Below, in pieces: positions 1 through 64,000 of a stretch of DNA of 64,000 bases (the stretch's first letter is position 1; each line of letters opens with the position of its first letter). Where the stretch lies: the NCBI RefSeq assembly GCF_000018945.1, contig NC_011978.1:186001-250000 (forward strand), written 5' to 3'. The notes below the pieces were generated by a model. The model searched no databases, had not been told where the DNA came from, and saw only the letters and a list, made by a program, of their open reading frames with translations. The translations under genes were made by a program, and so were the position numbers. Source of the DNA: Thermotoga neapolitana DSM 4359 (GTDB taxonomy: Bacteria; Thermotogota; Thermotogae; Thermotogales; Thermotogaceae).

Positions 1-31
1 CCTCTACCTGAAAGCAGAAGTTGAATTCTAA
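1..31 (+). CDS. C-terminal tail of a truncated gene, possibly an outer-membrane barrel (OmpB-like)
   Basis: Only the last nine codons and a TAA stop (29-31) are in the window, reading LYLKAEVEF. Hydrophobic and polar residues alternate and the last residue is Phe, which is the usual signature of the final strand of an outer-membrane beta-barrel. From memory, T. maritima has the toga barrel gene ompB (TM0476) next to this locus, so an ompB end is plausible; this is inference from nine residues and synteny. A strong intrinsic terminator follows 20 bp downstream. Confidence 0.45.
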   Translation, partial: LYLKAEVEF

Positions 32-50
32 TCCCACCACCACGAATCAG

Positions 51-80
51 CCCCCGGCGCTTGCCGGGGGTTTTGTTTTG
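51..80 (+). terminator. intrinsic terminator of the truncated upstream gene
   Basis: A perfect 8-bp GC stem (51-58 with 63-70) with a four-base loop is followed by a T-rich run at 71-80. It ends transcription of the gene entering from the left, and its descending arm also contains the -35 element of the tRNA-Ser promoter. Confidence 0.85.
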
Positions 81-89
81 TTGTATAAT
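61..89 (+). promoter_or_regulatory. promoter of tRNA-Ser
   Basis: TTGCCG at 61-66 and TATAAT at 84-89 are separated by 17 bp and lie just before the tRNA (first base 98). The -35 lies inside the terminator stem of the preceding gene. Confidence 0.6.
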
Positions 90-97
90 TTAGAACT

Positions 98-186
98 GGA
101 GGCGTGTCCGAACTGGCTAAGGAGCCGGTCTTGAAAACCGGTGGGCCGGAAGGCCCGTGTGGGTTCGAGTCCCACCGCCTCCGCCA
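98..186 (+). tRNA. tRNA-Ser (anticodon UGA)
   Basis: A class II tRNA. The acceptor stem GGAGGCG pairs with CGCCTCC (176-182), the anticodon stem CCGGT/ACCGG encloses a loop with TGA at 132-134, there is a long variable arm, and the T loop reads TTCGAGT. CCA is encoded at 184-186. Confidence 0.97.
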
Positions 187-210
187 GCCCCACACGGGGC
201 TTTTCTTTTT
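187..210 (+). terminator. intrinsic terminator of tRNA-Ser
   Basis: GCCCC (187-191) pairs with GGGGC (196-200) around a four-base loop and is followed by TTTTCTTTTT. It lies directly after the encoded CCA end. Confidence 0.8.
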
Positions 211-224
211 AAGGGGGTGAAAAC

Positions 225-749
225 GTGAGGGCGCTCCTTGTGATAGATCTTCAGAGAGACTTCGTCGACAGAGGCGGTGCCCTCTACTTTGAAGGTGCAG
301 AGAAGGTGATCGATCCCATCCTCAGGTGGGTTGAGGACTTCAAGAAGGAAAACCTTCCCATCATCACCACCCAGGACTGGCACGATCCGAACGACAAAGA
401 ATTTGACATCTGGCCAAAGCATTGTGTCGCAGACACAGACGGTGCAAGACTCACAGAAAAACTGGAGAAGGCCCTGAAAGATTATCCCCACCATTTCTCC
501 GTGAGGAAGAACCGCTACAGCGCTTTTCACAACACAGATCTGGAGAAGATAATAAAGGAAAAACACATAAACGAAATGTACGTGTGTGGTGTTGTAACCC
601 ACATATGCGTTCTCTTCACAGTGGAAGAGTTGAGGAACCGGGACATCCCTGTTAAAATAATCACTGAAGGTGTGGCGTCATACGACGAGGAACTGCATCG
701 GTTCGCCCTGAGGGAAATGAAAGAGATCCTGGGAGCAGAACTCATCTGA
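225..749 (+). CDS. pncA: nicotinamidase (PncA)
   Basis: Isochorismatase-fold hydrolase of 174 residues, converting nicotinamide to nicotinate for NAD salvage in the cytoplasm. The catalytic triad is visible: Asp8 in VIDLQRDF, Lys95 in VRKN and nucleophile Cys128 in THICVLFT. Asp51, His53 and His66 (TQDWH, WPKHC) match the family metal site. It starts with GTG behind an AGGGGGTG ribosome site. The next gene encodes nicotinate phosphoribosyltransferase, the following salvage step, which supports nicotinamidase over other isochorismatase-like hydrolases. Confidence 0.93.
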   Translation: MRALLVIDLQRDFVDRGGALYFEGAEKVIDPILRWVEDFKKENLPIITTQDWHDPNDKEFDIWPKHCVADTDGARLTEKLEKALKDYPHHFSVRKNRYSAFHNTDLEKIIKEKHINEMYVCGVVTHICVLFTVEELRNRDIPVKIITEGVASYDEELHRFALREMKEILGAELI

Positions 750-759
750 GGTGATCGCT

Positions 760-2055
760 GTGAAAAGACTCAGTCCAGAGGTCTTCAAGGTTCCTATCGA
801 TCGAATCAGAAACGGATATTACTCGGACATATACTTCATGAACTACGTGAAGGTTCTGAAAAGAGACAACCGTCATCCACGGGTGTACTATCAGTTCTTT
901 CCAAGAAAAGACGCCGTCGTCTGCGGTATAGACGAGGCGCTTGCCATACTGAAGTTCTGCACCGGATACTACAGAGACGAAGAAAAGGCAAGAAAGCTCT
1001 TCGAAGAGATACTGAGTATAGACAGAGAAATGCAGGCCGCCTCGGTAGAGATGGACGTTCAGAGGATCGTTGAACTCACCAGAAAGAAGTGGGATCTCAG
1101 GCTAAAACTGAACGATCTGTGGGTGGACAAATGGGACGAAATAGAGGTGCACGCCCTCTACGACGGTGAAGAGGCAAAAGAAGGAGAACCGATCATGACG
1201 ATAGAGGGAGATCCAACCTACTTTGGATACCTTGAGACGGTTCTTCTCGGTGTGATCGCAAGGGCAACCAGCACGGCAACGGCCGTCAGGAAAGTTGTGA
1301 AAGCAGCGAGGGGAAAACCCGTTCTTTTCTTCAGCGCCCGCTTTGATCACTACTGGGTTCAGGCAACAGATGGCTATGCAGCACTCAAGGCAGGGGCTTT
1401 TGGTGTTTCAACGGACGCGAACGCAGACTACTGGGGTGTCAAGTCCATGGGAACGATGCCTCACGCACTGATCGCATGTTACAACGGGAAAACAGAAGAT
1501 GCCGCCATCGCCTTCGACAAACACATGGAGGAAGACGTGAACAGAATCATACTCGTGGACTGGGACAACGATGTGATAGGAACCACCTTCCGTGTGATAA
1601 AGGCTTTCTATGAGTACGTCATGAAAAAGCCATTCAAACTGGGAGTAACGGACCCATCACCTATCATAGGTCCCGGAAAGAACAGAATCTGGGGAGTGAG
1701 GTTCGACACGGCGGGTAATCTGAGAGACAAATCGGTGATCCCGAAGGATGAGTCTTCCTTCGGGGTGTGCCCGGAACTCGTCTGGAGGGCAAGACAGGAG
1801 TTCGATAAAGTGGGACTCAAAGACCTGAAGATCGTCGTCTCAGGTGGTTTCGATGAGAAGAAGATAGATCTATTCGAAAGATTGGGGGTACCGGCAGACG
1901 CGTACGGTGTTGGTTCTCGCCTGCTGAGGGAGAAGGTGGATATCACGGCAGACATCGTTGAAGTCAATGGAAGACACTGCGCAAAGGTGGGAAGATACAA
2001 GATAGAAAATCCCAGATTGAAAAAAGTGGGGAAACGCTACTGGGAGGAAGAGTGA
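760..2055 (+). CDS. pncB: nicotinate phosphoribosyltransferase
   Basis: Type II phosphoribosyltransferase fold, about 431 residues, of the shorter archaeal-like form. It makes nicotinate mononucleotide from nicotinate and PRPP. The central barrel segment [12 protein letters not shown] and the late glycine-rich stretches SGGFDEKKI and GVGSRLL fit the phosphate-binding part of this family. Adjacency to pncA, with only 10 bp between stop and start, argues for nicotinate rather than quinolinate as substrate. An in-frame GTG at 751 is part of the ribosome site GAGGTG, so I take the GTG at 760, six bases after it. Confidence 0.87.
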
Positions 2056-2068
2056 GGAGGTGAATGGA

Positions 2069-2950
2069 ATGGAAATCAAAAAGGGTACCTGGATCATAAA
2101 GAAGGGTTTTGCGGAGATGTTCAAAGGCGGTGTCATCATGGACGTCACCACCGCTGAACAGGCGAAGATAGCAGAGGAAGCGGGAGCGGTCGCTGTCATG
2201 GCGCTCGAGAGGGTACCTGCGGACATCAGAAAAGAGGGCGGAGTTGCAAGGATGGCCAGCATAGCAAAGATCAGGGAGATCATGGAAGCAGTTTCCATAC
2301 CCGTCATGGCGAAGGTGAGGATCGGCCACATCGCAGAAGCGAAGATCCTCGAGGAACTCGGAGTGGATTTCATCGACGAGTCCGAAGTACTCACACCTGC
2401 CGATGACAGGTTCCACATAAACAAACACGAGTTCAAAGTGCCCTTTGTCTGCGGTGCAAGAGACCTGGGAGAGGCATTGAGAAGGATAGCAGAGGGTGCT
2501 GCGATGATCAGAACCAAGGGTGAGGCAGGAACGGGAAATGTCGTTGAAGCGGTGAAGCACATGAGAAGGATGATGGAACAGATAAAGCAGGTGACGAAGA
2601 TGGAAGACGAAGAACTCGTTGCGTACGGAAAAGAGATAGGTGCTCCGGTGGAGCTTCTGAGAGAGGTGAAGAGACTCGGAAGGCTCCCCGTTGTGAACTT
2701 TGCAGCGGGAGGCGTGGCAACACCGGCGGACGCTGCCCTCATGATGATGCTCGGAGCAGACGGGGTCTTCGTGGGTTCTGGTATCTTCAAGTCGAAGGAC
2801 CCCAGGAAGATGGCGAAGGCAATGGTTCTTGCCGTGACCTACTGGGACAACCCGAAGATACTCCTCAAGATCTCTGAAGACATAGGAGAGCCCATGAGAG
2901 GACTCGATGTGGAAGAACTCGAAGTGAGAATGCAGGAGAGAGGGTGGTAA
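2069..2950 (+). CDS. pdxS: pyridoxal 5'-phosphate synthase subunit PdxS
   Basis: TIM-barrel synthase of the deoxyxylulose-5-phosphate-independent PLP pathway, 293 residues. It builds PLP from ribose 5-phosphate, glyceraldehyde 3-phosphate and ammonia. Asp25 (VIMD), Lys82 (VMAKVRIGH) and the [10 protein letters not shown] loop correspond to the family's catalytic Asp, Schiff-base Lys and phosphate loop. The start ATG at 2069 lies six bases after GGAGGTG; the GTG at 2060 is inside that site and is rejected. pdxT follows 3 bp later; the two proteins form the 12+12 synthase-glutaminase complex known for this family. Confidence 0.97.
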
Positions 2951-2953
2951 GGA

Positions 2954-3520
2954 ATGAAAATCGGTGTTCTTGGGGTTCAGGGAGATGTCAGAGAACACGT
3001 GGAGGCGCTCCACAAACTCGGTGTTGAAACGCTGATTGTGAAACTCCCGGAGCACCTTGACATGGTCGATGGGTTGATACTCCCCGGTGGAGAATCCACC
3101 ACCATGATTCGCATCCTCAAAGAGATGAACATGGATGAAAAACTGGTGGAGAAGATAAACGACGGCCTTCCTGTCTTTGCAACGTGCGCTGGCGTCATAC
3201 TCCTTGCAAAGCGCATCAACAACTACAAACAGGAAAAACTGGGTGTTCTGGATGTCACCGTGGAAAGAAACGCCTATGGAAGACAGGTGGAAAGTTTCGA
3301 GACCTTCATCGAAATACCAGCAATAGGAAAAGATCCGTTCAGGGCGATCTTCATAAGAGCCCCGAGAATCGTGGAAACCGGCCGGAGTGTGGAAATCCTC
3401 GCTTACCACGAAGGTGATCCTGTTCTTGTAAAAGAGGGAAAGATTCTGGCGAGCACATTTCATCCTGAACTCACTGACGACCTGAGGCTCCACAGATACT
3501 TCCTGGAGATGGTGAAGTGA
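2954..3520 (+). CDS. pdxT: PLP synthase glutaminase subunit PdxT
   Basis: Class I glutamine amidotransferase of 188 residues, supplying ammonia to PdxS. The triad is visible: Cys78 in FATCAG, with His170 and Glu172 in TFHPEL; PGGEST at 45-50 is the usual oxyanion/glutamine motif. Length and residue numbers agree with Bacillus PdxT. It lies 3 bp after pdxS and one base before the next gene, so all are probably co-transcribed. Confidence 0.97.
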
Positions 3521-3521
3521 T

Positions 3522-4151
3522 ATGAAGGTGAGGATCGATCTGGAAGACGAAACGCTCAGGGAAAGACTGGAAAAAATCGTCCAGGAAGCGGGATTTCTGA
3601 TAAACGAAACGGCCGATCTGATCATCACCGACAGGCCAGAAGACGGCGGAAAACAGAAGGTGCTGATCGCCAGATCCCTTCCGGAAGATATCCCGGAGGA
3701 TGTTCTGGATGTGATCGATCCAGGTCTTCCAGATTTTCTCCTGAGAAGAAGATTTGAGATGATAAAGACGTACCTGAAGTTTCCACGGGGCATCCTCAGT
3801 TATCTCGAAGAAGAGTTCGAAAAGGCCAGAAGGTACGATTTCCCTCTTTCAGTCATATACCTGTTCTTTGAAGACGAAAAAACGGCAGAGCGTGTTTATG
3901 AGAGTATCCGGGAGGTTCTTAGATCGTCCGACAGGATCGATTTTGTGAGAAAGAACGAACTGATGATCGTTCTTCCAGGAACCACAAAAGAAGGGGTAGA
4001 AAGGCTCCTCAAAAGGCTGAAGCGAAAGCTTCTCAGGCTCGACTGGACAAAACAAACCTTCTTCGAGTACGGAACGGCACAGGTTGAAGACTGGATGGAA
4101 ACCGTCGAGGATCTACTCGCATCCCTGGAGATTTCCATGAGGAGGTTGTGA
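3522..4151 (+). CDS. degenerate GGDEF-domain protein
   Basis: Soluble protein of 209 residues with no signal or membrane segment. Residues 95-205 look like a diguanylate-cyclase fold: an FEKARRYDFPLSVIYLFF strand, then helices, then RKNELMIVLPGT where an active enzyme has GGDEFxxxLP. The catalytic Gly-Gly-Asp/Glu-Glu-Phe is replaced, so synthesis of c-di-GMP is not expected. Residues 1-75 resemble a shortened receiver or Rossmann-like half but lack a clear phosphoacceptor. The gene overlaps the downstream flippase gene by 4 bp (GTGA). Its role is unknown; a signalling or scaffold function is inference. Confidence 0.6.
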   Translation: MKVRIDLEDETLRERLEKIVQEAGFLINETADLIITDRPEDGGKQKVLIARSLPEDIPEDVLDVIDPGLPDFLLRRRFEMIKTYLKFPRGILSYLEEEFEKARRYDFPLSVIYLFFEDEKTAERVYESIREVLRSSDRIDFVRKNELMIVLPGTTKEGVERLLKRLKRKLLRLDWTKQTFFEYGTAQVEDWMETVEDLLASLEISMRRL

Positions 4152-5178
4152 GGGATCTGAGTAAAAAAGAGTGGATAAACATCATCCTTGCGCTGGTATT
4201 CGGTTTTGTTGCGGTTTTTTTCATATTCAGAGGAATCGATCCCAGAGAATTCTTTGAATACTTCCGCCCACAGTCACTGCTTCACATTCTTCTTCTGTGT
4301 GGGATATTTCTTTTTTCAATACTGATAGACTCTGCGAGGATGAAGTGGCTGTTTTCTTTTGTATGGGAGAAACACCTTTCGCTCTACGATGCATTTTTCA
4401 ACAACTACATGAGTTTTCTTTTCAGTATGCTCACTCCCTTTTACTTCGGTGGGCAGGTCTTTCAAACATACCATCTTTCAAGGCTCGGCTTTGAATCTGA
4501 ACACAACGTAAATGTGATCCTTTCAAGGTTCGTAGAGTACCTCATTTCCATCGCTATTCTTTCTACAATAGGACTTTTGAGATACAGGGATCTGTTCCTG
4601 TCGGGAACGCTGATGGCACCGAAGTTGATCTTCCTTGCCTATCTTGTGAGTGTGTCTTTCATCGGAGTTGTGATACTTTCACTCGTTCATCCTCCCCTCA
4701 TCGCTCACCTGTTCGGGTTGTTGAAAAAAGCAAGATGGATGGATTCCATGATAAAAAGGTTCACAAAGAAAGAAGACTGGGACAGCCGCTTTCTGGAATG
4801 GACCCACGATCTGAAAGAGAGCGTTAAAATCCTGTGGAAGAGTGGCTTCATGCTCCTTGACTTTCCTCTCACACTGTTTTCCCTTCTTGTTCAGAGTTTT
4901 GCCCTCTATCTGGCAATTCGATTCAATTCCGGAAACATCGGCTTTTTTGACGCAACGGGACTTCTTTTCTTTCTCAGCATGGTTGTGTTCTACGTACCAA
5001 CACCGGGGGCAAGCGGTGGTGTGGAGACCGTCTATCAGATCGTATTCAGCAAGATACTCGGATCTCCCGGTAAGACACTCGCATCGGTGCTGACCTGGAG
5101 GTTGTCCACCTACTATCTTCCCATCTTCATAGGTCTTGTCTTTCTGATGTTCTACAGATACCCGAAGGAAGTGAAAAA

Positions 5179-5182
<4 letters not shown>
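4148..5182 (+). CDS. UPF0104 / YbhN-family flippase-like membrane protein
   Basis: Integral membrane protein of 344 residues with roughly eight hydrophobic helices, matching the lysylphosphatidylglycerol synthase transmembrane family (UPF0104). No catalytic MprF domain follows. The late motif YVPTPGASGGVE is the hallmark Pro/Gly-rich segment of this family. Lipid or polyprenyl-linked substrate flipping is the usual proposal; the actual substrate cannot be read from sequence. The GTG start overlaps the preceding stop (GTGA), and the same overlap joins it to the next gene. Confidence 0.8.
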
Positions 5183-7462
<2,280 letters not shown>

Positions 7463-7463
<1 letters not shown>

Positions 7464-8224
7464 TGTCGGGTCACAACAAGTGGGCCAACATAAAGCACAG
7501 GAAGATGGCCCAGGATGCGAAGAAATCGAAGATCTTCACAAAACTGATCAGAGAGATCATAGTTGCAGCAAGGGAAGGAGGAGGAAACCCGGAAACGAAC
7601 CCGAGGTTGAGGGCGGCAATCGAAAGGGCAAGAGCCGAAAACATGCCCAAAGAGAACATCGAAAAAGCCATAAAAAGAGGTACAGGAGAACTTGAAGGTG
7701 TGGATTACCAGGAAGTGGTCTATGAAGGTTACGCTCCAGGAGGTGTGGCCGTCTACATCAGGGCACTCACGGATAACAAGAACAGAACAGCACAGGAGCT
7801 GAGGCATCTGTTCAGCAAGCACGGCGGAAGTCTTGCAGAGAGTGGCTCTGTCAGCTGGATCTTCGAAAGGAAAGGAGTCATAGAGATCGCAAAAGACAAA
7901 GTGAAGGATCTGGAAGAACTCATGATGCTGGCCATCGATGCCGGTGCAGAGGATATAAAAGACACCGAAGACCCCATTCAGATAATCACGGCTCCAGAGG
8001 ATCTTTCCGAGGTGAAAAGACAACTGGAAGAGGCCGGCTACGAAGTGGATGCCAAAGTCACTTTCATACCGAAGAACACGGTGAGAGTCACAGGAAAAGA
8101 CGCTGAAAAGGTGCTGGAACTTCTCAACGCACTGGAAGACATGGACGATGTACAGGAAGTGTACTCGAACTTCGAAATGGACGACAAGGAAATGGAGGAG
8201 ATACTTTCCAGGCTGGAAGGCTGA
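7463..8224 (+). CDS. yebC: YebC/PmpR-family protein
   Basis: 253 residues, complete. The opening [20 protein letters not shown] and the [18 protein letters not shown] segment are family hallmarks, and the acidic C-terminus is normal. Members were annotated as DNA-binding regulators; several are now linked to relief of ribosome stalling at proline-rich sequences, and both roles are family knowledge only. Two in-frame ATGs exist (7460 and 7463); the second lies five bases after GGAGGTG and gives the usual N-terminus. Confidence 0.93.
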
Positions 8225-8943
8225 CGATTCTTTTTCTCTTATTACCTGTTATTCTCTTTTCTGGATTCTTCGAAATCGGAGTGGGCTACAGTGAAACGCC
8301 CACGGTGGGTTTTGTACTGTCACCAGAGTTAAAGACGGATTTCTTCGAAGGAATATTCCGGTTCGACTTTTTTGTCAGTCTCCAGGAAGGAGAGCCATCG
8401 CTTCTCCTTCCTGTTTTTGACAATCCCGTGTACTTTAAATTTGGTGTGGAAGATTTTTCTTTCGAGTACTATACCCCGGTGTTTTTGAGAGCGAGTTTCG
8501 TTCATTTCAAAAAGACATGGAACGCACAACTTGGGTTTGTGGGTGCAATGTGGAATGGAGAGGAAATCTTTGCCTACACAGAAACACCACTGGACTTTGC
8601 CGTATCAACCGGGGGTAACTACTACCTCGGAGTGAAGATGAACCTTTTCGATCTGAACGTGGAGCCGTTCATCGAAAATGGAAAACCGGGTGTCTGGATT
8701 GGCTCTGACAGTTTAAGCGTGGGTGTTTCGGACTGGATCGGTTTGATCTTCAGGCGCGGAAGAACGATCTTTCGTGCCATCTACAGTGAGGATCTGAAAC
8801 TGGGATTTGCCTTCATCGGTGAAAGTGGCTGGATCTTCATCGATGAAAACCATGCGGAAGGTTGCTGGAAGGTGGGAAAGGTACATGTCGGAGGAAAGGT
8901 CGGAAAGGAAGATTGGACCATTCAGGTTACCATCGAATTTTGA
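8221..8943 (+). CDS. putative small outer-membrane beta-barrel protein with non-AUG start
   Basis: The in-frame region upstream of the first GTG (8281) encodes a clear signal peptide, [15 protein letters not shown], so the gene should begin near 8221-8227. No ATG, GTG or TTG is available there. CTG at 8221 overlaps the yebC stop as CTGA, and ATT at 8227 lies six bases after GGAAGG; either may initiate. The mature part, about 220 residues, is rich in alternating hydrophobic/polar strands with many aromatics and ends in TIQVTIEF, with a terminal Phe as in outer-membrane barrels. No named family is recognised. The end overlaps cheR. Confidence 0.6.
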
Positions 8944-9733
8944 GTGGAAGGAATTTCCTCAGAAAGAGTTCGAGTGGTTTGTAAAAGAGGTGGAAAGGAG
9001 GTTCGGGCTGAACCTCTCTTCTTACAAACCACAGAGGGTGAAGCGCCGAACAGAGCTTCTCCTGAGAAAGTACAATGTGGACTACAGAAAATATCTGGAA
9101 ATGCTCGTTCAGAATAGAAAGTATCTGGACGAATTTCTTGACAAGATGACGATAAACGTGACGGAGTTTTTCAGAAATCCAGAGAAGTGGTGGGAACTCA
9201 GAGATGACGTGATTCCATTGATTTCTCAGAACACCCTGAGAATGAGATTCTGGAGCGCAGGATGTTCCTCCGGGGAAGAGCCTTACTCTCTTGCCATACT
9301 CGTTCACGAATTGAAACTTTCCCACAAAACCTGGATACTGGCAACGGATATAGACATCGGTGTTTTGAGAAAAGCCCAGGAGGGTATCTACGAAGAAAGG
9401 TCGCTTGTAAACACTCCACAGGAGTATGTGGAGAAATACTTCGAAAAACTTCCGGATGGAAGGTACAGAATCAAAGATTTTGTGAAGAAGACGGTGGAGT
9501 TCAGAAGACACGATCTTCTGAAAGATCCCTTTGAGAAGAACCTGGATCTCATAGTGTGTAGAAACGTGGTCATATACTTCGAACCAGAAGCAAAGAATGA
9601 ACTCTACAGAAAATTCGCCGAGTCACTCAAAGTGGGTGGATTTCTGTTCGTTGGAAACACCGAAAGAATCTTCAACTACAAAGAGCTGGGATTTGAAATC
9701 TACAGGCCATTCATCTACAGAAAGGTGAAGTAG
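8885..9733 (+). CDS. cheR: chemotaxis protein methyltransferase CheR
   Basis: SAM-dependent methyltransferase, about 282 residues, adding methyl groups to glutamates of chemoreceptors. The N-terminal helical domain (to about residue 90) is followed by the Rossmann domain with [16 protein letters not shown] (SAM loop) and [12 protein letters not shown]. The start is uncertain: ATG 8885 gives a 59-bp overlap with the barrel gene and an N-terminus (to about residue 16) that is only a frame shadow of it. No other che gene is nearby; the gene ends one base before lspA. Confidence 0.9.
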
Positions 9734-10294
9734 ATGAGCTTTGTGATCGTTTTGACGCTTGTTCTCGATCAGCTCACAAAAAAGATAGCAAGCGCCGTTC
9801 ATGGAACGTTCTACCTTGTTCCAGGTTTTTTGAAGTTTGTCAAAGCCACAAACAGAGGAATCGCTCTGGGGCTGTTCAGCAACCTTTCAGAGCAGGTTCT
9901 ATGGATTGTCCTCTTTGTGGTGGTGGTTCTTTCTCTTTTTCCGTACATGTTCAGATTCAGCAGACTCGAAAGGGTCGCCATGGGATTCATTCTGGGAGGC
10001 GCCCTCGGAAATCTTCTCGATCGAATTAGATTCGGTTATGTCCTCGACTTTCTGAACCTGGTCTTTCTCCCGACGATCTTCAACCTCGCAGACGTGTTCA
10101 TCATAGTGGGCGGTGGACTGATGATCCTCGGTGCCTTCAGAGGTGTGAGCGATGAGAAGTTGGAGAGTGGAGAAAAGGGAAGAAGGCTGGAGACTCGATC
10201 AGTTTCTGAAAGAGAAGACTCCATCGTGGATATCCAGGTCGATGATACAGAAGGCGATAAAGGAAGGAAAGGTGAAGGTCAACGGCCAGATTAA
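9734..10294 (+). CDS. lspA: lipoprotein signal peptidase LspA
   Basis: Inner-membrane aspartyl peptidase that cleaves prolipoprotein signal peptides. Four hydrophobic helices are visible. The catalytic pair fits Asp105 (YVLDF) and Asp120 (NLADVF). The usual NxG motif region reads TNRGIALG, a variant. The open frame is 186 residues, but only about 137 are LspA-like; the hydrophilic remainder overlaps the pseudouridine synthase gene by 143 bp. The ATG directly follows the cheR stop. Confidence 0.9.
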   Translation: MSFVIVLTLVLDQLTKKIASAVHGTFYLVPGFLKFVKATNRGIALGLFSNLSEQVLWIVLFVVVVLSLFPYMFRFSRLERVAMGFILGGALGNLLDRIRFGYVLDFLNLVFLPTIFNLADVFIIVGGGLMILGAFRGVSDEKLESGEKGRRLETRSVSEREDSIVDIQVDDTEGDKGRKGEGQRPD

Positions 10295-11087
10295 AAAGCC
10301 AAGTTACAAACTCAAAGAAGGAGAAATCGTGGAGGTGGAACTTCCAGAGGAGCCAAAAGAACCGACCGTCCAGCCTGAAAAGATAGATCTGAAGATACTG
10401 TACGAGGACAGGGACATCATCGTGATAGACAAACCCGGTGATATGATCGTACATCCTGTTCCTTCCAAACTCAGCGGAACACTTGTCAACGCAATCCTCT
10501 ACCATTGTTCCGATCTTCAGGGAGTTGGAGGAAAACTGAGACCTGGGATTGTTCATCGACTCGACAAGGAAACATCGGGTGTTATCGTGGTTGCCAAAAA
10601 CGACCTTGCCCACCAGAGCCTCTCCAGGCAATTCAAGGATCGCAAGGTGAAGAAAACTTACATCCTTCTTGCAAGAGGACGTATCAAAGAAGACGAGGGA
10701 ACCGTGGAACTTCCACTCGCAAGGCATCCCGTTTTGAGAGTGAAGATGACCGTGAGTGAAAACGGAAAAGAAGCGATCACACACTACAGGGTTCTTAAAA
10801 GGTTCGACGACGTGGCCACTCTCGTTCTCGCCTTTCCTCAGACAGGAAGAACACACCAGATCAGAGTTCACATGAAGAGCCTAGGACATCCCATAATGGG
10901 TGATAAGATATACGGAAAGTACAAGGAAGACGAGATGTTCGGGATAAAAAGACAGATGCTTCATGCTCTGAAACTTGGATTCTTTCACCCCCGAACGGGT
11001 GAGTGGATGGAGTTTGTTTCACCGATCCCGGAAGATTTCAAAGAGGCCATCAGAAAGATAGCAGCGTACGTGAGGGAAAGAACATGA
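10152..11087 (+). CDS. RluD-family 23S rRNA pseudouridine synthase
   Basis: 311 residues: an N-terminal S4 RNA-binding domain (about 5-75) then a RluA/RluD catalytic domain with HRLDKETSG, the Asp being the catalytic nucleophile, and TGRTHQIRVHM. It isomerises specific uridines in rRNA; RluD-like sites are likely but the exact target is not readable. Because the S4 domain needs the residues from about Trp4 on, most of the 143-bp overlap with lspA is real. The stop overlaps the next ATG (ATGA). Confidence 0.9.
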   Translation: MRSWRVEKREEGWRLDQFLKEKTPSWISRSMIQKAIKEGKVKVNGQIKKPSYKLKEGEIVEVELPEEPKEPTVQPEKIDLKILYEDRDIIVIDKPGDMIVHPVPSKLSGTLVNAILYHCSDLQGVGGKLRPGIVHRLDKETSGVIVVAKNDLAHQSLSRQFKDRKVKKTYILLARGRIKEDEGTVELPLARHPVLRVKMTVSENGKEAITHYRVLKRFDDVATLVLAFPQTGRTHQIRVHMKSLGHPIMGDKIYGKYKEDEMFGIKRQMLHALKLGFFHPRTGEWMEFVSPIPEDFKEAIRKIAAYVRERT

Positions 11088-13579
11088 TACCCTGGATCAT
11101 ATCGCCCTATTCGTTCGACGGCTCCGTGGTCAGATTCGAAAAACTGGTTTCCGTGCTGAAAAAAAGAGGCCTGAAATCTGCCCTTCTCGCCGACAGGAAT
11201 TTCCATGCCGCTGTGAAATTCAACACCATCATGAGAGAGCACGGGTTGATACCCGTCCACGGTCTGTGGTGGAAGGACAGGGTCTTCATCGCACGAAACA
11301 GAAGAGAGTACGATCTTCTGGTGAGGTTCTACAACGGAGAAAAGGTCAATGTAGATGAACTTCCGAGTTTCAAAACGGAAGAATTGGTCCCTGTAAGATA
11401 CCTCGAAGCCGAAGAGAAAGCGGCCAGCCTCTTCATGAGAAAGATCTTCGGTCTTGATGAAGATATCCGCGGTTTTCCAGAAAAGTGTGAAGATGTATCG
11501 GAGATCGTGAAGGCCGAACCCTACGACCTCAGGGTTGAACAGAAGTTCCCCGATCCTCCAGAAAACTGGTATAGAAATCTCAGAGAAAGAGCTTCGAGAA
11601 TGGGAGAAAAATACCTGGAGCGTCTGGAAAGGGAACTCGAAACGATAGAGAAAAAGGGATTTTCTTCCTACATTTACCTGGTAGAGGAGATCGTAAAAAC
11701 AGCAAGAAAACTCGGTATAAAAGTGGGCCCTGGAAGGGGAAGTGCTGTTGGTTCTCTGGTCGTTTTTCTCTGTGGGATAACGGAGATCGATCCCCTGAAG
11801 CACGACCTTCTGTTTGAGAGGTTCATAAACGAAGAGAGAATCGAACCTCCCGACATCGACGTGGACGTGGAGGACAGAAGAAGAAAGGAACTGCTCAAAG
11901 AGCTTTCGAAGAGATTTTACGTCTATCAGGTTTCCACCTTCGGAAACCTGGCTGAGAGGTCTCTGAAAAACCTCATCGGTTCAACTTCTCGGAGAATGTA
12001 TGAGATTCTCTACGGCCTTCCACACCACCCAAGCGTTCACGCAGCAGGTGTTGTGATCTCTGAACGTCCTCTTCCGATCCCCTTCAGGCTGGAAGAAGAG
12101 ATTCCCGTAACAGACTACGACATGTACGACCTGGACAGGATAGGAGTTGTGAAGATAGACATCCTGGGATTGAAAACCCTGTCTTTCGTGAAAGATTTCA
12201 ATAGGAAGACCTTTGATTACTCGGACGAAAAAACGTACCACATCATATCGAAGGGAAAAACGCTGGGGGTTTTCCAGCTGGAAGGCCTTCAGGCAAGAAG
12301 ACTCTGCAGGAAGATTTCCCCTGGCAACCTTGAAGAACTCTCCGTACTCCTCGCACTCAACAGACCAGGTCCCTTGAAATCCGGTATCGACAGCATGTAC
12401 GTATCTTCAAAGAGCGTACCTGAGTCTTTGAAAAAACTATTCCCGGAAACACGAGGAGTTGTGATCTACCAGGAGCAGATCATGAACCTTGCCATGCTTG
12501 CAGGTCTTTCCGGCGCAGAAGCGGACGTTCTGAGAAGAGCGATCGCAAAGAAAGAAAAAGAGAAGATGGAACCTCTCCTGGAAAGATTGAAAGAAGGACT
12601 TGTTGAAAAGGGTGTGGAGGATGTGGATCTCATTCTGAAGATTCTGCTGAACTTTTCGTCATATGCCTTCAACAAATCCCACAGTGTTGCCTACGCACAT
12701 CTTTCGTTTCAGACAGCCTATCTGAAGGTTCATTTCTTCGAAGAATTCTTCAAAAGGTATTTCGAGTACAACATTGGAGATTCAGAGAAGGTGTTTCTTG
12801 CAGTTCAGGAACTTCGAAGTGAAGGATACGAGGTGTTCCCTCCAAATGTGAACGTTTCCGGAAAATATCCTGTCTTCCGTGAAAACAAAGTTTACCTGCC
12901 CCTCACGGCTGTGAAAGGTGTGGGAGAATCGATGGTTGAAGAGATAGAGAAAAATCGTCCCATAGACAGTGTCCGAAGGCTTCAGGAGGTGAGAGGAATA
13001 CCAAGAAACGTGCTGGAAAACATGATATCGGCTGGTGCCTTCGATGAACTGTACGAAAGCAGGGCTCAGGCATTCGAAGAGCTGAACAGGAAGGTGGACA
13101 GTGATATACTGAAGATTCGAGAACTGTTCGGTGAGAAGATAGAACAAAAATCAGGGGTGAAACCGGCTGATTTGTGTGAACTCGAAGAAAAGAGTCTGGG
13201 ATTTCCTCTGACACCTCAAAAGGATGTTCCAACAGGACTCTTTGGTAACATAGCGGATGTTTTCACCTACGGTAGAGTCCTTCCGGTTCTGGTAAAGAAG
13301 ATCTCAGAGAATGTGATAACAGATGGTGTTTCTGCCTGTCGTGTGAAGGAGAAGATTCCGGAAGGGCTGCACCTTGCTCTTCTTTCTCCTCTTCATCGTG
13401 TCCTGAGGGTGTGGCCATTCGATGAAAACACAAGGTTCGTCTACAGGGTGAACCATCCTGTAAAACTCGAAAAGGCTGGAAAATACGAGATCACAGAGAT
13501 TCTGAAAAACGGTCAGTTGAAAAGATACGAAGGTTATCGACCTTCTGGTGATGAATATCGATACAGGATTTTGAGGTGA
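11084..13579 (+). CDS. dnaE: DnaE-type DNA polymerase III alpha subunit, short form
   Basis: 831 residues, clearly shorter than typical DnaE (about 1100-1160). The palm is recognisable: VGPGRGSAVGSLV, then PPDIDVDVEDRRR with the catalytic aspartates (about 259 and 261), then the helical fingers and a helix-hairpin-helix-like part. The N-terminal PHP domain is degenerate: ISPYSFDGSV replaces the His-containing first motif, so PHP exonuclease or metal function is unlikely. From memory Thermotoga also has PolC, so this is probably the accessory or lagging-strand enzyme. ATG 11084 overlaps the upstream stop; a longer frame from 11003 is a shadow. Confidence 0.88.
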   Translation: MIPWIISPYSFDGSVVRFEKLVSVLKKRGLKSALLADRNFHAAVKFNTIMREHGLIPVHGLWWKDRVFIARNRREYDLLVRFYNGEKVNVDELPSFKTEELVPVRYLEAEEKAASLFMRKIFGLDEDIRGFPEKCEDVSEIVKAEPYDLRVEQKFPDPPENWYRNLRERASRMGEKYLERLERELETIEKKGFSSYIYLVEEIVKTARKLGIKVGPGRGSAVGSLVVFLCGITEIDPLKHDLLFERFINEERIEPPDIDVDVEDRRRKELLKELSKRFYVYQVSTFGNLAERSLKNLIGSTSRRMYEILYGLPHHPSVHAAGVVISERPLPIPFRLEEEIPVTDYDMYDLDRIGVVKIDILGLKTLSFVKDFNRKTFDYSDEKTYHIISKGKTLGVFQLEGLQARRLCRKISPGNLEELSVLLALNRPGPLKSGIDSMYVSSKSVPESLKKLFPETRGVVIYQEQIMNLAMLAGLSGAEADVLRRAIAKKEKEKMEPLLERLKEGLVEKGVEDVDLILKILLNFSSYAFNKSHSVAYAHLSFQTAYLKVHFFEEFFKRYFEYNIGDSEKVFLAVQELRSEGYEVFPPNVNVSGKYPVFRENKVYLPLTAVKGVGESMVEEIEKNRPIDSVRRLQEVRGIPRNVLENMISAGAFDELYESRAQAFEELNRKVDSDILKIRELFGEKIEQKSGVKPADLCELEEKSLGFPLTPQKDVPTGLFGNIADVFTYGRVLPVLVKKISENVITDGVSACRVKEKIPEGLHLALLSPLHRVLRVWPFDENTRFVYRVNHPVKLEKAGKYEITEILKNGQLKRYEGYRPSGDEYRYRILR

Positions 13580-13598
13580 ACACACTCTTTCAGTATGC

Positions 13599-13604
13599 TA
13601 TAAT
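13599..13604 (+). promoter_or_regulatory. -10 element before the solute-binding protein gene
   Basis: TATAAT lies 46 bp before the start codon of the gene at 13651, in the 71-bp gap after dnaE. A good -35 is not visible at 16-18 bp spacing. Confidence 0.5.
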
Positions 13605-13650
13605 TCAAATACAGTAAGGATAACCACATTTTAGGAAAGGGGGTTTGTGT

Positions 13651-15495
13651 ATGCGAAGATTACTCGTGGTCCTTTTAGCGGTGGTTGCAGTTATGGCATG
13701 GGCTGCAGTGAAGAATCCCGACACCATTATTGACGTCACCATCGGAGAGCCTGACACTCTCGATCCACACTACGCGTACGACACAGCCAGCGGCGAGGTC
13801 ATCTACAACGTCTACGAGAACCTGATCGCCTACAAAGGTGAAAGCCTCACCGAGTTTGAACCGCGCCTTGCGGAAAAGTGGGAGATACTGGACGATGGGA
13901 AGACCTACAAGTTCTACATCAGAAAAGGTGTGAAGTTCCATGAAGGTGGAGATCTCACACCCGAAGACGTGGAGTACAGCTTTGAAAGAGGTCTCATCTT
14001 CGATCCAACGGCCGGTCCTATGTGGATGCTCTGGGAAGCACTCTTTGGAGTTGACTCCCTTGAGACTTTCGTCGAGGAAAAGATCGGGAAGCCCTACAGT
14101 GAACTCTTCGACGAAAACGGGGAGCCACTTCCAGAGTACAGAGACGCCCTAGTAAAGATCTACACGGATTACATCGACCCCGCCATCGAAGTTGAAGGTG
14201 ACGCCGTTGTGTTCCATCTTGTGAGGCCCTTTGCACCCTTCATGTACATACTCGCCCAGAGCGCCAGCTGGAGTGCCGTACTCGACAAAGAATGGTGTAT
14301 AGAGATAGGATGCTGGGGTGGAAGAGCAGACGACTGGTGGAAGTACCACGATATCAGAAAAGAAGACTCACCACTCTATGCAAGGATGAACGGAACAGGA
14401 CCCTTCAAATTCGTTGAATGGGACAGAACACAGCAGAAAGTCATCCTCGAAAGAAACGACAACTACTGGAGAGAACCCGCAAAGATCAAAAGAGTCATCA
14501 TCTGGGGAATCGATGAGTGGAGCACGAGAAGAGAGATGCTCCTTCAGGGAGACGCCGATATCTGTGTCGTTCCAACACAGTATCTTGAACAGGTTGAAGG
14601 AAAACCCGGTATCACTGTGATAAAAGGCCTTCCTGAACTTGCCGTCACTTCCCTTCATTTCGCATGGAATGTGCCCGAAAATAGCAAATACATAGGCTCT
14701 GGAAAACTCGATGGAAACGGAATTCCACCCGATTTCTTCAGCGACGTGAACGTGAGAAAAGCCTTCATCTACGCCTTCGACTACGACACCTTCATAAACG
14801 AGGTTCTGAAAGGTCTTGGCAGAAGGATACCAACAGATCTTCCTGAGGGACTTCTTGGATTCAACGAAGAACTCCTCAACGATCCGAACGCTCCTCGCTT
14901 CGACATCGTGAAGGCAACGGAGTACTTCAAGAAGGCATGGAACGGTGAGGTCTGGAAGAAAGGGTTTAAGCTCACAATACTCTACAACACAGGTAACGAA
15001 GTGCGAAGAGTAGCCGCAGAAATGCTGAAATCCTACATAGAAACGATCAACCCGAAATTCAAAGTCGAGGTGAGAGGTGTTCAGTGGCCAACGTATCTCG
15101 ACGCGACCAAGAGAGGAGAAGTTCCAGTCTTCATCATAGGATGGCTTGCAGACTATCCAGATCCTCACAACTTCATATTCACTTACTACCACAGTGCCGG
15201 TGTGTACTCCGGAAGACAGGGTGAAAACTTCAGAAAATTCGTCTCCACACCGCATCCTGATCTCGGTGGAAGAAGCCTCGACGAACTCATAGAAGAAGCC
15301 ATCGCAAAGACAGATCCCGCTGAAAGACAGGCCCTCTATGAACAGATTCAGAGATTTGCCATGAAGTACGCCCTTGGTATGCCTCTCTATCAACCGCTCG
15401 GTGTGAGGGTTCAGAGAAGCTGGGTCAAGGGATGGTACCACAATCCGATGAGGCCAGGAGACGACTACTATGTGCTCTGGAAATCAGAAGAATAA
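13651..15495 (+). CDS. extracellular solute-binding protein, family 5 (oligopeptide/oligosaccharide type)
   Basis: 614 residues with a signal peptide (MRRLLVVLLAVVAVMAWA). The mature part carries the family-5 features GEPDTLDPHYAYDTASG near the N-terminus and RPFAPFMYILAQ in the middle. In Thermotoga many such proteins bind oligosaccharides rather than peptides, so the ligand is open. No permease or ATPase gene is next to it: dnaE lies upstream and rpoC is convergent downstream. It must use components encoded elsewhere. The ATG lies behind GAAAGGGGG; TTG 13645 is rejected because it would start inside the normal spacing. Confidence 0.88.
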   Translation: MRRLLVVLLAVVAVMAWAAVKNPDTIIDVTIGEPDTLDPHYAYDTASGEVIYNVYENLIAYKGESLTEFEPRLAEKWEILDDGKTYKFYIRKGVKFHEGGDLTPEDVEYSFERGLIFDPTAGPMWMLWEALFGVDSLETFVEEKIGKPYSELFDENGEPLPEYRDALVKIYTDYIDPAIEVEGDAVVFHLVRPFAPFMYILAQSASWSAVLDKEWCIEIGCWGGRADDWWKYHDIRKEDSPLYARMNGTGPFKFVEWDRTQQKVILERNDNYWREPAKIKRVIIWGIDEWSTRREMLLQGDADICVVPTQYLEQVEGKPGITVIKGLPELAVTSLHFAWNVPENSKYIGSGKLDGNGIPPDFFSDVNVRKAFIYAFDYDTFINEVLKGLGRRIPTDLPEGLLGFNEELLNDPNAPRFDIVKATEYFKKAWNGEVWKKGFKLTILYNTGNEVRRVAAEMLKSYIETINPKFKVEVRGVQWPTYLDATKRGEVPVFIIGWLADYPDPHNFIFTYYHSAGVYSGRQGENFRKFVSTPHPDLGGRSLDELIEEAIAKTDPAERQALYEQIQRFAMKYALGMPLYQPLGVRVQRSWVKGWYHNPMRPGDDYYVLWKSEE

Positions 15496-15502
15496 ATAAA
15501 AA

Positions 15503-15530
15503 GGGGCTCCGTTCGGAGCCCCTTCTTTTT
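15503..15530. terminator. bidirectional intrinsic terminator between the binding-protein gene and rpoC
   Basis: GGGGCTCC (503-510) pairs with GGAGCCCC (515-522) around GTTC. T-rich runs flank it on both strands (TTCTTTTTTT on +; TTTTTATTTATT on -), so it can serve both convergent genes. Confidence 0.88.
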
Positions 15531-15543
15531 TTCTTCACTTTTT

Positions 15544-18500
15544 TCATGCGAGTTTCTCTTCCGCTGCCGCTCTTGGTGTTTCCTCCACCTGAATACCCGC
15601 AAACACGTCCAGACCTGTTCCAGCGGGTATGAGTTGTCCGACGATCACGTTCTCTTTCAAACCGATGAGAGGATCCACCTTTCCTTCTATTGCCGCTGCA
15701 GTCAGAACCCAGGCGGTTTCTTCGAACGCTGCCGCACTGAGCCATCCCGGATAGTTCAGGGCAGCCTTCTTGAGTGAAAGGAGTCTTCTCTTGTATTTTA
15801 TTGGCTCTTTTGGAAGGATCTGGTACGTTACCACTCTGTCTTTTTCGACGACGTCGATTTCCTTTATACCCGCCTCTATGAACTTCTTCAGAAGTTCTTC
15901 TGTTACCTCTTCACCTTTCTGTGCAAGTTCCACGAGTTCACCATCGTCCGTTTCGGTGATAACTCTTTTTGCGAGCATTTTTCCGATGACCCACTTTCTG
16001 TTCTCTTCAACTCTGGCGTTACCTTCCAGTATCTCTCTGTTCGTTCTCTTTATGTCTACAAGTGGTACCAGCTGATCCGGTAGATAATCGCTGTCACCTG
16101 GATCGATAACGAGGGCCATACTGAGCATCTGCCTGAAGATGATCTCGAAGTGTTTATCGTGTATGCTGACACCCTGCTGCACGTAGGCGTTCTTTATGAT
16201 CTTCAAGAGGTTCATGGCCGTAAGGACACCCTTTTCCGACTCGAGTTCGAGCAGTTTCCACCACACGATGGCACCGGTTGTCAACGTGTCGCCCCTCAGA
16301 ACCTTCTGACCTTTTTTGACCTTCACCTTCGCTCTCTTGGGTATCCTGTAAGCGTGGATTCCACCAGCGTAGTCTTCTATGTAGATAACTGTTCTTCCTG
16401 TTTCGTCGGTTGCGATGTCCTTTACGAATCCGTCCACTTCACACAGAACAGCCTCGGATCCATAGTACTTTCTGATCTCCTTCTTGCCACCGCTTTTTTC
16501 TTCTCTCAGGAAGGCGTAAGGCTCAAAGGTCTTTTCCACCGTCGTGAGACCACTCACTATGTCGCTGGCACCCATGACTCCTCCGACGTGGAACGTTCTC
16601 ATGGTGAGCTGTGTTCCCGGCTCTCCTATGGACTGTGCCGCAACGATTCCCACCGCCTCACCGACGTTCACTATCTTGTGATTGGAAAGATCCATTCCGT
16701 AACATGCGGCACACACTCCGTACTCGGATTCACACGTGAGAGGAGATCTCACAATGATATCGGGCCTCACCAGAACCTTCTCAACACCGTTTTCTTCGAG
16801 AAGTTTTGCCACTACTTCGTTTATGACTTCCTGGTAGACGAGAAGTTCTCTTTCTCCTTTCTTGTCGTAAAGGGGCTGTTCGTTGGCGTAGACCGTTCCA
16901 ACAACCGGATACATCTTCACCTTTATTCTGTACTTTCCTTCGTTCCTGGCGGCTTTCACCACATCCCAGGTGAGCTCGGTTCCCTCTTTGTACTCTCCAA
17001 CAGGTTCTGCGATCTCCGCGTACATGTTCGGAAGTGAAAGTTCGGTTATGTCTATTTCATCATATTTCACAACGTCAACCATCTTCTTGTAAGAGGCAAG
17101 GAAGTTGGCATCGTCGTCTGTGAGCATCGTGTTTCTCGTGTATTCTTTTCCCGTTTCGGGGTTCTTCAGAACTTCCTTCGTCTCTGGATCGAGTACATCG
17201 CTTGCAAGCACTCTTCCGAAGAGGAATTCGTTCATCTTCTCTACAACCGTACCATCCTTTATCAGATCCATGGCTCTGATTCCTTCGTGTGTGCCACAAT
17301 CGGGTTCTGTCACTGTGACGCTCTGTGCCACGTCCACCAGTCGCCTTGTCAGGTACCCGGCAAAGGAGGTGTTCATTGCAGTGTCGACCTGACCCTTTCT
17401 TGCACCGTAGGTGGATATGAAGAACTGGAGGATGTCAACTCCTTCCCTGAGGTTCTTGTCAACCGGGTAATCGAAGGTGAGTGCTTCGTGTATCGCCTGA
17501 CCTTTGAAGATTTTCGATTTTATCTCCCTCGACCTTGGGTCGTACGCCTTGATCATCAATCCTCTGATACCTGCAAGCTGCTTCACCTGATCGATGTTAC
17601 CTCTCGCACCGGAGTTCACCATCATGTAGATGGGGTTGAACGGATCTTCCGCGAGGGTCTTCGAAGTGAGTTCTGTGATTTCTTCTGTGACGTTCATCCA
17701 GAGCCTTATGATCTCGCTCTTTCTCTGTTCTTCCGTCAGGAAACCTCTTTCGTAGTTTTCCTCGATGATTCTTACTTTTTCCCAGGTCCTTTTCAGGATC
17801 TCGTCACGTTCTGGTGGTATCTTCAAATCCTTGAGTGAAAGCGTGAGGCCAGAGACGGTCGCATAGTGGAAGCCAAGGTCCTTTACATCGTCGAGAAGAT
17901 CCGCCGCCCTGTCTATACCGTATCTCTTGAAGGTTTCATAAACGAGGGCGTTTATCTGTTTCTTGTCGAATATTCTGTTGTAGTCTCTCAAATCTTCTGG
18001 GAGAATACTGTTGAAGATAACCCTTCCAAGAGTTGTCTTTATTCTCTTTTCTTCTCCTTTTATGCTGACCTTTATGAGAATCGGTGTGTGGAGTTTTATG
18101 TATCCGAGGTGATACGCCAGCATTGCCTCTTCAGGTGAGGAAAATCTCCACCTGATATCTTCTTCCTTCAAAGAGTCGAAGTCTTTTCCGACCGTCGTGA
18201 GGTAGTAAGACCCGATGATGATATCCTGTGTCGGGAGAGAAATTGGTTTTCCGTGTGCCGGTGAGATTATGTTGTACCTTGAGAGCATGAGGAACCTTGC
18301 CTCAGCCTGTGCAGCGGCTGAAAGTGGTACATGAACGGCCATCTGGTCGCCGTCGAAGTCCGCGTTGAACGGTGGACAGACCACCGGATGAAGCTGTATG
18401 GCGTTTCCTTCCACCAGTTTTGGTTCGAACGCCTGTATGGACATTCTGTGAAGCGTGGGAGCCCTGTTGAGAAGAACCACGCTGCCCTTTATCACCTCTT

Positions 18501-20616
18501 CGAGAACTTCCCATGCCTCGGGCATTTCTTTCTCTATAATCGCCTTTTTGACCTTCCTCATCGTTTTGCTGGTGCTTCCTTCTCCCAGAAGCTTTGCCAG
18601 AACAAACGGCTTGAAGAGCTCCATCGCCATCTTCTTTGGTATACCACACTGATGGATCTTCAGGTGTGGACCAACAACGATGACCGCCCTTCCAGAATAA
18701 TCCACCCTTTTTCCAAGAAGATTCCTTCTGAACCTTCCTTTCTTTCCTTTCAGAAGATCGGTGAGAGATTTCAGTGGTCTTCCATTTCTGTCTTTCAGAA
18801 CCGCTCTTCTGCTTCTTTTACCCTCAGAATCGGATCCGTTGTGTATGAGGGCATCGACTGCCTCCTGAAGCATTCTCTTTTCGTTCCTCAGAATGATCTC
18901 AGGTGCACCGAGTTCCAGCAACTTCCTGAGCCTGTTGTTTCTGTTGATCAGCCTTCTGTAAAGTTCGTTGAGGTCAGTTGTGGCGAACCTTCCTCCTTCG
19001 ATCTGGATCATGGGCCTGAGGTCTGGAGGAATCACAGGTACAACCTCAAGCACCATCCATTCGGGTTTGTTGCCCGATTTGATGAAGTCCTTTACCATCT
19101 TCAGTCTTCTTCTCAGTTTCATCGCCTTCGAACTGGAAGCGGGCAATTTCTTGAGTTCAGCCTCAAGTTCTGCTCTCAACTCTTCCAGATCCAGGTTCTG
19201 AAGCAGTTTCTTTATCGCCTGGGCACCGGCATCCGCCACTATTTTCTCTGGATAGATCTGAAGGTACGCTTCGTATTCGTTCTCGGTGATGATATCTCCC
19301 ATCTTCAGACCCGTCTCTTTCGAGACCTCGGGATCTATATCCGTTATGACCACAATTGGCCTGTCGTTTTCCGTTCTCTCTTCTACATCAAACATGGTTG
19401 GATAGTGCGATTCAAATATCTTGTATTCTGTGGAGGAGAGGTATTCTTCCTCGAAAAGGAACCTGTCGGCCAGGTGATCTCCTTTCTTCACCTGGTCACC
19501 GTTGTTCACGTAAACAAGGGCTCCTTCGAAAACGGGGTACTTCCTTTCTTCTATCACCTGTTCGATGTACACGTTGCCAGACGAGAGAACTTCAAAATTT
19601 CCATCTTCCAGTGCCCTCACGTTGAGGTTGGAACCGAACTTCACTCTTCCAGATATACTCGCCTTGACCGCCGGGAGGGTGGTGGAAGTTGTGAGCTGAT
19701 CACCCTTTTTCACCTTCTGACCGTTTGAGACGAGCACCCTTGCTCCGTACGGTACGGTGAACACAACGGGTTGATCCTTACTCGTTGTGAGGGGTTTTAC
19801 CGTGATTGTGTTCGAAATCTCATCGATTTCCACGTGTCCATCGAATGGAGCATACAGGGGATCGACGTTCATCTCTCTGGTCAGATCCTGTCCCTTTTCC
19901 ACTTCCTGTCCATCTTTCACCGTGATTATCATGCCTGGAAGGACCGTGTGTTCTGCTCTGTTCACATTTCTCACTATGATCCATGTGATTTCCCTTCCGG
20001 TGACGGTTTTTTCTGTTCTCAGAATTACCTCGCCGTCTATGTCTGAAAGAACAGGAGATCTGGGATTTTTCACAATGAACGCCTGCTCGACTTCAAAGTC
20101 CCACTTCTTTCTGTAGATCCTGTATTCGGTTTCATAGATGATATCACCCTGTGCAAAGGGTGTATCCTTCGGATCGGTGACGATGAACGCCCTCTCTATC
20201 ACACGGCGGCTTCCATAGTAGATGATGTTCTCGAGGTCAGAGACGTTCATGTTCAGGAGAGTTCCAAGGACACTTGGGATGCTCTCCAGATACCAGATAT
20301 GCACTGCGGGGGCTGCCAGTTCTATGTGACCCATTCTCTTTCTTCTGGCCTCTCTGGATTCAACTCTGACACCACACCTTTCACAGACGGTTCCTTCGTA
20401 CTTCTTTCCCTTGTACTTTCCACAAGCACACTCGTAATCCTTCACAGGGCCGAAGATTCTCTCGCAGAAGAGTCCATCGCGCTCGGGCTTGAACGTTCTG
20501 TAGTTTATAGTTTCCGGCTTCTTCACCTCTCCACCGGACCAGCTTCTTATCACATCCGGGGAGGCTATCTTTATCTGTATTGCCTTTATTTTCCTCTTGA
20601 AAGAAGACATGGGCAT
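15544..20616 (-). CDS. rpoC: DNA-directed RNA polymerase subunit beta'
   Basis: 1690 residues. Zinc ligands Cys63, Cys65, Cys78 and Cys81 lie in [10 protein letters not shown]...TVCERC; the catalytic loop NADFDGDQM is at 751-759 with the three Mg-binding aspartates; trigger-loop and bridge-helix segments follow ([27 protein letters not shown]). Residues about 150-440 form a large beta-rich insertion absent from E. coli, as known in Thermotoga. The ATG lies seven bases after GGAGGG and 16 bp after rpoB. No intein or frameshift was seen. Confidence 0.99.
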
Positions 20617-20632
20617 CCTATCACCCTCCCGA

Positions 20633-23600
20633 TCAGTACTTATCGATATCTATCTCGTTACCATTCTCATCGTAGAGCCTCACATCAAGGGCAAGCCCTC
20701 TGAGCTCTTTGATGAGAACCCTGAAACTTTCAGGAACACCCGGTTCTGGTATGTTCATGTTTTTGAGTATGGCCTTGTAGGTTTCGTTTCTGCCCTTGAT
20801 ATCATCGGACTTTATTGTCAGCATCTCCGCAAGGGTGTGTGCTGCTCCGTACGCCTCCAGAGCCCAGACCTCCATCTCTCCAAGTCTTTGACCACCGAAG
20901 TGGGATTTTCCTCCGAGGGGTTGCTGGTGAATCAGAGAGTAGGGTCCTGTGGATCTTGCGTGTATCTTCTCTTTGGCTATGTGAACGAGCTTCAACATGT
21001 ACATGTAACCGACCACCACGGGATTGTCGAAGGGCTCTCCCGTTCTTCCGTCCCTGAGAATCACCTTTCCAGTCGGGTTGTTTTCGTCGTCTCCAAGGTG
21101 GAGTCCTCTCTTCTTCCTTTCTTCGTACAGTGGTTTCAGAATTTCATCTTCTTTTGCACCTTCGAAAACGGGTGTTGCGAACCACTTGCCCGTCAATTTT
21201 GCGAGCCATCCAAGGTGTGTTTCGAGGATCTGACCAACGTTCATACGGGATGGAATACCAAGCGGATTCAGAACCATCTGAACCGGTGTTCCATCGGGCA
21301 GGAACGGCATGTCTTCCTTTGGAAGAATGTTGGAAACAACTCCCTTGTTTCCGTGACGTCCCGCCAGTTTGTCTCCTATGTCCAGTGTTTTCCTGGTTGC
21401 CACGTAAACCCTGACCAGTTTCAAAACACCGGATCCCAGGTCCGCTATATCGTTCTGATCGTACACATCCACCCTTATGACTCTTCCTTCAACACCGTGC
21501 GGAAGCCTCAGGGAAGTATCTTTGACGTCTCGACCTCTCTCTCCGAAGACCGATCTGATGATCTTCTCCTCCGGGGTGGTGTCTCCTTCTCCCTTGGGAG
21601 TTACCTTCCCAACGAGAATGGCCTGAGAACCCACTCCGTAGTCACTCACAACGTAAGCTCCCACCCTTATGATTCCGTTCTCGTCGAGATTCTTGAGGAG
21701 TTCTTTGCTCACGTTCGGAATGTCCGCGGTGATCTCCTCAGGTCCCAACCTCGTTTCTCTGGCCTGTGTTTCGTAGACCTCTATGTGAACGGATGTGAAG
21801 ACATCCTCTTCGAGGAGTTCCTGACTGACCAGAATGGCGTCCTCGTAGTTGTAGCCTTCCCATGGCATGAACGCAACGAGTATGTTCCTTCCAAGAGCAA
21901 GTTCACCCATGTCCGTTGCAGGACCATCGGCTATTGGATCACCCTCTTTGACGAAGTCTCCCTCGTTCACAATGGGCTTCTGGTTTATGGTTGTATCCTG
22001 GTTGGACCTCACAAACTTCAGCAACCTGTACTCGTCCAGAACGGGATTTCCATTTTCATCGTACATGGGATTCCCGTTTTCGTCGGTTCGATGAATGACG
22101 ATTTTGGACGCATCCACTTCTTTTACGATCCCGTTGTGCCGTGCCAGAACAACATAACCAGAGTTCTTCGCCGCTTCCCATTCCATACCCGTTCCAACGA
22201 GTGGGGCTTCCGTTTTCAAAAGAGGAACGGCCTGCCTCTGCATGTTGGAACCCATGAGAGCCCTGCTGGCATCATCGTGTTCGAGGAAGGGTATGAGAGA
22301 AGCGGAAACGCTGAACGGTTGCTTCGTGGAAACGTCCATAAGGTCCACTTCTTCTCTGGGAACGAGTCTGATGTCTTCACCCATACGCGCCACAACTCTT
22401 TCAGGAATGATGTTACCTTCTTCATCCACAGGGGTTGTAGCGGGAACGATCTTGTACTCTTCCTCCTCGTTCGCTCTCAGATAGACGATCTCGTCTGTCA
22501 CCTTACCGTTGACCACTTTTCTGTAAGGTGTCATCAAGAAACCGTATTCGTCCACTTTGGCATATATCGCAAGTGATGTGATGAATCCTATGTTCGCACC
22601 TTCAGGGGTTTCAATGGGACACAACCTTCCATACTGTGAGTAGTGAACGTTTCTTGCTTCGAAGACTTTCGATTCTCTTCTCAGACCACCCGGACCGACC
22701 GCTGATACCCTTCTCTTGTGGGTGAGTTCTGAGAGTGGGTTCACCTGGTCCATGAACTGGGAGAGCTGATTCATGGCGAAAAACTGGTTAACCGTTGAAA
22801 TGATGGACTTGATGTTTATCAAACTCTGTATGGAGACCTTACTCAGAGAACTTATCAGAGTGAGTCGTTCCTGTATGGCCTTTTGCGCTCGAGCAAAGAG
22901 TCTTTCAAACTCCCTCTGTACAAGTTCTCCCACCGATCTGACTCGCTTGTTTCCGAGATGATCCTTCGTGTCGAAGGGGATCGATGGAAGTTCCTTGTTT
23001 ATGTTGGAAACGTATCTAATGGCCGCAAAAACACCTATGTCTGAGGTGACATCGTAGTTTCTTCTGAATGTGGTGATGAGCTTTCTCAGATCGTACGGCG
23101 CAGTTTTCCTTTTTGAAAGATATTCCTCTTTGAATATCCTTATCAGACTCTTCAACTCGTAGGAATCTATTTCAAAGTCGTTTATGTATCTTCTTTCGAA
23201 GTAATCGAAGAGTATTCTTGAGGCAAGAACAATGTCGAGAGGCTTCAGAATGGTGGCTGTTTCGCTGTAGGTTTTCTTCCTGGCTTCTTCTGGATCTTCA
23301 CCTTCGACTTCTATCAGGTACCTTATGTAAGCGTTCTTCAGCCTTTCGTTCACTTTGTACCTTCCCACTTCCGAAAGATCGTACCTTTCCGAATTGAAAA
23401 ACAGGTCGTGCAAATATCTCTTCGCAGCGTTGATCCTTGGGAGTTCTTCTGGCCTCAGTCTTCTGAAGATCTCAAGGTAGGCATCCACAACCGTTACCTC
23501 ATTCAAGCCGTAAACCTTAGTTCTTTCCTCCTCGGTTTCACTTTCCTCGCCGGTGGAAAGAATCTCAAGCATTTTCTCGAAAGTGTTCTGAGCGATTGGA

Positions 23601-24421
23601 TGAACAATCTTGATCTGCTCTATGTTGGACGACATCAGAATTCTTTCTGCCAGATCTTTGGTGAGGATATCCCACTTTTCCGCTATTTTTCTGTCACCGT
23701 CGTAGATGTCTTCGAGGATGATAGAACCAACGTGTAAAAGGAGACTATCCTCATCGTCTGCATCCAGGAATGTGGGATAGAGTGAGAGAATATCCTCGTC
23801 TTTTTCGTATCCTATGGTCTTCAGAAACAGAAAGAGATTGACCTTTTTCCCATCCAAACCAGCGTAGAGAACACCATCGTACGGATCGAGGATAACCTCG
23901 AGCCATGCTCCTCGGGAGGGGAGGAAGTATCCACCGTACTCTTCTCTGTCTATGTATTCAGAGGAGAAGTACAGACCTGGAGAGACCACTATTTGATTGA
24001 CAACGACCCTTTCAGCACCGTTTATTATGAAGGTACCTCTTTCCGTCATGTAGGGAATGTACCCCAGGAACACTTCTTCTTCCTTCATTTCACCGCTTTT
24101 CAGGTCTGTGAGCCGTGCGGTTGCGTACACGGGAACACTGTAGGTCAAACCCTTGGCCTTGCACTCCAGGGGATCAACGGTAGGATCTCCCACTCTTGTG
24201 GAGACGAATTCGAGGGCGAATCCTTTGTCGGATCTTTTCAAATCTGAACGGGTCGATTGTGAGTAAATGGGGGAAAACTTTTTGAGGACTTCGAGAAGGC
24301 CTTTTTCAAGAAACTTCTGGTAGGAGCTTTTCTGAATTTCCACAAGGTCAGGTACTGGTAGGGGTTCATGAGTTTTGCCGAAGGAAACCCTCGTTCTCCT
24401 ACCACAGGAAATCTCTTTCAT
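20633..24421 (-). CDS. rpoB: DNA-directed RNA polymerase subunit beta
   Basis: 1262 residues. Conserved stretches include the rifampicin pocket ([20 protein letters not shown]), [30 protein letters not shown] and the C-terminal [22 protein letters not shown] 24421 is preceded by GAGGTGAGAAA; the ATG five codons further upstream lacks a site. It is separated from rplL by a strong hairpin and is followed closely by rpoC. Confidence 0.99.
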
Positions 24422-24540
24422 TTTCTCACCTCTCATTGTGGAGTGAAAAACCCCCAGGATGTATTTTCTCCTGGGTTTCAGTTGCTGGAGAAGAGAGAAG
24501 CGAGTCGGGCGAGAAGAGATACTCGTACCGCACTCTTTTT

Positions 24541-24585
24541 ATTAAAACACAAAAACCCTGTACCGGCAAGACCCGGTACAGGGTT
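24541..24585 (-). terminator. rplL-rpoB attenuator hairpin
   Basis: A perfect 13-bp stem (54-66 with 73-85 of 24500s) with a six-base loop is followed on the minus strand by TTTTTGTGTTTT. It lies in the 192-bp gap between rplL and rpoB, the position of the partial terminator known in E. coli, and probably lowers polymerase relative to L7/L12 expression. Confidence 0.88.
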
Positions 24586-24613
24586 GCAACATACTTTTTT
24601 CACAAACGAAAAT

Positions 24614-24997
24614 TTACTTCAATTCCACCTCGGCACCAGCTTCTTCGAGCTTCTTCTTGATCTCTTCGGCCTCTTCCTTGGAAACGCCGCTCTTGATGAC
24701 GGCATCCGGCGTTCCTGCCTTTTCGACGAGATCCTTTGCCTCTTTCAAACCAAGACCCGTGATCTCTCTCACAACTTTGATCACCTGAACTTTGTTCTGG
24801 CCGAAGCTCTTCAGGATCACATCGAATTCCGTCTTCTCTTCCTGAGCAGCTCCAGCAGCACCTGCCACAGGCGCAGCAGCAACCGCCACGGGAGCAGCAG
24901 CCGTCACACCGAATTTGTCCTCCAGCTTTTTAACGAGTTCTGCCAGCTCTGAAACCGTCAGTTTCTCGATAGCTTCAACGATTTCATCAATCGTCAT
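24614..24997 (-). CDS. rplL: 50S ribosomal protein L7/L12
   Basis: 127 residues: N-terminal dimerisation helix ([13 protein letters not shown]), an Ala/Pro/Val-rich flexible hinge (about 35-55) and the C-terminal factor-binding domain with [12 protein letters not shown]. It forms the stalk that recruits translation GTPases. ATG 24997 lies seven bases after GGAGGTG; the upstream in-frame extension is a shadow. Confidence 0.98.
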
Positions 24998-25013
24998 CTC
25001 TACACACCTCCAC

Positions 25014-25553
25014 TCATTCAGATTTTTTCTCTTTAACGGCATTGAGCACAAGCACAAGGTTCCTCAGAATTCCACTCAACACGAAGACAAGACCAGATAT
25101 CGGTGCCTTCACGCGACCAACGAGCATAGCGTAGAGTTCTTCTTTGGATGGAAGTTTCGCTATCTTTTCCACTTCTTCCGAAGAGAACTTCCTTCCCTCA
25201 AGGAATCCACCTTTGAGTTTTGAGAGATCTGCGTTCTTTTCCTTGTAGAAGTTGTAGATGATCTTCACCGCCTCAACTGGATCACCGTCGGTGACGTAGA
25301 GAACAGCGGTAGGACCTTTGAGAAATTCTTCATATCCTTCGTAGCCTGCATCCTTCAGTGAAAGGGTGAGGAGTGTGTTCTTCACAACTTTGAATCTGGC
25401 ACCGCCGTTGTACTTTTCTCTCAGCCTGGAACGGAGTTCTGTGAGATCGGCTACGGTGAACCCTGTAAAATCTGCGAACAGTGCCAGGGATGATCTCTTG
25501 AATATCTCGGTCATCTCTTTCACTATTGCTTCTTTTTGTTGTCTGGTCAGCAA
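25014..25553 (-). CDS. rplJ: 50S ribosomal protein L10
   Basis: 179 residues; binds 23S rRNA and anchors L7/L12 dimers through its C-terminal helix. [20 protein letters not shown] and [11 protein letters not shown] are family features. The start is TTG at 25553, six bases after GGGAGGTG, giving MLTRQQKE, the T. maritima N-terminus as I remember it. It is preceded by an L10 leader and terminator, and followed 16 bp later by rplL. Confidence 0.97.
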
Positions 25554-25567
25554 CGAATTCACCTCCC

Positions 25568-25602
25568 AAAAAAATTTTGTGGACCCCGGAGGGTCCACAA
25601 AA
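25568..25602 (-). terminator. terminator in the rplJ leader
   Basis: A 12-bp perfect stem (75-86 with 91-102) and a four-base loop are followed on the minus strand by a run of seven T. It sits between the L10 leader and the rplJ ribosome site, so it can cap readthrough from rplA or act with the leader in attenuation. Confidence 0.85.
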
Positions 25603-25603
25603 A

Positions 25604-25685
25604 GGCCTTAGTGCCCTTTTGGGACGCCTCCGGCAGGATGTTTAACCCGGAAAGGGACCTGCCATCTACGGCGTCGCTCGGCTAT
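25604..25685 (-). ncRNA. ribosomal protein L10 leader
   Basis: On the minus strand GACGCC pairs with GGCGTC (670-675 with 623-628), an inner helix GGCAGG/CCTGCC encloses an internal loop with GTAGAT on one side, and a GGGTTAAACAT loop caps it. This matches the kink-turn-containing leader bound by L10(L12)4 upstream of rplJ in many bacteria, which represses the rplJL operon autogenously. Confidence 0.85.
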
Positions 25686-25701
25686 TTGTTTTTACTATCA
25701 C

Positions 25702-26403
25702 TTACTCATTCAAAATGCTCTGGAGATTCAATTTTATCCCTGGTCCCATTGTAGAAGCGAGAACCGCCTTCTTTATAAACTGTCCCTTCACTCCCGCCGG
25801 TTTCATCTGCATAATCTGCTTGATGGCGGATATGACGTTTTCTTTGATTTTTTCATTATCAAAGCTCTTCTTTCCTACAGGTATATGAATGTTTCCCGTT
25901 TTGTCTGTTCTGACCTCTATCCTTCCCTTTTTGAACTCTTTAACAGCCTCCGCTACCTCGTTCGTGACGGTCCCGGATTTCGGCGAGGGCATCAGTCCCC
26001 TGGGTCCGAGTATCTTTCCGAGTCTTCCTATCACCCTCATCATGTCTGGAGTTGCTATCGCGACATCAAAATCAAGGAAACCTTCTTTTTCTATCTTCTC
26101 CACAAGATCCTCCGCTCCCACGTAATCTGCTCCTGCTTCCTGTGCTTCTTTGGCCTTTTCTCCCCTTGCAAACACGAGGACTTTGACCTCTTTTCCTGTT
26201 CCATGAGGAAGAACGATGGTTCCTCTTATGTGCTGGTCAGGCTTTCTGTAATCTATTCCCGTCTGGATGTGAAGCTCTATAGTTTCATCGAACTTCGCGG
26301 TGGCCGTTTTCTTGACGAGCTCCACCGCTTCGTCCAGATCATAGTACTTTGTACGATCCACCAGCTTTTTTGCTTCCAGATATCTTTTGGAGTGCTTCGG
26401 CAT
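25702..26403 (-). CDS. rplA: 50S ribosomal protein L1
   Basis: 233 residues, full length. The block [19 protein letters not shown] is the L1 signature, and the N-terminal [16 protein letters not shown] is usual. It binds 23S rRNA at the L1 stalk and in many bacteria represses the rplK-rplA mRNA. It follows rplK by 23 bp with a GGAGGAGG ribosome site. Confidence 0.98.
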
Positions 26404-26426
26404 TACGCCTCCTCCTTTCCGTTACA

Positions 26427-26852
26427 TCAGTCTACCACTTCTATTCCCATGCTTCTGGCCGTTCCCTCTATGATCCTCATGGCTGCCTCAAGGTCGTTGG
26501 CGTTCAGGTCCGGCATCTTTATTTTTGCGATCTCTTCGATCTGTTTTCTGGTGACCTTACCAACGATTTTTCTCTTCGGTTCAGAAGAACCACTCTCTAT
26601 GCCCGCGGCTTTCTTCAAGAGAAAAGACGCAGGGGGTGTTTTGATGATGAAGGTGAACGATTTGTCTTCGTACACAGTGATAACGACAGGAAGAATCATT
26701 CCTGCCTTGTCCGCTGTTTCTGCGTTGAATCTCTTACAGAACTCCATGATGTTCACACCATGCTGTCCCAGAGCGGGTCCAACCGGTGGCGCAGGCGTAG
26801 CCTTTCCCGCCGGTAACTGCAACTTGATCTGAGCCGCTACCTTCTTCGCCAT
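26427..26852 (-). CDS. rplK: 50S ribosomal protein L11
   Basis: 141 residues. The N-terminal domain has the proline pair [20 protein letters not shown] (thiostrepton-site domain); the C-terminal rRNA-binding domain ends [19 protein letters not shown]. Gene order nusG-rplK-rplA is the standard bacterial one. Confidence 0.99.
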
Positions 26853-26903
26853 GTTTCCGAACCTCCTTATGCGTGGTACGGAACTCTCCTCCCACGTTTT
26901 CTC

Positions 26904-27965
26904 TCACTCGATCTTCTCCACTTCGGAGACGTGGAGCACAACGGGCGTTTCTCTTCCAAAGATGGTAACGTTGACCTTCAGTTCCTGTCTTTCCGGATCT
27001 ATCTCTTTGATGACACCAGCGAAATCTTCGAATGGACCACTTATGATTTTCACCGTATCTCCCACTTTGAAACCCATTTCCACCTTGACAGGCTTCTTCT
27101 TCTCTTCGTACTCCTCAAGACCAGCAAGTCTCAGAATAGGTCTTATCTCTTTATCCTTGACGGGAATGGGTTGTCCACCGGAACTCACAAATCCCATGAC
27201 GTAAGGCACAGAACGGACAAAGTTGTACGCTTCATCGTTCATGATCATCTCTATGAAGACGTATCCCGGAAAGAGTTTCCTCTTCTTTGTTTTGTAGATC
27301 CTGATCTCTTTTCTCGTTGGATAATCGACGACTTCGACCCTTCCAGAAACCTTTGCAAAGAATTTTCTAGCTTCTGCGAGCATTTCTCCTTGTTTCACTT
27401 CTTTTCCTTTTTTTATTCTTGTCCTGTCAAAGACATCCTTTGGAATGTAGTAAACATCCTGTTCTCCCTCTGGTGTCTGAACGACCACCTTCTTCATGCG
27501 CTCTATCTCAACGATCCTACCATCGAGTTCACAGATGTACTCTTCGTTCTTTGAGAGAGGCAGTCCCTGTTTGACTTTTGTGCCAACTTTCAAACCTGTT
27601 TCGATACCGGCCGACTCGGGTATGTAGTAGGTTTTTGTGTACTTTTTGTCGATGGTTTCTATCACTATCCTCCTCACGTTTTTCACTTCGACGATTACAC
27701 CGTTTCGTCTCGCGTAGATGGGAGGTTCTTCGGCTATGAGATCTCCCTTGTTCACATCCTTGCCGTTGTTAACATGCAACTTGGCTTTGGGGGAGAGAAT
27801 GATCCTCTCAGAAGGACTGGTAGCATCCAAGACCACTTCCTCAGGAATCACTATCCGACCAACAAGATTCCTGATACCTGTGGCTTCTATTTTTCTTTCG
27901 ATGTTTTCTTTAACCTTTTCCTCGTAGCCTGACATGGTGACTATTATGTACCAGTTCTTTTTCAT
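26904..27965 (-). CDS. nusG: transcription elongation/antitermination factor NusG with Thermotoga insertion
   Basis: 353 residues, against about 180 in E. coli. The NGN domain begins MKKNWYIIVTMSGYE and resumes at GYVFIEMIMNDEAYNFVRSV; between them (about residues 45-230) lies an inserted beta-rich domain with two similar segments (GDLIAEEPPIYARRNG; GEMLAEARKFFAKVSG). The C-terminal KOW domain has FKVGDTVKIISGPFEDFAG. This domain II is known in T. maritima NusG. It couples RNA polymerase to Rho or ribosomal protein S10. It follows secE by 11 bp. Confidence 0.97.
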   Translation of the reverse strand: MKKNWYIIVTMSGYEEKVKENIERKIEATGIRNLVGRIVIPEEVVLDATSPSERIILSPKAKLHVNNGKDVNKGDLIAEEPPIYARRNGVIVEVKNVRRIVIETIDKKYTKTYYIPESAGIETGLKVGTKVKQGLPLSKNEEYICELDGRIVEIERMKKVVVQTPEGEQDVYYIPKDVFDRTRIKKGKEVKQGEMLAEARKFFAKVSGRVEVVDYPTRKEIRIYKTKKRKLFPGYVFIEMIMNDEAYNFVRSVPYVMGFVSSGGQPIPVKDKEIRPILRLAGLEEYEEKKKPVKVEMGFKVGDTVKIISGPFEDFAGVIKEIDPERQELKVNVTIFGRETPVVLHVSEVEKIE

Positions 27966-27976
27966 CGCTCATCACC

Positions 27977-28174
27977 TTATCCTATGCCGAGTGCTTTGAA
28001 AATAGCACTAACCACGCCAGAGAATATGAAATCCAGCACAAAAAAATAAAGCCCCGTGACTATCAGAATTACGAGAACAACACTGAAGGAAGTCAGGAGC
28101 TCCTTTCGGGAGGGCCAGGAGATTTTCTTTGCCTCGGCGATCACTTCTCTGAAAAATCTTCGAAGTTTTTCCAC
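27977..28174 (-). CDS. secE: preprotein translocase subunit SecE
   Basis: 65 residues with one transmembrane helix (about 30-50) and the amphipathic EAKKISWPSRKEL motif typical of short SecE. It stabilises SecY in the inner membrane. The start is GTG. It lies between tRNA-Trp and nusG in the same transcript. Confidence 0.95.
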   Translation of the reverse strand: MEKLRRFFREVIAEAKKISWPSRKELLTSFSVVLVILIVTGLYFFVLDFIFSGVVSAIFKALGIG

Positions 28175-28200
28175 CTTTCATGCCCCCTCAGATCACAAAA

Positions 28201-28276
28201 TGGCAGGGCCGGCAGGACTCGAACCCGCAACCACCGGTTTTGGAGACCGGCGCTCTACCAGTTGAGCTACGGCCCT
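28201..28276 (-). tRNA. tRNA-Trp (anticodon CCA)
   Basis: Acceptor stem AGGGCCG pairs with CGGCCCT; the anticodon loop reads CTCCAAA; the T loop is TTCGAGT; CCA is encoded. It lies between rpmG and secE and is presumably processed from their transcript. Confidence 0.97.
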
Positions 28277-28280
28277 GCGA

Positions 28281-28430
28281 TTATGCCTTTGTTTCGGTAT
28301 GAACAGTGTGAGAATTGCACTTTGGACAGTATTTTCTCAACTCAAGTTTTGCTCTCTTGTCTTTGTTCTTCGTAGTATAGTAATTCTTGTTTCCACACTT
28401 GGAACATTTCAGAGCTACCAGCACTCGCAT
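28281..28430 (-). CDS. rpmG: 50S ribosomal protein L33
   Basis: 49 residues beginning MRVLVALKCSKCGNKNYY, with two CxxC pairs (KCSKCG and YCPKCN) expected to bind zinc. It is encoded between tRNA-Tyr and tRNA-Trp, the common bacterial position before secE-nusG. It is easily missed because of its length. Confidence 0.97.
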   Translation of the reverse strand: MRVLVALKCSKCGNKNYYTTKNKDKRAKLELRKYCPKCNSHTVHTETKA

Positions 28431-28457
28431 GTTGTTTCACCCTTTCCTGAAAAAATC

Positions 28458-28544
28458 TGGTGGTGGGGGGAGGATTTGAACCTCCGAAGGCATTCTGCCA
28501 GCGGATTTACAGTCCGCCCCCTTTGGCCACTCGGGCACCCCACC
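28458..28544 (-). tRNA. tRNA-Tyr (anticodon GUA)
   Basis: Class II tRNA with a long variable arm. Acceptor stem GGTGGGG/CCCCACC, anticodon loop CTGTAAA, T loop TTCAAAT, and CCA encoded at the minus-strand 3' end. Confidence 0.97.
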
Positions 28545-28558
28545 ACTGAGAATCCCGT

Positions 28559-28634
28559 TGGAGCCAGCGGTGGGACTCGAACCCACAACCTACTGATTAC
28601 AAATCAGTCGCTCTACCGGTTGAGCTACGCTGGC
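28559..28634 (-). tRNA. tRNA-Thr (anticodon UGU)
   Basis: Acceptor stem GCCAGCG/CGCTGGC, anticodon stem ACTGA/TCAGT with TTTGTAA loop, T loop TTCGAGT, discriminator U, CCA encoded. Confidence 0.97.
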
Positions 28635-28656
28635 CCTATTTTTTCGAAGACCTTTA

Positions 28657-28729
28657 TGGCGGCGGTGGGACTCGAACCCACGACACGGTGATTATGAATC
28701 ACCCGCTCTCGCCGCTGAGCTACGCCGCC
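28657..28729 (-). tRNA. tRNA with CAU anticodon (elongator Met or Ile2), CCA not encoded
   Basis: Acceptor stem GGCGGCG/CGCCGCC, anticodon stem GGTGA/TCACC around TTCATAA, T loop TTCGAGT. The three G-C pairs that mark initiator tRNA are absent from the anticodon stem, so it is elongator Met or the Ile tRNA read after lysidine modification. The discriminator A is followed by TAA, so CCA must be added enzymatically, unlike the other tRNAs here. It is the first gene of the long minus-strand array. Confidence 0.93.
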
Positions 28730-28744
28730 CAGGACCGTTTGATA

Positions 28745-28773
28745 ATTTTACTATCACACTTCTTTCTTGTCAA
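28745..28773 (-). promoter_or_regulatory. promoter of the tRNA-rpmG-secE-nusG array
   Basis: On the minus strand, a perfect TTGACA (28768-28773) is followed after 17 bp by TAAAAT (28745-28750), just upstream of the CAU tRNA. It is the strongest promoter visible for the array down to rpoC, although internal promoters may exist. Confidence 0.85.
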
Positions 28774-28807
28774 CCTGGTTCACACTTGAGAATTTTGAAA
28801 AGTGTGT

Positions 28808-28835
28808 TAAAATAATAAGGAGAGCGACGCTCTCC
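28808..28835 (-). terminator. terminator of the second CAU tRNA
   Basis: A perfect 7-bp stem (GGAGAGC/GCTCTCC, three-base loop, 28819-28835) is followed on the minus strand by TTATTATTTT. It separates this tRNA from the array that starts at 28773. Confidence 0.75.
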
Positions 28836-28845
28836 TTTCTAAATC

Positions 28846-28921
28846 TGGTGGGCTCGGGAGGATTCGAACCCCCGACCACCCGGTTATGAGCCGGGCGCTC
28901 TGCCAGCTGAGCTACGAGCCC
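28846..28921 (-). tRNA. tRNA with CAU anticodon (elongator Met or Ile2), CCA encoded
   Basis: Acceptor stem GGGCTCG/CGAGCCC, anticodon stem CCCGG/CCGGG around CTCATAA, T loop TTCGAAT. It is not an initiator by its anticodon stem. Together with the tRNA at 28657 it probably makes the Met/Ile2 pair; I cannot say which is which. Confidence 0.93.
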
Positions 28922-28933
28922 ATACCGCACTAG

Positions 28934-28962
28934 ATTATATTCTAACACATCCCTCTTGTCAA
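28934..28962 (-). promoter_or_regulatory. promoter of the second CAU tRNA
   Basis: On the minus strand TTGACA (28957-28962), 17 bp, TATAAT (28934-28939), a consensus promoter 12 bp before the tRNA. Confidence 0.88.
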
Positions 28963-28976
28963 GGAGTGTGATCAGT

Positions 28977-29129
28977 ATGAAGAAAGATCCTGTCAAGGAA
29001 ATGCTCGGAAAATACCCGAGGATCCTTGTGATAAAGGCCGCTTTGAAGATCCTGAAAGACGGCAACAAGATTGACAGGGAGCGGATCGAAAAGACCATTG
29101 TCAAAATCATGACGAAAAAAGAGGGCTGA
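28977..29129 (+). CDS. small basic protein of 50 residues, unknown function
   Basis: Begins MKKDPVKEMLGKYPRILVIK and ends MTKKEG; highly charged, with two predicted helices and no membrane segment or cysteine. AAGGAG lies ten bases before the ATG. The stop codon lies inside the stem of a clean terminator, so this is an independent short transcript. Amino-acid composition looks like real protein rather than chance. I do not recognise a family; RpoZ was considered and does not fit. Confidence 0.6.
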   Translation: MKKDPVKEMLGKYPRILVIKAALKILKDGNKIDRERIEKTIVKIMTKKEG

Positions 29130-29146
29130 GGAAACTCAGCCCTTTT
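29123..29146 (+). terminator. intrinsic terminator after the 50-residue gene
   Basis: An 8-bp perfect stem (29123-29130 with 29135-29142) closed by a GAAA tetraloop, then TTTT. The stem contains the stop codon of the small gene. Confidence 0.85.
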
Positions 29147-29192
29147 ATGATAGTATTTATCAGAGGAACCCTTCAACCGAGGAGGATCAGTC

Positions 29193-29843
29193 ATGAAAAT
29201 ACCCGTTCTCGACAAGGGATTCGTCGAACTGGTAGACGTCATGGGAAACGATCTTTCGGCAGTCCGAGCCGCCAGAGTTTCTTTCAACATGGAACTGAAA
29301 GACGAAGAAAAAGACAGACGCCTTGTTGAATACCTCATGAGACACGGCCACGAGTCTCCTTTCGAACACATCGTGTTCACCTTCCACGTGAAGGCACCTA
29401 TATTCGTTGCAAGACAGTGGTTCAGGCACAGAATCGCTTCCTACAACGAATTGAGTGGGAGATACTCGAAACTCACCTACGAGTTCTACATTCCTCCTCT
29501 ACAGCGTTTTGGGCAGACCAGGATCGTCCCCGAAAAGGTCATCGAGAAAATATCGCACGTGGTGAACGAGTCTTATCAGACTTACATGGAATTGCTCGAA
29601 GCTGGAGTTCCCAGGGAAGTCGCCAGGATAGTGCTCCCTCTCAACCTCTACACGCGATTTTACTGGACCGTGAACGCAAGAAGTCTCATGAACTTTCTGA
29701 ATCTGAGGGCAGATTCACATGCACAGTGGGAAATTCAGCAGTACGCCGTTGCCATAGCAAAGATCTTCAGAGAGAAATGCCCCTGGACGTACGAAGCCTT
29801 CATCAAATACGCCTACAAAGGAGATCTCCTGAGGGAGGTATGA
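29193..29843 (+). CDS. thyX: flavin-dependent thymidylate synthase ThyX
   Basis: 216 residues; makes dTMP from dUMP using methylene-tetrahydrofolate and FAD. The ThyX motif is visible as [16 protein letters not shown], and [23 protein letters not shown] forms the FAD/dUMP site. It is the ortholog of T. maritima TM0449. The ATG follows GAGGAGG. The stop overlaps a possible upstream start of bamA. Confidence 0.98.
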
Positions 29844-29845
29844 GC

Positions 29846-31987
29846 ATGAAAAGAAAAACCCTGGTAGTACTGGTTATAGCGTTTCTTGCCGTTTCTTCCA
29901 TGGCAGTCTACATATCCGACGTGAAATTCGAAGGGCTGAACGTCATCACCCCGGACTTCATCACCCAAAAAGTCGGGAAACTCTTTGGTGAAGTGACATC
30001 AGATGAAATACAGGATTATCTGAAGAAGATCTTTGATCTTGGTTACTTTTCCTCACTCACCCCATCTCTGGAACCATCGGATGTGGGATACAGGCTTGTT
30101 GTAACGTTGAAAGAAAATCCCACGGTCAGTGACTGGAGGATTGAGGTGGAAGGACCTGGCCTTGTTGATCGAAAAGAAATCGAAAAACTCGTGAAGATAG
30201 AAAAGGGCAAGCCGTTGAACACGAATTCCCTGAAGGAGACCTTCGAAGCGATCAGAAACAGGTACCAGGAAGCAGGGTACTTCCTTGTGGAGATAAACGG
30301 AAGTTTCGAGAACGGGACTTACAGAATAGTTGTAAAAGAGTACGCTCTCTGGGACATCGTGTTCAACGGTGAAACGGATGGACTGGACATCGTGTCCATC
30401 CTGTCGAAAGCAAAGATAAAGACCCTGAGAGATTACTACGCTTCCTCTCCTCTTGTCAGATTCTTCACGATGAGTAAAAAGGACTTCTATCCTACCCTTT
30501 CAGAGGTGAACAAACTCATCTCCGTTTTGAACTCCTATCCCTTCTTCTCCCGGGAAACATCCGTGGACTTCAAGAAGACGACGGTGAAGGATATCGAAGA
30601 GAAAAACGTCGTCATCATGGTCATCAACGTGGTGCAGAGAAGAATATTCGAAGGAGAGAAAAAATTCAAAGAGATCCTCTTCCATGGAAACACGATCTTC
30701 ACAGATCAGGAACTGCTCCGCGCGTCCGGTCTCTCTACGGATGAGACCTACACGAATTCTCAGATTCTTCTTGCCATGAACAGGCTGGTGGATTTCTATG
30801 AAAGAAACAACTATCCGTACGTCTGGGTAGAAGCCAGGGTGGAAGATGACAGGCTCGTGTTCAATGTCTATGAGAAGTACGTCCGATCGGTCAAAATAGA
30901 AGGGCTGAAGAGAACCAGACCGTACGTGGTGGAAAACCTGATCACCATAAAGGAAGGAGAACCTCTCAACAAAGAGGAGATCATGCTCACGTATTCCTAC
31001 CTTCAGAACAGCAGGTACTTTGACTCGGTGAACATCTATCCACAACTCTCTCAGAACGCAACTCAAGTCGACGTTGTTGTAGATCTGAAGGAAGCGGAAA
31101 AGACGAGAAACTTCATCGGTGGGCTCGGCTGGACCATGCCAAAAGAGGGTGAGTGGTGGCAGGGATTCTCCGGAACCGTTCAACTCTCTGCTGTGAACTC
31201 CTTCGGATACGGAGAGTCGTTCTCGATTGACTTAAACCTTGGATTCATCGAAAGAAGCGTTGAGGGAACGGTCAAACTTCCCATCAAACTCGATGTTCCT
31301 ATGAATCTCGAACTTGGAGCAGGATACACAAATTATGCTACCTCTAGCGGAACAGACACGGTCAGCCTGAAAGGGATTGTTTCCACCCTTCCGTACAAGG
31401 GACACTCCTTTGGAGTCGGTGCGCTCTACGAAAAGGAACTGGTTGAAGACAGCAAAGGAACACTGGCAGCACTCTTCAAATACAGGTACAACACGAAAAA
31501 CTCGGCCATTCTTCCAACGGAAGGGTATTATCTTTCTTTCGATCTGACGCGGGCAGGTCTCTTCGGACTGAATGACCAGAAATACTGGAAAGGGATTCTG
31601 ACCAGTGAGGCGTACTACCCGATCTTTGAAAGCCTGTACTGGAGTTTCAAAGGAACAGGTGGTATGGTCTACAACGAGATTGGAACGGAACTTCTCGAGG
31701 TGTCCGGACCTTACACGGTCCGTGGCTACGACTACTTCGAAACTGAAAAGATGTTCAAACTCTCTGTTGATCTGAACTGGATTCTTCAGAGAGAGAACGT
31801 TCCGGTTGTGACCGGTGTGTTCTTCGACTACGGTGGTATAGAGGAAGATGGAAACATGAAACTTCTCTCCTCCGCCGGTGTGAAACTCGATCTTGTGATT
31901 CCTCTTCTTGGAAGTGTAGAAGTCGGAGGTGCCTACAGATTCAACGAAAAGAACTGGCAAATCTACTTCTTCATGGGTGGCTGGTGA
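29846..31987 (+). CDS. bamA: outer-membrane assembly protein BamA / Omp85
   Basis: 713 residues. Signal peptide MKRKTLVVLVIAFLAVSSMA, then repeated POTRA-like units (for example ISDVKFEGLNVITPDFI near 22, ILFHGNTIFTDQELLRASGL near 275, VRSVKIEGLKRTRPYVVENL near 350), then a C-terminal barrel from about 425. The barrel holds a VRGYDYFE motif (about 625), equivalent to the conserved VRGF/Y of Omp85, and ends in Trp. It inserts barrels into the toga. ATG 29846 lies six bases after GGGAGGT; ATG 29840 overlaps that site, and the longer open frame from 29417 is a thyX shadow. Confidence 0.93.
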   Translation: MKRKTLVVLVIAFLAVSSMAVYISDVKFEGLNVITPDFITQKVGKLFGEVTSDEIQDYLKKIFDLGYFSSLTPSLEPSDVGYRLVVTLKENPTVSDWRIEVEGPGLVDRKEIEKLVKIEKGKPLNTNSLKETFEAIRNRYQEAGYFLVEINGSFENGTYRIVVKEYALWDIVFNGETDGLDIVSILSKAKIKTLRDYYASSPLVRFFTMSKKDFYPTLSEVNKLISVLNSYPFFSRETSVDFKKTTVKDIEEKNVVIMVINVVQRRIFEGEKKFKEILFHGNTIFTDQELLRASGLSTDETYTNSQILLAMNRLVDFYERNNYPYVWVEARVEDDRLVFNVYEKYVRSVKIEGLKRTRPYVVENLITIKEGEPLNKEEIMLTYSYLQNSRYFDSVNIYPQLSQNATQVDVVVDLKEAEKTRNFIGGLGWTMPKEGEWWQGFSGTVQLSAVNSFGYGESFSIDLNLGFIERSVEGTVKLPIKLDVPMNLELGAGYTNYATSSGTDTVSLKGIVSTLPYKGHSFGVGALYEKELVEDSKGTLAALFKYRYNTKNSAILPTEGYYLSFDLTRAGLFGLNDQKYWKGILTSEAYYPIFESLYWSFKGTGGMVYNEIGTELLEVSGPYTVRGYDYFETEKMFKLSVDLNWILQRENVPVVTGVFFDYGGIEEDGNMKLLSSAGVKLDLVIPLLGSVEVGGAYRFNEKNWQIYFFMGGW

Positions 31988-31999
31988 GGAGGGAAGTCG

Positions 32000-33142
32000 G
32001 TGAAAAAGATCGGCATCATTGGCGGTGGCCAACTCGGAAAGATGATGACCCTGGAAGCAAAGAAGATGGGGTTTTATGTGACCGTGCTCGATCCCACTCC
32101 GGGGAGCCCCGCTGGACAGGTTGCGGACGAGCAGATAGCCGCAGGATTTTTCGACTCAGAGAAGATAGAAGAACTGGTGAAAAATTCGGACGTCACCACC
32201 TACGATCTTGAACACATAGACGTTCAAACATTGAAAAGACTCTACGATGAAGGCTACAGGATACACCCTTCTCCACACATTCTGGAGATCATCCAGGACA
32301 AACTCATCCAGAAGGAGTTTCTGAGGAAAAAAGGTATTCCCGTTCCCAGATACAAACTGGTGAGGGATTTAGAAAACGACGTTAGGGACTTTGGTTTTCC
32401 TGTTGTTCAAAAGGCGAGAAAAGGAGGATACGACGGCAGAGGTGTGTTCATCATAAAAAACGAAAAAGATCTCGAAAACGCCCTGAGTGGTGAGACCTAC
32501 CTCGAGGAATTCGTTGAGATAGAAAAGGAACTCGCTGTCATGGTGGCAAGAAACGAAAAGGGAGAGATTGCGTGCTATCCTGTGGTGGAGATGTACTTCG
32601 ATGAAGATGCGAACATATGCGATGTGGTGATAGCACCCGCCAGAATAGAAGAGAAAGAGACAAAGATCGCAAGAGATATCGCTGTGAGTGTCGTGGAAGT
32701 CCTTGAAGGTGTTGGAATCTTTGGCATCGAGATGTTCCTCACAAAACAGGGTGAGATCCTCGTCAACGAGATCGCACCACGCCCGCACAACTCCGGCCAT
32801 TACACCATAGAAGCGTGTGTAACAAGCCAGTTCGAGCAGCACATAAGGGCCATCATGAACCTGCCGCTTGGCTCGACAAAACTTCTCATCCCCGCCGTGA
32901 TGGTGAACCTGCTCGGTGAAGAAGGACATTACGGAAAACCTGCTCTTGTGGGTCTGGAAGAGGCTCTGGCCATAGAAGGTCTTTCGCTTCATTTCTATGG
33001 AAAAAAAGAAACCAGACCGTACAGAAAAATGGGACATTTCACGGTGGTGGACAGAGACGTTGAAAGAGCGCTCGAAAAAGCGCTCAGAGCGAAGAAAATA
33101 CTGAAAGTCGTCTCGGAGGAGGGAGCGATGTGCCAAGGGTAG
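32000..33142 (+). CDS. purK: 5-(carboxyamino)imidazole ribonucleotide synthase PurK
   Basis: ATP-grasp enzyme of 380 residues, converting AIR, bicarbonate and ATP to N5-[14 protein letters not shown] is the N-terminal loop, [15 protein letters not shown] the ATP-binding part, and [18 protein letters not shown] the PurK signature. GTG start behind GAGGAGGG. It overlaps purE by 13 bp, consistent with consecutive pathway steps. Confidence 0.97.
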
Positions 33143-33645
33143 GAATCATCATGGGAAGTGACTCCGATCTTCCTGTAATGAAGCAGGCAGCTGAAATTTT
33201 GGAAGAATTCGGAATAGATTACGAGATTACGATCGTTTCTGCCCACAGAACACCGGATCGCATGTTCGAGTACGCAAAGAGTGCCGAAGAGCGGGGTATA
33301 GAGGTCATCATCGCAGGAGCAGGGGGAGCAGCGCACCTTCCCGGAATGGTGGCAAGTATCACACATCTTCCCGTTATCGGTGTTCCTGTGAAGACCTCCA
33401 CACTGAACGGTCTTGACTCTCTTTTATCCATCGTTCAAATGCCGGGGGGAGTTCCCGTTGCCACCGTCGCCATAAACAACGCAAAGAACGCGGGAATACT
33501 CGCAGCGTCCATTCTGGGGATCAAGTATCCGGAGATCGCAAAGAAGGTGAAAGAGTACAAGGAGAAAATGAAACAGGAAGTTCTGGAAAAGGCAAAAAAA
33601 CTTGAAGAGATGGGATACAGGGAGTATCTGGAACAGAAGGGTTAA
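33130..33645 (+). CDS. purE: N5-CAIR mutase PurE
   Basis: 171 residues, class I PurE, converting N5-CAIR to [23 protein letters not shown] and [12 protein letters not shown] hold the active-site Ser/Asp/His and glycine loop. GTG start. No other pur gene is present in the window. Confidence 0.98.
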
Positions 33646-33652
33646 TTTGTGA

Positions 33653-33658
33653 TAAAAT
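33653..33658 (+). promoter_or_regulatory. possible -10 of the hydF leader
   Basis: TAAAAT just after the purE stop; transcription from it would begin near 33665 and give a leader of about 100 nt. The -35 is poor, so readthrough from purE is an alternative. Confidence 0.4.
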
Positions 33659-33661
33659 TAA

Positions 33662-33767
33662 CTTGGAAAGCCCAATCCCACCTGAGGTGGAGGGTATCCG
33701 ACACCGAGGGGGGGGAGAACACCCCTTCGGTTGTGCGAAGGGGATTTTTCTTTATAGAGGTGATAGT
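33662..33767 (+). ncRNA. candidate structured leader (riboswitch or attenuator) of hydF
   Basis: The 122-bp purE-hydF gap holds a hairpin CCACC-TGA-GGTGG (about 33678-33690), a small GGT...ACC helix, a run of eight G (33708-33715) and a perfect terminator hairpin (33722-33743). The G run can pair with the CCCC of the terminator's 5' arm, making an alternative structure. I compared it mentally with TPP, FMN, SAM, cobalamin, purine, glycine, THF, ZTP, fluoride, preQ1 and guanidine motifs and found no match. Function and ligand are unknown. Confidence 0.5.
33722..33749 (+). terminator. intrinsic terminator upstream of hydF
   Basis: CCCCTTCG (722-729) pairs perfectly with CGAAGGGG (736-743) across a six-base loop and is followed by ATTTTTCTTT. 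It lies only 19 bp before the hydF start codon, so it gates hydF transcription. Confidence 0.85.
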
Positions 33768-34982
33768 GTGAGACTGCCGGACGCCGGTTTCAGAAGATAC
33801 ATCGTTGTTGCGGGAAGAAGGAACGTTGGAAAATCCTCTTTCATGAACGCCTTAGTTGGTCAGAACGTGTCCATCGTGAGCGATTATGCGGGAACAACGA
33901 CCGATCCCGTCTACAAATCCATGGAACTTCATCCTATCGGTCCCGTCACCCTCGTGGACACCCCTGGACTCGACGACGTGGGAGAACTTGGAAGACTGAG
34001 GGTAGAGAAGGCAAGGAGGGTGTTCTACAGGGCAGATTGTGGAATTCTCGTGACAGACAGCGCACCAACTCCCTACGAAGACGACGTTGTCAATCTTTTC
34101 AAAGAGATGGAAATTCCCTTCGTAGTTGTCGTAAACAAAATCGACGTTCTTGGAGAAAAGGCCGAAGAGCTGAAGGGACTCTACGAAAGCCGTTACGAAG
34201 CGAAAGTACTCCTTGTCTCGGCTTTGCAGAAAAAGGGATTCGACGATATCGGGAAGACCATCTCCGAAATTCTTCCGGGTGATGAAGAGATTCCTTACCT
34301 CGGTGATCTGATAGATGGCGGCGATCTTGTGATCCTCGTGGTCCCTATAGATCTCGGTGCTCCAAAGGGGAGGCTCATCATGCCTCAGGTCCACGCGATC
34401 AGGGAAGCCCTCGACAGAGAAGCCATCGCCCTCGTGGTGAAGGAAAGAGAGCTCAGGTACGTGATGGAAAACATAGGGATGAAACCAAAACTCGTCATCA
34501 CAGACTCTCAGGTGGTAATGAAAGTAGCGTCTGATGTCCCGGAAGACGTGGAACTCACCACCTTTTCCATTGTGGAGTCACGATATCGAGGCGATCTGGC
34601 CTACTTTGTGGAAAGCGTGAGAAAGATAGAAGAGCTGGAAGACGGAGACACTGTTGTCATCATGGAAGGCTGCACCCACAGACCTCTCACCGAAGACATC
34701 GGAAGGGTGAAGATCCCAAGGTGGCTCGTGAACCACACGGGAGCGCAGCTCAACTTCAAGGTCATAGCCGGAAAAGATTTTCCTGATCTTGAGGAAATAG
34801 AAAACGCAAAACTTATCATCCACTGCGGTGGATGTATTCTGAACCGTTCAGCGATGATGAGAAGGGTGAGGATGGCAAAAAGGCTCGGTATACCGATGAC
34901 GAACTACGGTGTGACCATCTCTTACCTTCACGGTGTGCTAGAGCGGGCGATTCGTCCATTCAGGGAGGAAGTGAGGGTTTGA
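33768..34982 (+). CDS. hydF: [FeFe]-hydrogenase maturation GTPase HydF
   Basis: 404 residues. The N-terminal GTPase has P-loop GRRNVGKSS (16-24), DTPGLDD and NKID; a dimerisation domain follows; the C-terminal part carries the cluster ligands CTHRP and HCGGC. HydF is the scaffold on which HydE and HydG build the 2Fe subcluster before transfer to hydrogenase. hydE and hydG are not in the window. GTG 33768 follows GAGGTGATA; an ATG-initiated frame from 33663 would translate through the terminator and is rejected. Confidence 0.96.
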
Positions 34983-36355
34983 GAAAAGAAAGAGACTATC
35001 TCGGAGAACTGGAGATAGAAGACGACGCTTACTATGGAATACACACCAGGCGAGCCCTGATGAACTTTCCACCAACTGGCGAAAGGCTCGACGAAACGTT
35101 CATCTGGGCGTACTTCATGGTGAAAAAAGCCTGCGCTCTTCTCAACACCGAACTCGGATACCTGGACGAGCAAATAGGAAACGCCATTGTAAAGGCATGC
35201 GATGAATGGGAAACGTTGAAAGAACACGTTCTGATGGATCCCCTCTCGGGTGGAGCTGGAACGTCGATAAACATGAACATAAACGAAGTGATAGCAAACA
35301 GGGCAACAGAGATACTCGGTGGAAAGAAAGGAGAATACCTCGTCGATCCCATAGATCACGTGAACTTGCACCAGTCAACGAACGACACCTTTCCAACGAG
35401 TGCGAAGATCGCCACCATCGTGAAACTGAGAAAACTCATAGAAGCGGTGATAAATCTTCAGGAGAAGATCCAGGAGAAAGAGAAGGAGTTCTACTCCATC
35501 AGAAAACCGGGAAGAACCCAGCTCATGGATGGTCCACCGATCATGCTTGGACAGGAGTTCGGTGCCTTCGCCGATGCCCTCGCAAGGGACAGATGGAGGC
35601 TCCACAAGGTCGAAGAGAGAATAAGAAGCGTGAACATTGGGGGAACAGCGATCGGAACTGGAGTTGGGGCACCGAAAGATTACATCTTGAAGATCGTGGA
35701 AAAAGTAAGAGAAGTAACGAAGGTGAAGATCGCCAAGGCGGAAAACCTCATAGACGCAACCCAAAACTGGGATGTCTTTGCGGAGGTTCACGGTCTTTTA
35801 AAATCCCTTGCGGTGAATCTCTACAAGATCTCAAACGATATCAGACTCCTTGGAAGTGGGCCAAACACGGCGATAGGTGAACTCATTTTGCCGGCGGTTC
35901 AGGCGGGAAGTTCCATCATGCCGGGAAAGGTGAATCCGGTTGTTCCAGAGTATGTGATGCAGCTCTGCCACATGGTCTTCGGTCACGACACGATACTGAA
36001 CCACACATGTGCACTCGGAAACCTCGAACTCAACCAGTTCGCCCCACTCATAGTTCATCTCACACTCAAGTCCCTCACACTTCTCACAAACGCCTGTCGC
36101 TCCCTGACGGAATACGTGGTGAACATAAAGGCAAACGAAAAGCGGTGTGAGGAACATCTCTCACGTTCTGTGTCGAACCTCACACCGCTGATAAAGATGT
36201 TCGGTTACGAGGCCGTCTCAGAAGCGGTGAAGAGGGCAAACTGGGATATCGGAAAGACTCTGGAAATTCTCTCTCGGGAAAAGAACGTTCCGATCGACGA
36301 AATAGCAAAAAAACTGGATCTGAAGAAGATGACCGGTCTTGGTTACTCCCTGTAG
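34979..36355 (+). CDS. aspA: aspartate ammonia-lyase (aspartase/fumarase superfamily)
   Basis: About 458 residues. [15 protein letters not shown] is the superfamily catalytic loop. [17 protein letters not shown] and [10 protein letters not shown] favour aspartase over fumarase, which normally reads GRTHLQDATP. It deaminates aspartate to fumarate. Start is probably TTG at 34979, overlapping the hydF stop (TTGA); no ATG or GTG fits. The gene meets gntK tail to tail with a 13-bp overlap. Confidence 0.83.
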
Positions 36356-37773
36356 AAATAGTCCACCAGTTTTTCGTAGAGAAATCTGTAATCATCGTAG
36401 AGTTGTTCGTATTTTTCGTTTCTTTCAGGATCGCAGCGAAAAACCTGCTCCACATGGACTTCCTTTTCAAGGAATTCTTCTACGCTCTCTCCTAGAGATT
36501 TCAGGGCCATCACGTAGGCACCGAAGGCGGAAGGATTCTCCACGTTTGTGACCGTGATATCTTTTCCCAGAACATCCGCAAGGAGCTGAACCCAGTAAGG
36601 CGAACTGGTGAAGCCTCCCGTTGCAACGATCCGAACAGGATCCACATTCCCCACTTTTTTTACCGCGTTGTATATGTCTTTTATTCTGAAACAGATTCCT
36701 TCAAGCGCCGCCCTGGCGATATCGCTTCTTCTGTGAGATGAAGCAAGTCCCACCAGAACACCCCTGTACCTTTCTCTCCAGTGAGGTGCCCTTTCACCGT
36801 TTAGGAAGGGAAGGAAAACAAGACCGTTTGCCCCGATTGAAGACTTCTTTGCCTCCTCTATGATCTCGTCGTAACTGTCGAACTTCATAACATCTTTCAG
36901 CCACATCAGCACGATTCCACCGTTGTTTATCGCACCACCAAGAACGTAGTTTTTCTCATCGATCAGATAGCACCATGTGGAGATACCTTCCCGATCTATC
37001 ACGGGTCTGTCCAGAACCACACGAAACGCACCACTTGTTCCGATCGTTACGGTGGCAGAATTCGGATCCATAGCGTTCAGTCCAACGTTTGTCATCACCC
37101 CGTCTCCACCGCCGAGGACCAGATAGACCTCTCTGAAACCAAGTTCTTTCGCTACTTCTTCTTTCGCTTTCAACTGAGCGTAAGGTGACTTGAGTTCTGG
37201 CAGGTTTTCTTTCTTCACTCCCACGATCCCGAGGATCTCATCGTCCCACTCAAGGGAATGTATGTTCATCATACCGGTTCCAGATGCAAGGGAAAGCTCC
37301 TCTACGAACTCTCCTGTCAGTTTGTTGACTATGAAGGCTTTTATCGAACAGAACTTCTTTGAATCTGAGTTCTTCTTCATCCAGAGAATCTTCGAAGGCC
37401 AGTACATCGGATGAAGCGGGCAGGCCGTTCTTTCGTAGAAGAACCTGGTTCCGTATTTCTTTTCGAGTTCTTCCTTTTCACGATAGGACCTTCTGTCCAC
37501 CCAGTTGAGAAGGGGTGTTACCGGATTGAAATCTTCATCGAGCCCAACCACACTGTGAAAAACAGAACTCATTCCAACGTAGAGAACGTCTCCTTCCTTT
37601 GGAATCTGCTTCAAGAGGTAGTAAACGGCCGACAAGATCTCTTCTGGGTCCTGCTCCACTGCCTCTGGAGATGGGAAAAAGATCCTGTAGGACTTCTTCA
37701 GAACCTTCCACTCACCGTTACTTTTGAACATGAGACGAGCGCTTTCTGTTCCAATGTCTATGGCCGCTATCAT
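36343..37773 (-). CDS. gntK: FGGY-family gluconate kinase
   Basis: 476 residues, two actin-like ATPase domains: MIAAIDIGTESARLMF at the N-terminus and GGDGVMTNVG plus ATGGFTSSPYWVQLLADV in the C-terminal half. The ortholog TM0443 is the T. maritima gluconate kinase. 6-Phosphogluconate would feed Gnd of the same operon. The ATG overlaps the stop of the preceding gene (ATGA), so coupled translation is likely; a 42-residue upstream extension is a shadow. Confidence 0.85.
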   Translation of the reverse strand: MIAAIDIGTESARLMFKSNGEWKVLKKSYRIFFPSPEAVEQDPEEILSAVYYLLKQIPKEGDVLYVGMSSVFHSVVGLDEDFNPVTPLLNWVDRRSYREKEELEKKYGTRFFYERTACPLHPMYWPSKILWMKKNSDSKKFCSIKAFIVNKLTGEFVEELSLASGTGMMNIHSLEWDDEILGIVGVKKENLPELKSPYAQLKAKEEVAKELGFREVYLVLGGGDGVMTNVGLNAMDPNSATVTIGTSGAFRVVLDRPVIDREGISTWCYLIDEKNYVLGGAINNGGIVLMWLKDVMKFDSYDEIIEEAKKSSIGANGLVFLPFLNGERAPHWRERYRGVLVGLASSHRRSDIARAALEGICFRIKDIYNAVKKVGNVDPVRIVATGGFTSSPYWVQLLADVLGKDITVTNVENPSAFGAYVMALKSLGESVEEFLEKEVHVEQVFRCDPERNEKYEQLYDDYRFLYEKLVDYFYRE

Positions 37774-39053
37774 CTTCTCCTCTCCCTCAGATCGTAGAGA
37801 TACTTTCCTCCCGGCACTATCCAGAGGGAATCCTCGTCCATGAAATCTTCCTTTCTTATCTTCGAGGGGTCCATGTAGCCCAGGTTCACCGCTCTGCACT
37901 CGTCTTCAGGAATGGAGGTAGCGAGAATCACATCGAATTCGAACTCCTCTTTACCCGTTTCTGGATCGAACGTTCCAGCTCCCCTCACGTTGATCACATG
38001 CGCTGCAACGTTTTTGTTGAAGTCGGGATGCTTTTTCAGATACCACTTCACGTAGTCTTTGCAGTGATATCCTATCTCCCTGATCCATCTGTCCATTTGA
38101 GGATTGGAGTGAAATCTCTTTATATGAGGTGCGTAGATGATGATCTGTCCACCTTTTACCATCACACCGGGCCTTTGGAGTTTGTAAGAACCCTTTCCGG
38201 CGGTCCAGACCTCGTCGTATTCTTCTCCAATCACCTGGACAGCTCTTTTGAGGGGGCGGTCTATGTACTTAACATGGAGTTGAGAACTGAGTTCACACGC
38301 CTTTTCGTACGCTTTCAGAAAGCCCTCGAATCCTTCGTCTATGTAGAGAGCCCTTGGAATCACCTCTTCCTCTTCCTCGTACACCATGTTCAGGGTGAAG
38401 GATCTTGCTTTGATCTTTCGAAAGATCATCTCCGATGCTCTGTTTATGATCTTCCGCGCAGGATTGTCCACCGTGCCTATGAGCTTTGGAATGCCCATGA
38501 GTACGGCGGCCCAGTGGAAGGTATCCACCACCTCCGTGCTGGCAACACCAGGAATGACGATCTTCAACCCACCCGAAAAGCCCGTTGATTCATGAGGAAC
38601 GGTACCGTTTATGAAAAAGATCGCATCGAAGTCTCCAAAGAGCAGTTTATTCACCTTTATCGGTATCTCCTCTTCCAGATCCCCTTCTGTCATTTCGGAG
38701 ACAAAATCAGAAGGAAGCGTTCCAACAAGCGTTAAGGCCTCTGGATTGAAGAACTCGTGGTTGTGGAAGAACACTCCTTTTTCGTCCCTTGAGATACCGA
38801 GTTTTCTTTCGAACTCTTCCACCTTCATCGCCCTGTGCGTGCCACTCGCGTTGAGCGTGTGAAACTCCTCCATACCTTTTTCCAGAAGCAGTCTGTAGAG
38901 ATTTTTTGCGATCAGGTGGGTGAAATCCACACGGGTATAATCCGTGTGAACAACCAGGACCTTTTTCACCCTTTCAAGGTCGCTCACAAGCTTTGCAAGT
39001 CCTTCCTTTATCTTTTCCTCGGTGAGTGGATTTCCTTCCAGATACACCGTCAT
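37770..39053 (-). CDS. gntE: LarA-family nickel-pincer epimerase, probable gluconate 2-epimerase
   Basis: 427 residues, DUF2088/LarA fold. His154, Lys164 and His180 (PHESTGFSGGLK, then DTFHW) have the same 10- and 16-residue spacing as His174, Lys184 and His200 of Lactobacillus LarA, where Lys carries the nickel-pincer cofactor and the last His binds nickel; GTHR at 71-74 supplies a further His. The enzyme should invert a C2 hydroxyl next to a carboxylate. Position between the SDR and gntK, and my memory of TM0442 as GntE, suggest gluconate or an aldonate epimer; this assignment is tentative. No larBCE cofactor genes are in the window. Confidence 0.75.
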   Translation of the reverse strand: MTVYLEGNPLTEEKIKEGLAKLVSDLERVKKVLVVHTDYTRVDFTHLIAKNLYRLLLEKGMEEFHTLNASGTHRAMKVEEFERKLGISRDEKGVFFHNHEFFNPEALTLVGTLPSDFVSEMTEGDLEEEIPIKVNKLLFGDFDAIFFINGTVPHESTGFSGGLKIVIPGVASTEVVDTFHWAAVLMGIPKLIGTVDNPARKIINRASEMIFRKIKARSFTLNMVYEEEEEVIPRALYIDEGFEGFLKAYEKACELSSQLHVKYIDRPLKRAVQVIGEEYDEVWTAGKGSYKLQRPGVMVKGGQIIIYAPHIKRFHSNPQMDRWIREIGYHCKDYVKWYLKKHPDFNKNVAAHVINVRGAGTFDPETGKEEFEFDVILATSIPEDECRAVNLGYMDPSKIRKEDFMDEDSLWIVPGGKYLYDLRERRR

Positions 39054-39065
39054 GCTCTCACTCCT

Positions 39066-39824
39066 TCAATTTGCGGTCCATCCACCGTCCACGAAGATGA
39101 TCTGTCCAGTCACGTACTTCGCCTCTTCGGAAGCAAGGAAGACTGCCACACCCTTCAAATCCTCTGGTACACCCGTTCTGCCAAGGGGTATCCTCTTGAG
39201 CATGTAGTCCAGTTTTTCTGGATCGCTGAATACAGCCTCTGTCATCTTGGTTCTGTACCAGCCCGGCGCTATCACATTCACCCTTATGCCGTACCTTCCC
39301 CACTCCTTCGCCAGAGCTTTTGTGAGAGAAGCTACGCCCCCTTTCGAAGCAGCGTACGCGGATATGTTGGGCATGGTGACTTCTTCAACGGTGAGAGATC
39401 CTATGTTTATGATAGAGGGGTTATCGGATTCTCTCAGGAGTGAAAAGGCCTCCCTACACACGTAGTAAGTTCCAAAAAGGTTCACCTCTATCACCTGTCT
39501 GAACTCATCGAGAGGAAATTCTTCCGCTGGATGTCTTCTGTTTATCCCCGCAGCGTTGACCACCGTATCGAGCTTTCCAAATTTCTCTTTCACTGCTTCC
39601 AAAAGTTTTTTCACTTCCTCATAGTTTGAAACATCGCATCGGAAAGCCATCGTTTCAACACCGTATTTTTCTGTCAACTTTTGAGCCGCTTCTGATGCTT
39701 CCTCCAGATTTCTGCTTGCAACGACCACTGAACATCCGGCCTCTGCCAGCCCCTGAGCGATTCCAAAACCCAGCCCACGAGAGCCACCGGTTACGAGGGC
39801 AACCCTCCCCCTGAGATCGAACAC
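39066..39824 (-). CDS. short-chain dehydrogenase, probable ketogluconate/gluconate 5-dehydrogenase type
   Basis: Classical SDR of about 252 residues: TGGSRGLG nucleotide loop, NAAG, catalytic Ser-Tyr-Lys in IGSLTVEE and YAASKGG, and a C-terminal FVDGGWTAN. Its nearest functional group appears to be gluconate 5-dehydrogenase and related sugar-acid reductases. In this operon it could reduce a keto-aldonate to gluconate. GTG 39824 lies seven bases after GAAGGGG; the GTG at 39833 overlaps that site and the uxaE stop. Confidence 0.82.
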   Translation of the reverse strand: MFDLRGRVALVTGGSRGLGFGIAQGLAEAGCSVVVASRNLEEASEAAQKLTEKYGVETMAFRCDVSNYEEVKKLLEAVKEKFGKLDTVVNAAGINRRHPAEEFPLDEFRQVIEVNLFGTYYVCREAFSLLRESDNPSIINIGSLTVEEVTMPNISAYAASKGGVASLTKALAKEWGRYGIRVNVIAPGWYRTKMTEAVFSDPEKLDYMLKRIPLGRTGVPEDLKGVAVFLASEEAKYVTGQIIFVDGGWTAN

Positions 39825-39829
39825 ACAAA

Positions 39830-41275
39830 TCACCCCTTCAACAGGTCTACGTGCCTTTTTATATGTTTTGCCACGGTCTCGTAGAAGAGTTCCTCATTTT
39901 GTTCAAGCGTCTTAAACAGCCGTTCTTTCAAAGATGCATCTTTCAGAACAGAGCCATAGGTGACATGGATCAACTGTCTCACGTTGATGTCTTCAAAAAG
40001 ACCTGGAAGATCTTCATCTTTCACTTTCTCTACTTCCGGAACTTTCGACAGATCCGCAGATATGTGATAGGACTTTCTGTCTTCCTCAAAGTGATCGAGA
40101 GCACACCTGTAGATCTCCCGGAAGAGCTCCGGGTTGACCATGGATATGACCTTCACCGCCTCAAGATAACTCGTTCCGGCTGTCTTCACGTGGAAAAGGC
40201 CTCCTGTCGCGGAAGCAAAAGCAGGATACACGGAAAATTTGTCGCTTCCAGAGTGGAGTGATATTTTGTATCCTTCGAACATCCTTGCGATTTCTGCGTG
40301 CATTTTGATTTCTCTCTCGAACTGTGCAAGATCCCCCTTGTAATCTATTCCCTTTTCCCATTCGCCGATGAATCTCAGGGCAAGATTGGTGAACTCCACA
40401 CCTCTTCGTCTGAGTTCTTCCACAACGAAAATGTGGAAGAGAGGACTCGTGGGAGTTTCTGTTTCGTCAACTGACACTTCGAAGTCGAAATCCGGGGTTT
40501 CGTCTTTCAAAATTTGATACATCATATCCACGTGGGCGATCGCATCATAGTACACCAGAGCAGCATCCCTCAAATTTTTCTCGTCGAACTCCAGTCTTTC
40601 ACCGAGGACGGTGTATTTTTTCCCAAGATAGATCCTGTCGATTCGCTCTTTTTTCAGTATTTCCTCGAACATCTCGTTCTTTTCTCTTTCACTGAGTTTT
40701 GAAAGATTCCTCACATGATCCGAAGGATCGATTGTGAACATGGTGAAACCTTCCCTTGCAGCCGAAACAAGATCCTCCGGCCGCTTCACGTGATCGGCGT
40801 CTGCTCCGAATCCCTCACTGTATCCCTCCTGGAAAACTCCCCATGTGGCATCGTCCAGCACATCTCTCCAGGTCCTTCCCGTTCTCTCGTTCTCCCTCAC
40901 CGACTGCTGCGCAAAGATGGGAAAAAGCCCTGAATCCTTCAACGCCCTCACGTGAGCCGGTGTGGTGATACCGAGTCTGTCACCTGTTCCAAAAGACGCT
41001 CTCAATCCCGCTCGAACTGGTTTGAGATCTGGAAAGTATTTTCTGAGAACTTCCAAGTTCTCATGATTTCTCTCACAGAAAAAGAACGAAACACCCTCCA
41101 CCCGCTGTTTTTTGAAAAACGACAGACCCTCAGGTGCCTTTTCTCCAGCCACTACCAGAATTTTTCCTTCCTCTCCCTTTGTCAAGAAGAAAGAGAGAGA
41201 ATCCTTTTCTCTATAAGACTTTTCGTAAACTTCGTATCCCCTTCCAAAGTGATCTTTGAACACTTTCAAGACCAT
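39830..41275 (-). CDS. uxaE: tagaturonate-fructuronate epimerase UxaE
   Basis: 481 residues, no signal. It matches T. maritima TM0440, for which D-tagaturonate/D-fructuronate 3-epimerase activity has been reported. Recognisable segments include GLRASFGTGDRLGITTPAHV, EGYSEGFGADADHVKR and SLHSGSDKFSVYP. The reaction links galacturonate- and glucuronate-derived intermediates, and also tagaturonate made by IolO in the inositol locus at the right end of this window. It lies 6 bp from uxaR. Confidence 0.92.
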   Translation of the reverse strand: MVLKVFKDHFGRGYEVYEKSYREKDSLSFFLTKGEEGKILVVAGEKAPEGLSFFKKQRVEGVSFFFCERNHENLEVLRKYFPDLKPVRAGLRASFGTGDRLGITTPAHVRALKDSGLFPIFAQQSVRENERTGRTWRDVLDDATWGVFQEGYSEGFGADADHVKRPEDLVSAAREGFTMFTIDPSDHVRNLSKLSEREKNEMFEEILKKERIDRIYLGKKYTVLGERLEFDEKNLRDAALVYYDAIAHVDMMYQILKDETPDFDFEVSVDETETPTSPLFHIFVVEELRRRGVEFTNLALRFIGEWEKGIDYKGDLAQFEREIKMHAEIARMFEGYKISLHSGSDKFSVYPAFASATGGLFHVKTAGTSYLEAVKVISMVNPELFREIYRCALDHFEEDRKSYHISADLSKVPEVEKVKDEDLPGLFEDINVRQLIHVTYGSVLKDASLKERLFKTLEQNEELFYETVAKHIKRHVDLLKG

Positions 41276-41281
41276 AACTTC

Positions 41282-41926
41282 TCAACTCCTTTCATATGTG
41301 TACAGGTTCTTTATGGTCTCCGCCTCCACATTTTTCAAGTGTTCTTTCAACTTTTCTATAGCGCCTTCTTTATCGCCGCTGATGATTCTCTCTATGAGTT
41401 CTTTGTGTTCTCTGTTCGAAACGACGTATCTTTCGTTCAGATGCCTTACGAGGTCTATACGATCCCATATCTTTTCATACAAAGATATGATGAGATCATT
41501 CCCTGAGGCTCTGATAAAGAGTTTGTGCAGTCTTTCATCGGAATCGTCGAAAATCTCTCTCTTTGCACTTTTCTCCACATCATCGATTTCTCCCTTTATC
41601 TCTAAAAGTTCTTCGGAACCAGCAATTTTATCGAAGTAATTTTCAAGACAGAAGACTTCCATCATGATTCTCGTTTCTATGGTTTCTCTTATGAATTTCT
41701 CATCGACGTCGGTTACAAAAAAACCAACCCTTGGAACCACCTTCACAAGACCCTCAGTTGCAAGCTGGAGAAGGGCATCCCGCACAGGAGTAAAGCTGAT
41801 ACCAAGTTTTTCGGAGAGTTCTCTCACGTTTAGTTTCTCTCCAAGCTTCAATTCGTGGTTCAGTATCATTTCTTTGAGAAGATTGTAGACCTTCGTTCTC
41901 ACGAGGTCCACTTCGATTTTTTTCAT
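41282..41926 (-). CDS. uxaR: GntR/FadR-family transcriptional regulator (UxaR, TM0439 ortholog)
   Basis: 214 residues. Winged helix at 1-70 (LSEKLGISFTPVRDALLQL recognition region) and an all-helical FCD domain. The metal set Asp130, His134, His174 and His196 fits the FCD metal site seen in the TM0439 crystal structure. It probably represses this operon and responds to a sugar acid. Candidate operators (see 43352, 46369, 49274, 54191) are inference. The ATG overlaps the gnd stop. Confidence 0.88.
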   Translation of the reverse strand: MKKIEVDLVRTKVYNLLKEMILNHELKLGEKLNVRELSEKLGISFTPVRDALLQLATEGLVKVVPRVGFFVTDVDEKFIRETIETRIMMEVFCLENYFDKIAGSEELLEIKGEIDDVEKSAKREIFDDSDERLHKLFIRASGNDLIISLYEKIWDRIDLVRHLNERYVVSNREHKELIERIISGDKEGAIEKLKEHLKNVEAETIKNLYTYERS

Positions 41927-43332
41927 CCTATCTCTCCTTCCTCCCAGTTGATGTGGAACACACCTTCTTTATCCACTCTCTCGAACGTGTGTGCTCCGAA
42001 GAAGTCCCTTTGAGCCTGGATGAGGTTTGCGGGGAGCCTTTCTTCTGTCAGACTCATGAAGTAGTTGTAAGCAGAACTCAAAACAGGAACGGGGATCTCG
42101 TTTTCTATGGACACCTTCAAAACATTCTTCAAAGAACCAATTCGTTCTTTCAAAAGAGAAATCACTTCTTCACTCTCCAGCAAATGCGCATTTTCATCCG
42201 ATATGTATCTTCTCAGCGTGTCTATCAACTTTGCTCTTATGATACATCCTCCCTTCCAGATTCTGAGCACCTCGAAAAGATCCACGTTGTAGCTGAACTC
42301 CTTTGACGCTTCTGAGATCAACCACATACCCTGAGAAAAGGCCATGAACATGGCAAAAAAGAGTGAATCTTTTAGATCTTTCAAGAACTCCTCACTCTTC
42401 TGGAGAGCGCTTCTTCTCTTATTATACAGTTTCGAAAGTTTTGTTCTTTCCTCTTTGAAGTGGGAGATTATCCTTTCAACCACGGCCAGGTTTATGGAGG
42501 GAGTGGGAATTCCAAGATCCAGGGCTGCCTGAGAAGTCCACTTTCCGGTTCCTTTCTGTTCTGCTCTGTCCAGTATCACGTCAACCATCGGCTTTCCCGT
42601 CTCTTCGTCTTTTCTTTTCAGGATCTTGTAGGTGATCTCCACGAGGAAGGAATTGAGTTCCCCAGAGTTCCACTCCTTGAAGATATCAGACATCTCATCG
42701 GTAGGAAGGTCCAGAACATCTCTCATGATGTGATAAATTTCCGCTATCGATTGCATGATGGCGTATTCTATTCCGTTGTGAACCATTTTCACAAAGTGCC
42801 CGGCGGATCTTTCCCCAACGTAGGTGCAGCAGGGGCCATCTTCCGTTTTTGCAGCGATCTTCAGGAGGATATCTTCGACCAGGCTGTACGCTTTTTTGCT
42901 TCCACCAGGCATGAGAGAGGGTCCATGGAGGGCTCCATACTCACCACCCGAAACTCCCATTCCAAGAAAGAGAAACCCTTTCTCTGTGAGATCTTTAAAG
43001 CGTCTTTCTGTGTCCAGATAATGAGAATTCCCGCCGTCTATGATCAAATCCCCCGGTTCGAGATAGGGAAGAAGCTGGGAAATAGTATCGTCAACAGGTT
43101 TTCCTGCTTTCACCATCAGAATGATCTTTCTTGGTCTCTCAAGGGATTCTACAAAATCTTTTATATCGTAGTGAGGTTCTATTTCCTCGCCCTTCACCCG
43201 ATTTTTCACGAACTCTTCTGTTTTCTGGGCCGTTCGGTTGAAAACAGAGACTTTATAACCTTTTCTTGCGATGTTTAATGCAAGATTCTGTCCCATCACC
43301 GCAAGACCTATGAGACCTATGCTGGATTTCAC
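41923..43332 (-). CDS. gnd: 6-phosphogluconate dehydrogenase, decarboxylating
   Basis: 469 residues. IGLIGLAVMGQNLALNIARKG is the NADP fold, GVSGGEYGALHGPSLMPGG the 6PGDH signature, and the C-terminal part holds ILDRAEQKGTGKWTS. Converts 6-phosphogluconate to ribulose 5-phosphate and CO2, following GntK. The start is GTG at 43332, six bases after GGAGGTG; the first GTG of the open frame lies inside that site. Confidence 0.96.
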   Translation of the reverse strand: MKSSIGLIGLAVMGQNLALNIARKGYKVSVFNRTAQKTEEFVKNRVKGEEIEPHYDIKDFVESLERPRKIILMVKAGKPVDDTISQLLPYLEPGDLIIDGGNSHYLDTERRFKDLTEKGFLFLGMGVSGGEYGALHGPSLMPGGSKKAYSLVEDILLKIAAKTEDGPCCTYVGERSAGHFVKMVHNGIEYAIMQSIAEIYHIMRDVLDLPTDEMSDIFKEWNSGELNSFLVEITYKILKRKDEETGKPMVDVILDRAEQKGTGKWTSQAALDLGIPTPSINLAVVERIISHFKEERTKLSKLYNKRRSALQKSEEFLKDLKDSLFFAMFMAFSQGMWLISEASKEFSYNVDLFEVLRIWKGGCIIRAKLIDTLRRYISDENAHLLESEEVISLLKERIGSLKNVLKVSIENEIPVPVLSSAYNYFMSLTEERLPANLIQAQRDFFGAHTFERVDKEGVFHINWEEGEIG

Positions 43333-43351
43333 AGGTATCACCTCCTAGAAC

Positions 43352-43363
43352 GTGTGATAATTC
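43352..43363 (-). promoter_or_regulatory. operator-like motif upstream of gnd
   Basis: On the plus strand GTGTGATAATTC, 20 bp before the gnd start. The same core occurs at the same distance before three other genes of this region, which argues for a shared regulator site. Confidence 0.45.
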
Positions 43364-43395
43364 CCAGTGACTGGTTGCTAGATTTTCACGATTTT

Positions 43396-44796
43396 TCAGC
43401 CACCGAATTTGCTACCCAGGAACATAGTAAACCATGGGACGTAGGTTACAAGTAGCAGTACAACTATCATAGCTATATAAAACGGCCAGATTGCTTTCAT
43501 AACTTTTTCTATGGTTGTTTTCCCCACGGCGCATCCTACAAATAGTGTATTACCCACTGGTGGTGTACATAGGCCAATTGAAAGATTCAATAGCAAGATA
43601 ATACCGAATTGTATGGGTGACCATCCCAATTGTGTGACTATTGGCAGCAAAACAGGAGTGACTATAAGAATCAAAGGAGCCATGTCCATAATCATTCCCA
43701 AAACCAAGAGCACACCATTAATTAATAACATTAGAAGATATTTATTGTCGGTTATTTGGAGAAGTCCATGCGCAACGGTGTACGGTATTCTTAAATACGC
43801 CATAATGTAACTGAAAGCGGAAGCATTGGCTATTAAAAACAACACTTGTGCAATTGTTAGAGTAGCGTTTTTGAAAACGGTCACCAAACTTTTGAGATTC
43901 AAACTCCTATAAACAAATAGAGTTATCACCATGGCATAAACCACAGCAACTACTGATGCCTCCGTGGCAGTGAATATACCAGCAACGATTCCTACTATGA
44001 TGATGATAGCTACCAAGAGACCAAGAATCGAGTTTCTGGCAATTCGAAGAGCTTCTTTCAGGGGTACTTTCTCTGCCCTAGGATAATTTTTCTTTCTGGC
44101 GATTATGTAAGCCACGATCATCTGAGCAATACCGACCATTACGCCCGGAATGTATCCTGCCATAAACAGAGCTCCTATGGAGACACCTCCAGCTGCCAGA
44201 GAATAGATTATCATGTTATGACTGGGAGGAATTATGATGCCCTGTGTAGACGAAGTGACAGTGACCGCTACGGAGAACTCTCTATCGTATCCTTCCTTTT
44301 CCATGGCAGGTATCAATATGGCACCTATTGAAGAGGTATCAGCAACTGATGATCCAGAGACACCACCGAAGAACATACTCGCAATAATATTAACCATTGC
44401 AAGTCCTCCGCGCACGCGCCCAACTATTAATTTTGAAAATTCGACTATCTGACTTGCTATACCTCCTTCCGACATTATTTGCCCCGCTAGTATGAAGAAA
44501 GGGATAGCGGTCAAAGAAAAGGCATTGATGCCAGCGCTTATCTTTTGGAATACAATCATAGCTGGTATCTTGAGGTAAAAAGCTGTGAGAAGAGCGGAAA
44601 AGCCCAGAGATAAAGAAATTGGAAGTCCTATCATCAAAGTGAGGAAAAAGTTTGAAAGAAGCAAAATAGTTCCTGCCGTATCGCGCTGAATGTCTCGAAC
44701 GAACGGAAAATCCATCAAAAAAGATACATCTATTCCCAGAAGGAAAAGAAGAGCTCCCAGCACCAGCAACCTAAGAATTGTCCTCGATCTCATCAT
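43396..44796 (-). CDS. dctM: TRAP transporter large permease (DctM)
   Basis: 466 residues with about a dozen hydrophobic segments. LGFSALLTAFYLKIP, FFGGVSGSSVADTSSIGAILIPAM and PSHNMIIYSLAAGG are DctM hallmarks. It drives sodium-coupled uptake with DctP and DctQ. The first of two adjacent ATGs overlaps the dctQ stop. Codon usage looks less biased and bases more AT-rich than in gnd next door, consistent with separate acquisition. Confidence 0.93.
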   Translation of the reverse strand: MMRSRTILRLLVLGALLFLLGIDVSFLMDFPFVRDIQRDTAGTILLLSNFFLTLMIGLPISLSLGFSALLTAFYLKIPAMIVFQKISAGINAFSLTAIPFFILAGQIMSEGGIASQIVEFSKLIVGRVRGGLAMVNIIASMFFGGVSGSSVADTSSIGAILIPAMEKEGYDREFSVAVTVTSSTQGIIIPPSHNMIIYSLAAGGVSIGALFMAGYIPGVMVGIAQMIVAYIIARKKNYPRAEKVPLKEALRIARNSILGLLVAIIIIVGIVAGIFTATEASVVAVVYAMVITLFVYRSLNLKSLVTVFKNATLTIAQVLFLIANASAFSYIMAYLRIPYTVAHGLLQITDNKYLLMLLINGVLLVLGMIMDMAPLILIVTPVLLPIVTQLGWSPIQFGIILLLNLSIGLCTPPVGNTLFVGCAVGKTTIEKVMKAIWPFYIAMIVVLLLVTYVPWFTMFLGSKFGG

Positions 44797-45302
44797 CTCT
44801 CTGCTGCTCCTCCTAATTTTTTGGTTATGAATTGCTCCACCAGTTTCATCACCACGCTAAATATGATCAAGATACCACATATAGAAGCAGGCATGTACAT
44901 CCAAGCCACAGAAATACCAGTGGCGGGCAGCCTGTTCGGCAAACGTATGGCCAGAGTATAACTGTACTTTGCCATTGCATAGCCATAGTATCCTATGATC
45001 AACAATACAATTATCCCAGCCACTTTCTTTATCCAGAAAGGCAACGCATTCAAAAAGAGCTCCACTTTCATGTGGATTCCTTTCTTGACCCCAACTCCTG
45101 CCATTAACAAAGAGATCCAAATCATAATAAGAAGGGTGGTCTCTTCACTCCAAGTTGGAGGTCTGTTGAATACATATCTGGCTACCACTTGGTAGAAAGT
45201 AATACCAACCATAAAGAAAAGACCGATTGTTGCGAAACCAAGAGTGGTGTTTTCAACGATCTCATTGATTTTGTTCACAACTCTCGTAATTTTTTCTACC
45301 AT
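44793..45302 (-). CDS. dctQ: TRAP transporter small permease (DctQ)
   Basis: 169 residues with four membrane helices; RPPTWSEETTLLIMIWISLLMAGVG-like segment (WSEE) and KGIHMKVE are typical of DctQ. I start it at ATG 45302, preceded by GGAGG. The longer frame to 45392 would translate a terminator hairpin and is not needed for the family length. Partner of the DctM directly downstream. Confidence 0.88.
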   Translation of the reverse strand: MVEKITRVVNKINEIVENTTLGFATIGLFFMVGITFYQVVARYVFNRPPTWSEETTLLIMIWISLLMAGVGVKKGIHMKVELFLNALPFWIKKVAGIIVLLIIGYYGYAMAKYSYTLAIRLPNRLPATGISVAWMYMPASICGILIIFSVVMKLVEQFITKKLGGAAER

Positions 45303-45338
45303 CTGGACCGTGGCCTCCTTAATTGATTGTGGCAAATC

Positions 45339-45369
45339 TAAAACCCCAGCCAATGGCAGTTGGCTGGGG
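45339..45369 (-). terminator. stem-loop between dctP and dctQ
   Basis: A perfect 10-bp stem (45344-45353 with 45360-45369), a six-base loop, then TTTTAGATTT on the minus strand, 20 bp after the dctP stop. It should protect or terminate the dctP message and give more binding protein than permease. Confidence 0.8.
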
Positions 45370-45388
45370 CTGTATTTGACAATCTCAA

Positions 45389-46351
45389 TCATTTAACGGC
45401 CTGAATCCTTTCCAAGAATTCTTTGTAAGCTGGATATCTGTCGTACAATGGCTGAACTGCTTTTTGGAAGAGCGTAACATCTGGATGGAAAATCTTTGCC
45501 CCTCCTTCCTGGACTTTCTTCAAAGCCATTTCTTCCCATTGATTCCACAGGTACTTCTCGTACTCTGCGGAAGCCAAGGCAGCTGTCTTGAATATGAGCT
45601 TTTCCTCATCAGTCAATTTGTCCCAGAGCACCTTAGATACCAACACAACCTCAGGTATTCTCGTGTGACCATCCAGACTGTAATAAGGTGCTACTTCAAA
45701 ATGTCTGGTCTCGTAATAGCTTGGAGGATTGTTCTCTGCACCATCAATCACGCCAGTTTGTAGAGCAGTGTAAACTTCTTCGAACGCCATTGGAACAGGA
45801 GACGCTCCAAGAGTTTTCATCAGTTCTATCATGACCGGATTCTTCTGAACGCGTATTTTCAAACCTTTCAGATCTTCTGGTTTCAAAATAGGTTTTTTAA
45901 CCGTGTAAAAGCTCCTCGCACCTGCATCGTAATAACACAGGCCAACCAATCCCACCTTTTCAAGGCCTTTAAGAAGTTCCTCACCAATAGGCCCCTCGAG
46001 TACTTTCCACATGTGGTCTTGATCCCTGAAAACGTAAGGCAGTGTAAGAACCCCTATTGGCGGATAGAAAGCCACAAGTGGTGATACCGAAACCCTATCA
46101 ATATCGATGGCTCCGAGTATTGTCTGTTCTATCGTCTCTTTTTCCGAACCCAGCTGGGCACTTGGATAAACCTCGATTTTGTACTTTCCGTTCGTCATAA
46201 TCTCGATGATCTTGCCCATGAATTTTAAAGCTTCAACTGTGGGATACCCTTCTGCATGGTCATCTGCTGCTTTTAGAATGATGGGATCAGCAAACAAAGA
46301 GATACTCACTATAACCAGAAGTGTAACGAAAAGCATAAGCAACTTTCGCAT
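45389..46351 (-). CDS. dctP: TRAP transporter solute-binding protein (DctP), probable sugar-acid binder
   Basis: 320 residues, signal peptide MRKLLMLFVTLLVIVSISLFA. DctP-fold markers: LGSEKETIEQTILGAIDI, LKGLKIRVQKNPVM, whose Arg pairs with the ligand carboxylate in this family, and TGVIDGAENNPPSYYETRHF. Its operon encodes hexuronate and gluconate enzymes, so a hexuronate or aldonate ligand is likely (inference). A promoter and an operator-like motif precede it. Confidence 0.92.
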   Translation of the reverse strand: MRKLLMLFVTLLVIVSISLFADPIILKAADDHAEGYPTVEALKFMGKIIEIMTNGKYKIEVYPSAQLGSEKETIEQTILGAIDIDRVSVSPLVAFYPPIGVLTLPYVFRDQDHMWKVLEGPIGEELLKGLEKVGLVGLCYYDAGARSFYTVKKPILKPEDLKGLKIRVQKNPVMIELMKTLGASPVPMAFEEVYTALQTGVIDGAENNPPSYYETRHFEVAPYYSLDGHTRIPEVVLVSKVLWDKLTDEEKLIFKTAALASAEYEKYLWNQWEEMALKKVQEGGAKIFHPDVTLFQKAVQPLYDRYPAYKEFLERIQAVK

Positions 46352-46368
46352 ACTTCCACCTCCTGTAA

Positions 46369-46384
46369 GATATGTGATGTTTTA
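46369..46384 (-). promoter_or_regulatory. operator-like motif upstream of dctP
   Basis: Plus strand AGATATGTGATGTTTT, 18 bp before the start codon and 18 bp downstream of the -10; it shares the TGTGAT core with sites at 43352, 49274 and 54191. Confidence 0.45.
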
Positions 46385-46402
46385 AGCGTCACCAGATTAT
46401 GA

Positions 46403-46431
46403 TTGTACCAAAACGATTACAAAAGTCCAAG
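46403..46431 (-). promoter_or_regulatory. promoter of the dctP-gntK operon
   Basis: Minus strand TTGGAC (46426-46431), 17 bp, TACAAT (46403-46408), in the 188-bp gap after the ABC ATPase gene. Confidence 0.65.
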
Positions 46432-46539
46432 AAATGAAATAAAAAGATTTCAAAGATTATTCGGTGATATTCATCAATAATCGCTGTTAATAAAAGATAA
46501 TCAAAAATATTCTGGCACAGTCCGTGATGCTCTGGTTAT

Positions 46540-47292
46540 TCAACGAGACATCGTTCCAACAGAAGAAGCAGCGATGATCTCCATGATCTTTTCAGGAGTG
46601 GTTTCTGATTTCTCAAGGTCACCTATTTTTTCTCCTTTTTCAAGTAACACGAATCTGTCGGCCACTTCATAGACATGATATATATTGTGAGTAATGAAAA
46701 TGACAGCTATTCCCCTTCTCTTGGCCTCAAGTATATGCTCCAGCACCCTTTGAGTCTCTCCAACCGAGAGGGCAGCTGTGGGCTCGTCGAGTATCAACAA
46801 CTTGGCACCAAAATGAATGGCCCTTGCAATTGCTATCGCTTGTCTTTCACCACCAGATAGGAAAGCAACTGTTTCATCGGGAGATCTCACAAATATTCCT
46901 ATGTCTTTCAGGGCTTCTATGGTGATCTTCTTCATCCTTTTAACATCCAGTGTTCCGAACGGACCTTTCATAACCTCTCGCCCCAGAAAGAAATTCCTCC
47001 AAATAGGCATCAAATTGACCAGGGCAAGGTCCTGATAAACTGTTTCTATGCCAAGCTTTCGGGAATCCCAGGGTGATTTGAAAGAAACTTTTCTCCCTTC
47101 AAAATATATTTCCCCCTCATCCGGCCGATAATACCCAACAAGTATCTTGATCAACGTTGACTTTCCTGCTCCATTGTCTCCGAGTAAACCCACTATTTCA
47201 TTCCTTTTCACCCAAAAGTCCACACCTTTTAAAGCCTGAACCCTCCCAAAGCTCTTTTTGATACCACGCATTTCCACAAGATACTCACTCAT
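46540..47292 (-). CDS. sugar ABC transporter ATPase, single-domain (FrcA-like)
   Basis: 250 residues, one nucleotide-binding domain, unlike the double-domain RbsA. Walker A GDNGAGKST, signature LSGGERQ, Walker B LLILDEPTAAL, and switch THNIYHVYEVADR. It pairs with the RbsC-type permease upstream (4-bp overlap). The single-domain form resembles the fructose-type FrcBCA systems. Confidence 0.9.
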   Translation of the reverse strand: MSEYLVEMRGIKKSFGRVQALKGVDFWVKRNEIVGLLGDNGAGKSTLIKILVGYYRPDEGEIYFEGRKVSFKSPWDSRKLGIETVYQDLALVNLMPIWRNFFLGREVMKGPFGTLDVKRMKKITIEALKDIGIFVRSPDETVAFLSGGERQAIAIARAIHFGAKLLILDEPTAALSVGETQRVLEHILEAKRRGIAVIFITHNIYHVYEVADRFVLLEKGEKIGDLEKSETTPEKIMEIIAASSVGTMSR

Positions 47293-48269
47293 CCTGCCAC
47301 CTTCTTTCTTATCCTGGCGTTTATTATAGCGGCAACTATTAAAATGACTCCTATAAAGGCTCTATACCAGTAAGCAGGAGCCCCTGCCAGAACTAGACCA
47401 CTTCGAACCATCCCTATCATGAATGCCCCTATAAAGGTGCCTAGGACACTTCCAAATCCCCCTGACAAAAGGGTGCCGCCGATTACAGCAGAAGCTATGG
47501 CTTCCAGTTCCATTCCCTGTCCCAGAGTGGGATCAACTATCTTGAATCTCCCAAAAGTAGTAATCCCAGCCAGCCCTGCTAGAAGACTGCTGATAATGAA
47601 ATTTACAATTTTCACTCTGTCTGTTGGTATTCCCAGAGCCTTTGCCGCGCCAAGATTACCACCTGTTGCAAAGACCCAGTTTCCATAGCGGGTCCTCTCA
47701 AGTATTATCCAGAAAACAATCGCCAGGATTATAAACCAAACACCTGAATATCTTAATCCACCCGCTATACTGCCTCCAAATATGTTAAGAACCCTGCTGT
47801 TTCTTTCAAGCATTATGGGAAATCCGCCGGTAACGGCTAGAAGAATTCCTCTCCAGAACATCATAGTTCCAAGAGTGGTGATGAACGAAGGAATACCTGT
47901 TTTCAACGTGACAATACCGTTTAACAGTCCCAAGGACGCTCCCAAAAGCAACGATATTATCAAGGCTATGACATCGGGTTGCCCTTTGTTTATAAGTATT
48001 GCCATAGCCATTGGTACCACAGCATATACAGAACCCACGGAAAGATCAAATTCCCCTGATATCATAAGGAGGGTTATTCCAATAGCAACTATCCCTAACT
48101 CCGAAGCCATAGTAAAAATTGAAGCGAGGTTATCCATGCTCAGGAATCGATCTGATAAAACAGAAAACAAAATGAAGAAGACCACTATTCCCACGATTGC
48201 TCCCAATTCCTTCATAAGAGGAAACCTGATCATCAACGATTTGGAGCCAGAGTGACTGACGTTTATCAT
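47289..48269 (-). CDS. sugar ABC transporter permease (RbsC/FrcC family)
   Basis: 326 residues with about ten membrane segments. SGEFDLSVGSVYAVVPM near residue 70 and GRFKIVDPTLGQGMELEAIASAVIGG in the C-terminal half are the conserved RbsC features. Carries an unknown monosaccharide or sugar acid delivered by the binding protein encoded upstream. Confidence 0.93.
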   Translation of the reverse strand: MINVSHSGSKSLMIRFPLMKELGAIVGIVVFFILFSVLSDRFLSMDNLASIFTMASELGIVAIGITLLMISGEFDLSVGSVYAVVPMAMAILINKGQPDVIALIISLLLGASLGLLNGIVTLKTGIPSFITTLGTMMFWRGILLAVTGGFPIMLERNSRVLNIFGGSIAGGLRYSGVWFIILAIVFWIILERTRYGNWVFATGGNLGAAKALGIPTDRVKIVNFIISSLLAGLAGITTFGRFKIVDPTLGQGMELEAIASAVIGGTLLSGGFGSVLGTFIGAFMIGMVRSGLVLAGAPAYWYRAFIGVILIVAAIINARIRKKVAG

Positions 48270-48296
48270 GATTTTCTCCCCCTTAATAGACGATAC

Positions 48297-48313
48297 CGGG
48301 GGGAGACCCCCCG
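48297..48313 (-). terminator. GC stem-loop between the binding-protein and permease genes
   Basis: CGGGGGG pairs with CCCCCCG across three bases, 10 bp after the binding-protein stop. No T run follows, so it is more likely a message-stabilising or processing hairpin than a full terminator. Confidence 0.6.
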
Positions 48314-48322
48314 TGAATCAGA

Positions 48323-49255
48323 TTATCTGTAACCTTCTCTGACCGTTTTTTCCACAACGTCCACGTTGCTTTTGTCGACGATAGAAGGACCAGTGAGCAC
48401 CTTTTCATGTGGTATAAGACCGTATTCCTTGTATAAGTAGAGGAAAACAACGGGTAGATAACCCTGGAGATACTGCTGTTGGTCTATGGTGAAAAGCACA
48501 GTACCATCTTTTATAGCTTCTATGATCTTGGTTGTAAGATCTATGGCTCCTATCTTCACTTTTCCTTTTAAACCTTCCTCTTCAACAAGTTGAATGGCAG
48601 GATGCGCTCCCAATGGCCCAAGAGTGAAAATGGCATCGGTATCAGGATGCTTCATGAGATAACTCTTCATAATGCTCAGTGCTTTCGTGGGGTCTGTTGT
48701 GATATCAAGCTTTTCAACAGGAATGTTCTTTTCGGAGAGAACATCCATAATACCCTTGGCTCTTGCTTCCAAACCAGCGTGTCCAGGTTCGTGAATGGCA
48801 ATAACAGCTCTTTTTGGAGTGAACTCCTGTAACATTCTCCTGGCAGCATAAACTCCTGCTAGATATTCATCCATACCAACGTAAACCAGGTACGGTATAG
48901 CCTCTTCAGGTGGCCTTGTATCCGGCACGTTTATTGCTACCACCGGAATACCCATTTTTATAGCCTTTCTCAGAGGCTCATCCAGAGCCACGGGATTGGT
49001 TATTGTAACTATCAAACCGTCCGGTTTCCTGGCAATAGCGCTGTTTACAAGATCAATGAACTCTTTCAAAGAATATTTCTCTGGCCCGAGGTAAACCGTT
49101 TCTACTCCATATTTTTCACCAGCATCCTTTAAACCCTTCATAACCACTGCCCAAAACGGATCAGCAGGTCCTCCATGCGAGACAAGATAGAACGTGTACT
49201 TCGAGAATCCAAAAACAGCCAGTACTACCATCAGGAAGATCAAGACCCTTCTCAT
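48323..49255 (-). CDS. periplasmic sugar-binding protein (RbsB family)
   Basis: 310 residues with a signal peptide (MRRVLIFLMVVLAVFGFS). Periplasmic-binding-protein-like fold, two lobes; the SHGGPADPFWAVVMKGLKDA opening is typical for RbsB/XylF relatives, and GLIVTITNPVALDEPLRKA and PDTDAIFTLGPLGAHPAIQL are the usual hinge-lobe motifs. Ligand unknown; the neighbours suggest a pentose, hexose or uronate-derived sugar. ATG 49255 follows GGGGGGAG; the longer frame is rejected. Confidence 0.9.
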   Translation of the reverse strand: MRRVLIFLMVVLAVFGFSKYTFYLVSHGGPADPFWAVVMKGLKDAGEKYGVETVYLGPEKYSLKEFIDLVNSAIARKPDGLIVTITNPVALDEPLRKAIKMGIPVVAINVPDTRPPEEAIPYLVYVGMDEYLAGVYAARRMLQEFTPKRAVIAIHEPGHAGLEARAKGIMDVLSEKNIPVEKLDITTDPTKALSIMKSYLMKHPDTDAIFTLGPLGAHPAIQLVEEEGLKGKVKIGAIDLTTKIIEAIKDGTVLFTIDQQQYLQGYLPVVFLYLYKEYGLIPHEKVLTGPSIVDKSNVDVVEKTVREGYR

Positions 49256-49273
49256 ACGACTCCCCCCTTTATG

Positions 49274-49289
49274 AGATGTGTGATATTTC
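49274..49289 (-). promoter_or_regulatory. operator-like motif upstream of the RbsB-type gene
   Basis: Plus strand AGATGTGTGATATTTC, 19 bp before the start codon and seven bp downstream of the -10, where a bound repressor would block initiation. Confidence 0.45.
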
Positions 49290-49296
49290 ATAAGGA

Positions 49297-49325
49297 ATTC
49301 TACCACATGGTTACGCCAAGGTAAA
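49297..49325 (-). promoter_or_regulatory. possible promoter of the RbsB-type operon
   Basis: Minus strand TTTACC (49320-49325), 17 bp, TAGAAT (49297-49302). The -35 is moderate. Confidence 0.45.
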
Positions 49326-49474
49326 ATTTCAACGTAGTAGTATACAAAAATTTTTAACCGTTATTCAAGAATATCTGGACCTCTTCTGACAAAATAGTGT
49401 TTCACAAAAGTTTTCGATGAGTAATGTCAGGATATAAAATTCACAATTATGTAAAACTCGTCTGGTCATCGTAC

Positions 49475-49480
49475 TATAAT
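49475..49480 (+). promoter_or_regulatory. -10 element of the metallo-beta-lactamase gene
   Basis: TATAAT 35 bp before the start codon; the -35 position reads TAAAAC, weak. Confidence 0.45.
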
Positions 49481-49514
49481 ATTAACTAAGGCCTAACCAG
49501 AAGGAGAAGATACT

Positions 49515-50279
49515 ATGGATTTAGGTTTTCTGGGAACAGCCTGGGCAGTTAGTACAGAAGAGCGGGATAATACTTCGATATTTCTCAAATCTGGTAATAC
49601 ATTCATTCTGGTTGACTGTCCCGGCAATGTATGGGGGAGACTTTTGAAGATGAGACTCAACCCTCTTGAACTGGACGCAATTTTCATAACACATGGGCAT
49701 GTAGATCATGTATACGGTTTACCATCACTTTTGGAAATGATGCGCTTGAATGGAAGAAAACGTCCTTTATCCATTTATGTTGGTGAAGACTTTCTTGTAT
49801 TGGTCGAAAAGTTATTGGACCTCTTTGAGATAGCAAATCATCCTGATTCTTTCAAAATCGATCTTTTTGGATTGGATTACAAATCCTCTCTTTTTAGGGT
49901 AAAAGATCTGATGATAGAAACGTTTCCTGTTAACCACACAGTAAGGAATCTGGCGCTGAAATTCCGGAACGACAATGTATCGATTGTCTACTCAAGCGAC
50001 ACGGCATATCATGAACCCCTAGCGGAATTTGCCAGTAATTGTGATGTTCTTATTCACGAAGCCACCATGAGTACCAAACTTGGAGATGCATTCAGAGAAG
50101 GACATTCCACACCATCAGATGCTGCCAGGATAGCAGAGAAAGCAAGAGTCAAACAACTTTTCCTGGTCCACGTTGGATTTTCAGTTAGTGAAAATCCCCA
50201 AAAGGCTATTGAGGAAGCGAGAAACTTTTTCGATGGTATTGTTGTCATACCAAAAGATCTTGAAATCTACAGTTTCTAG
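49515..50279 (+). CDS. RNase Z-like metallo-beta-lactamase-fold hydrolase
   Basis: 254 residues. Metal ligands THGHVDH (His60, His62, Asp64, His65), His141, Asp162 (SSDTAYHE) and His219; GHSTPSDAARIAEKA near the end matches the RNase Z/arylsulfatase branch. It lacks the long exosite arm of true tRNase Z. As a lone plus-strand gene between two importer operons, it may hydrolyse an ester, lactone or sulfate of an imported sugar; this is inference. Its stop overlaps the ABC ATPase stop by 4 bp, tail to tail. Confidence 0.8.
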   Translation: MDLGFLGTAWAVSTEERDNTSIFLKSGNTFILVDCPGNVWGRLLKMRLNPLELDAIFITHGHVDHVYGLPSLLEMMRLNGRKRPLSIYVGEDFLVLVEKLLDLFEIANHPDSFKIDLFGLDYKSSLFRVKDLMIETFPVNHTVRNLALKFRNDNVSIVYSSDTAYHEPLAEFASNCDVLIHEATMSTKLGDAFREGHSTPSDAARIAEKARVKQLFLVHVGFSVSENPQKAIEEARNFFDGIVVIPKDLEIYSF

Positions 50280-51316
50280 AAGATAAAGTAGCTCCCTTTT
50301 GGTACAACCACCTTAACCTCTGTGCCTGTCTCAACATCACTTCCATGGTTTATAAAAACAGGTTCATTTACTCCGTCGACTTCCATCTCATATCGATACT
50401 TTGAACCTAAGTAGAGCCTCCCCCTAATCACACCCGTTAAAACAAGGTCCTCTGGCCCAGACTCCACATTCTTATTGGTTGAAAGTATCACTTCATCGGC
50501 TCTAATGACAACAGTGGCTATTTTTTGCTGGTTAGGAATTCGTTTCTCAACATTCCCTATTTTTGCAACACCGTTCTTCACGGGAACTTTTATGATGGTG
50601 TTTACTCCTACAAAATCTGCTACAAAAAGATTACTGGGATTGCGATAAATCTCTTCCGGTGTGCCAACCTGGAGTATTTTTCCATTGTGAATGATGATAA
50701 CTCTATCTGCTATGCTAAGGGCTTCCTCTTGGTCATGTGTGACGTAGAGCGTTGGAATCCCTAATTTTTGCTGCAAAGCTTTGAGTTCAAAACGTATACG
50801 AAGCCTGATTTTAGCATCCAGATTTGAAAGTGGCTCATCCAGCAAAAGTAATTTTGGCTCCACCACTATTGCCCTCGCCAAAGCCACTCGTTGTTGTTGG
50901 CCTCCTGACAACTGGCTGGGCTTCCTGTCGGCGAGCCCTTCCAATCCGAGGAACTTCAATGCCCATTCAACTTTTTCCCTTATTTTCGCTTTATCGATTC
51001 TTTTGATCTTCAAACCATAGGCGATGTTTTCAAACACGGTCATATGGGGCCAAAGAGCGTAATTTTGGAAAACCATAGCAACATCTCTTTTCTCTGGGGC
51101 AAGATCTGTGATATCCTGGCCGTGAAGATATATTCTCCCCGAGTCGAGTCTAACAAAACCTGCTACAGATCTCAGCAATGTGGTTTTCCCAGAACCGCTG
51201 GGACCTATTACCGCCAGCAGCTCACTCCCTTCTATAGTGAAAGACACGTCATCTAATGCACGCACGTGACCATAGTATTTCTTTAAGTTGACGCATTCAA
51301 GCACCGCCACGCTCAT
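50276..51316 (-). CDS. ABC transporter ATPase, PotA/FbpC/UgpC type
   Basis: About 346 residues. Walker A GPSGSGKTT, Q-loop MVFQNYALWPHMTV, signature LSGGQQQRVALARA, Walker B LLLLDEPLSNLD, and a C-terminal TOBE/MOP domain (from about 240) that often binds regulators. Start uncertain: ATG 51316 overlaps the permease stop, while GTG 51310 has better spacing from GGAGG. Confidence 0.92.
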   Translation of the reverse strand: MSVAVLECVNLKKYYGHVRALDDVSFTIEGSELLAVIGPSGSGKTTLLRSVAGFVRLDSGRIYLHGQDITDLAPEKRDVAMVFQNYALWPHMTVFENIAYGLKIKRIDKAKIREKVEWALKFLGLEGLADRKPSQLSGGQQQRVALARAIVVEPKLLLLDEPLSNLDAKIRLRIRFELKALQQKLGIPTLYVTHDQEEALSIADRVIIIHNGKILQVGTPEEIYRNPSNLFVADFVGVNTIIKVPVKNGVAKIGNVEKRIPNQQKIATVVIRADEVILSTNKNVESGPEDLVLTGVIRGRLYLGSKYRYEMEVDGVNEPVFINHGSDVETGTEVKVVVPKGSYFIF

Positions 51317-52137
51317 CAACCTCCAAGTCCGGATATGTACTCTGCTTTCAAATATCTTTCAATGAGTATCATGAAAAGTAGTGATGGAACGATCAGAATA
51401 ATAGAGATAACACTGGCTATCTGCATATTGTATCCCATACTTGCCGTGTACATCAAAACCGGTGCTGTTTGAATAAAAGGTGCTCCTATGAAAAACGCAG
51501 CTGTAAATTCTCCCATTGACCATAAAAAGACAAAAATCGAACCAGCAATAAGACCAGGTATGGCCAGAGGAAATGTTATTGTCCAGAACACCTTGAACCT
51601 GCTGGCTCCTAAATTCTGTGCAGCCTGCTCAAGTTCCAGAGGTATCGATTTGAAGGTGGCTGTAATAATCCACAGTGAAAAAACAAGAGAAGCCATGGTA
51701 TGAGCCAGTATGATACCCCACATATTTCCCCTGAGACCAATTCTGCCAAAAATACTGGCCAGGTTGATGAAAACTGGAAGCTGCGGAAACGCCTGAGGCA
51801 TGAGGAAAAGAATCAGAAGAACCCGTTCCATGGGAAGTTTGTATCTTGCAAATCCATAGGCCGCTGGTAAGGCAAGGGCCAGTGAAAATGCCACAGTAAT
51901 GAGTGCTACGGTTACACTCAATACCAATGAGTCAAGTACTCTTCCCTGTTCAAACACCTCAAGCCAGAATTTGAGAGTAAATTCCTGAGGGATGGGACTC
52001 GGCCAGTACCATCTCCGGGCAAAACTCCACAGAACTATACCTACAAGTGGTCCTATCATGAGAATCAGTATGAGAGCAACAATTATAACCTTTAATGCCA
52101 GCCTTAAAGCCATTTTCCATATACTGAATCGTTTCAC
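51316..52137 (-). CDS. ABC transporter inner-membrane permease, second subunit
   Basis: 273 residues, six membrane helices; the EAA loop reads LEQAAQNLGASRFKVFWTITFPLAIPGL. It overlaps its upstream partner by 4 bp. The PotC/FbpB-like type fits the ATPase downstream. Confidence 0.92.
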   Translation of the reverse strand: MKRFSIWKMALRLALKVIIVALILILMIGPLVGIVLWSFARRWYWPSPIPQEFTLKFWLEVFEQGRVLDSLVLSVTVALITVAFSLALALPAAYGFARYKLPMERVLLILFLMPQAFPQLPVFINLASIFGRIGLRGNMWGIILAHTMASLVFSLWIITATFKSIPLELEQAAQNLGASRFKVFWTITFPLAIPGLIAGSIFVFLWSMGEFTAAFFIGAPFIQTAPVLMYTASMGYNMQIASVISIILIVPSLLFMILIERYLKAEYISGLGG

Positions 52138-52964
52138 CCTTTGATACCCCCTCGTTCAGTGACCATGTATCTTAGGTAGTAGATTGCCAGAGCCATAACG
52201 ATCAAGTAGGAAACAACGCCAAGGCTGTTGGCTGCTCCCCAATCGTTGAAATAATTCACACGGAACATCATATCGACGGTAATCATGTTTGGCTTGTTTG
52301 GACCCACCATCAACGGAATAGTGAGACTGCTAATGGTTCTCACAAAGGTTAAAATCATTGCTACCATTATTGAAGGCTTTGAAAGGGGTATCAGTATGTC
52401 GAAAACAATTCTAATTTTTGAAGCTCCCAGATTCTGTGCTGCTTCAACATAAGCAGGGTCGAGTGCTTTAAATGCACCAAGAATGATAAGAGTAGCAAAA
52501 GGTGTCATCACCCACACAAAAGCAAAAAGAAGACCCGCCCAACTACCGGAGATGCCAGGTAATTCCTCAACGCCAAGAATTCTCGTCAACAGGGAGTTCA
52601 ATGTACCGTGCGGTGCTAGGAATATTCGCATCGCATGCCCCACGATTAGAAAAGGGATAAAAAGAGGGAGTCGGTACATATAATCAAGGAATTTCCACTC
52701 CTTAAAACGCAAGTAACTGGAAATAACAATACTTATCACCAAAACTACTCCCACTGTAGCAACTGTCATCAAAACTGAGTAGATGATGTCACGTGTGTAA
52801 AGCTCAAAGATCTTCGCATAATTTGCCAGAGTAAAACTGCCCGCTTTGTCGTAGAAGCTACTCCATATAGCCCTGGTCAAAGGGTAAACATAGAGCAAGC
52901 CGAGGACGGAAAGAGCGGGTAATATCAAAAGGAAACCAACTGGACTCTTTATTTTCTCTTCCAA
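52134..52964 (-). CDS. ABC transporter inner-membrane permease, first subunit
   Basis: About 276 residues, six helices; EAA loop VEAAQNLGASKIRIVFDILIP. TTG 52964 lies eight bases after GGGGG and gives MEEKIKSPVGFLL; the open frame from 52997 would read through the hairpin behind the binding-protein gene. Confidence 0.9.
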   Translation of the reverse strand: MEEKIKSPVGFLLILPALSVLGLLYVYPLTRAIWSSFYDKAGSFTLANYAKIFELYTRDIIYSVLMTVATVGVVLVISIVISSYLRFKEWKFLDYMYRLPLFIPFLIVGHAMRIFLAPHGTLNSLLTRILGVEELPGISGSWAGLLFAFVWVMTPFATLIILGAFKALDPAYVEAAQNLGASKIRIVFDILIPLSKPSIMVAMILTFVRTISSLTIPLMVGPNKPNMITVDMMFRVNYFNDWGAANSLGVVSYLIVMALAIYYLRYMVTERGGIKG

Positions 52965-52987
52965 GTCCTTTCCCCCTTTCCTAAGAA

Positions 52988-53003
52988 GGGGGCACAAGCC
53001 CCC
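52988..53003 (-). terminator. GC stem-loop between binding-protein and permease genes
   Basis: GGGGGC pairs with GCCCCC across four bases, 11 bp after the stop of the binding-protein gene, followed by TTCTTA on the minus strand; weak terminator or 3'-protective hairpin. Confidence 0.6.
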
Positions 53004-53014
53004 TCAGGATTCGA

Positions 53015-54169
53015 TCATTTTTCAACCCACTTCTCGTAGGCTTCGAGGATATCCTCGTAGTATCCAGTCAACGGGAATGGCTTACCGTATTTAATCAAAT
53101 CTTCTTGCTTGACATCTTTGTAAAGGCTTTCGAGAACTTCCTTTTTCAAAAACGGTGCAACGTAGTTGTCACCGATGGCAGGATACCAGTTGAAACGCTC
53201 CACTATGTACTTGGCCTGGATTCTTGGTGAGGAAACGAATTCTATCAGTTTCAATGCATAATCTGGATTCTTCGCTTTGAGCGGGATCACGAAATGCATG
53301 GGCTGACCAGGCATACCAGGAGCTGGGATCAAAATTCGTATGTTAGGATCCATTCTTCCTTCTCTCATCCAGGTATAGAACATGTCTACCCAAACAGGCC
53401 CCATCCAGATCTCTCCACGATTAAGCATATCCAATGTTCCTGCATTGCCACTGGTCATAGTCACATATTTATTGAATTCCTTGAGCTCGGCAAAGATCTG
53501 TGGCCAATCTTCCTCGTATTTCTTGTCGTACGGTCCTTTCAAAAGTTTGTCAGTGTATTTCGATTTCCAGTAAACCCATCCAACGACAAACGAAATACCA
53601 GAAGCTCCATGTTTGATCCCGTTGTAACCGAATTTACCAGGGTGTTTCTTCACCCATTCAACCAATTCCGCATAGGATTTGGGAGGATCTTTCACGTACC
53701 GAGGATTGTAGGCAATCGCTGTTTGACTGTGGAACATGGGCATAACGTAACCATCGACATTTACTCCGAGTGCAACCTTGGCCGTGTCTCTCACAACCAA
53801 TCGTCTGGCACTGAGAAAATCCGTGTAAGGTCTGATCAAACCTTCCTGAAGCGCCCACACTGCACCTATCTCATGAACTACGGCAAGATCAATATCCCAT
53901 TTTTCTTTGCCAGAATCCCTTTCGATTTCCAACTGTTGAATAATTTGCCTTGAGCCTGCTGGACCAGGCCCTGTGCCAACCACTTCCACTTTTACATTCG
54001 GATAAACTTTCTCAAACTCCGGTGCTATTTCGTACTGGAAGAAGTCCACCATATTCTGGTCTCCTGCTACCATCATCCTGAGTTTCACTTTGGTGGGAAA
54101 ATCCTCTTGAGCTACAGCCAAAGTTGCAATAAAAGTCACGATAAGAACCATTACAAACCACCGCCTCAT
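53015..54169 (-). CDS. ABC transporter solute-binding protein, PotD/Fbp-like, ligand unknown
   Basis: 384 residues, signal peptide MRRWFVMVLIVTFIATLAVA. The order (binding protein, two permeases, ATPase) and the MFHSQTAIAYNPRYVKDPPKSY segment fit the spermidine/iron/thiamine-type group; HFVIPLKAKNPDYALKLIEF is the late lobe motif. It lacks an obvious iron-tyrosine pair or polyamine acidic cluster that I could identify, so the ligand stays open. Confidence 0.85.
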   Translation of the reverse strand: MRRWFVMVLIVTFIATLAVAQEDFPTKVKLRMMVAGDQNMVDFFQYEIAPEFEKVYPNVKVEVVGTGPGPAGSRQIIQQLEIERDSGKEKWDIDLAVVHEIGAVWALQEGLIRPYTDFLSARRLVVRDTAKVALGVNVDGYVMPMFHSQTAIAYNPRYVKDPPKSYAELVEWVKKHPGKFGYNGIKHGASGISFVVGWVYWKSKYTDKLLKGPYDKKYEEDWPQIFAELKEFNKYVTMTSGNAGTLDMLNRGEIWMGPVWVDMFYTWMREGRMDPNIRILIPAPGMPGQPMHFVIPLKAKNPDYALKLIEFVSSPRIQAKYIVERFNWYPAIGDNYVAPFLKKEVLESLYKDVKQEDLIKYGKPFPLTGYYEDILEAYEKWVEK

Positions 54170-54190
54170 AGGAACCCCTCCTTTCTACCT

Positions 54191-54201
54191 GTGAAATTTC
54201 T
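54191..54201 (-). promoter_or_regulatory. operator-like motif upstream of the PotD/Fbp-like gene
   Basis: Plus strand TGTGAAATTTC, 21 bp before the start codon; ten of eleven bases match the site at 49274. A possible -10 (minus strand TAAAAT, 54218-54223) lies 16 bp upstream. Confidence 0.4.
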
Positions 54202-54204
54202 AGG

Positions 54205-54647
54205 ATATTCCCGGATGATTTTATCTGTTTCTGATCTGGTAGTGTAGGAAGAAGTAGGGCGTATCTGGATGGTGTTCGGAAATCCTGGTTCACACACTTA
54301 CAGCTTTGCGAAATCTTTTCACGTTTCTTTTCGCTGATCACTGTTTCTTCAAACAGCTTTTATCAGGAAGACCATTCATATAAGATGCTTAAAATTTTTT
54401 ACTCCACTGGTAACTTTCGTTAAGAACTATAAAAGTGATTGTTGAAAACCATTGTAATGCGCTTTCCATGAGGCATTCTGAAAAAATTCTACTATATTTT
54501 AAGCAAAAAGCAAAATTGCAAAAATCGTTTATTACAAAAGCATTCCATTCCTACTTATATAAAATAGACAGTATTGAAAGTTTTCTATGAATACAGAACA
54601 TAAACCATTACCATGTCTGAAATGGTTACCCACTCACAGAAAGAGTG
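54205..54647. other. AT-rich divergent intergenic region without a recognisable gene
   Basis: About 440 bp between two divergent operons. No open frame in it resembles a known protein. It contains a possible -10 for the minus-strand operon at 54218-54223 and short inverted repeats such as CCATTACCA (54605-54613), whose inverse TGGTAATGG is at 54673-54681. It could be decayed coding DNA; nothing identifiable remains. Confidence 0.5.
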
Positions 54648-54671
54648 AGAGTAATAAACGTATAATACTCT
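54648..54671 (+). promoter_or_regulatory. operator-like palindrome over the -10 of the AEC permease gene
   Basis: A 24-bp quasi-palindrome, AGAGTA at one end and TACTCT at the other, with 10 of 12 position pairs complementary. It contains TATAAT (54661-54666), so a bound protein would block the promoter. It lies 40 bp before the permease start. Confidence 0.5.
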
Positions 54672-54710
54672 CTGGTAATGGAAAGAAAAGCGGAAAAAGG
54701 AGGAGAAAAA

Positions 54711-55598
54711 ATGCCTTATACATCGTTCTCTTCTATTATTCCCTCCTTCCTCATCATCCTCATCGGCTATGCAGTGGGGAAAGTTTTTTCTGATGAAGTC
54801 GTGGGACTTGCCTCAAAGGTTGCAATCTGGGTGATGGTACCAACGGTGACGTTCACTTTCATAAACAAATACACCCCAGGGTTCTCTGAACTGAGGGATT
54901 TCGGATTGGGAATAATTGTTATATTCCTGTTTTTTTACCTTTACTCTAGTTTTTTCAAACACAGAAGGGGTGTTGTACTGGTAACCGCTGTTACCTCAAA
55001 CGCAGGATATTTAGGTTATCCCATCCTTATGTCTCTATGGGGAGAGCAGGCCCTTGCACTGGGAGTAGTTTATGCCCTGTTGATCGTTCTCATGTACACT
55101 ATACTTCCTGCCTTTCTTGGGGAGAGATTCAACTTAAAGAACCTTTTCAAGCTTCCGTACATCTACGCCCTACCTGCTGGTTTTATAACAGGAAAGCTGG
55201 GGTTACACTATGAAGATCTGCCTTCTTACCTTCTTAGTGCTATAAACATGTTGAAGCAAGCTGCAATTCCTTACCTTTTACTGTACGTTGGACTTTCTGT
55301 TTCTAGGGTGAAGATGGATAAACGCGTGACCGGGCTGGGAGGTTTGATTATTTTTAACAAACTCTTTCTTTCTCCTCTTATTGCTCTTCTCTTCGTCATG
55401 ATTTACAAACTTGATGGTCTGTCCGGCAAAGTTTTTATCTTGGAGACTGCCATGCCCACTGCGATCAACAGCGTGGTAATTGTTTCTGCACTCGGCGGTG
55501 ACAGCAAAACAGTAGGATTAGGTGTTACCCTCACCACTTTCTTTGCCATATTCACCCTTCCCATCTGGGCAGTTTTGCTCGAAAAGATCTTCGGTTGA
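54711..55598 (+). CDS. AEC-family (auxin efflux carrier-like) permease
   Basis: 295 residues, about ten membrane helices in two five-helix halves. TSNAGYLGYPI and the late METAMPTAINSVV-like segment (ETAMPTAINSVVIVSAL) are the AEC motifs. Bacterial members export or import small carboxylates; no substrate is readable. ATG 54711 follows GGAGG. It precedes gldA in the same direction, 75 bp apart. Confidence 0.85.
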   Translation: MPYTSFSSIIPSFLIILIGYAVGKVFSDEVVGLASKVAIWVMVPTVTFTFINKYTPGFSELRDFGLGIIVIFLFFYLYSSFFKHRRGVVLVTAVTSNAGYLGYPILMSLWGEQALALGVVYALLIVLMYTILPAFLGERFNLKNLFKLPYIYALPAGFITGKLGLHYEDLPSYLLSAINMLKQAAIPYLLLYVGLSVSRVKMDKRVTGLGGLIIFNKLFLSPLIALLFVMIYKLDGLSGKVFILETAMPTAINSVVIVSALGGDSKTVGLGVTLTTFFAIFTLPIWAVLLEKIFG

Positions 55599-55673
55599 TC
55601 TTTCCGAAAAATTTTCCCCACATTGTGAAATACGTAACATGTAGGGTTTAAAATGGAACCGGGAGGTGATGTG

Positions 55674-56768
55674 ATGATCACAACCACCATATTCCCGGGT
55701 AGATACGTTCAAGGAGCAGGTGCGATCAACATCCTGGAAGAAGAACTTTCCCGTTTTGGAGAAAGGGCGTTCGTGGTGATCGACGATTTTGTGGACAAAA
55801 ACGTCCTGGGAGATGGTTTTTTTGGTACTTTCACAAAGGTCAGGGTGAACAAACAGATCTTCGGCGGAGAGTGTTCAGACGAAGAGATAGAAAGACTTTC
55901 AGGTCTTGCAGAAGGGGAAACAGACGTGGTAGTGGGTATAGGTGGTGGAAAAACTCTCGATACTGCCAAAGCGGTCGCCTATGAGTTGAAAAGACCCGTT
56001 GTGATAGTTCCAACCATTGCCTCTACAGATGCTCCATGCAGCGCTCTTTCCGTGATTTATACGCCAAGTGGAGAGTTCAAAAGATACCTGTTCTTGCCAA
56101 AAAATCCAGATGTCGTTCTTGTCGACACCAAGATCGTAGCAAAAGCCCCCGCGAGATTTCTCGTTGCCGGAATGGGAGATGCCCTTGCCACATGGTTTGA
56201 GGCAGAATCGTGCAAGCAAAAGCACGCACCGAACATGACAGGAAGGATCGGTTCGATGACCGCTTACACATTGGCAAGGCTCTGCTACGAAACGCTCCTT
56301 GAGTACGGTGTTCTTGCAAAGAGATCGGTGGAAGAAAAGGCAGTCACACCGGCCCTTGAAAGAATCGTCGAGGCAAACACACTGTTGAGCGGACTGGGAT
56401 TTGAAAGTGGCGGACTGGCAGCTGCCCACGCCATACACAACGGTCTCACCATCTTAGAAAACACCCACAAGTATCTACACGGAGAGAAGGTCGCCATAGG
56501 AGTTCTCGCGTCGCTGTTTTTGACAGACAAGCCTAGAGAGATTATCGAGGAGGTCTACTCCTTCTGTGAGGAAGTGGGACTACCCACAACCCTGGCAGAT
56601 ATAGGGCTCGATGATGTTTCGGACGAGGATCTGATGAAAGTGGCAGAAAAGGCCTGCGACAAGAACGAAACAATACACAACGAACCCCGTCCTGTAACAC
56701 CAGAAGACGTGTTCTTTGCTCTGAAAACAGCGGACAGATACGGAAAAATGAGGAAAAACCTCACTTGA
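55674..56768 (+). CDS. gldA: glycerol dehydrogenase
   Basis: 364 residues, iron-type alcohol dehydrogenase fold, NAD-dependent; GIGGGKTLDTAKA is the dinucleotide loop and GMGDALATWFEAE, AAHAIHNGL and THKYLHGEKVAIG hold the zinc ligands (Asp and two His). Ortholog of T. maritima TM0423, whose structure is known. ATG 55674 is five bases after GGGAGGTG. Tail-to-tail overlap of 8 bp with the next gene. Confidence 0.95.
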   Translation: MITTTIFPGRYVQGAGAINILEEELSRFGERAFVVIDDFVDKNVLGDGFFGTFTKVRVNKQIFGGECSDEEIERLSGLAEGETDVVVGIGGGKTLDTAKAVAYELKRPVVIVPTIASTDAPCSALSVIYTPSGEFKRYLFLPKNPDVVLVDTKIVAKAPARFLVAGMGDALATWFEAESCKQKHAPNMTGRIGSMTAYTLARLCYETLLEYGVLAKRSVEEKAVTPALERIVEANTLLSGLGFESGGLAAAHAIHNGLTILENTHKYLHGEKVAIGVLASLFLTDKPREIIEEVYSFCEEVGLPTTLADIGLDDVSDEDLMKVAEKACDKNETIHNEPRPVTPEDVFFALKTADRYGKMRKNLT

Positions 56769-57675
56769 CCCTTCTTCTTTTTTTCGTCTTGCTGTTGTTT
56801 GCTGCCAGGATGAGACGTCTTCTCAGAAGGTTGAGAGAGTCCGCGTACTCGTCTGCGAACCTGTCCATGGAGTTTATCTCCAGAATAACGATCCCGCTAA
56901 AATCGGATTCTCTTATTATCTTAAGAACTCTGTTGTAGGGGATATCTCCTTCCCCGATGGGAAGGTGGAGATCCCCTATTCCGTACACGAACCTGAAGGC
57001 TTCAACATCGGGTATTTGCTGGTACGTTTGGGGAGACTCACCGAAATTGTCACTGACGTGGAGTTCCACAGCGTAAGGCAGACCCTTTTTCAACTCCTCA
57101 TAGAAGTTAAGGCCCCGATAGCTTGTGAGTATGAACAGGTGTCCGATGTCTATGGTGAGTTTCACGTTCGGATGATTCACCTGCTTCACCAGTTCCAGAA
57201 CTTCAGAGACAGGATGCTGGACGTTCTCTATACCGATAACAATGCCCTTTTCCTTCGCCAGATCTGCAAGATCTCGAAGGGCCAGGATCTCCGCTCGACG
57301 CTGTATTCTCTCTGGGACGTCGATGGAATGGTCCACTTCGTTGTAATGATAAACGATGACTTCAGCGTTTATCTCTCCGGCAAACTCTATAACCGCTTCC
57401 ATCACTTTGTAATGCCAGGGATTTGTCTTTCTCTTGAGATTTATCACGTCCGGTGCGTGCACCGTATACCTGAAGTTGTAATTGGAGAGTATCTCTTTTA
57501 CCCTCTCAAGCCTTTTCTTTATGATGCGCCCTCTTGCTATCACGTCGAGCCCGGCAGCGGGAATTTCTACGTAGTCAAACCCAATACTTTTGAAAAACTC
57601 CAGTTCACTCACCAGTCTCTTTATCGATCCGTTCACTCTCCTTGTATCGACGTTCGTTCCTATACCTTTTACCAT
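56761..57675 (-). CDS. TIM-barrel sugar phosphate isomerase/epimerase family protein
   Basis: 304 residues, AP-endonuclease-2-like barrel. VIVYHYNE, IGIENVQHP, LTIDIGHLF, ELHVSDNF and VILEINSMD supply the strand-end metal ligands. It ends in a basic tail (SKTKKRRRVK). It closes the inositol transporter operon, so an inositol- or keto-sugar-phosphate substrate is possible. ATG 57675 chosen over the upstream start. Confidence 0.75.
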   Translation of the reverse strand: MVKGIGTNVDTRRVNGSIKRLVSELEFFKSIGFDYVEIPAAGLDVIARGRIIKKRLERVKEILSNYNFRYTVHAPDVINLKRKTNPWHYKVMEAVIEFAGEINAEVIVYHYNEVDHSIDVPERIQRRAEILALRDLADLAKEKGIVIGIENVQHPVSEVLELVKQVNHPNVKLTIDIGHLFILTSYRGLNFYEELKKGLPYAVELHVSDNFGESPQTYQQIPDVEAFRFVYGIGDLHLPIGEGDIPYNRVLKIIRESDFSGIVILEINSMDRFADEYADSLNLLRRRLILAANNSKTKKRRRVK

Positions 57676-57692
57676 CCCCTGCACCTTCTTTT

Positions 57693-58772
57693 TTATAAGA
57701 TCGTCTCCTCCGTTTCCGGGTTGAAAAGATGAATCTTCTCCAAGTGCGGAACAAGAAACACCTTTTCTCCAACAGAGGGGATCTTCGCCGGGTCTCCAAA
57801 CACTTTCACGAGTTCTCCCCTGTCAGTTTGCACGTTCACTATTATATCCCTCCCAAGGGGCTCGACCACATAAACAGTGCCAGGGATTGCGTTCTCTTGT
57901 TTGTTATGAACCACTTCACAGTGTTCCGGTCTTATACCAACGACCACCTCTTTCAGGTTCGTTTCTAACTCTTTTGGAATCTTCAAAACCACATCGTCTC
58001 TTTTCAGGATGGTCTGTCCTTTTTCCACCTCCACAGAAAAACCCTTCAGGAAATTCGTCGGGGGATTACCTATAAATGAGGCAACGAACATGTTCCTCGG
58101 ATTCTCGTATATCTCATCTGGTGTTCCGTACTGAACGAGCTTTCCCTGGTTGAAGACCGCTATTCTCGACGCCATCGTCATCGCCTCTGCCTGGTCGTGC
58201 GTCACATAGACGGAAGTGATACCGAGTTCCTGCTGAAGATGCTTGATCTCTGCCCTCATGAGCATCCTCAGATTCGCATCGAGATTCGAGAGAGGCTCAT
58301 CGAAAAGGAGTACCTTCGGTTGCTTCACCAGTGCCCTTGCAAGTGCTACCCTCTGCTGTTGACCACCGGAGAGTTGAGAAGGCTTTCTTTCGAGAAGGTT
58401 GTCTATGAGGAGTTTTCGAGCGATTTCAACGACTCTCTTTTCTATCTCCTCTTTTGGTATTTTTCTTGCTCTCAGGGGAAAGGCGATGTTTTCAAAAACG
58501 GTCATGTGAGGATAGAGCGCATAGTTCTGGAAAACCATTCCCACTTCTCTGTATTTCGGTGGAACGTCGTTGACCAAAACATCATCGAAATATATCTCAC
58601 CAGACGTGGGTCTGTATATACCGGCAAGCGTCAGAAGAGTGGTGGTTTTGCCACAGCCAGACGGGCCAAGCAACGCAACGAACTCTCCATCCTTCACTTC
58701 AAAACTCACACCGTCAACCGCTTTCACTTTCCCAAAATACTTCTTCAAATTCACAACCCTGATGCTGGGCAT
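57693..58772 (-). CDS. inoK: myo-inositol(-phosphate) ABC transporter ATPase InoK
   Basis: 359 residues. Walker A GPSGCGKTT, signature LSGGQQQRVALARA, DEPLSNLD, and a C-terminal MalK-like regulatory domain from about 240. It belongs to the sugar MalK/UgpC group. TM0421 ortholog. The ATG overlaps the InoG stop by one base; the long upstream frame is an inoG shadow. Confidence 0.9.
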   Translation of the reverse strand: MPSIRVVNLKKYFGKVKAVDGVSFEVKDGEFVALLGPSGCGKTTTLLTLAGIYRPTSGEIYFDDVLVNDVPPKYREVGMVFQNYALYPHMTVFENIAFPLRARKIPKEEIEKRVVEIARKLLIDNLLERKPSQLSGGQQQRVALARALVKQPKVLLFDEPLSNLDANLRMLMRAEIKHLQQELGITSVYVTHDQAEAMTMASRIAVFNQGKLVQYGTPDEIYENPRNMFVASFIGNPPTNFLKGFSVEVEKGQTILKRDDVVLKIPKELETNLKEVVVGIRPEHCEVVHNKQENAIPGTVYVVEPLGRDIIVNVQTDRGELVKVFGDPAKIPSVGEKVFLVPHLEKIHLFNPETEETIL

Positions 58773-59620
58773 TATCCTTTCACTCCCCCGATGGTCAGTT
58801 TTATCATGTGTTTGCTGACGAAGAAAAAGAAGATGATCGTTGGTATCATGTAGAACAATCCCACGGCAGTCACAAGCCCGTAGTCTGCGAATCTGTAGTC
58901 TCCGATGAACCCTTTTACGTACTTTGAGAGTGTCCACAGGTTCTGCGAGAAGATGAACGTGTTCACGAAAACGAATTCAGACCATCCGGAAAGGAAAGCA
59001 AAGATGGCCGTAACGGCGATCCCTGGTTTTACAAGTGGAAGAAGAATCTTTCTCCACACCTCGAATCTGCTGTAGCCATCAACAAGGCCTGCCCACTCGA
59101 GTTCCCAGGGAATACCATCGTAAAACCCCTTCATAATCCAGGTGCCCCACGGCACTTCCAGAGAGGCTTTGAGGAGTATCACTCCCCAGAGGGTATCCAG
59201 CAGTCTAAGCGTCCAGAGAAGGTAAAACACAGCTGTCATGAGAGATATTGCCGGAAAAGCATGAAGTGCAAGAATGAACTTCATCATAGAGGACCTTCCA
59301 GGAAAATCGTACCTTGAGAGTGCATACCCACCAAGGCTTGTGATCAACACCTCAATTCCCATCACACCGAGTGCCAGCAAAGCTGTGTTCAGCGTGGTTT
59401 GCCAGATGTTCGGATATCCCTTGATCTCCTGCCAGAGGAATCTCCAGTTTTTCAGGGTGAGCTTCGTGGGGACAAAGCCGTTCACCAGATCCTCGCTGAA
59501 AGATCTCAGAATGAGCCAGACGTACCCCACCAGAATCGGTGAGGTTATGAGAAAAAGCACAAGAATTATCACAAAATTTCTGATTTTTTCCGAATTTTTT
59601 TGCCAGAACGAGAGTTTCAT
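58772..59620 (-). CDS. inoG: inositol(-phosphate) ABC transporter permease InoG
   Basis: About 282 residues, MalG-type, six helices; EAA loop LEWAGLVDGYSRFEVWRKILLPL. Two adjacent ATGs; the second is five bases after GAGGTG. Overlaps inoF's stop. Confidence 0.9.
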   Translation of the reverse strand: MKLSFWQKNSEKIRNFVIILVLFLITSPILVGYVWLILRSFSEDLVNGFVPTKLTLKNWRFLWQEIKGYPNIWQTTLNTALLALGVMGIEVLITSLGGYALSRYDFPGRSSMMKFILALHAFPAISLMTAVFYLLWTLRLLDTLWGVILLKASLEVPWGTWIMKGFYDGIPWELEWAGLVDGYSRFEVWRKILLPLVKPGIAVTAIFAFLSGWSEFVFVNTFIFSQNLWTLSKYVKGFIGDYRFADYGLVTAVGLFYMIPTIIFFFFVSKHMIKLTIGGVKG

Positions 59621-60504
59621 CATTCCACCTCGACCTTCGGTTTTTCCATGAGAGATTCAAAACCGAAGAACTTCATGTAGACAAGAGCAGAAACCACACC
59701 TATGATAACGAGGATGATCGAAAGGGCTGCACCGTAGCCGAATCTGAAGTGTGAAAAGGCGTTGTGGTACGTGTAGAGTGCCCACACCTCTGTTCTGTAA
59801 ACGGGTCCACCGTCCGTGATGATGAGTATGTATTCAAAAGAGGCAAGAAGGGAAAGTGTCTGGTATGCAGTCACGAAGAGAAGATGCCACTTTATCAGAG
59901 GAAGGGTGATTCTCCTCACCACCATAAACCAACTCGCTCCATCGATACGGGCTGCCCTGTAGTAATCTTCTGGTATGGATTTTATCGCCGCTGTGAAGAC
60001 AAGCATCCCCATCGAAGCACCTATGAAACCGTTTGCGAAGATCACCATCCACATAGGAGCACTGTGAAGCCAGTCCTGTGGAGGAAGGCCGAAGAGTCCC
60101 CGTATGAAGTTCACAAGTCCGTACTCTGTGGGATCGAACATCCAGAGCCAGAGGAGTCCATAAACAACAGACGGCGTGAGTCTTGGAAGCATCCAGAGAG
60201 TCCTGAAGAAGTTACCCCATCTATCGCTGATCGACGTTGTGAGAAGTGAAATAAGAAGGGCAGTTCCAAGGTTGAAAAGTCCCAACGTACCGAAAGTGTA
60301 TATGAAGGTGTTCGCTATCACACGTGGAATAATGAAATCCGTGGAAATATCCCTGAAATTCTGAAACCCCACGAAATTCCATACGAACGAATAGTCCATG
60401 TCTGTGAACGCGATCACTACGGTGAGAACAACAGGGATCACAAAGAAGATGACCACAAAGGCAAGAAGAGGAAAAAGCAAAAGTAACGGCTTCAGTCTTT
60501 TCAC
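59620..60504 (-). CDS. inoF: inositol(-phosphate) ABC transporter permease InoF
   Basis: About 294 residues, MalF-type, six helices; EAA loop YYRAARIDGASWFMVVRRITLPL. GTG 60504 lies six bases after GGGGTG; GTG 60513 overlaps that site. It follows inoE after a stem-loop. Confidence 0.9.
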   Translation of the reverse strand: MKRLKPLLLLFPLLAFVVIFFVIPVVLTVVIAFTDMDYSFVWNFVGFQNFRDISTDFIIPRVIANTFIYTFGTLGLFNLGTALLISLLTTSISDRWGNFFRTLWMLPRLTPSVVYGLLWLWMFDPTEYGLVNFIRGLFGLPPQDWLHSAPMWMVIFANGFIGASMGMLVFTAAIKSIPEDYYRAARIDGASWFMVVRRITLPLIKWHLLFVTAYQTLSLLASFEYILIITDGGPVYRTEVWALYTYHNAFSHFRFGYGAALSIILVIIGVVSALVYMKFFGFESLMEKPKVEVE

Positions 60505-60515
60505 CCTGTTCACCC

Positions 60516-60547
60516 CACAAAAGGAGTGAGGGAAACCCCCTCACTCC
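60516..60547 (-). terminator. stem-loop at the end of inoE
   Basis: A 10-bp stem (60523-60532 with 60538-60547) that includes the inoE stop codon, followed on the minus strand by TTTTGTGGGG. Partial terminator between binding protein and permeases. Confidence 0.75.
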
Positions 60548-61872
60548 ACGATCACAACCCTATCTTTCAGCTGGGACTTCAGCCTTTTTGCAACGTCTTC
60601 TGCCACCTTCTCTGGATCCATACCGCTTTCGGCCATCTGCATTCCTTCGAAGATGATCTGGTTGTAGAGGTTGAACATGTCATCGTTTGGAATGAAACCG
60701 GAGTACGGCAAAAGCTTCGTTCCTTCCACCATGATAAATTCCTTGGTGTACTCAGGAAGCACCGTTTGCTGCCATCTGATCGGCAGGTGCCCGCTCTCAA
60801 TGGCGTGTCTCATGTTGAGTTCCGGTGCAGAAGCCAAGGTTATGAGCAAGAATGCAATGTCTGGGTATTTACTCGTGCTCGGGATCATGTAAACGATTGG
60901 ATGGGACAGGGTGTTCGGCCTTCCTCTGCCTTTGAACTTCGGAACAGGAGCGAGGATGAACATGTCCTGCAGTTCTTCCTCTGTCTTTCCGTAATCTTTC
61001 TTCCATTCAGCCCAGTTCCATGTACCACCCATCCATGCCAGGACCTTTCCGCTCGTGACATCCTTGTGAACAGAGGTCCACGGTGTTCCTATCATGTTCT
61101 TTGGAAGAATCTTGTAGGTGTTCGCAAGGTCGTAGAGGAGCTTGAAGTAGTCTTTCATCTCTTTTACGTTGTAAACGAACACAGCCTTTTCCTCATCGTA
61201 GAAGTCGATACCCATGCTGATCATGAGCTGGTAGTAGTCGATACCTGCTTTCGGTCTGTGGTAGAGTCCCCACTCCACAAGACCCTTTTCAACGGCTTCT
61301 TTTGCCACTTCAATGAAGTCTTCAAAGGTGAACTCTCCCCTGGCGATCCTGTCTGGCAGAGAGTTGATTTCTTCATCCGACCAGCCGAGTTTTTTCAAGA
61401 CCTGCTTGTTGATGTAGAAAGGTCTTGCTTCTGTGTCCTGTGGGATTCCGTAGATCTTTCCTTTGTACTTGGTAGCCTCCCAGAGCGATGGAATGAAGTC
61501 ATAGTACTCCTCGTCCCAGTACTTCTTCACGTAGTCGTCTAGAGGAATGATGTAACCCGCTTTCGCCCAGGCTCCTATGTCGTCGTGTCCCGAACAGATG
61601 ATATCCACCGTCTGACCAGACTTGATTCCAAAGACAACCTTCTGCTTGAAGGAACTCCAATCTGTAGTGTCAAAGTAGCCATCGACCTTAATGGTGAGAT
61701 CGACTCCAAGGTCCTTCAGAATCTTGTTCAGCCTCTCTGCAGCTGTTTTCAGATTGTCAAACCTGTAGTAAGATGGATTATCGGGTCCCACGGTCCACGC
61801 GGTGATGGTGATCTCTTCTGCGAACATCAAAAGACCTATGGTCAAGATGATCACAAGTAAAAGTTTTCTCAT
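60541..61872 (-). CDS. inoE: myo-inositol(-phosphate)-binding protein InoE
   Basis: 443 residues, signal peptide MRKLLLVIILTIGLLMFA, MalE/UgpB-type two-lobe fold. Ortholog of TM0418; the T. maritima InoEFGK system was reported to prefer myo-inositol phosphate. The ATG follows GGGGGGTGAAAG. Confidence 0.9.
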   Translation of the reverse strand: MRKLLLVIILTIGLLMFAEEITITAWTVGPDNPSYYRFDNLKTAAERLNKILKDLGVDLTIKVDGYFDTTDWSSFKQKVVFGIKSGQTVDIICSGHDDIGAWAKAGYIIPLDDYVKKYWDEEYYDFIPSLWEATKYKGKIYGIPQDTEARPFYINKQVLKKLGWSDEEINSLPDRIARGEFTFEDFIEVAKEAVEKGLVEWGLYHRPKAGIDYYQLMISMGIDFYDEEKAVFVYNVKEMKDYFKLLYDLANTYKILPKNMIGTPWTSVHKDVTSGKVLAWMGGTWNWAEWKKDYGKTEEELQDMFILAPVPKFKGRGRPNTLSHPIVYMIPSTSKYPDIAFLLITLASAPELNMRHAIESGHLPIRWQQTVLPEYTKEFIMVEGTKLLPYSGFIPNDDMFNLYNQIIFEGMQMAESGMDPEKVAEDVAKRLKSQLKDRVVIVE

Positions 61873-62081
61873 ACTTTCACCCCCCGTTTTACTAATTTTA
61901 TCACTATTTTTTCAATTTCCGTTAAAAAACATCAAATTTCTTTCCTGTAGGCTCGGAAGGTCAGGTGCAGTGCTGCCCATTGTAATAGAAAAGCCATCTC
62001 AGGTTGATTTTTACTCCCACAACTAAAGAGTATGAGCAATCGTCCTGTTTATCATTAATCAAGACTGCCCTCATTGTGTTA
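61873..62081. other. intergenic region between iolO and inoE
   Basis: 209 bp. On the minus strand TTGAAA with TAAAAC 18 bp later may be the inoE promoter. I see no gene, no good hairpin and none of the TGTGAT-type operator seen elsewhere. Confidence 0.4.
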
Positions 62082-62894
62082 CTACAAGTTAACAATTAGT
62101 TCTTTTAGAGTCCTGAAGGCAACCTCCGCAGCCTTTTCCATCCCTCCCGGAAGAGGAAGACACTCAACGGAGATGTATCCATCGTAGCCAATCTCTTTCA
62201 GGGTTTTGAAAGTGCTTTCAAAATCAAAGTGTCCGCATCCCGGTGCCCATCGGTTGCTGTCTGCCACATGGAAGTGGTACAGTTTCTTTCCCGCTACTTT
62301 CAGACTCTCTGAAATGTTTACCTCCTCTATGTTCATGTGGAAGGTGTCTGCGAGAATTCCCACCCTGTCAGAGTTGATTTTTTCAATCACCCTCAGTGCC
62401 TCTTCAACGGTGTTTATGAAATCTGACTCGTACCTGTTGAGAGGCTCTATGACGAATCTCACTTCTTTTGTATCGCTCAGTAAAGAGTTCATACTTTCAA
62501 GGAAGAGTTTTTCTACCTCTCGATATGGCCTTCCTTCCCTTTTTCCACGAACAAGGCCGATAATAACAAATGCTCCGAATGACTCTGCAACTTCCGCATG
62601 TTTCTTGACCCTCTCGATCGACTTTTTTCTGATCTTCTCATCCGGATGTGTTAGAGAAAGCCCATCAGCGAGGAAGGCCTGACCGGTTCCTATGGCACAG
62701 ATGGGAAGTCCCAGATCTTTTGAAAGCCTGCCCGCCTCGTCCCAGTCCACAACGGATGGGTCTCTGACAGCGATCTCCACCGCCTGATAGCCGATTCTTT
62801 TTGCAAGTTCCATTCCTTTTTTCAGGTCTCCTTTGAAAGCCAGTGCGTCAAAGGCAGCATCAGAGGTGCTGATTACCAGAGAGAGTTTCAACAT
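62082..62894 (-). CDS. iolO: 5-keto-L-gluconate epimerase IolO
   Basis: About 270 residues, TIM barrel of the AP-endonuclease-2 family: [48 protein letters not shown] and SVECLPLP carry the metal ligands (Glu, Asp, His, Glu). TM0416 ortholog, reported to convert 5-keto-L-gluconate to D-tagaturonate. The second of two ATGs fits GGAGG spacing. Overlaps the kinase gene by 35 bp. Confidence 0.9.
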
Positions 62895-63717
62895 CATCCC
62901 TCCTCAAAGGTCCTGGATGTCTCATCTTAACAGAAGTAACCCTTGCTGCAAACCGTGTGGCCTCATCCACACTCATTCCTTTGAAGAGAAAAGCAACGAG
63001 AAACGCGGCTGTACACGTGTCGCCTCTTCCTGTTCGCCCCTCCAGAGTCCATCCTTCAAAGGGTGCTTCATGAAACTCTCCATCGAACACAAGAACACCG
63101 GCGGAGTGAGTTGCAAGTACAATCCTGGTCCCGAAGGAGCCGATGATTCTACACGCATCTTTTAGATCCTTTGTTCCTGTCAGAACCGCTGCTTCTTTGA
63201 TATCGACCTTGAAGAGATCAAAAAATCTCAGGTGTTCTTTTTTTCTCCAGTCTCTGTAGACGAGTTTTCCGTTTTCTGGGGCTCTGACAAAACCCTGTGC
63301 GTCTCCAGATAGAAAATCCACCTTTTCGCGCAATTTTGTTATGAGCTCTTCTGGAAACTCACCGTACCACAGGGGATTCACGTGGCAAACCTTTCCTTCA
63401 ACGTGCAGAAGATCCTCCTCTGTGAACGGATCAGCTGCCGAAATCAGAAAACTTTCCCTTTCGTCTGGACTGGTTCCATACCTGTTCTCTATGCTGGTTG
63501 TCCTGGTACTTTCCAGAAAGACCACTTCAACTCCGTTTTCACGTAAAAACTCAAAGTGTACGATATCTTCCCTTGCACACTTTGTAACCACCTTCGCTTT
63601 CACCCCAAGAAGAGCTGCGGTGATAGAACCAGCCACCACTCCTCCACCGTACGCTGTTTCCTCTTTTCCATGTATCACGTTGATGTCCTTCGACACGTGT
63701 CCAATGAAGGTGATCAT
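62860..63717 (-). CDS. iolK: PfkB-family sugar kinase of the inositol locus (TM0415 ortholog)
   Basis: 285 residues, ribokinase-like: N-terminal [12 protein letters not shown] and [16 protein letters not shown]-terminal [22 protein letters not shown] with the catalytic Asp and anion hole. The substrate is not settled; an inositol- or keto-sugar is expected from context. ATG overlaps the iolG stop (ATGA). Confidence 0.85.
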
Positions 63718-64000
63718 GGAATCACCTCTTCCAATCTCACGGCCCTTTTTTCTTCCAGAGATTTCTTTGCAGCGTATCCCAGCAGAAGAGCCATTCTCCC
63801 GTCCTCTCCACTCACGGCCGGTGGTTCGTTCTCTGCTACGTTTTTAACGAACGTTTTCAACTCTTCCAGATACGACTCTCTGTACCTTTCCAGGAAGAAG
63901 TAGAGATACTTCGAACCGTGGTCACCCTGTTCATCTGTGAGCATGGTGGTGTCTTCTCTGATGTTGTCGACGGTGATTTTCCCTTTTGTTCCAAAGACCT
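63714..64000 (-). CDS. iolG: C-terminal part of myo-inositol 2-dehydrogenase IolG (cut by window end)
   Basis: About 95 codons remain, in frame to the window edge. VFGTKGKITVDNIRED and KTFVKNVAENEPPAVSGEDGR are typical of the C-terminal half of Gfo/Idh/MocA dehydrogenases. TM0414, at this position in T. maritima, is the NAD-dependent inositol dehydrogenase that opens the pathway. The N-terminal NAD domain is outside the window. Confidence 0.8.
   Translation of the reverse strand, partial: VFGTKGKITVDNIREDTTMLTDEQGDHGSKYLYFFLERYRESYLEELKTFVKNVAENEPPAVSGEDGRMALLLGYAAKKSLEEKRAVRLEEVIP

Follow-up and report, generated by a model that had tools for sequence, protein, structure and literature searches.

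A conserved, covarying hairpin ahead of [FeFe]-hydrogenase maturation genes of Thermotogota as a cis-regulatory RNA with TM1266 as candidate effector

In the pyr attenuators controlled by PyrR, a hairpin with purine-rich internal loops stands upstream of mutually exclusive antiterminator and terminator structures; the regulator may be encoded by the first gene of the operon, and its binding switches the genes off. The control of H-cluster assembly, a costly and oxygen-sensitive process, is little understood. The annotation of TM1266 calls it a 'putative regulator' of iron-only hydrogenase; its structure has been solved (2nzc), while its target is not known. Here we analyse the leader of the maturase gene hydF within a window of 64,000 nucleotides (the whole stretch of DNA that was analysed) from the genome of Thermotoga neapolitana DSM 4359, a single contig of 1,884,562 bases. 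The first-pass annotation had seen in the gap between purE and hydF a structured leader able to switch the maturase gene behind it, and the sequence features it named there, including a -10 element, a hairpin, a G run and a terminator, are all present. The leader as a whole is borne out by conservation across the phylum and beyond, by covariation and by a conserved antiterminator/terminator pair, and we regard it as nearly certain that it is a real, switching cis-regulatory RNA of hydrogenase-maturation genes.

The gene order on the forward strand is purK (32000-33142) and purE (33130-33645), both above the NCBIfam cut-off and the latter directly upstream of the leader, followed by the controlled gene hydF (33768-34982, with a GTG start at 33768; NCBIfam TIGR03918, 1.2e-161, cut-off passed) and a gene of the aspartate ammonia-lyase family (34970-36355; NF008909, 5e-182). 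The last of these is probably co-transcribed with hydF, and it is found downstream of hydF at other copies of the RNA as well. A -10-like hexamer, TAAAAT, lies at 33653-33658 (context TGTGATAAAAT), and the sequence TGTGATAWAAT is common to many other copies of the RNA, standing upstream of each. Since a search near the leader for a -35 hexamer or a sigma-70 pair found none, the putative promoter is recognised by its -10 element only. A Rex-like palindrome (TTGTG-n-CACA, often degenerate) at 33648-33662 overlaps this -10, and similar palindromes occur upstream of L082, L134, L135, L138, L140, L184, L186 and other loci, a simple pattern for them fitting 9 of 80 RNA copies; such palindromes suggest redox control at the promoter on top of control by the RNA. 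The reading frame of hydF is open in the 5' direction across the entire leader to a TTG at 33663 (33663-33767), probably by chance.

Downstream in the leader, the terminator search returned an intrinsic terminator hairpin of 8 bp with a 6-nt loop at 33722-33743 (stem 33722-33729/33736-33743), which is followed by a T run at 33745-33749, encoding the U tract, and by a Shine-Dalgarno-like GAGGTGAT at 33757-33764. This hairpin is the sole terminator-like site in 400 bp, where 0.3 would be expected, and the 161-base leader region folds better than 199 of 200 shuffled sequences (z -3.06).

The conserved RNA element occupies 33672-33718 on the forward strand, where covariance models matched it with E 4.9e-14 (R1, own genome) and with 51.7 bits, E 2.2e-12 (R3, window), the training sets of R1, R2 and R3 all including this very copy. 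It forms one compact hairpin in which P1, a tandem G·A, the 4-bp P2, a second tandem G·A and P3 succeed each other. In sequence and alignments, the 5' strand of P1, UCCC(A)CCU with A33680 bulged (33676-33683), pairs with an eight-G run at 33708-33715, which can be read directly in the sequence, as the first-pass annotation had done, and which also serves as antiterminator strand; the run is peculiar to the window strain, T. maritima-like species having five G. The conserved pairing of P2 joins GGUG (33686-33689) to CACC (33702-33705), and the final two bases of the latter also open the antiterminator. P3 is the stem-loop GG-GUAU-CC (33692-33699), whose pairs covary. Between the stems, the outer internal loop is made of GA at 33684-33685 (G in 74 and A in 79 of 81 sequences) and, on its 3' side, RA at 33706-33707, assigned from alignment base counts; the inner one is made of RA at 33690-33691 (R and A each in 80 of 81) and GA at 33700-33701 (G 76/81, A 79/81). 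Each strand thus reads CUGA-N4-RAGG, and each internal loop is a near-invariant CUGA/RAGG motif (C-G, U·G, G·A, A·R), which makes the element pseudo-two-fold symmetric. Judged from these bases, the loops would form tandem sheared G·A pairs. The hairpin CCACC-TGA-GGTGG of the first-pass annotation does exist at 33678-33690 but is not the conserved fold: it is restricted to hydF-type copies and missing from those of hydG type.

The fold was recovered unprompted as a single three-stem hairpin from an alignment of 18 copies (RNAalifold). Among 81 distinct sequences, 93.9% of the cells pair, and double-sided changes number 167 against a shuffled mean of 61, a value that 0 of 500 shuffles reach, while controls with slid partners give at most 36. 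Nine pairs show double changes, and again none of 500 shuffles matches the number of changed cells or the score. In P2, GGUG/CACC varies to GAUG/CAUC, the middle pair being GC in 48 cases and AU in 29, and the sequences of P1 and P3 vary widely among copies. The leader therefore qualifies as a structured RNA, its secondary structure being backed by covariation.

Three structures compete in the window, namely P1 with P2 (33676-33715), an antiterminator (33704-33712:33722-33730) and the terminator (33722-33743). The 5' arm of the antiterminator, CCGAGGGGG at 33704-33712, is exclusive with P1/P2 and can pair with the 3' arm, CCCCUUCGG at 33722-33730 of the terminator region, as had been proposed when the G run was first set against the C-rich arm of the terminator; the pairing is worth -20.5 kcal/mol, against -12.8 in shuffles. 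Most copies of the RNA possess both a terminator and an antiterminator. In all 58 terminator-type copies scored, the strand composed of CAYC-RAGG and the 3' side of P1 pairs with the 5' arm of the terminator, with a mean of -24.1 kcal/mol versus -11.3 in shuffled sequences and z < -2 in 56 of them; three further terminator-type loci, missed by the motif pattern, lie outside this set. In 57/57 copies, at least 7 of the eight bases that follow CAYC are paired. A GGUG mimic in the loop of the terminator might also have covaried with P2 in a three-way fashion, but this idea was set aside as only partly borne out, three or more of the four CAYC bases pairing in 30 of 57.

A second expression platform is used by one Thermotogota family, that of the Mesoaciditoga/Athalassotoga-type genomes, and by one class outside the phylum, that of G220; here the 3' strand RAGGAGG is itself the Shine-Dalgarno sequence, with a start codon a few bases on or with a short leader frame and then a terminator before hydG. 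In five Mesoaciditoga-type loci (L131, L133, L143, L144, L142) a very short frame begins within the RNA, and after it come a terminator and the main gene, an arrangement that would be a possible translation-coupled attenuator. Because two different platforms hide the same strand, formation of the hairpin probably corresponds to the OFF state. In the mechanism we propose, an effector would hold the hairpin together and so hide the 3' strand of P1 (RAGG...); the terminator would then form and transcription would stop before hydF, whereas in Mesoaciditoga-type genomes and some other bacteria the hidden strand would be the Shine-Dalgarno sequence and translation would be blocked. Without effector, the 3' strand of P1 would pair with the 5' arm of the terminator, as the antiterminator, and the genes would be read. 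Computed energies favour hairpin plus terminator in the hydF leader at 37 C (-43.4 versus -36.8); at 77 C, where the extrapolated energy model is rough, the two states are near parity in the hydF leader (-11.1 for hairpin plus terminator, -10.9 for the antiterminator) and the antiterminator is ahead in the hydG copy (-17.4 versus -15.8). Rough as they are, these predicted energies would fit a switch whose OFF state depends on an effector.

A check of hydF upstream regions in relatives had been suggested at the outset, and both conservation beyond close strains and covariation were found. Indeed, CUGAGGUGGAGG-n-CUGACACCGAGG or close variants are kept upstream of hydF in 7/7 Thermotoga, and also at L009, L010, L011 and L029, which represent other genera and families and do not have purE upstream. 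Homologues were first located by the exact pattern AGGTGGAGGN{3,25}ACACCRAGG, which matches 17 of 151 genomes, all but one of them Thermotogota, from three families (the odd match, in G121, is inside a coding sequence); the reversed control pattern gave one match, and viral contigs scanned with the exact pattern gave none. Most of the new matches stand at the start of TM1266-hydG-hydE operons and not before hydF, and one precedes a gene for a group A6 [FeFe]-hydrogenase. At E < 1e-3, covariance model R1 detects copies in about 60 of the 103 Thermotogota genomes; with the refined model R2 the number rises to 64 of 103. The strong matches lie before hydF, TM1266-hydG-hydE(-hydF), hydG, hydE or hydA, and tblastn of TM1266, HydG, HydE and HydF against the downstream DNA shows that nearly all head hyd genes, the exceptions being a copy cut by a contig end (L141) and one between hydA and an ABC transporter (L142). 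The RNA would govern the whole maturation set and not hydF alone. Weak R1 matches at L146-L148, L150 and L151, with hyd genes absent nearby, were taken as chance, as were R2 matches in G179, G291 and G315, genomes that have no TM1266 or HydG.

T. neapolitana itself carries a second copy, at C1:1269082-1269132 on the reverse strand (L081:7083-7133), before TM1266-hydG-hydE and an alanine/glutamate racemase-like gene. At this copy the 3' arm of the terminator resembles the Shine-Dalgarno sequence of TM1266. Fervidobacterium-type operons (L089, L099, L108, L088, L090) have an SsuA/NMT1-like ABC transporter (permease, ATPase and binding protein) between hydE and hydF, and G069 (L142:505-2860) has a similar transporter behind hydA, preceded by an RNA copy of its own. 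Outside Thermotogota, the RNA directly precedes TM1266 in MAGs of Ignavibacteriales and Neomarinimicrobiota, in G138 and G147, and at 17/17 loci fetched with R3 from the phylum to which G379 belongs and from the class of G220, both genomes included. Diverged CUGA/RAGG hairpins were recognised by eye before TM1266 at nine further loci (L205, L207, L214, L217, L218, L221, L222, L226 and L228), only three of which (L228, L221, L217) reach E < 0.06 with R2. In the class of G119, R3 gave no match at E<=0.003, although L217 and L222 show the diverged motif by eye.

The TM1266 family (TIGR03959/PF21699) exceeds its cut-off in 92 of 390 genomes, and every leader-bearing Thermotogota genome has it (64/64), including four (G049, G056, G070, G080) in which the leader stands before hydG and TM1266 lies unlinked elsewhere. 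Among hydG-bearing genomes the leader occurs in 68 of 88 with TM1266 and in 0 of 58 without (Fisher p 7e-24, relatedness ignored; outside Thermotogota the zero reflects partly phylogeny and partly the sensitivity of the model). TM1266 is present without leader in three Thermotogota (G048, G059, G099), and about 20 TM1266-bearing genomes outside the phylum show the diverged motif by eye only or none. In genus g29, leader and TM1266 are both retained by G066 (L145), where they lie behind a tRNA gene; its five sister species (G064, G068, G075, G077, G079; L232-L236) have hydG behind the same tRNA-like sequence with neither leader nor TM1266, which may be the result of one contiguous deletion.

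TM1266 is the first gene behind most copies of the RNA, so that, as in PyrR-type systems, a regulator would be encoded in the operon it controls. Its predicted structure (pLDDT 95.5) is closest to the crystal structure of TM1266 itself, 2nzc, followed by the C-terminal domain of NikR, with TM-scores of 0.82-0.86 for the latter. TM1266 is a stand-alone ACT-like (NikR C-domain) protein without DNA-binding domain, and a 'regulator' of this kind would make sense if it acted on RNA. The pseudo-two-fold symmetry of the element likewise speaks for TM1266, since such symmetry is expected for an oligomeric binder. As the likeliest effector, this ACT-like sensor encoded directly behind most copies would act on the operon that contains it and, in trans, on hydF, hydA and further genes. 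The genetic association argues, with a modest lean in its favour, for our best reading, in which TM1266 (or its ligand) would make the hairpin more stable and keep the hydrogenase-maturation regulon repressed; that TM1266 itself is the binder of the RNA seems slightly favoured, and the fuller proposal of an RNA-binding repressor that recognises the pseudo-symmetric CUGA-N4-RAGG hairpin in several phyla, acting by attenuation or by masking of the Shine-Dalgarno sequence, is evenly balanced. Against TM1266 as effector it must be said that TM1266 and hyd genes are co-inherited, and that a ligand from the maturation pathway would give a similar association.

The first-pass annotation had allowed for either a riboswitch or a protein-controlled attenuator, and of the two the co-occurrence with TM1266 favours the protein. 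The hairpin could nevertheless be a true riboswitch whose two tandem-GA motifs themselves bind a small molecule or a metal, with TM1266 merely a controlled gene; iron, an H-cluster precursor, an amino acid or a redox cofactor would be candidate ligands. The bases of the two GA motifs hardly vary, nor do the U·G pairs beside them, one aptamer joined to two expression platforms is a riboswitch-like design, and an SsuA/NMT1-like transporter, whose substrate may hint at the ligand, belongs to the regulon. However, the RNA is missing from every one of the sampled hydG-bearing genomes that do not have TM1266, its copies outside Thermotogota are tied to TM1266, and a single unbranched hairpin with no visible junction or pseudoknot would be unusual for a ligand aptamer, all of which leaves this explanation tentative. 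Improbable, by comparison, is recognition by some other protein, for example a TM1266-like paralogue or a further factor: many leader genomes encode a second, sub-threshold TM1266-like protein (in T. neapolitana below the family cut-off at G000:C1:501514-501732, reverse strand, with similar places in many Thermotogota), and in Fervidobacterium-type genomes it lies inside the hyd cluster on the opposite strand, but it is TM1266 proper, and not the paralogue, that stands directly behind the RNA in several phyla. It is scarcely credible that we see an ordinary purKE terminator with an internal hydF promoter and chance hairpins, for although the terminator could also end purKE transcripts, purE being directly upstream in Thermotoga, the element precedes hydF and hydG with entirely different upstream genes and covaries strongly.

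Published expression data bear on TM1266 and its operon. In T. neapolitana under CO2, TM1266, hydG and hydE rise 5.98-, 6.39- and 7.52-fold, respectively, and hydF just 1.28-fold (PMC7039931); the operon behind the second RNA copy is hence strongly regulated, the two leaders need not respond alike, and promoter control may add to the effect. A transcription-start study of T. maritima annotated its RNAs with Rfam 10, and the passages of its text available to us do not mention the element (PMC3636130).

The window and 14 related loci were compared with Rfam 15 at gathering cut-offs and gave no match for the element, in agreement with the initial impression that it fits no known class; matches at E<=10 were weak, were judged meaningless and lay far below gathering scores, e.g. 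a plant-virus element. In the open-access literature we found no description of the RNA or of a target of TM1266, and an earlier report may exist elsewhere. Within these sources novelty appears to lie in the RNA class, in its regulon and in the proposed pairing of protein and RNA, whereas the type of mechanism, an attenuator or Shine-Dalgarno switch, is already known. The RNA offers TM1266 a concrete candidate target and defines a regulon of hydE, hydF, hydG, hydA, TM1266 and the ABC transporter. As a regulatory RNA class it would be one that Rfam 15 does not contain, and it would be a point at which biological hydrogen production by Thermotoga is controlled; if the proposal is true, a new regulatory RNA class and a new family of RNA-binding proteins would together set the synthesis of the [FeFe]-hydrogenase assembly machinery.

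Among known systems, kink-turn RNAs resemble the hydF leader in that a short helix is flanked by tandem G·A pairs, but the alignment, with GA/RA internal loops in two symmetric CUGA/RAGG motifs and no 3-nt bulge, led us to reject a kink-turn. With riboswitches acting through a terminator or Shine-Dalgarno sequence (Rfam cis-reg) it shares an aptamer-like core, two platforms and conserved internal-loop bases, while differing from them as a single unbranched hairpin outside the Rfam families. NikR, the nickel-responsive DNA-binding repressor, is matched by TM1266 in its C-terminal regulatory domain; unlike NikR, TM1266 has no ribbon-helix-helix DNA-binding domain, and its proposed target is RNA. 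From the pyr attenuators the hydF leader differs in its consensus, in its ACT/NikR-C-like candidate protein, the binding of which is putative, and in its hydrogenase genes; yet it is like these protein-bound anti-antiterminators in its layout of a hairpin with purine-rich internal loops ahead of exclusive structures, in its candidate regulator encoded in the operon and in a predicted OFF state on binding.
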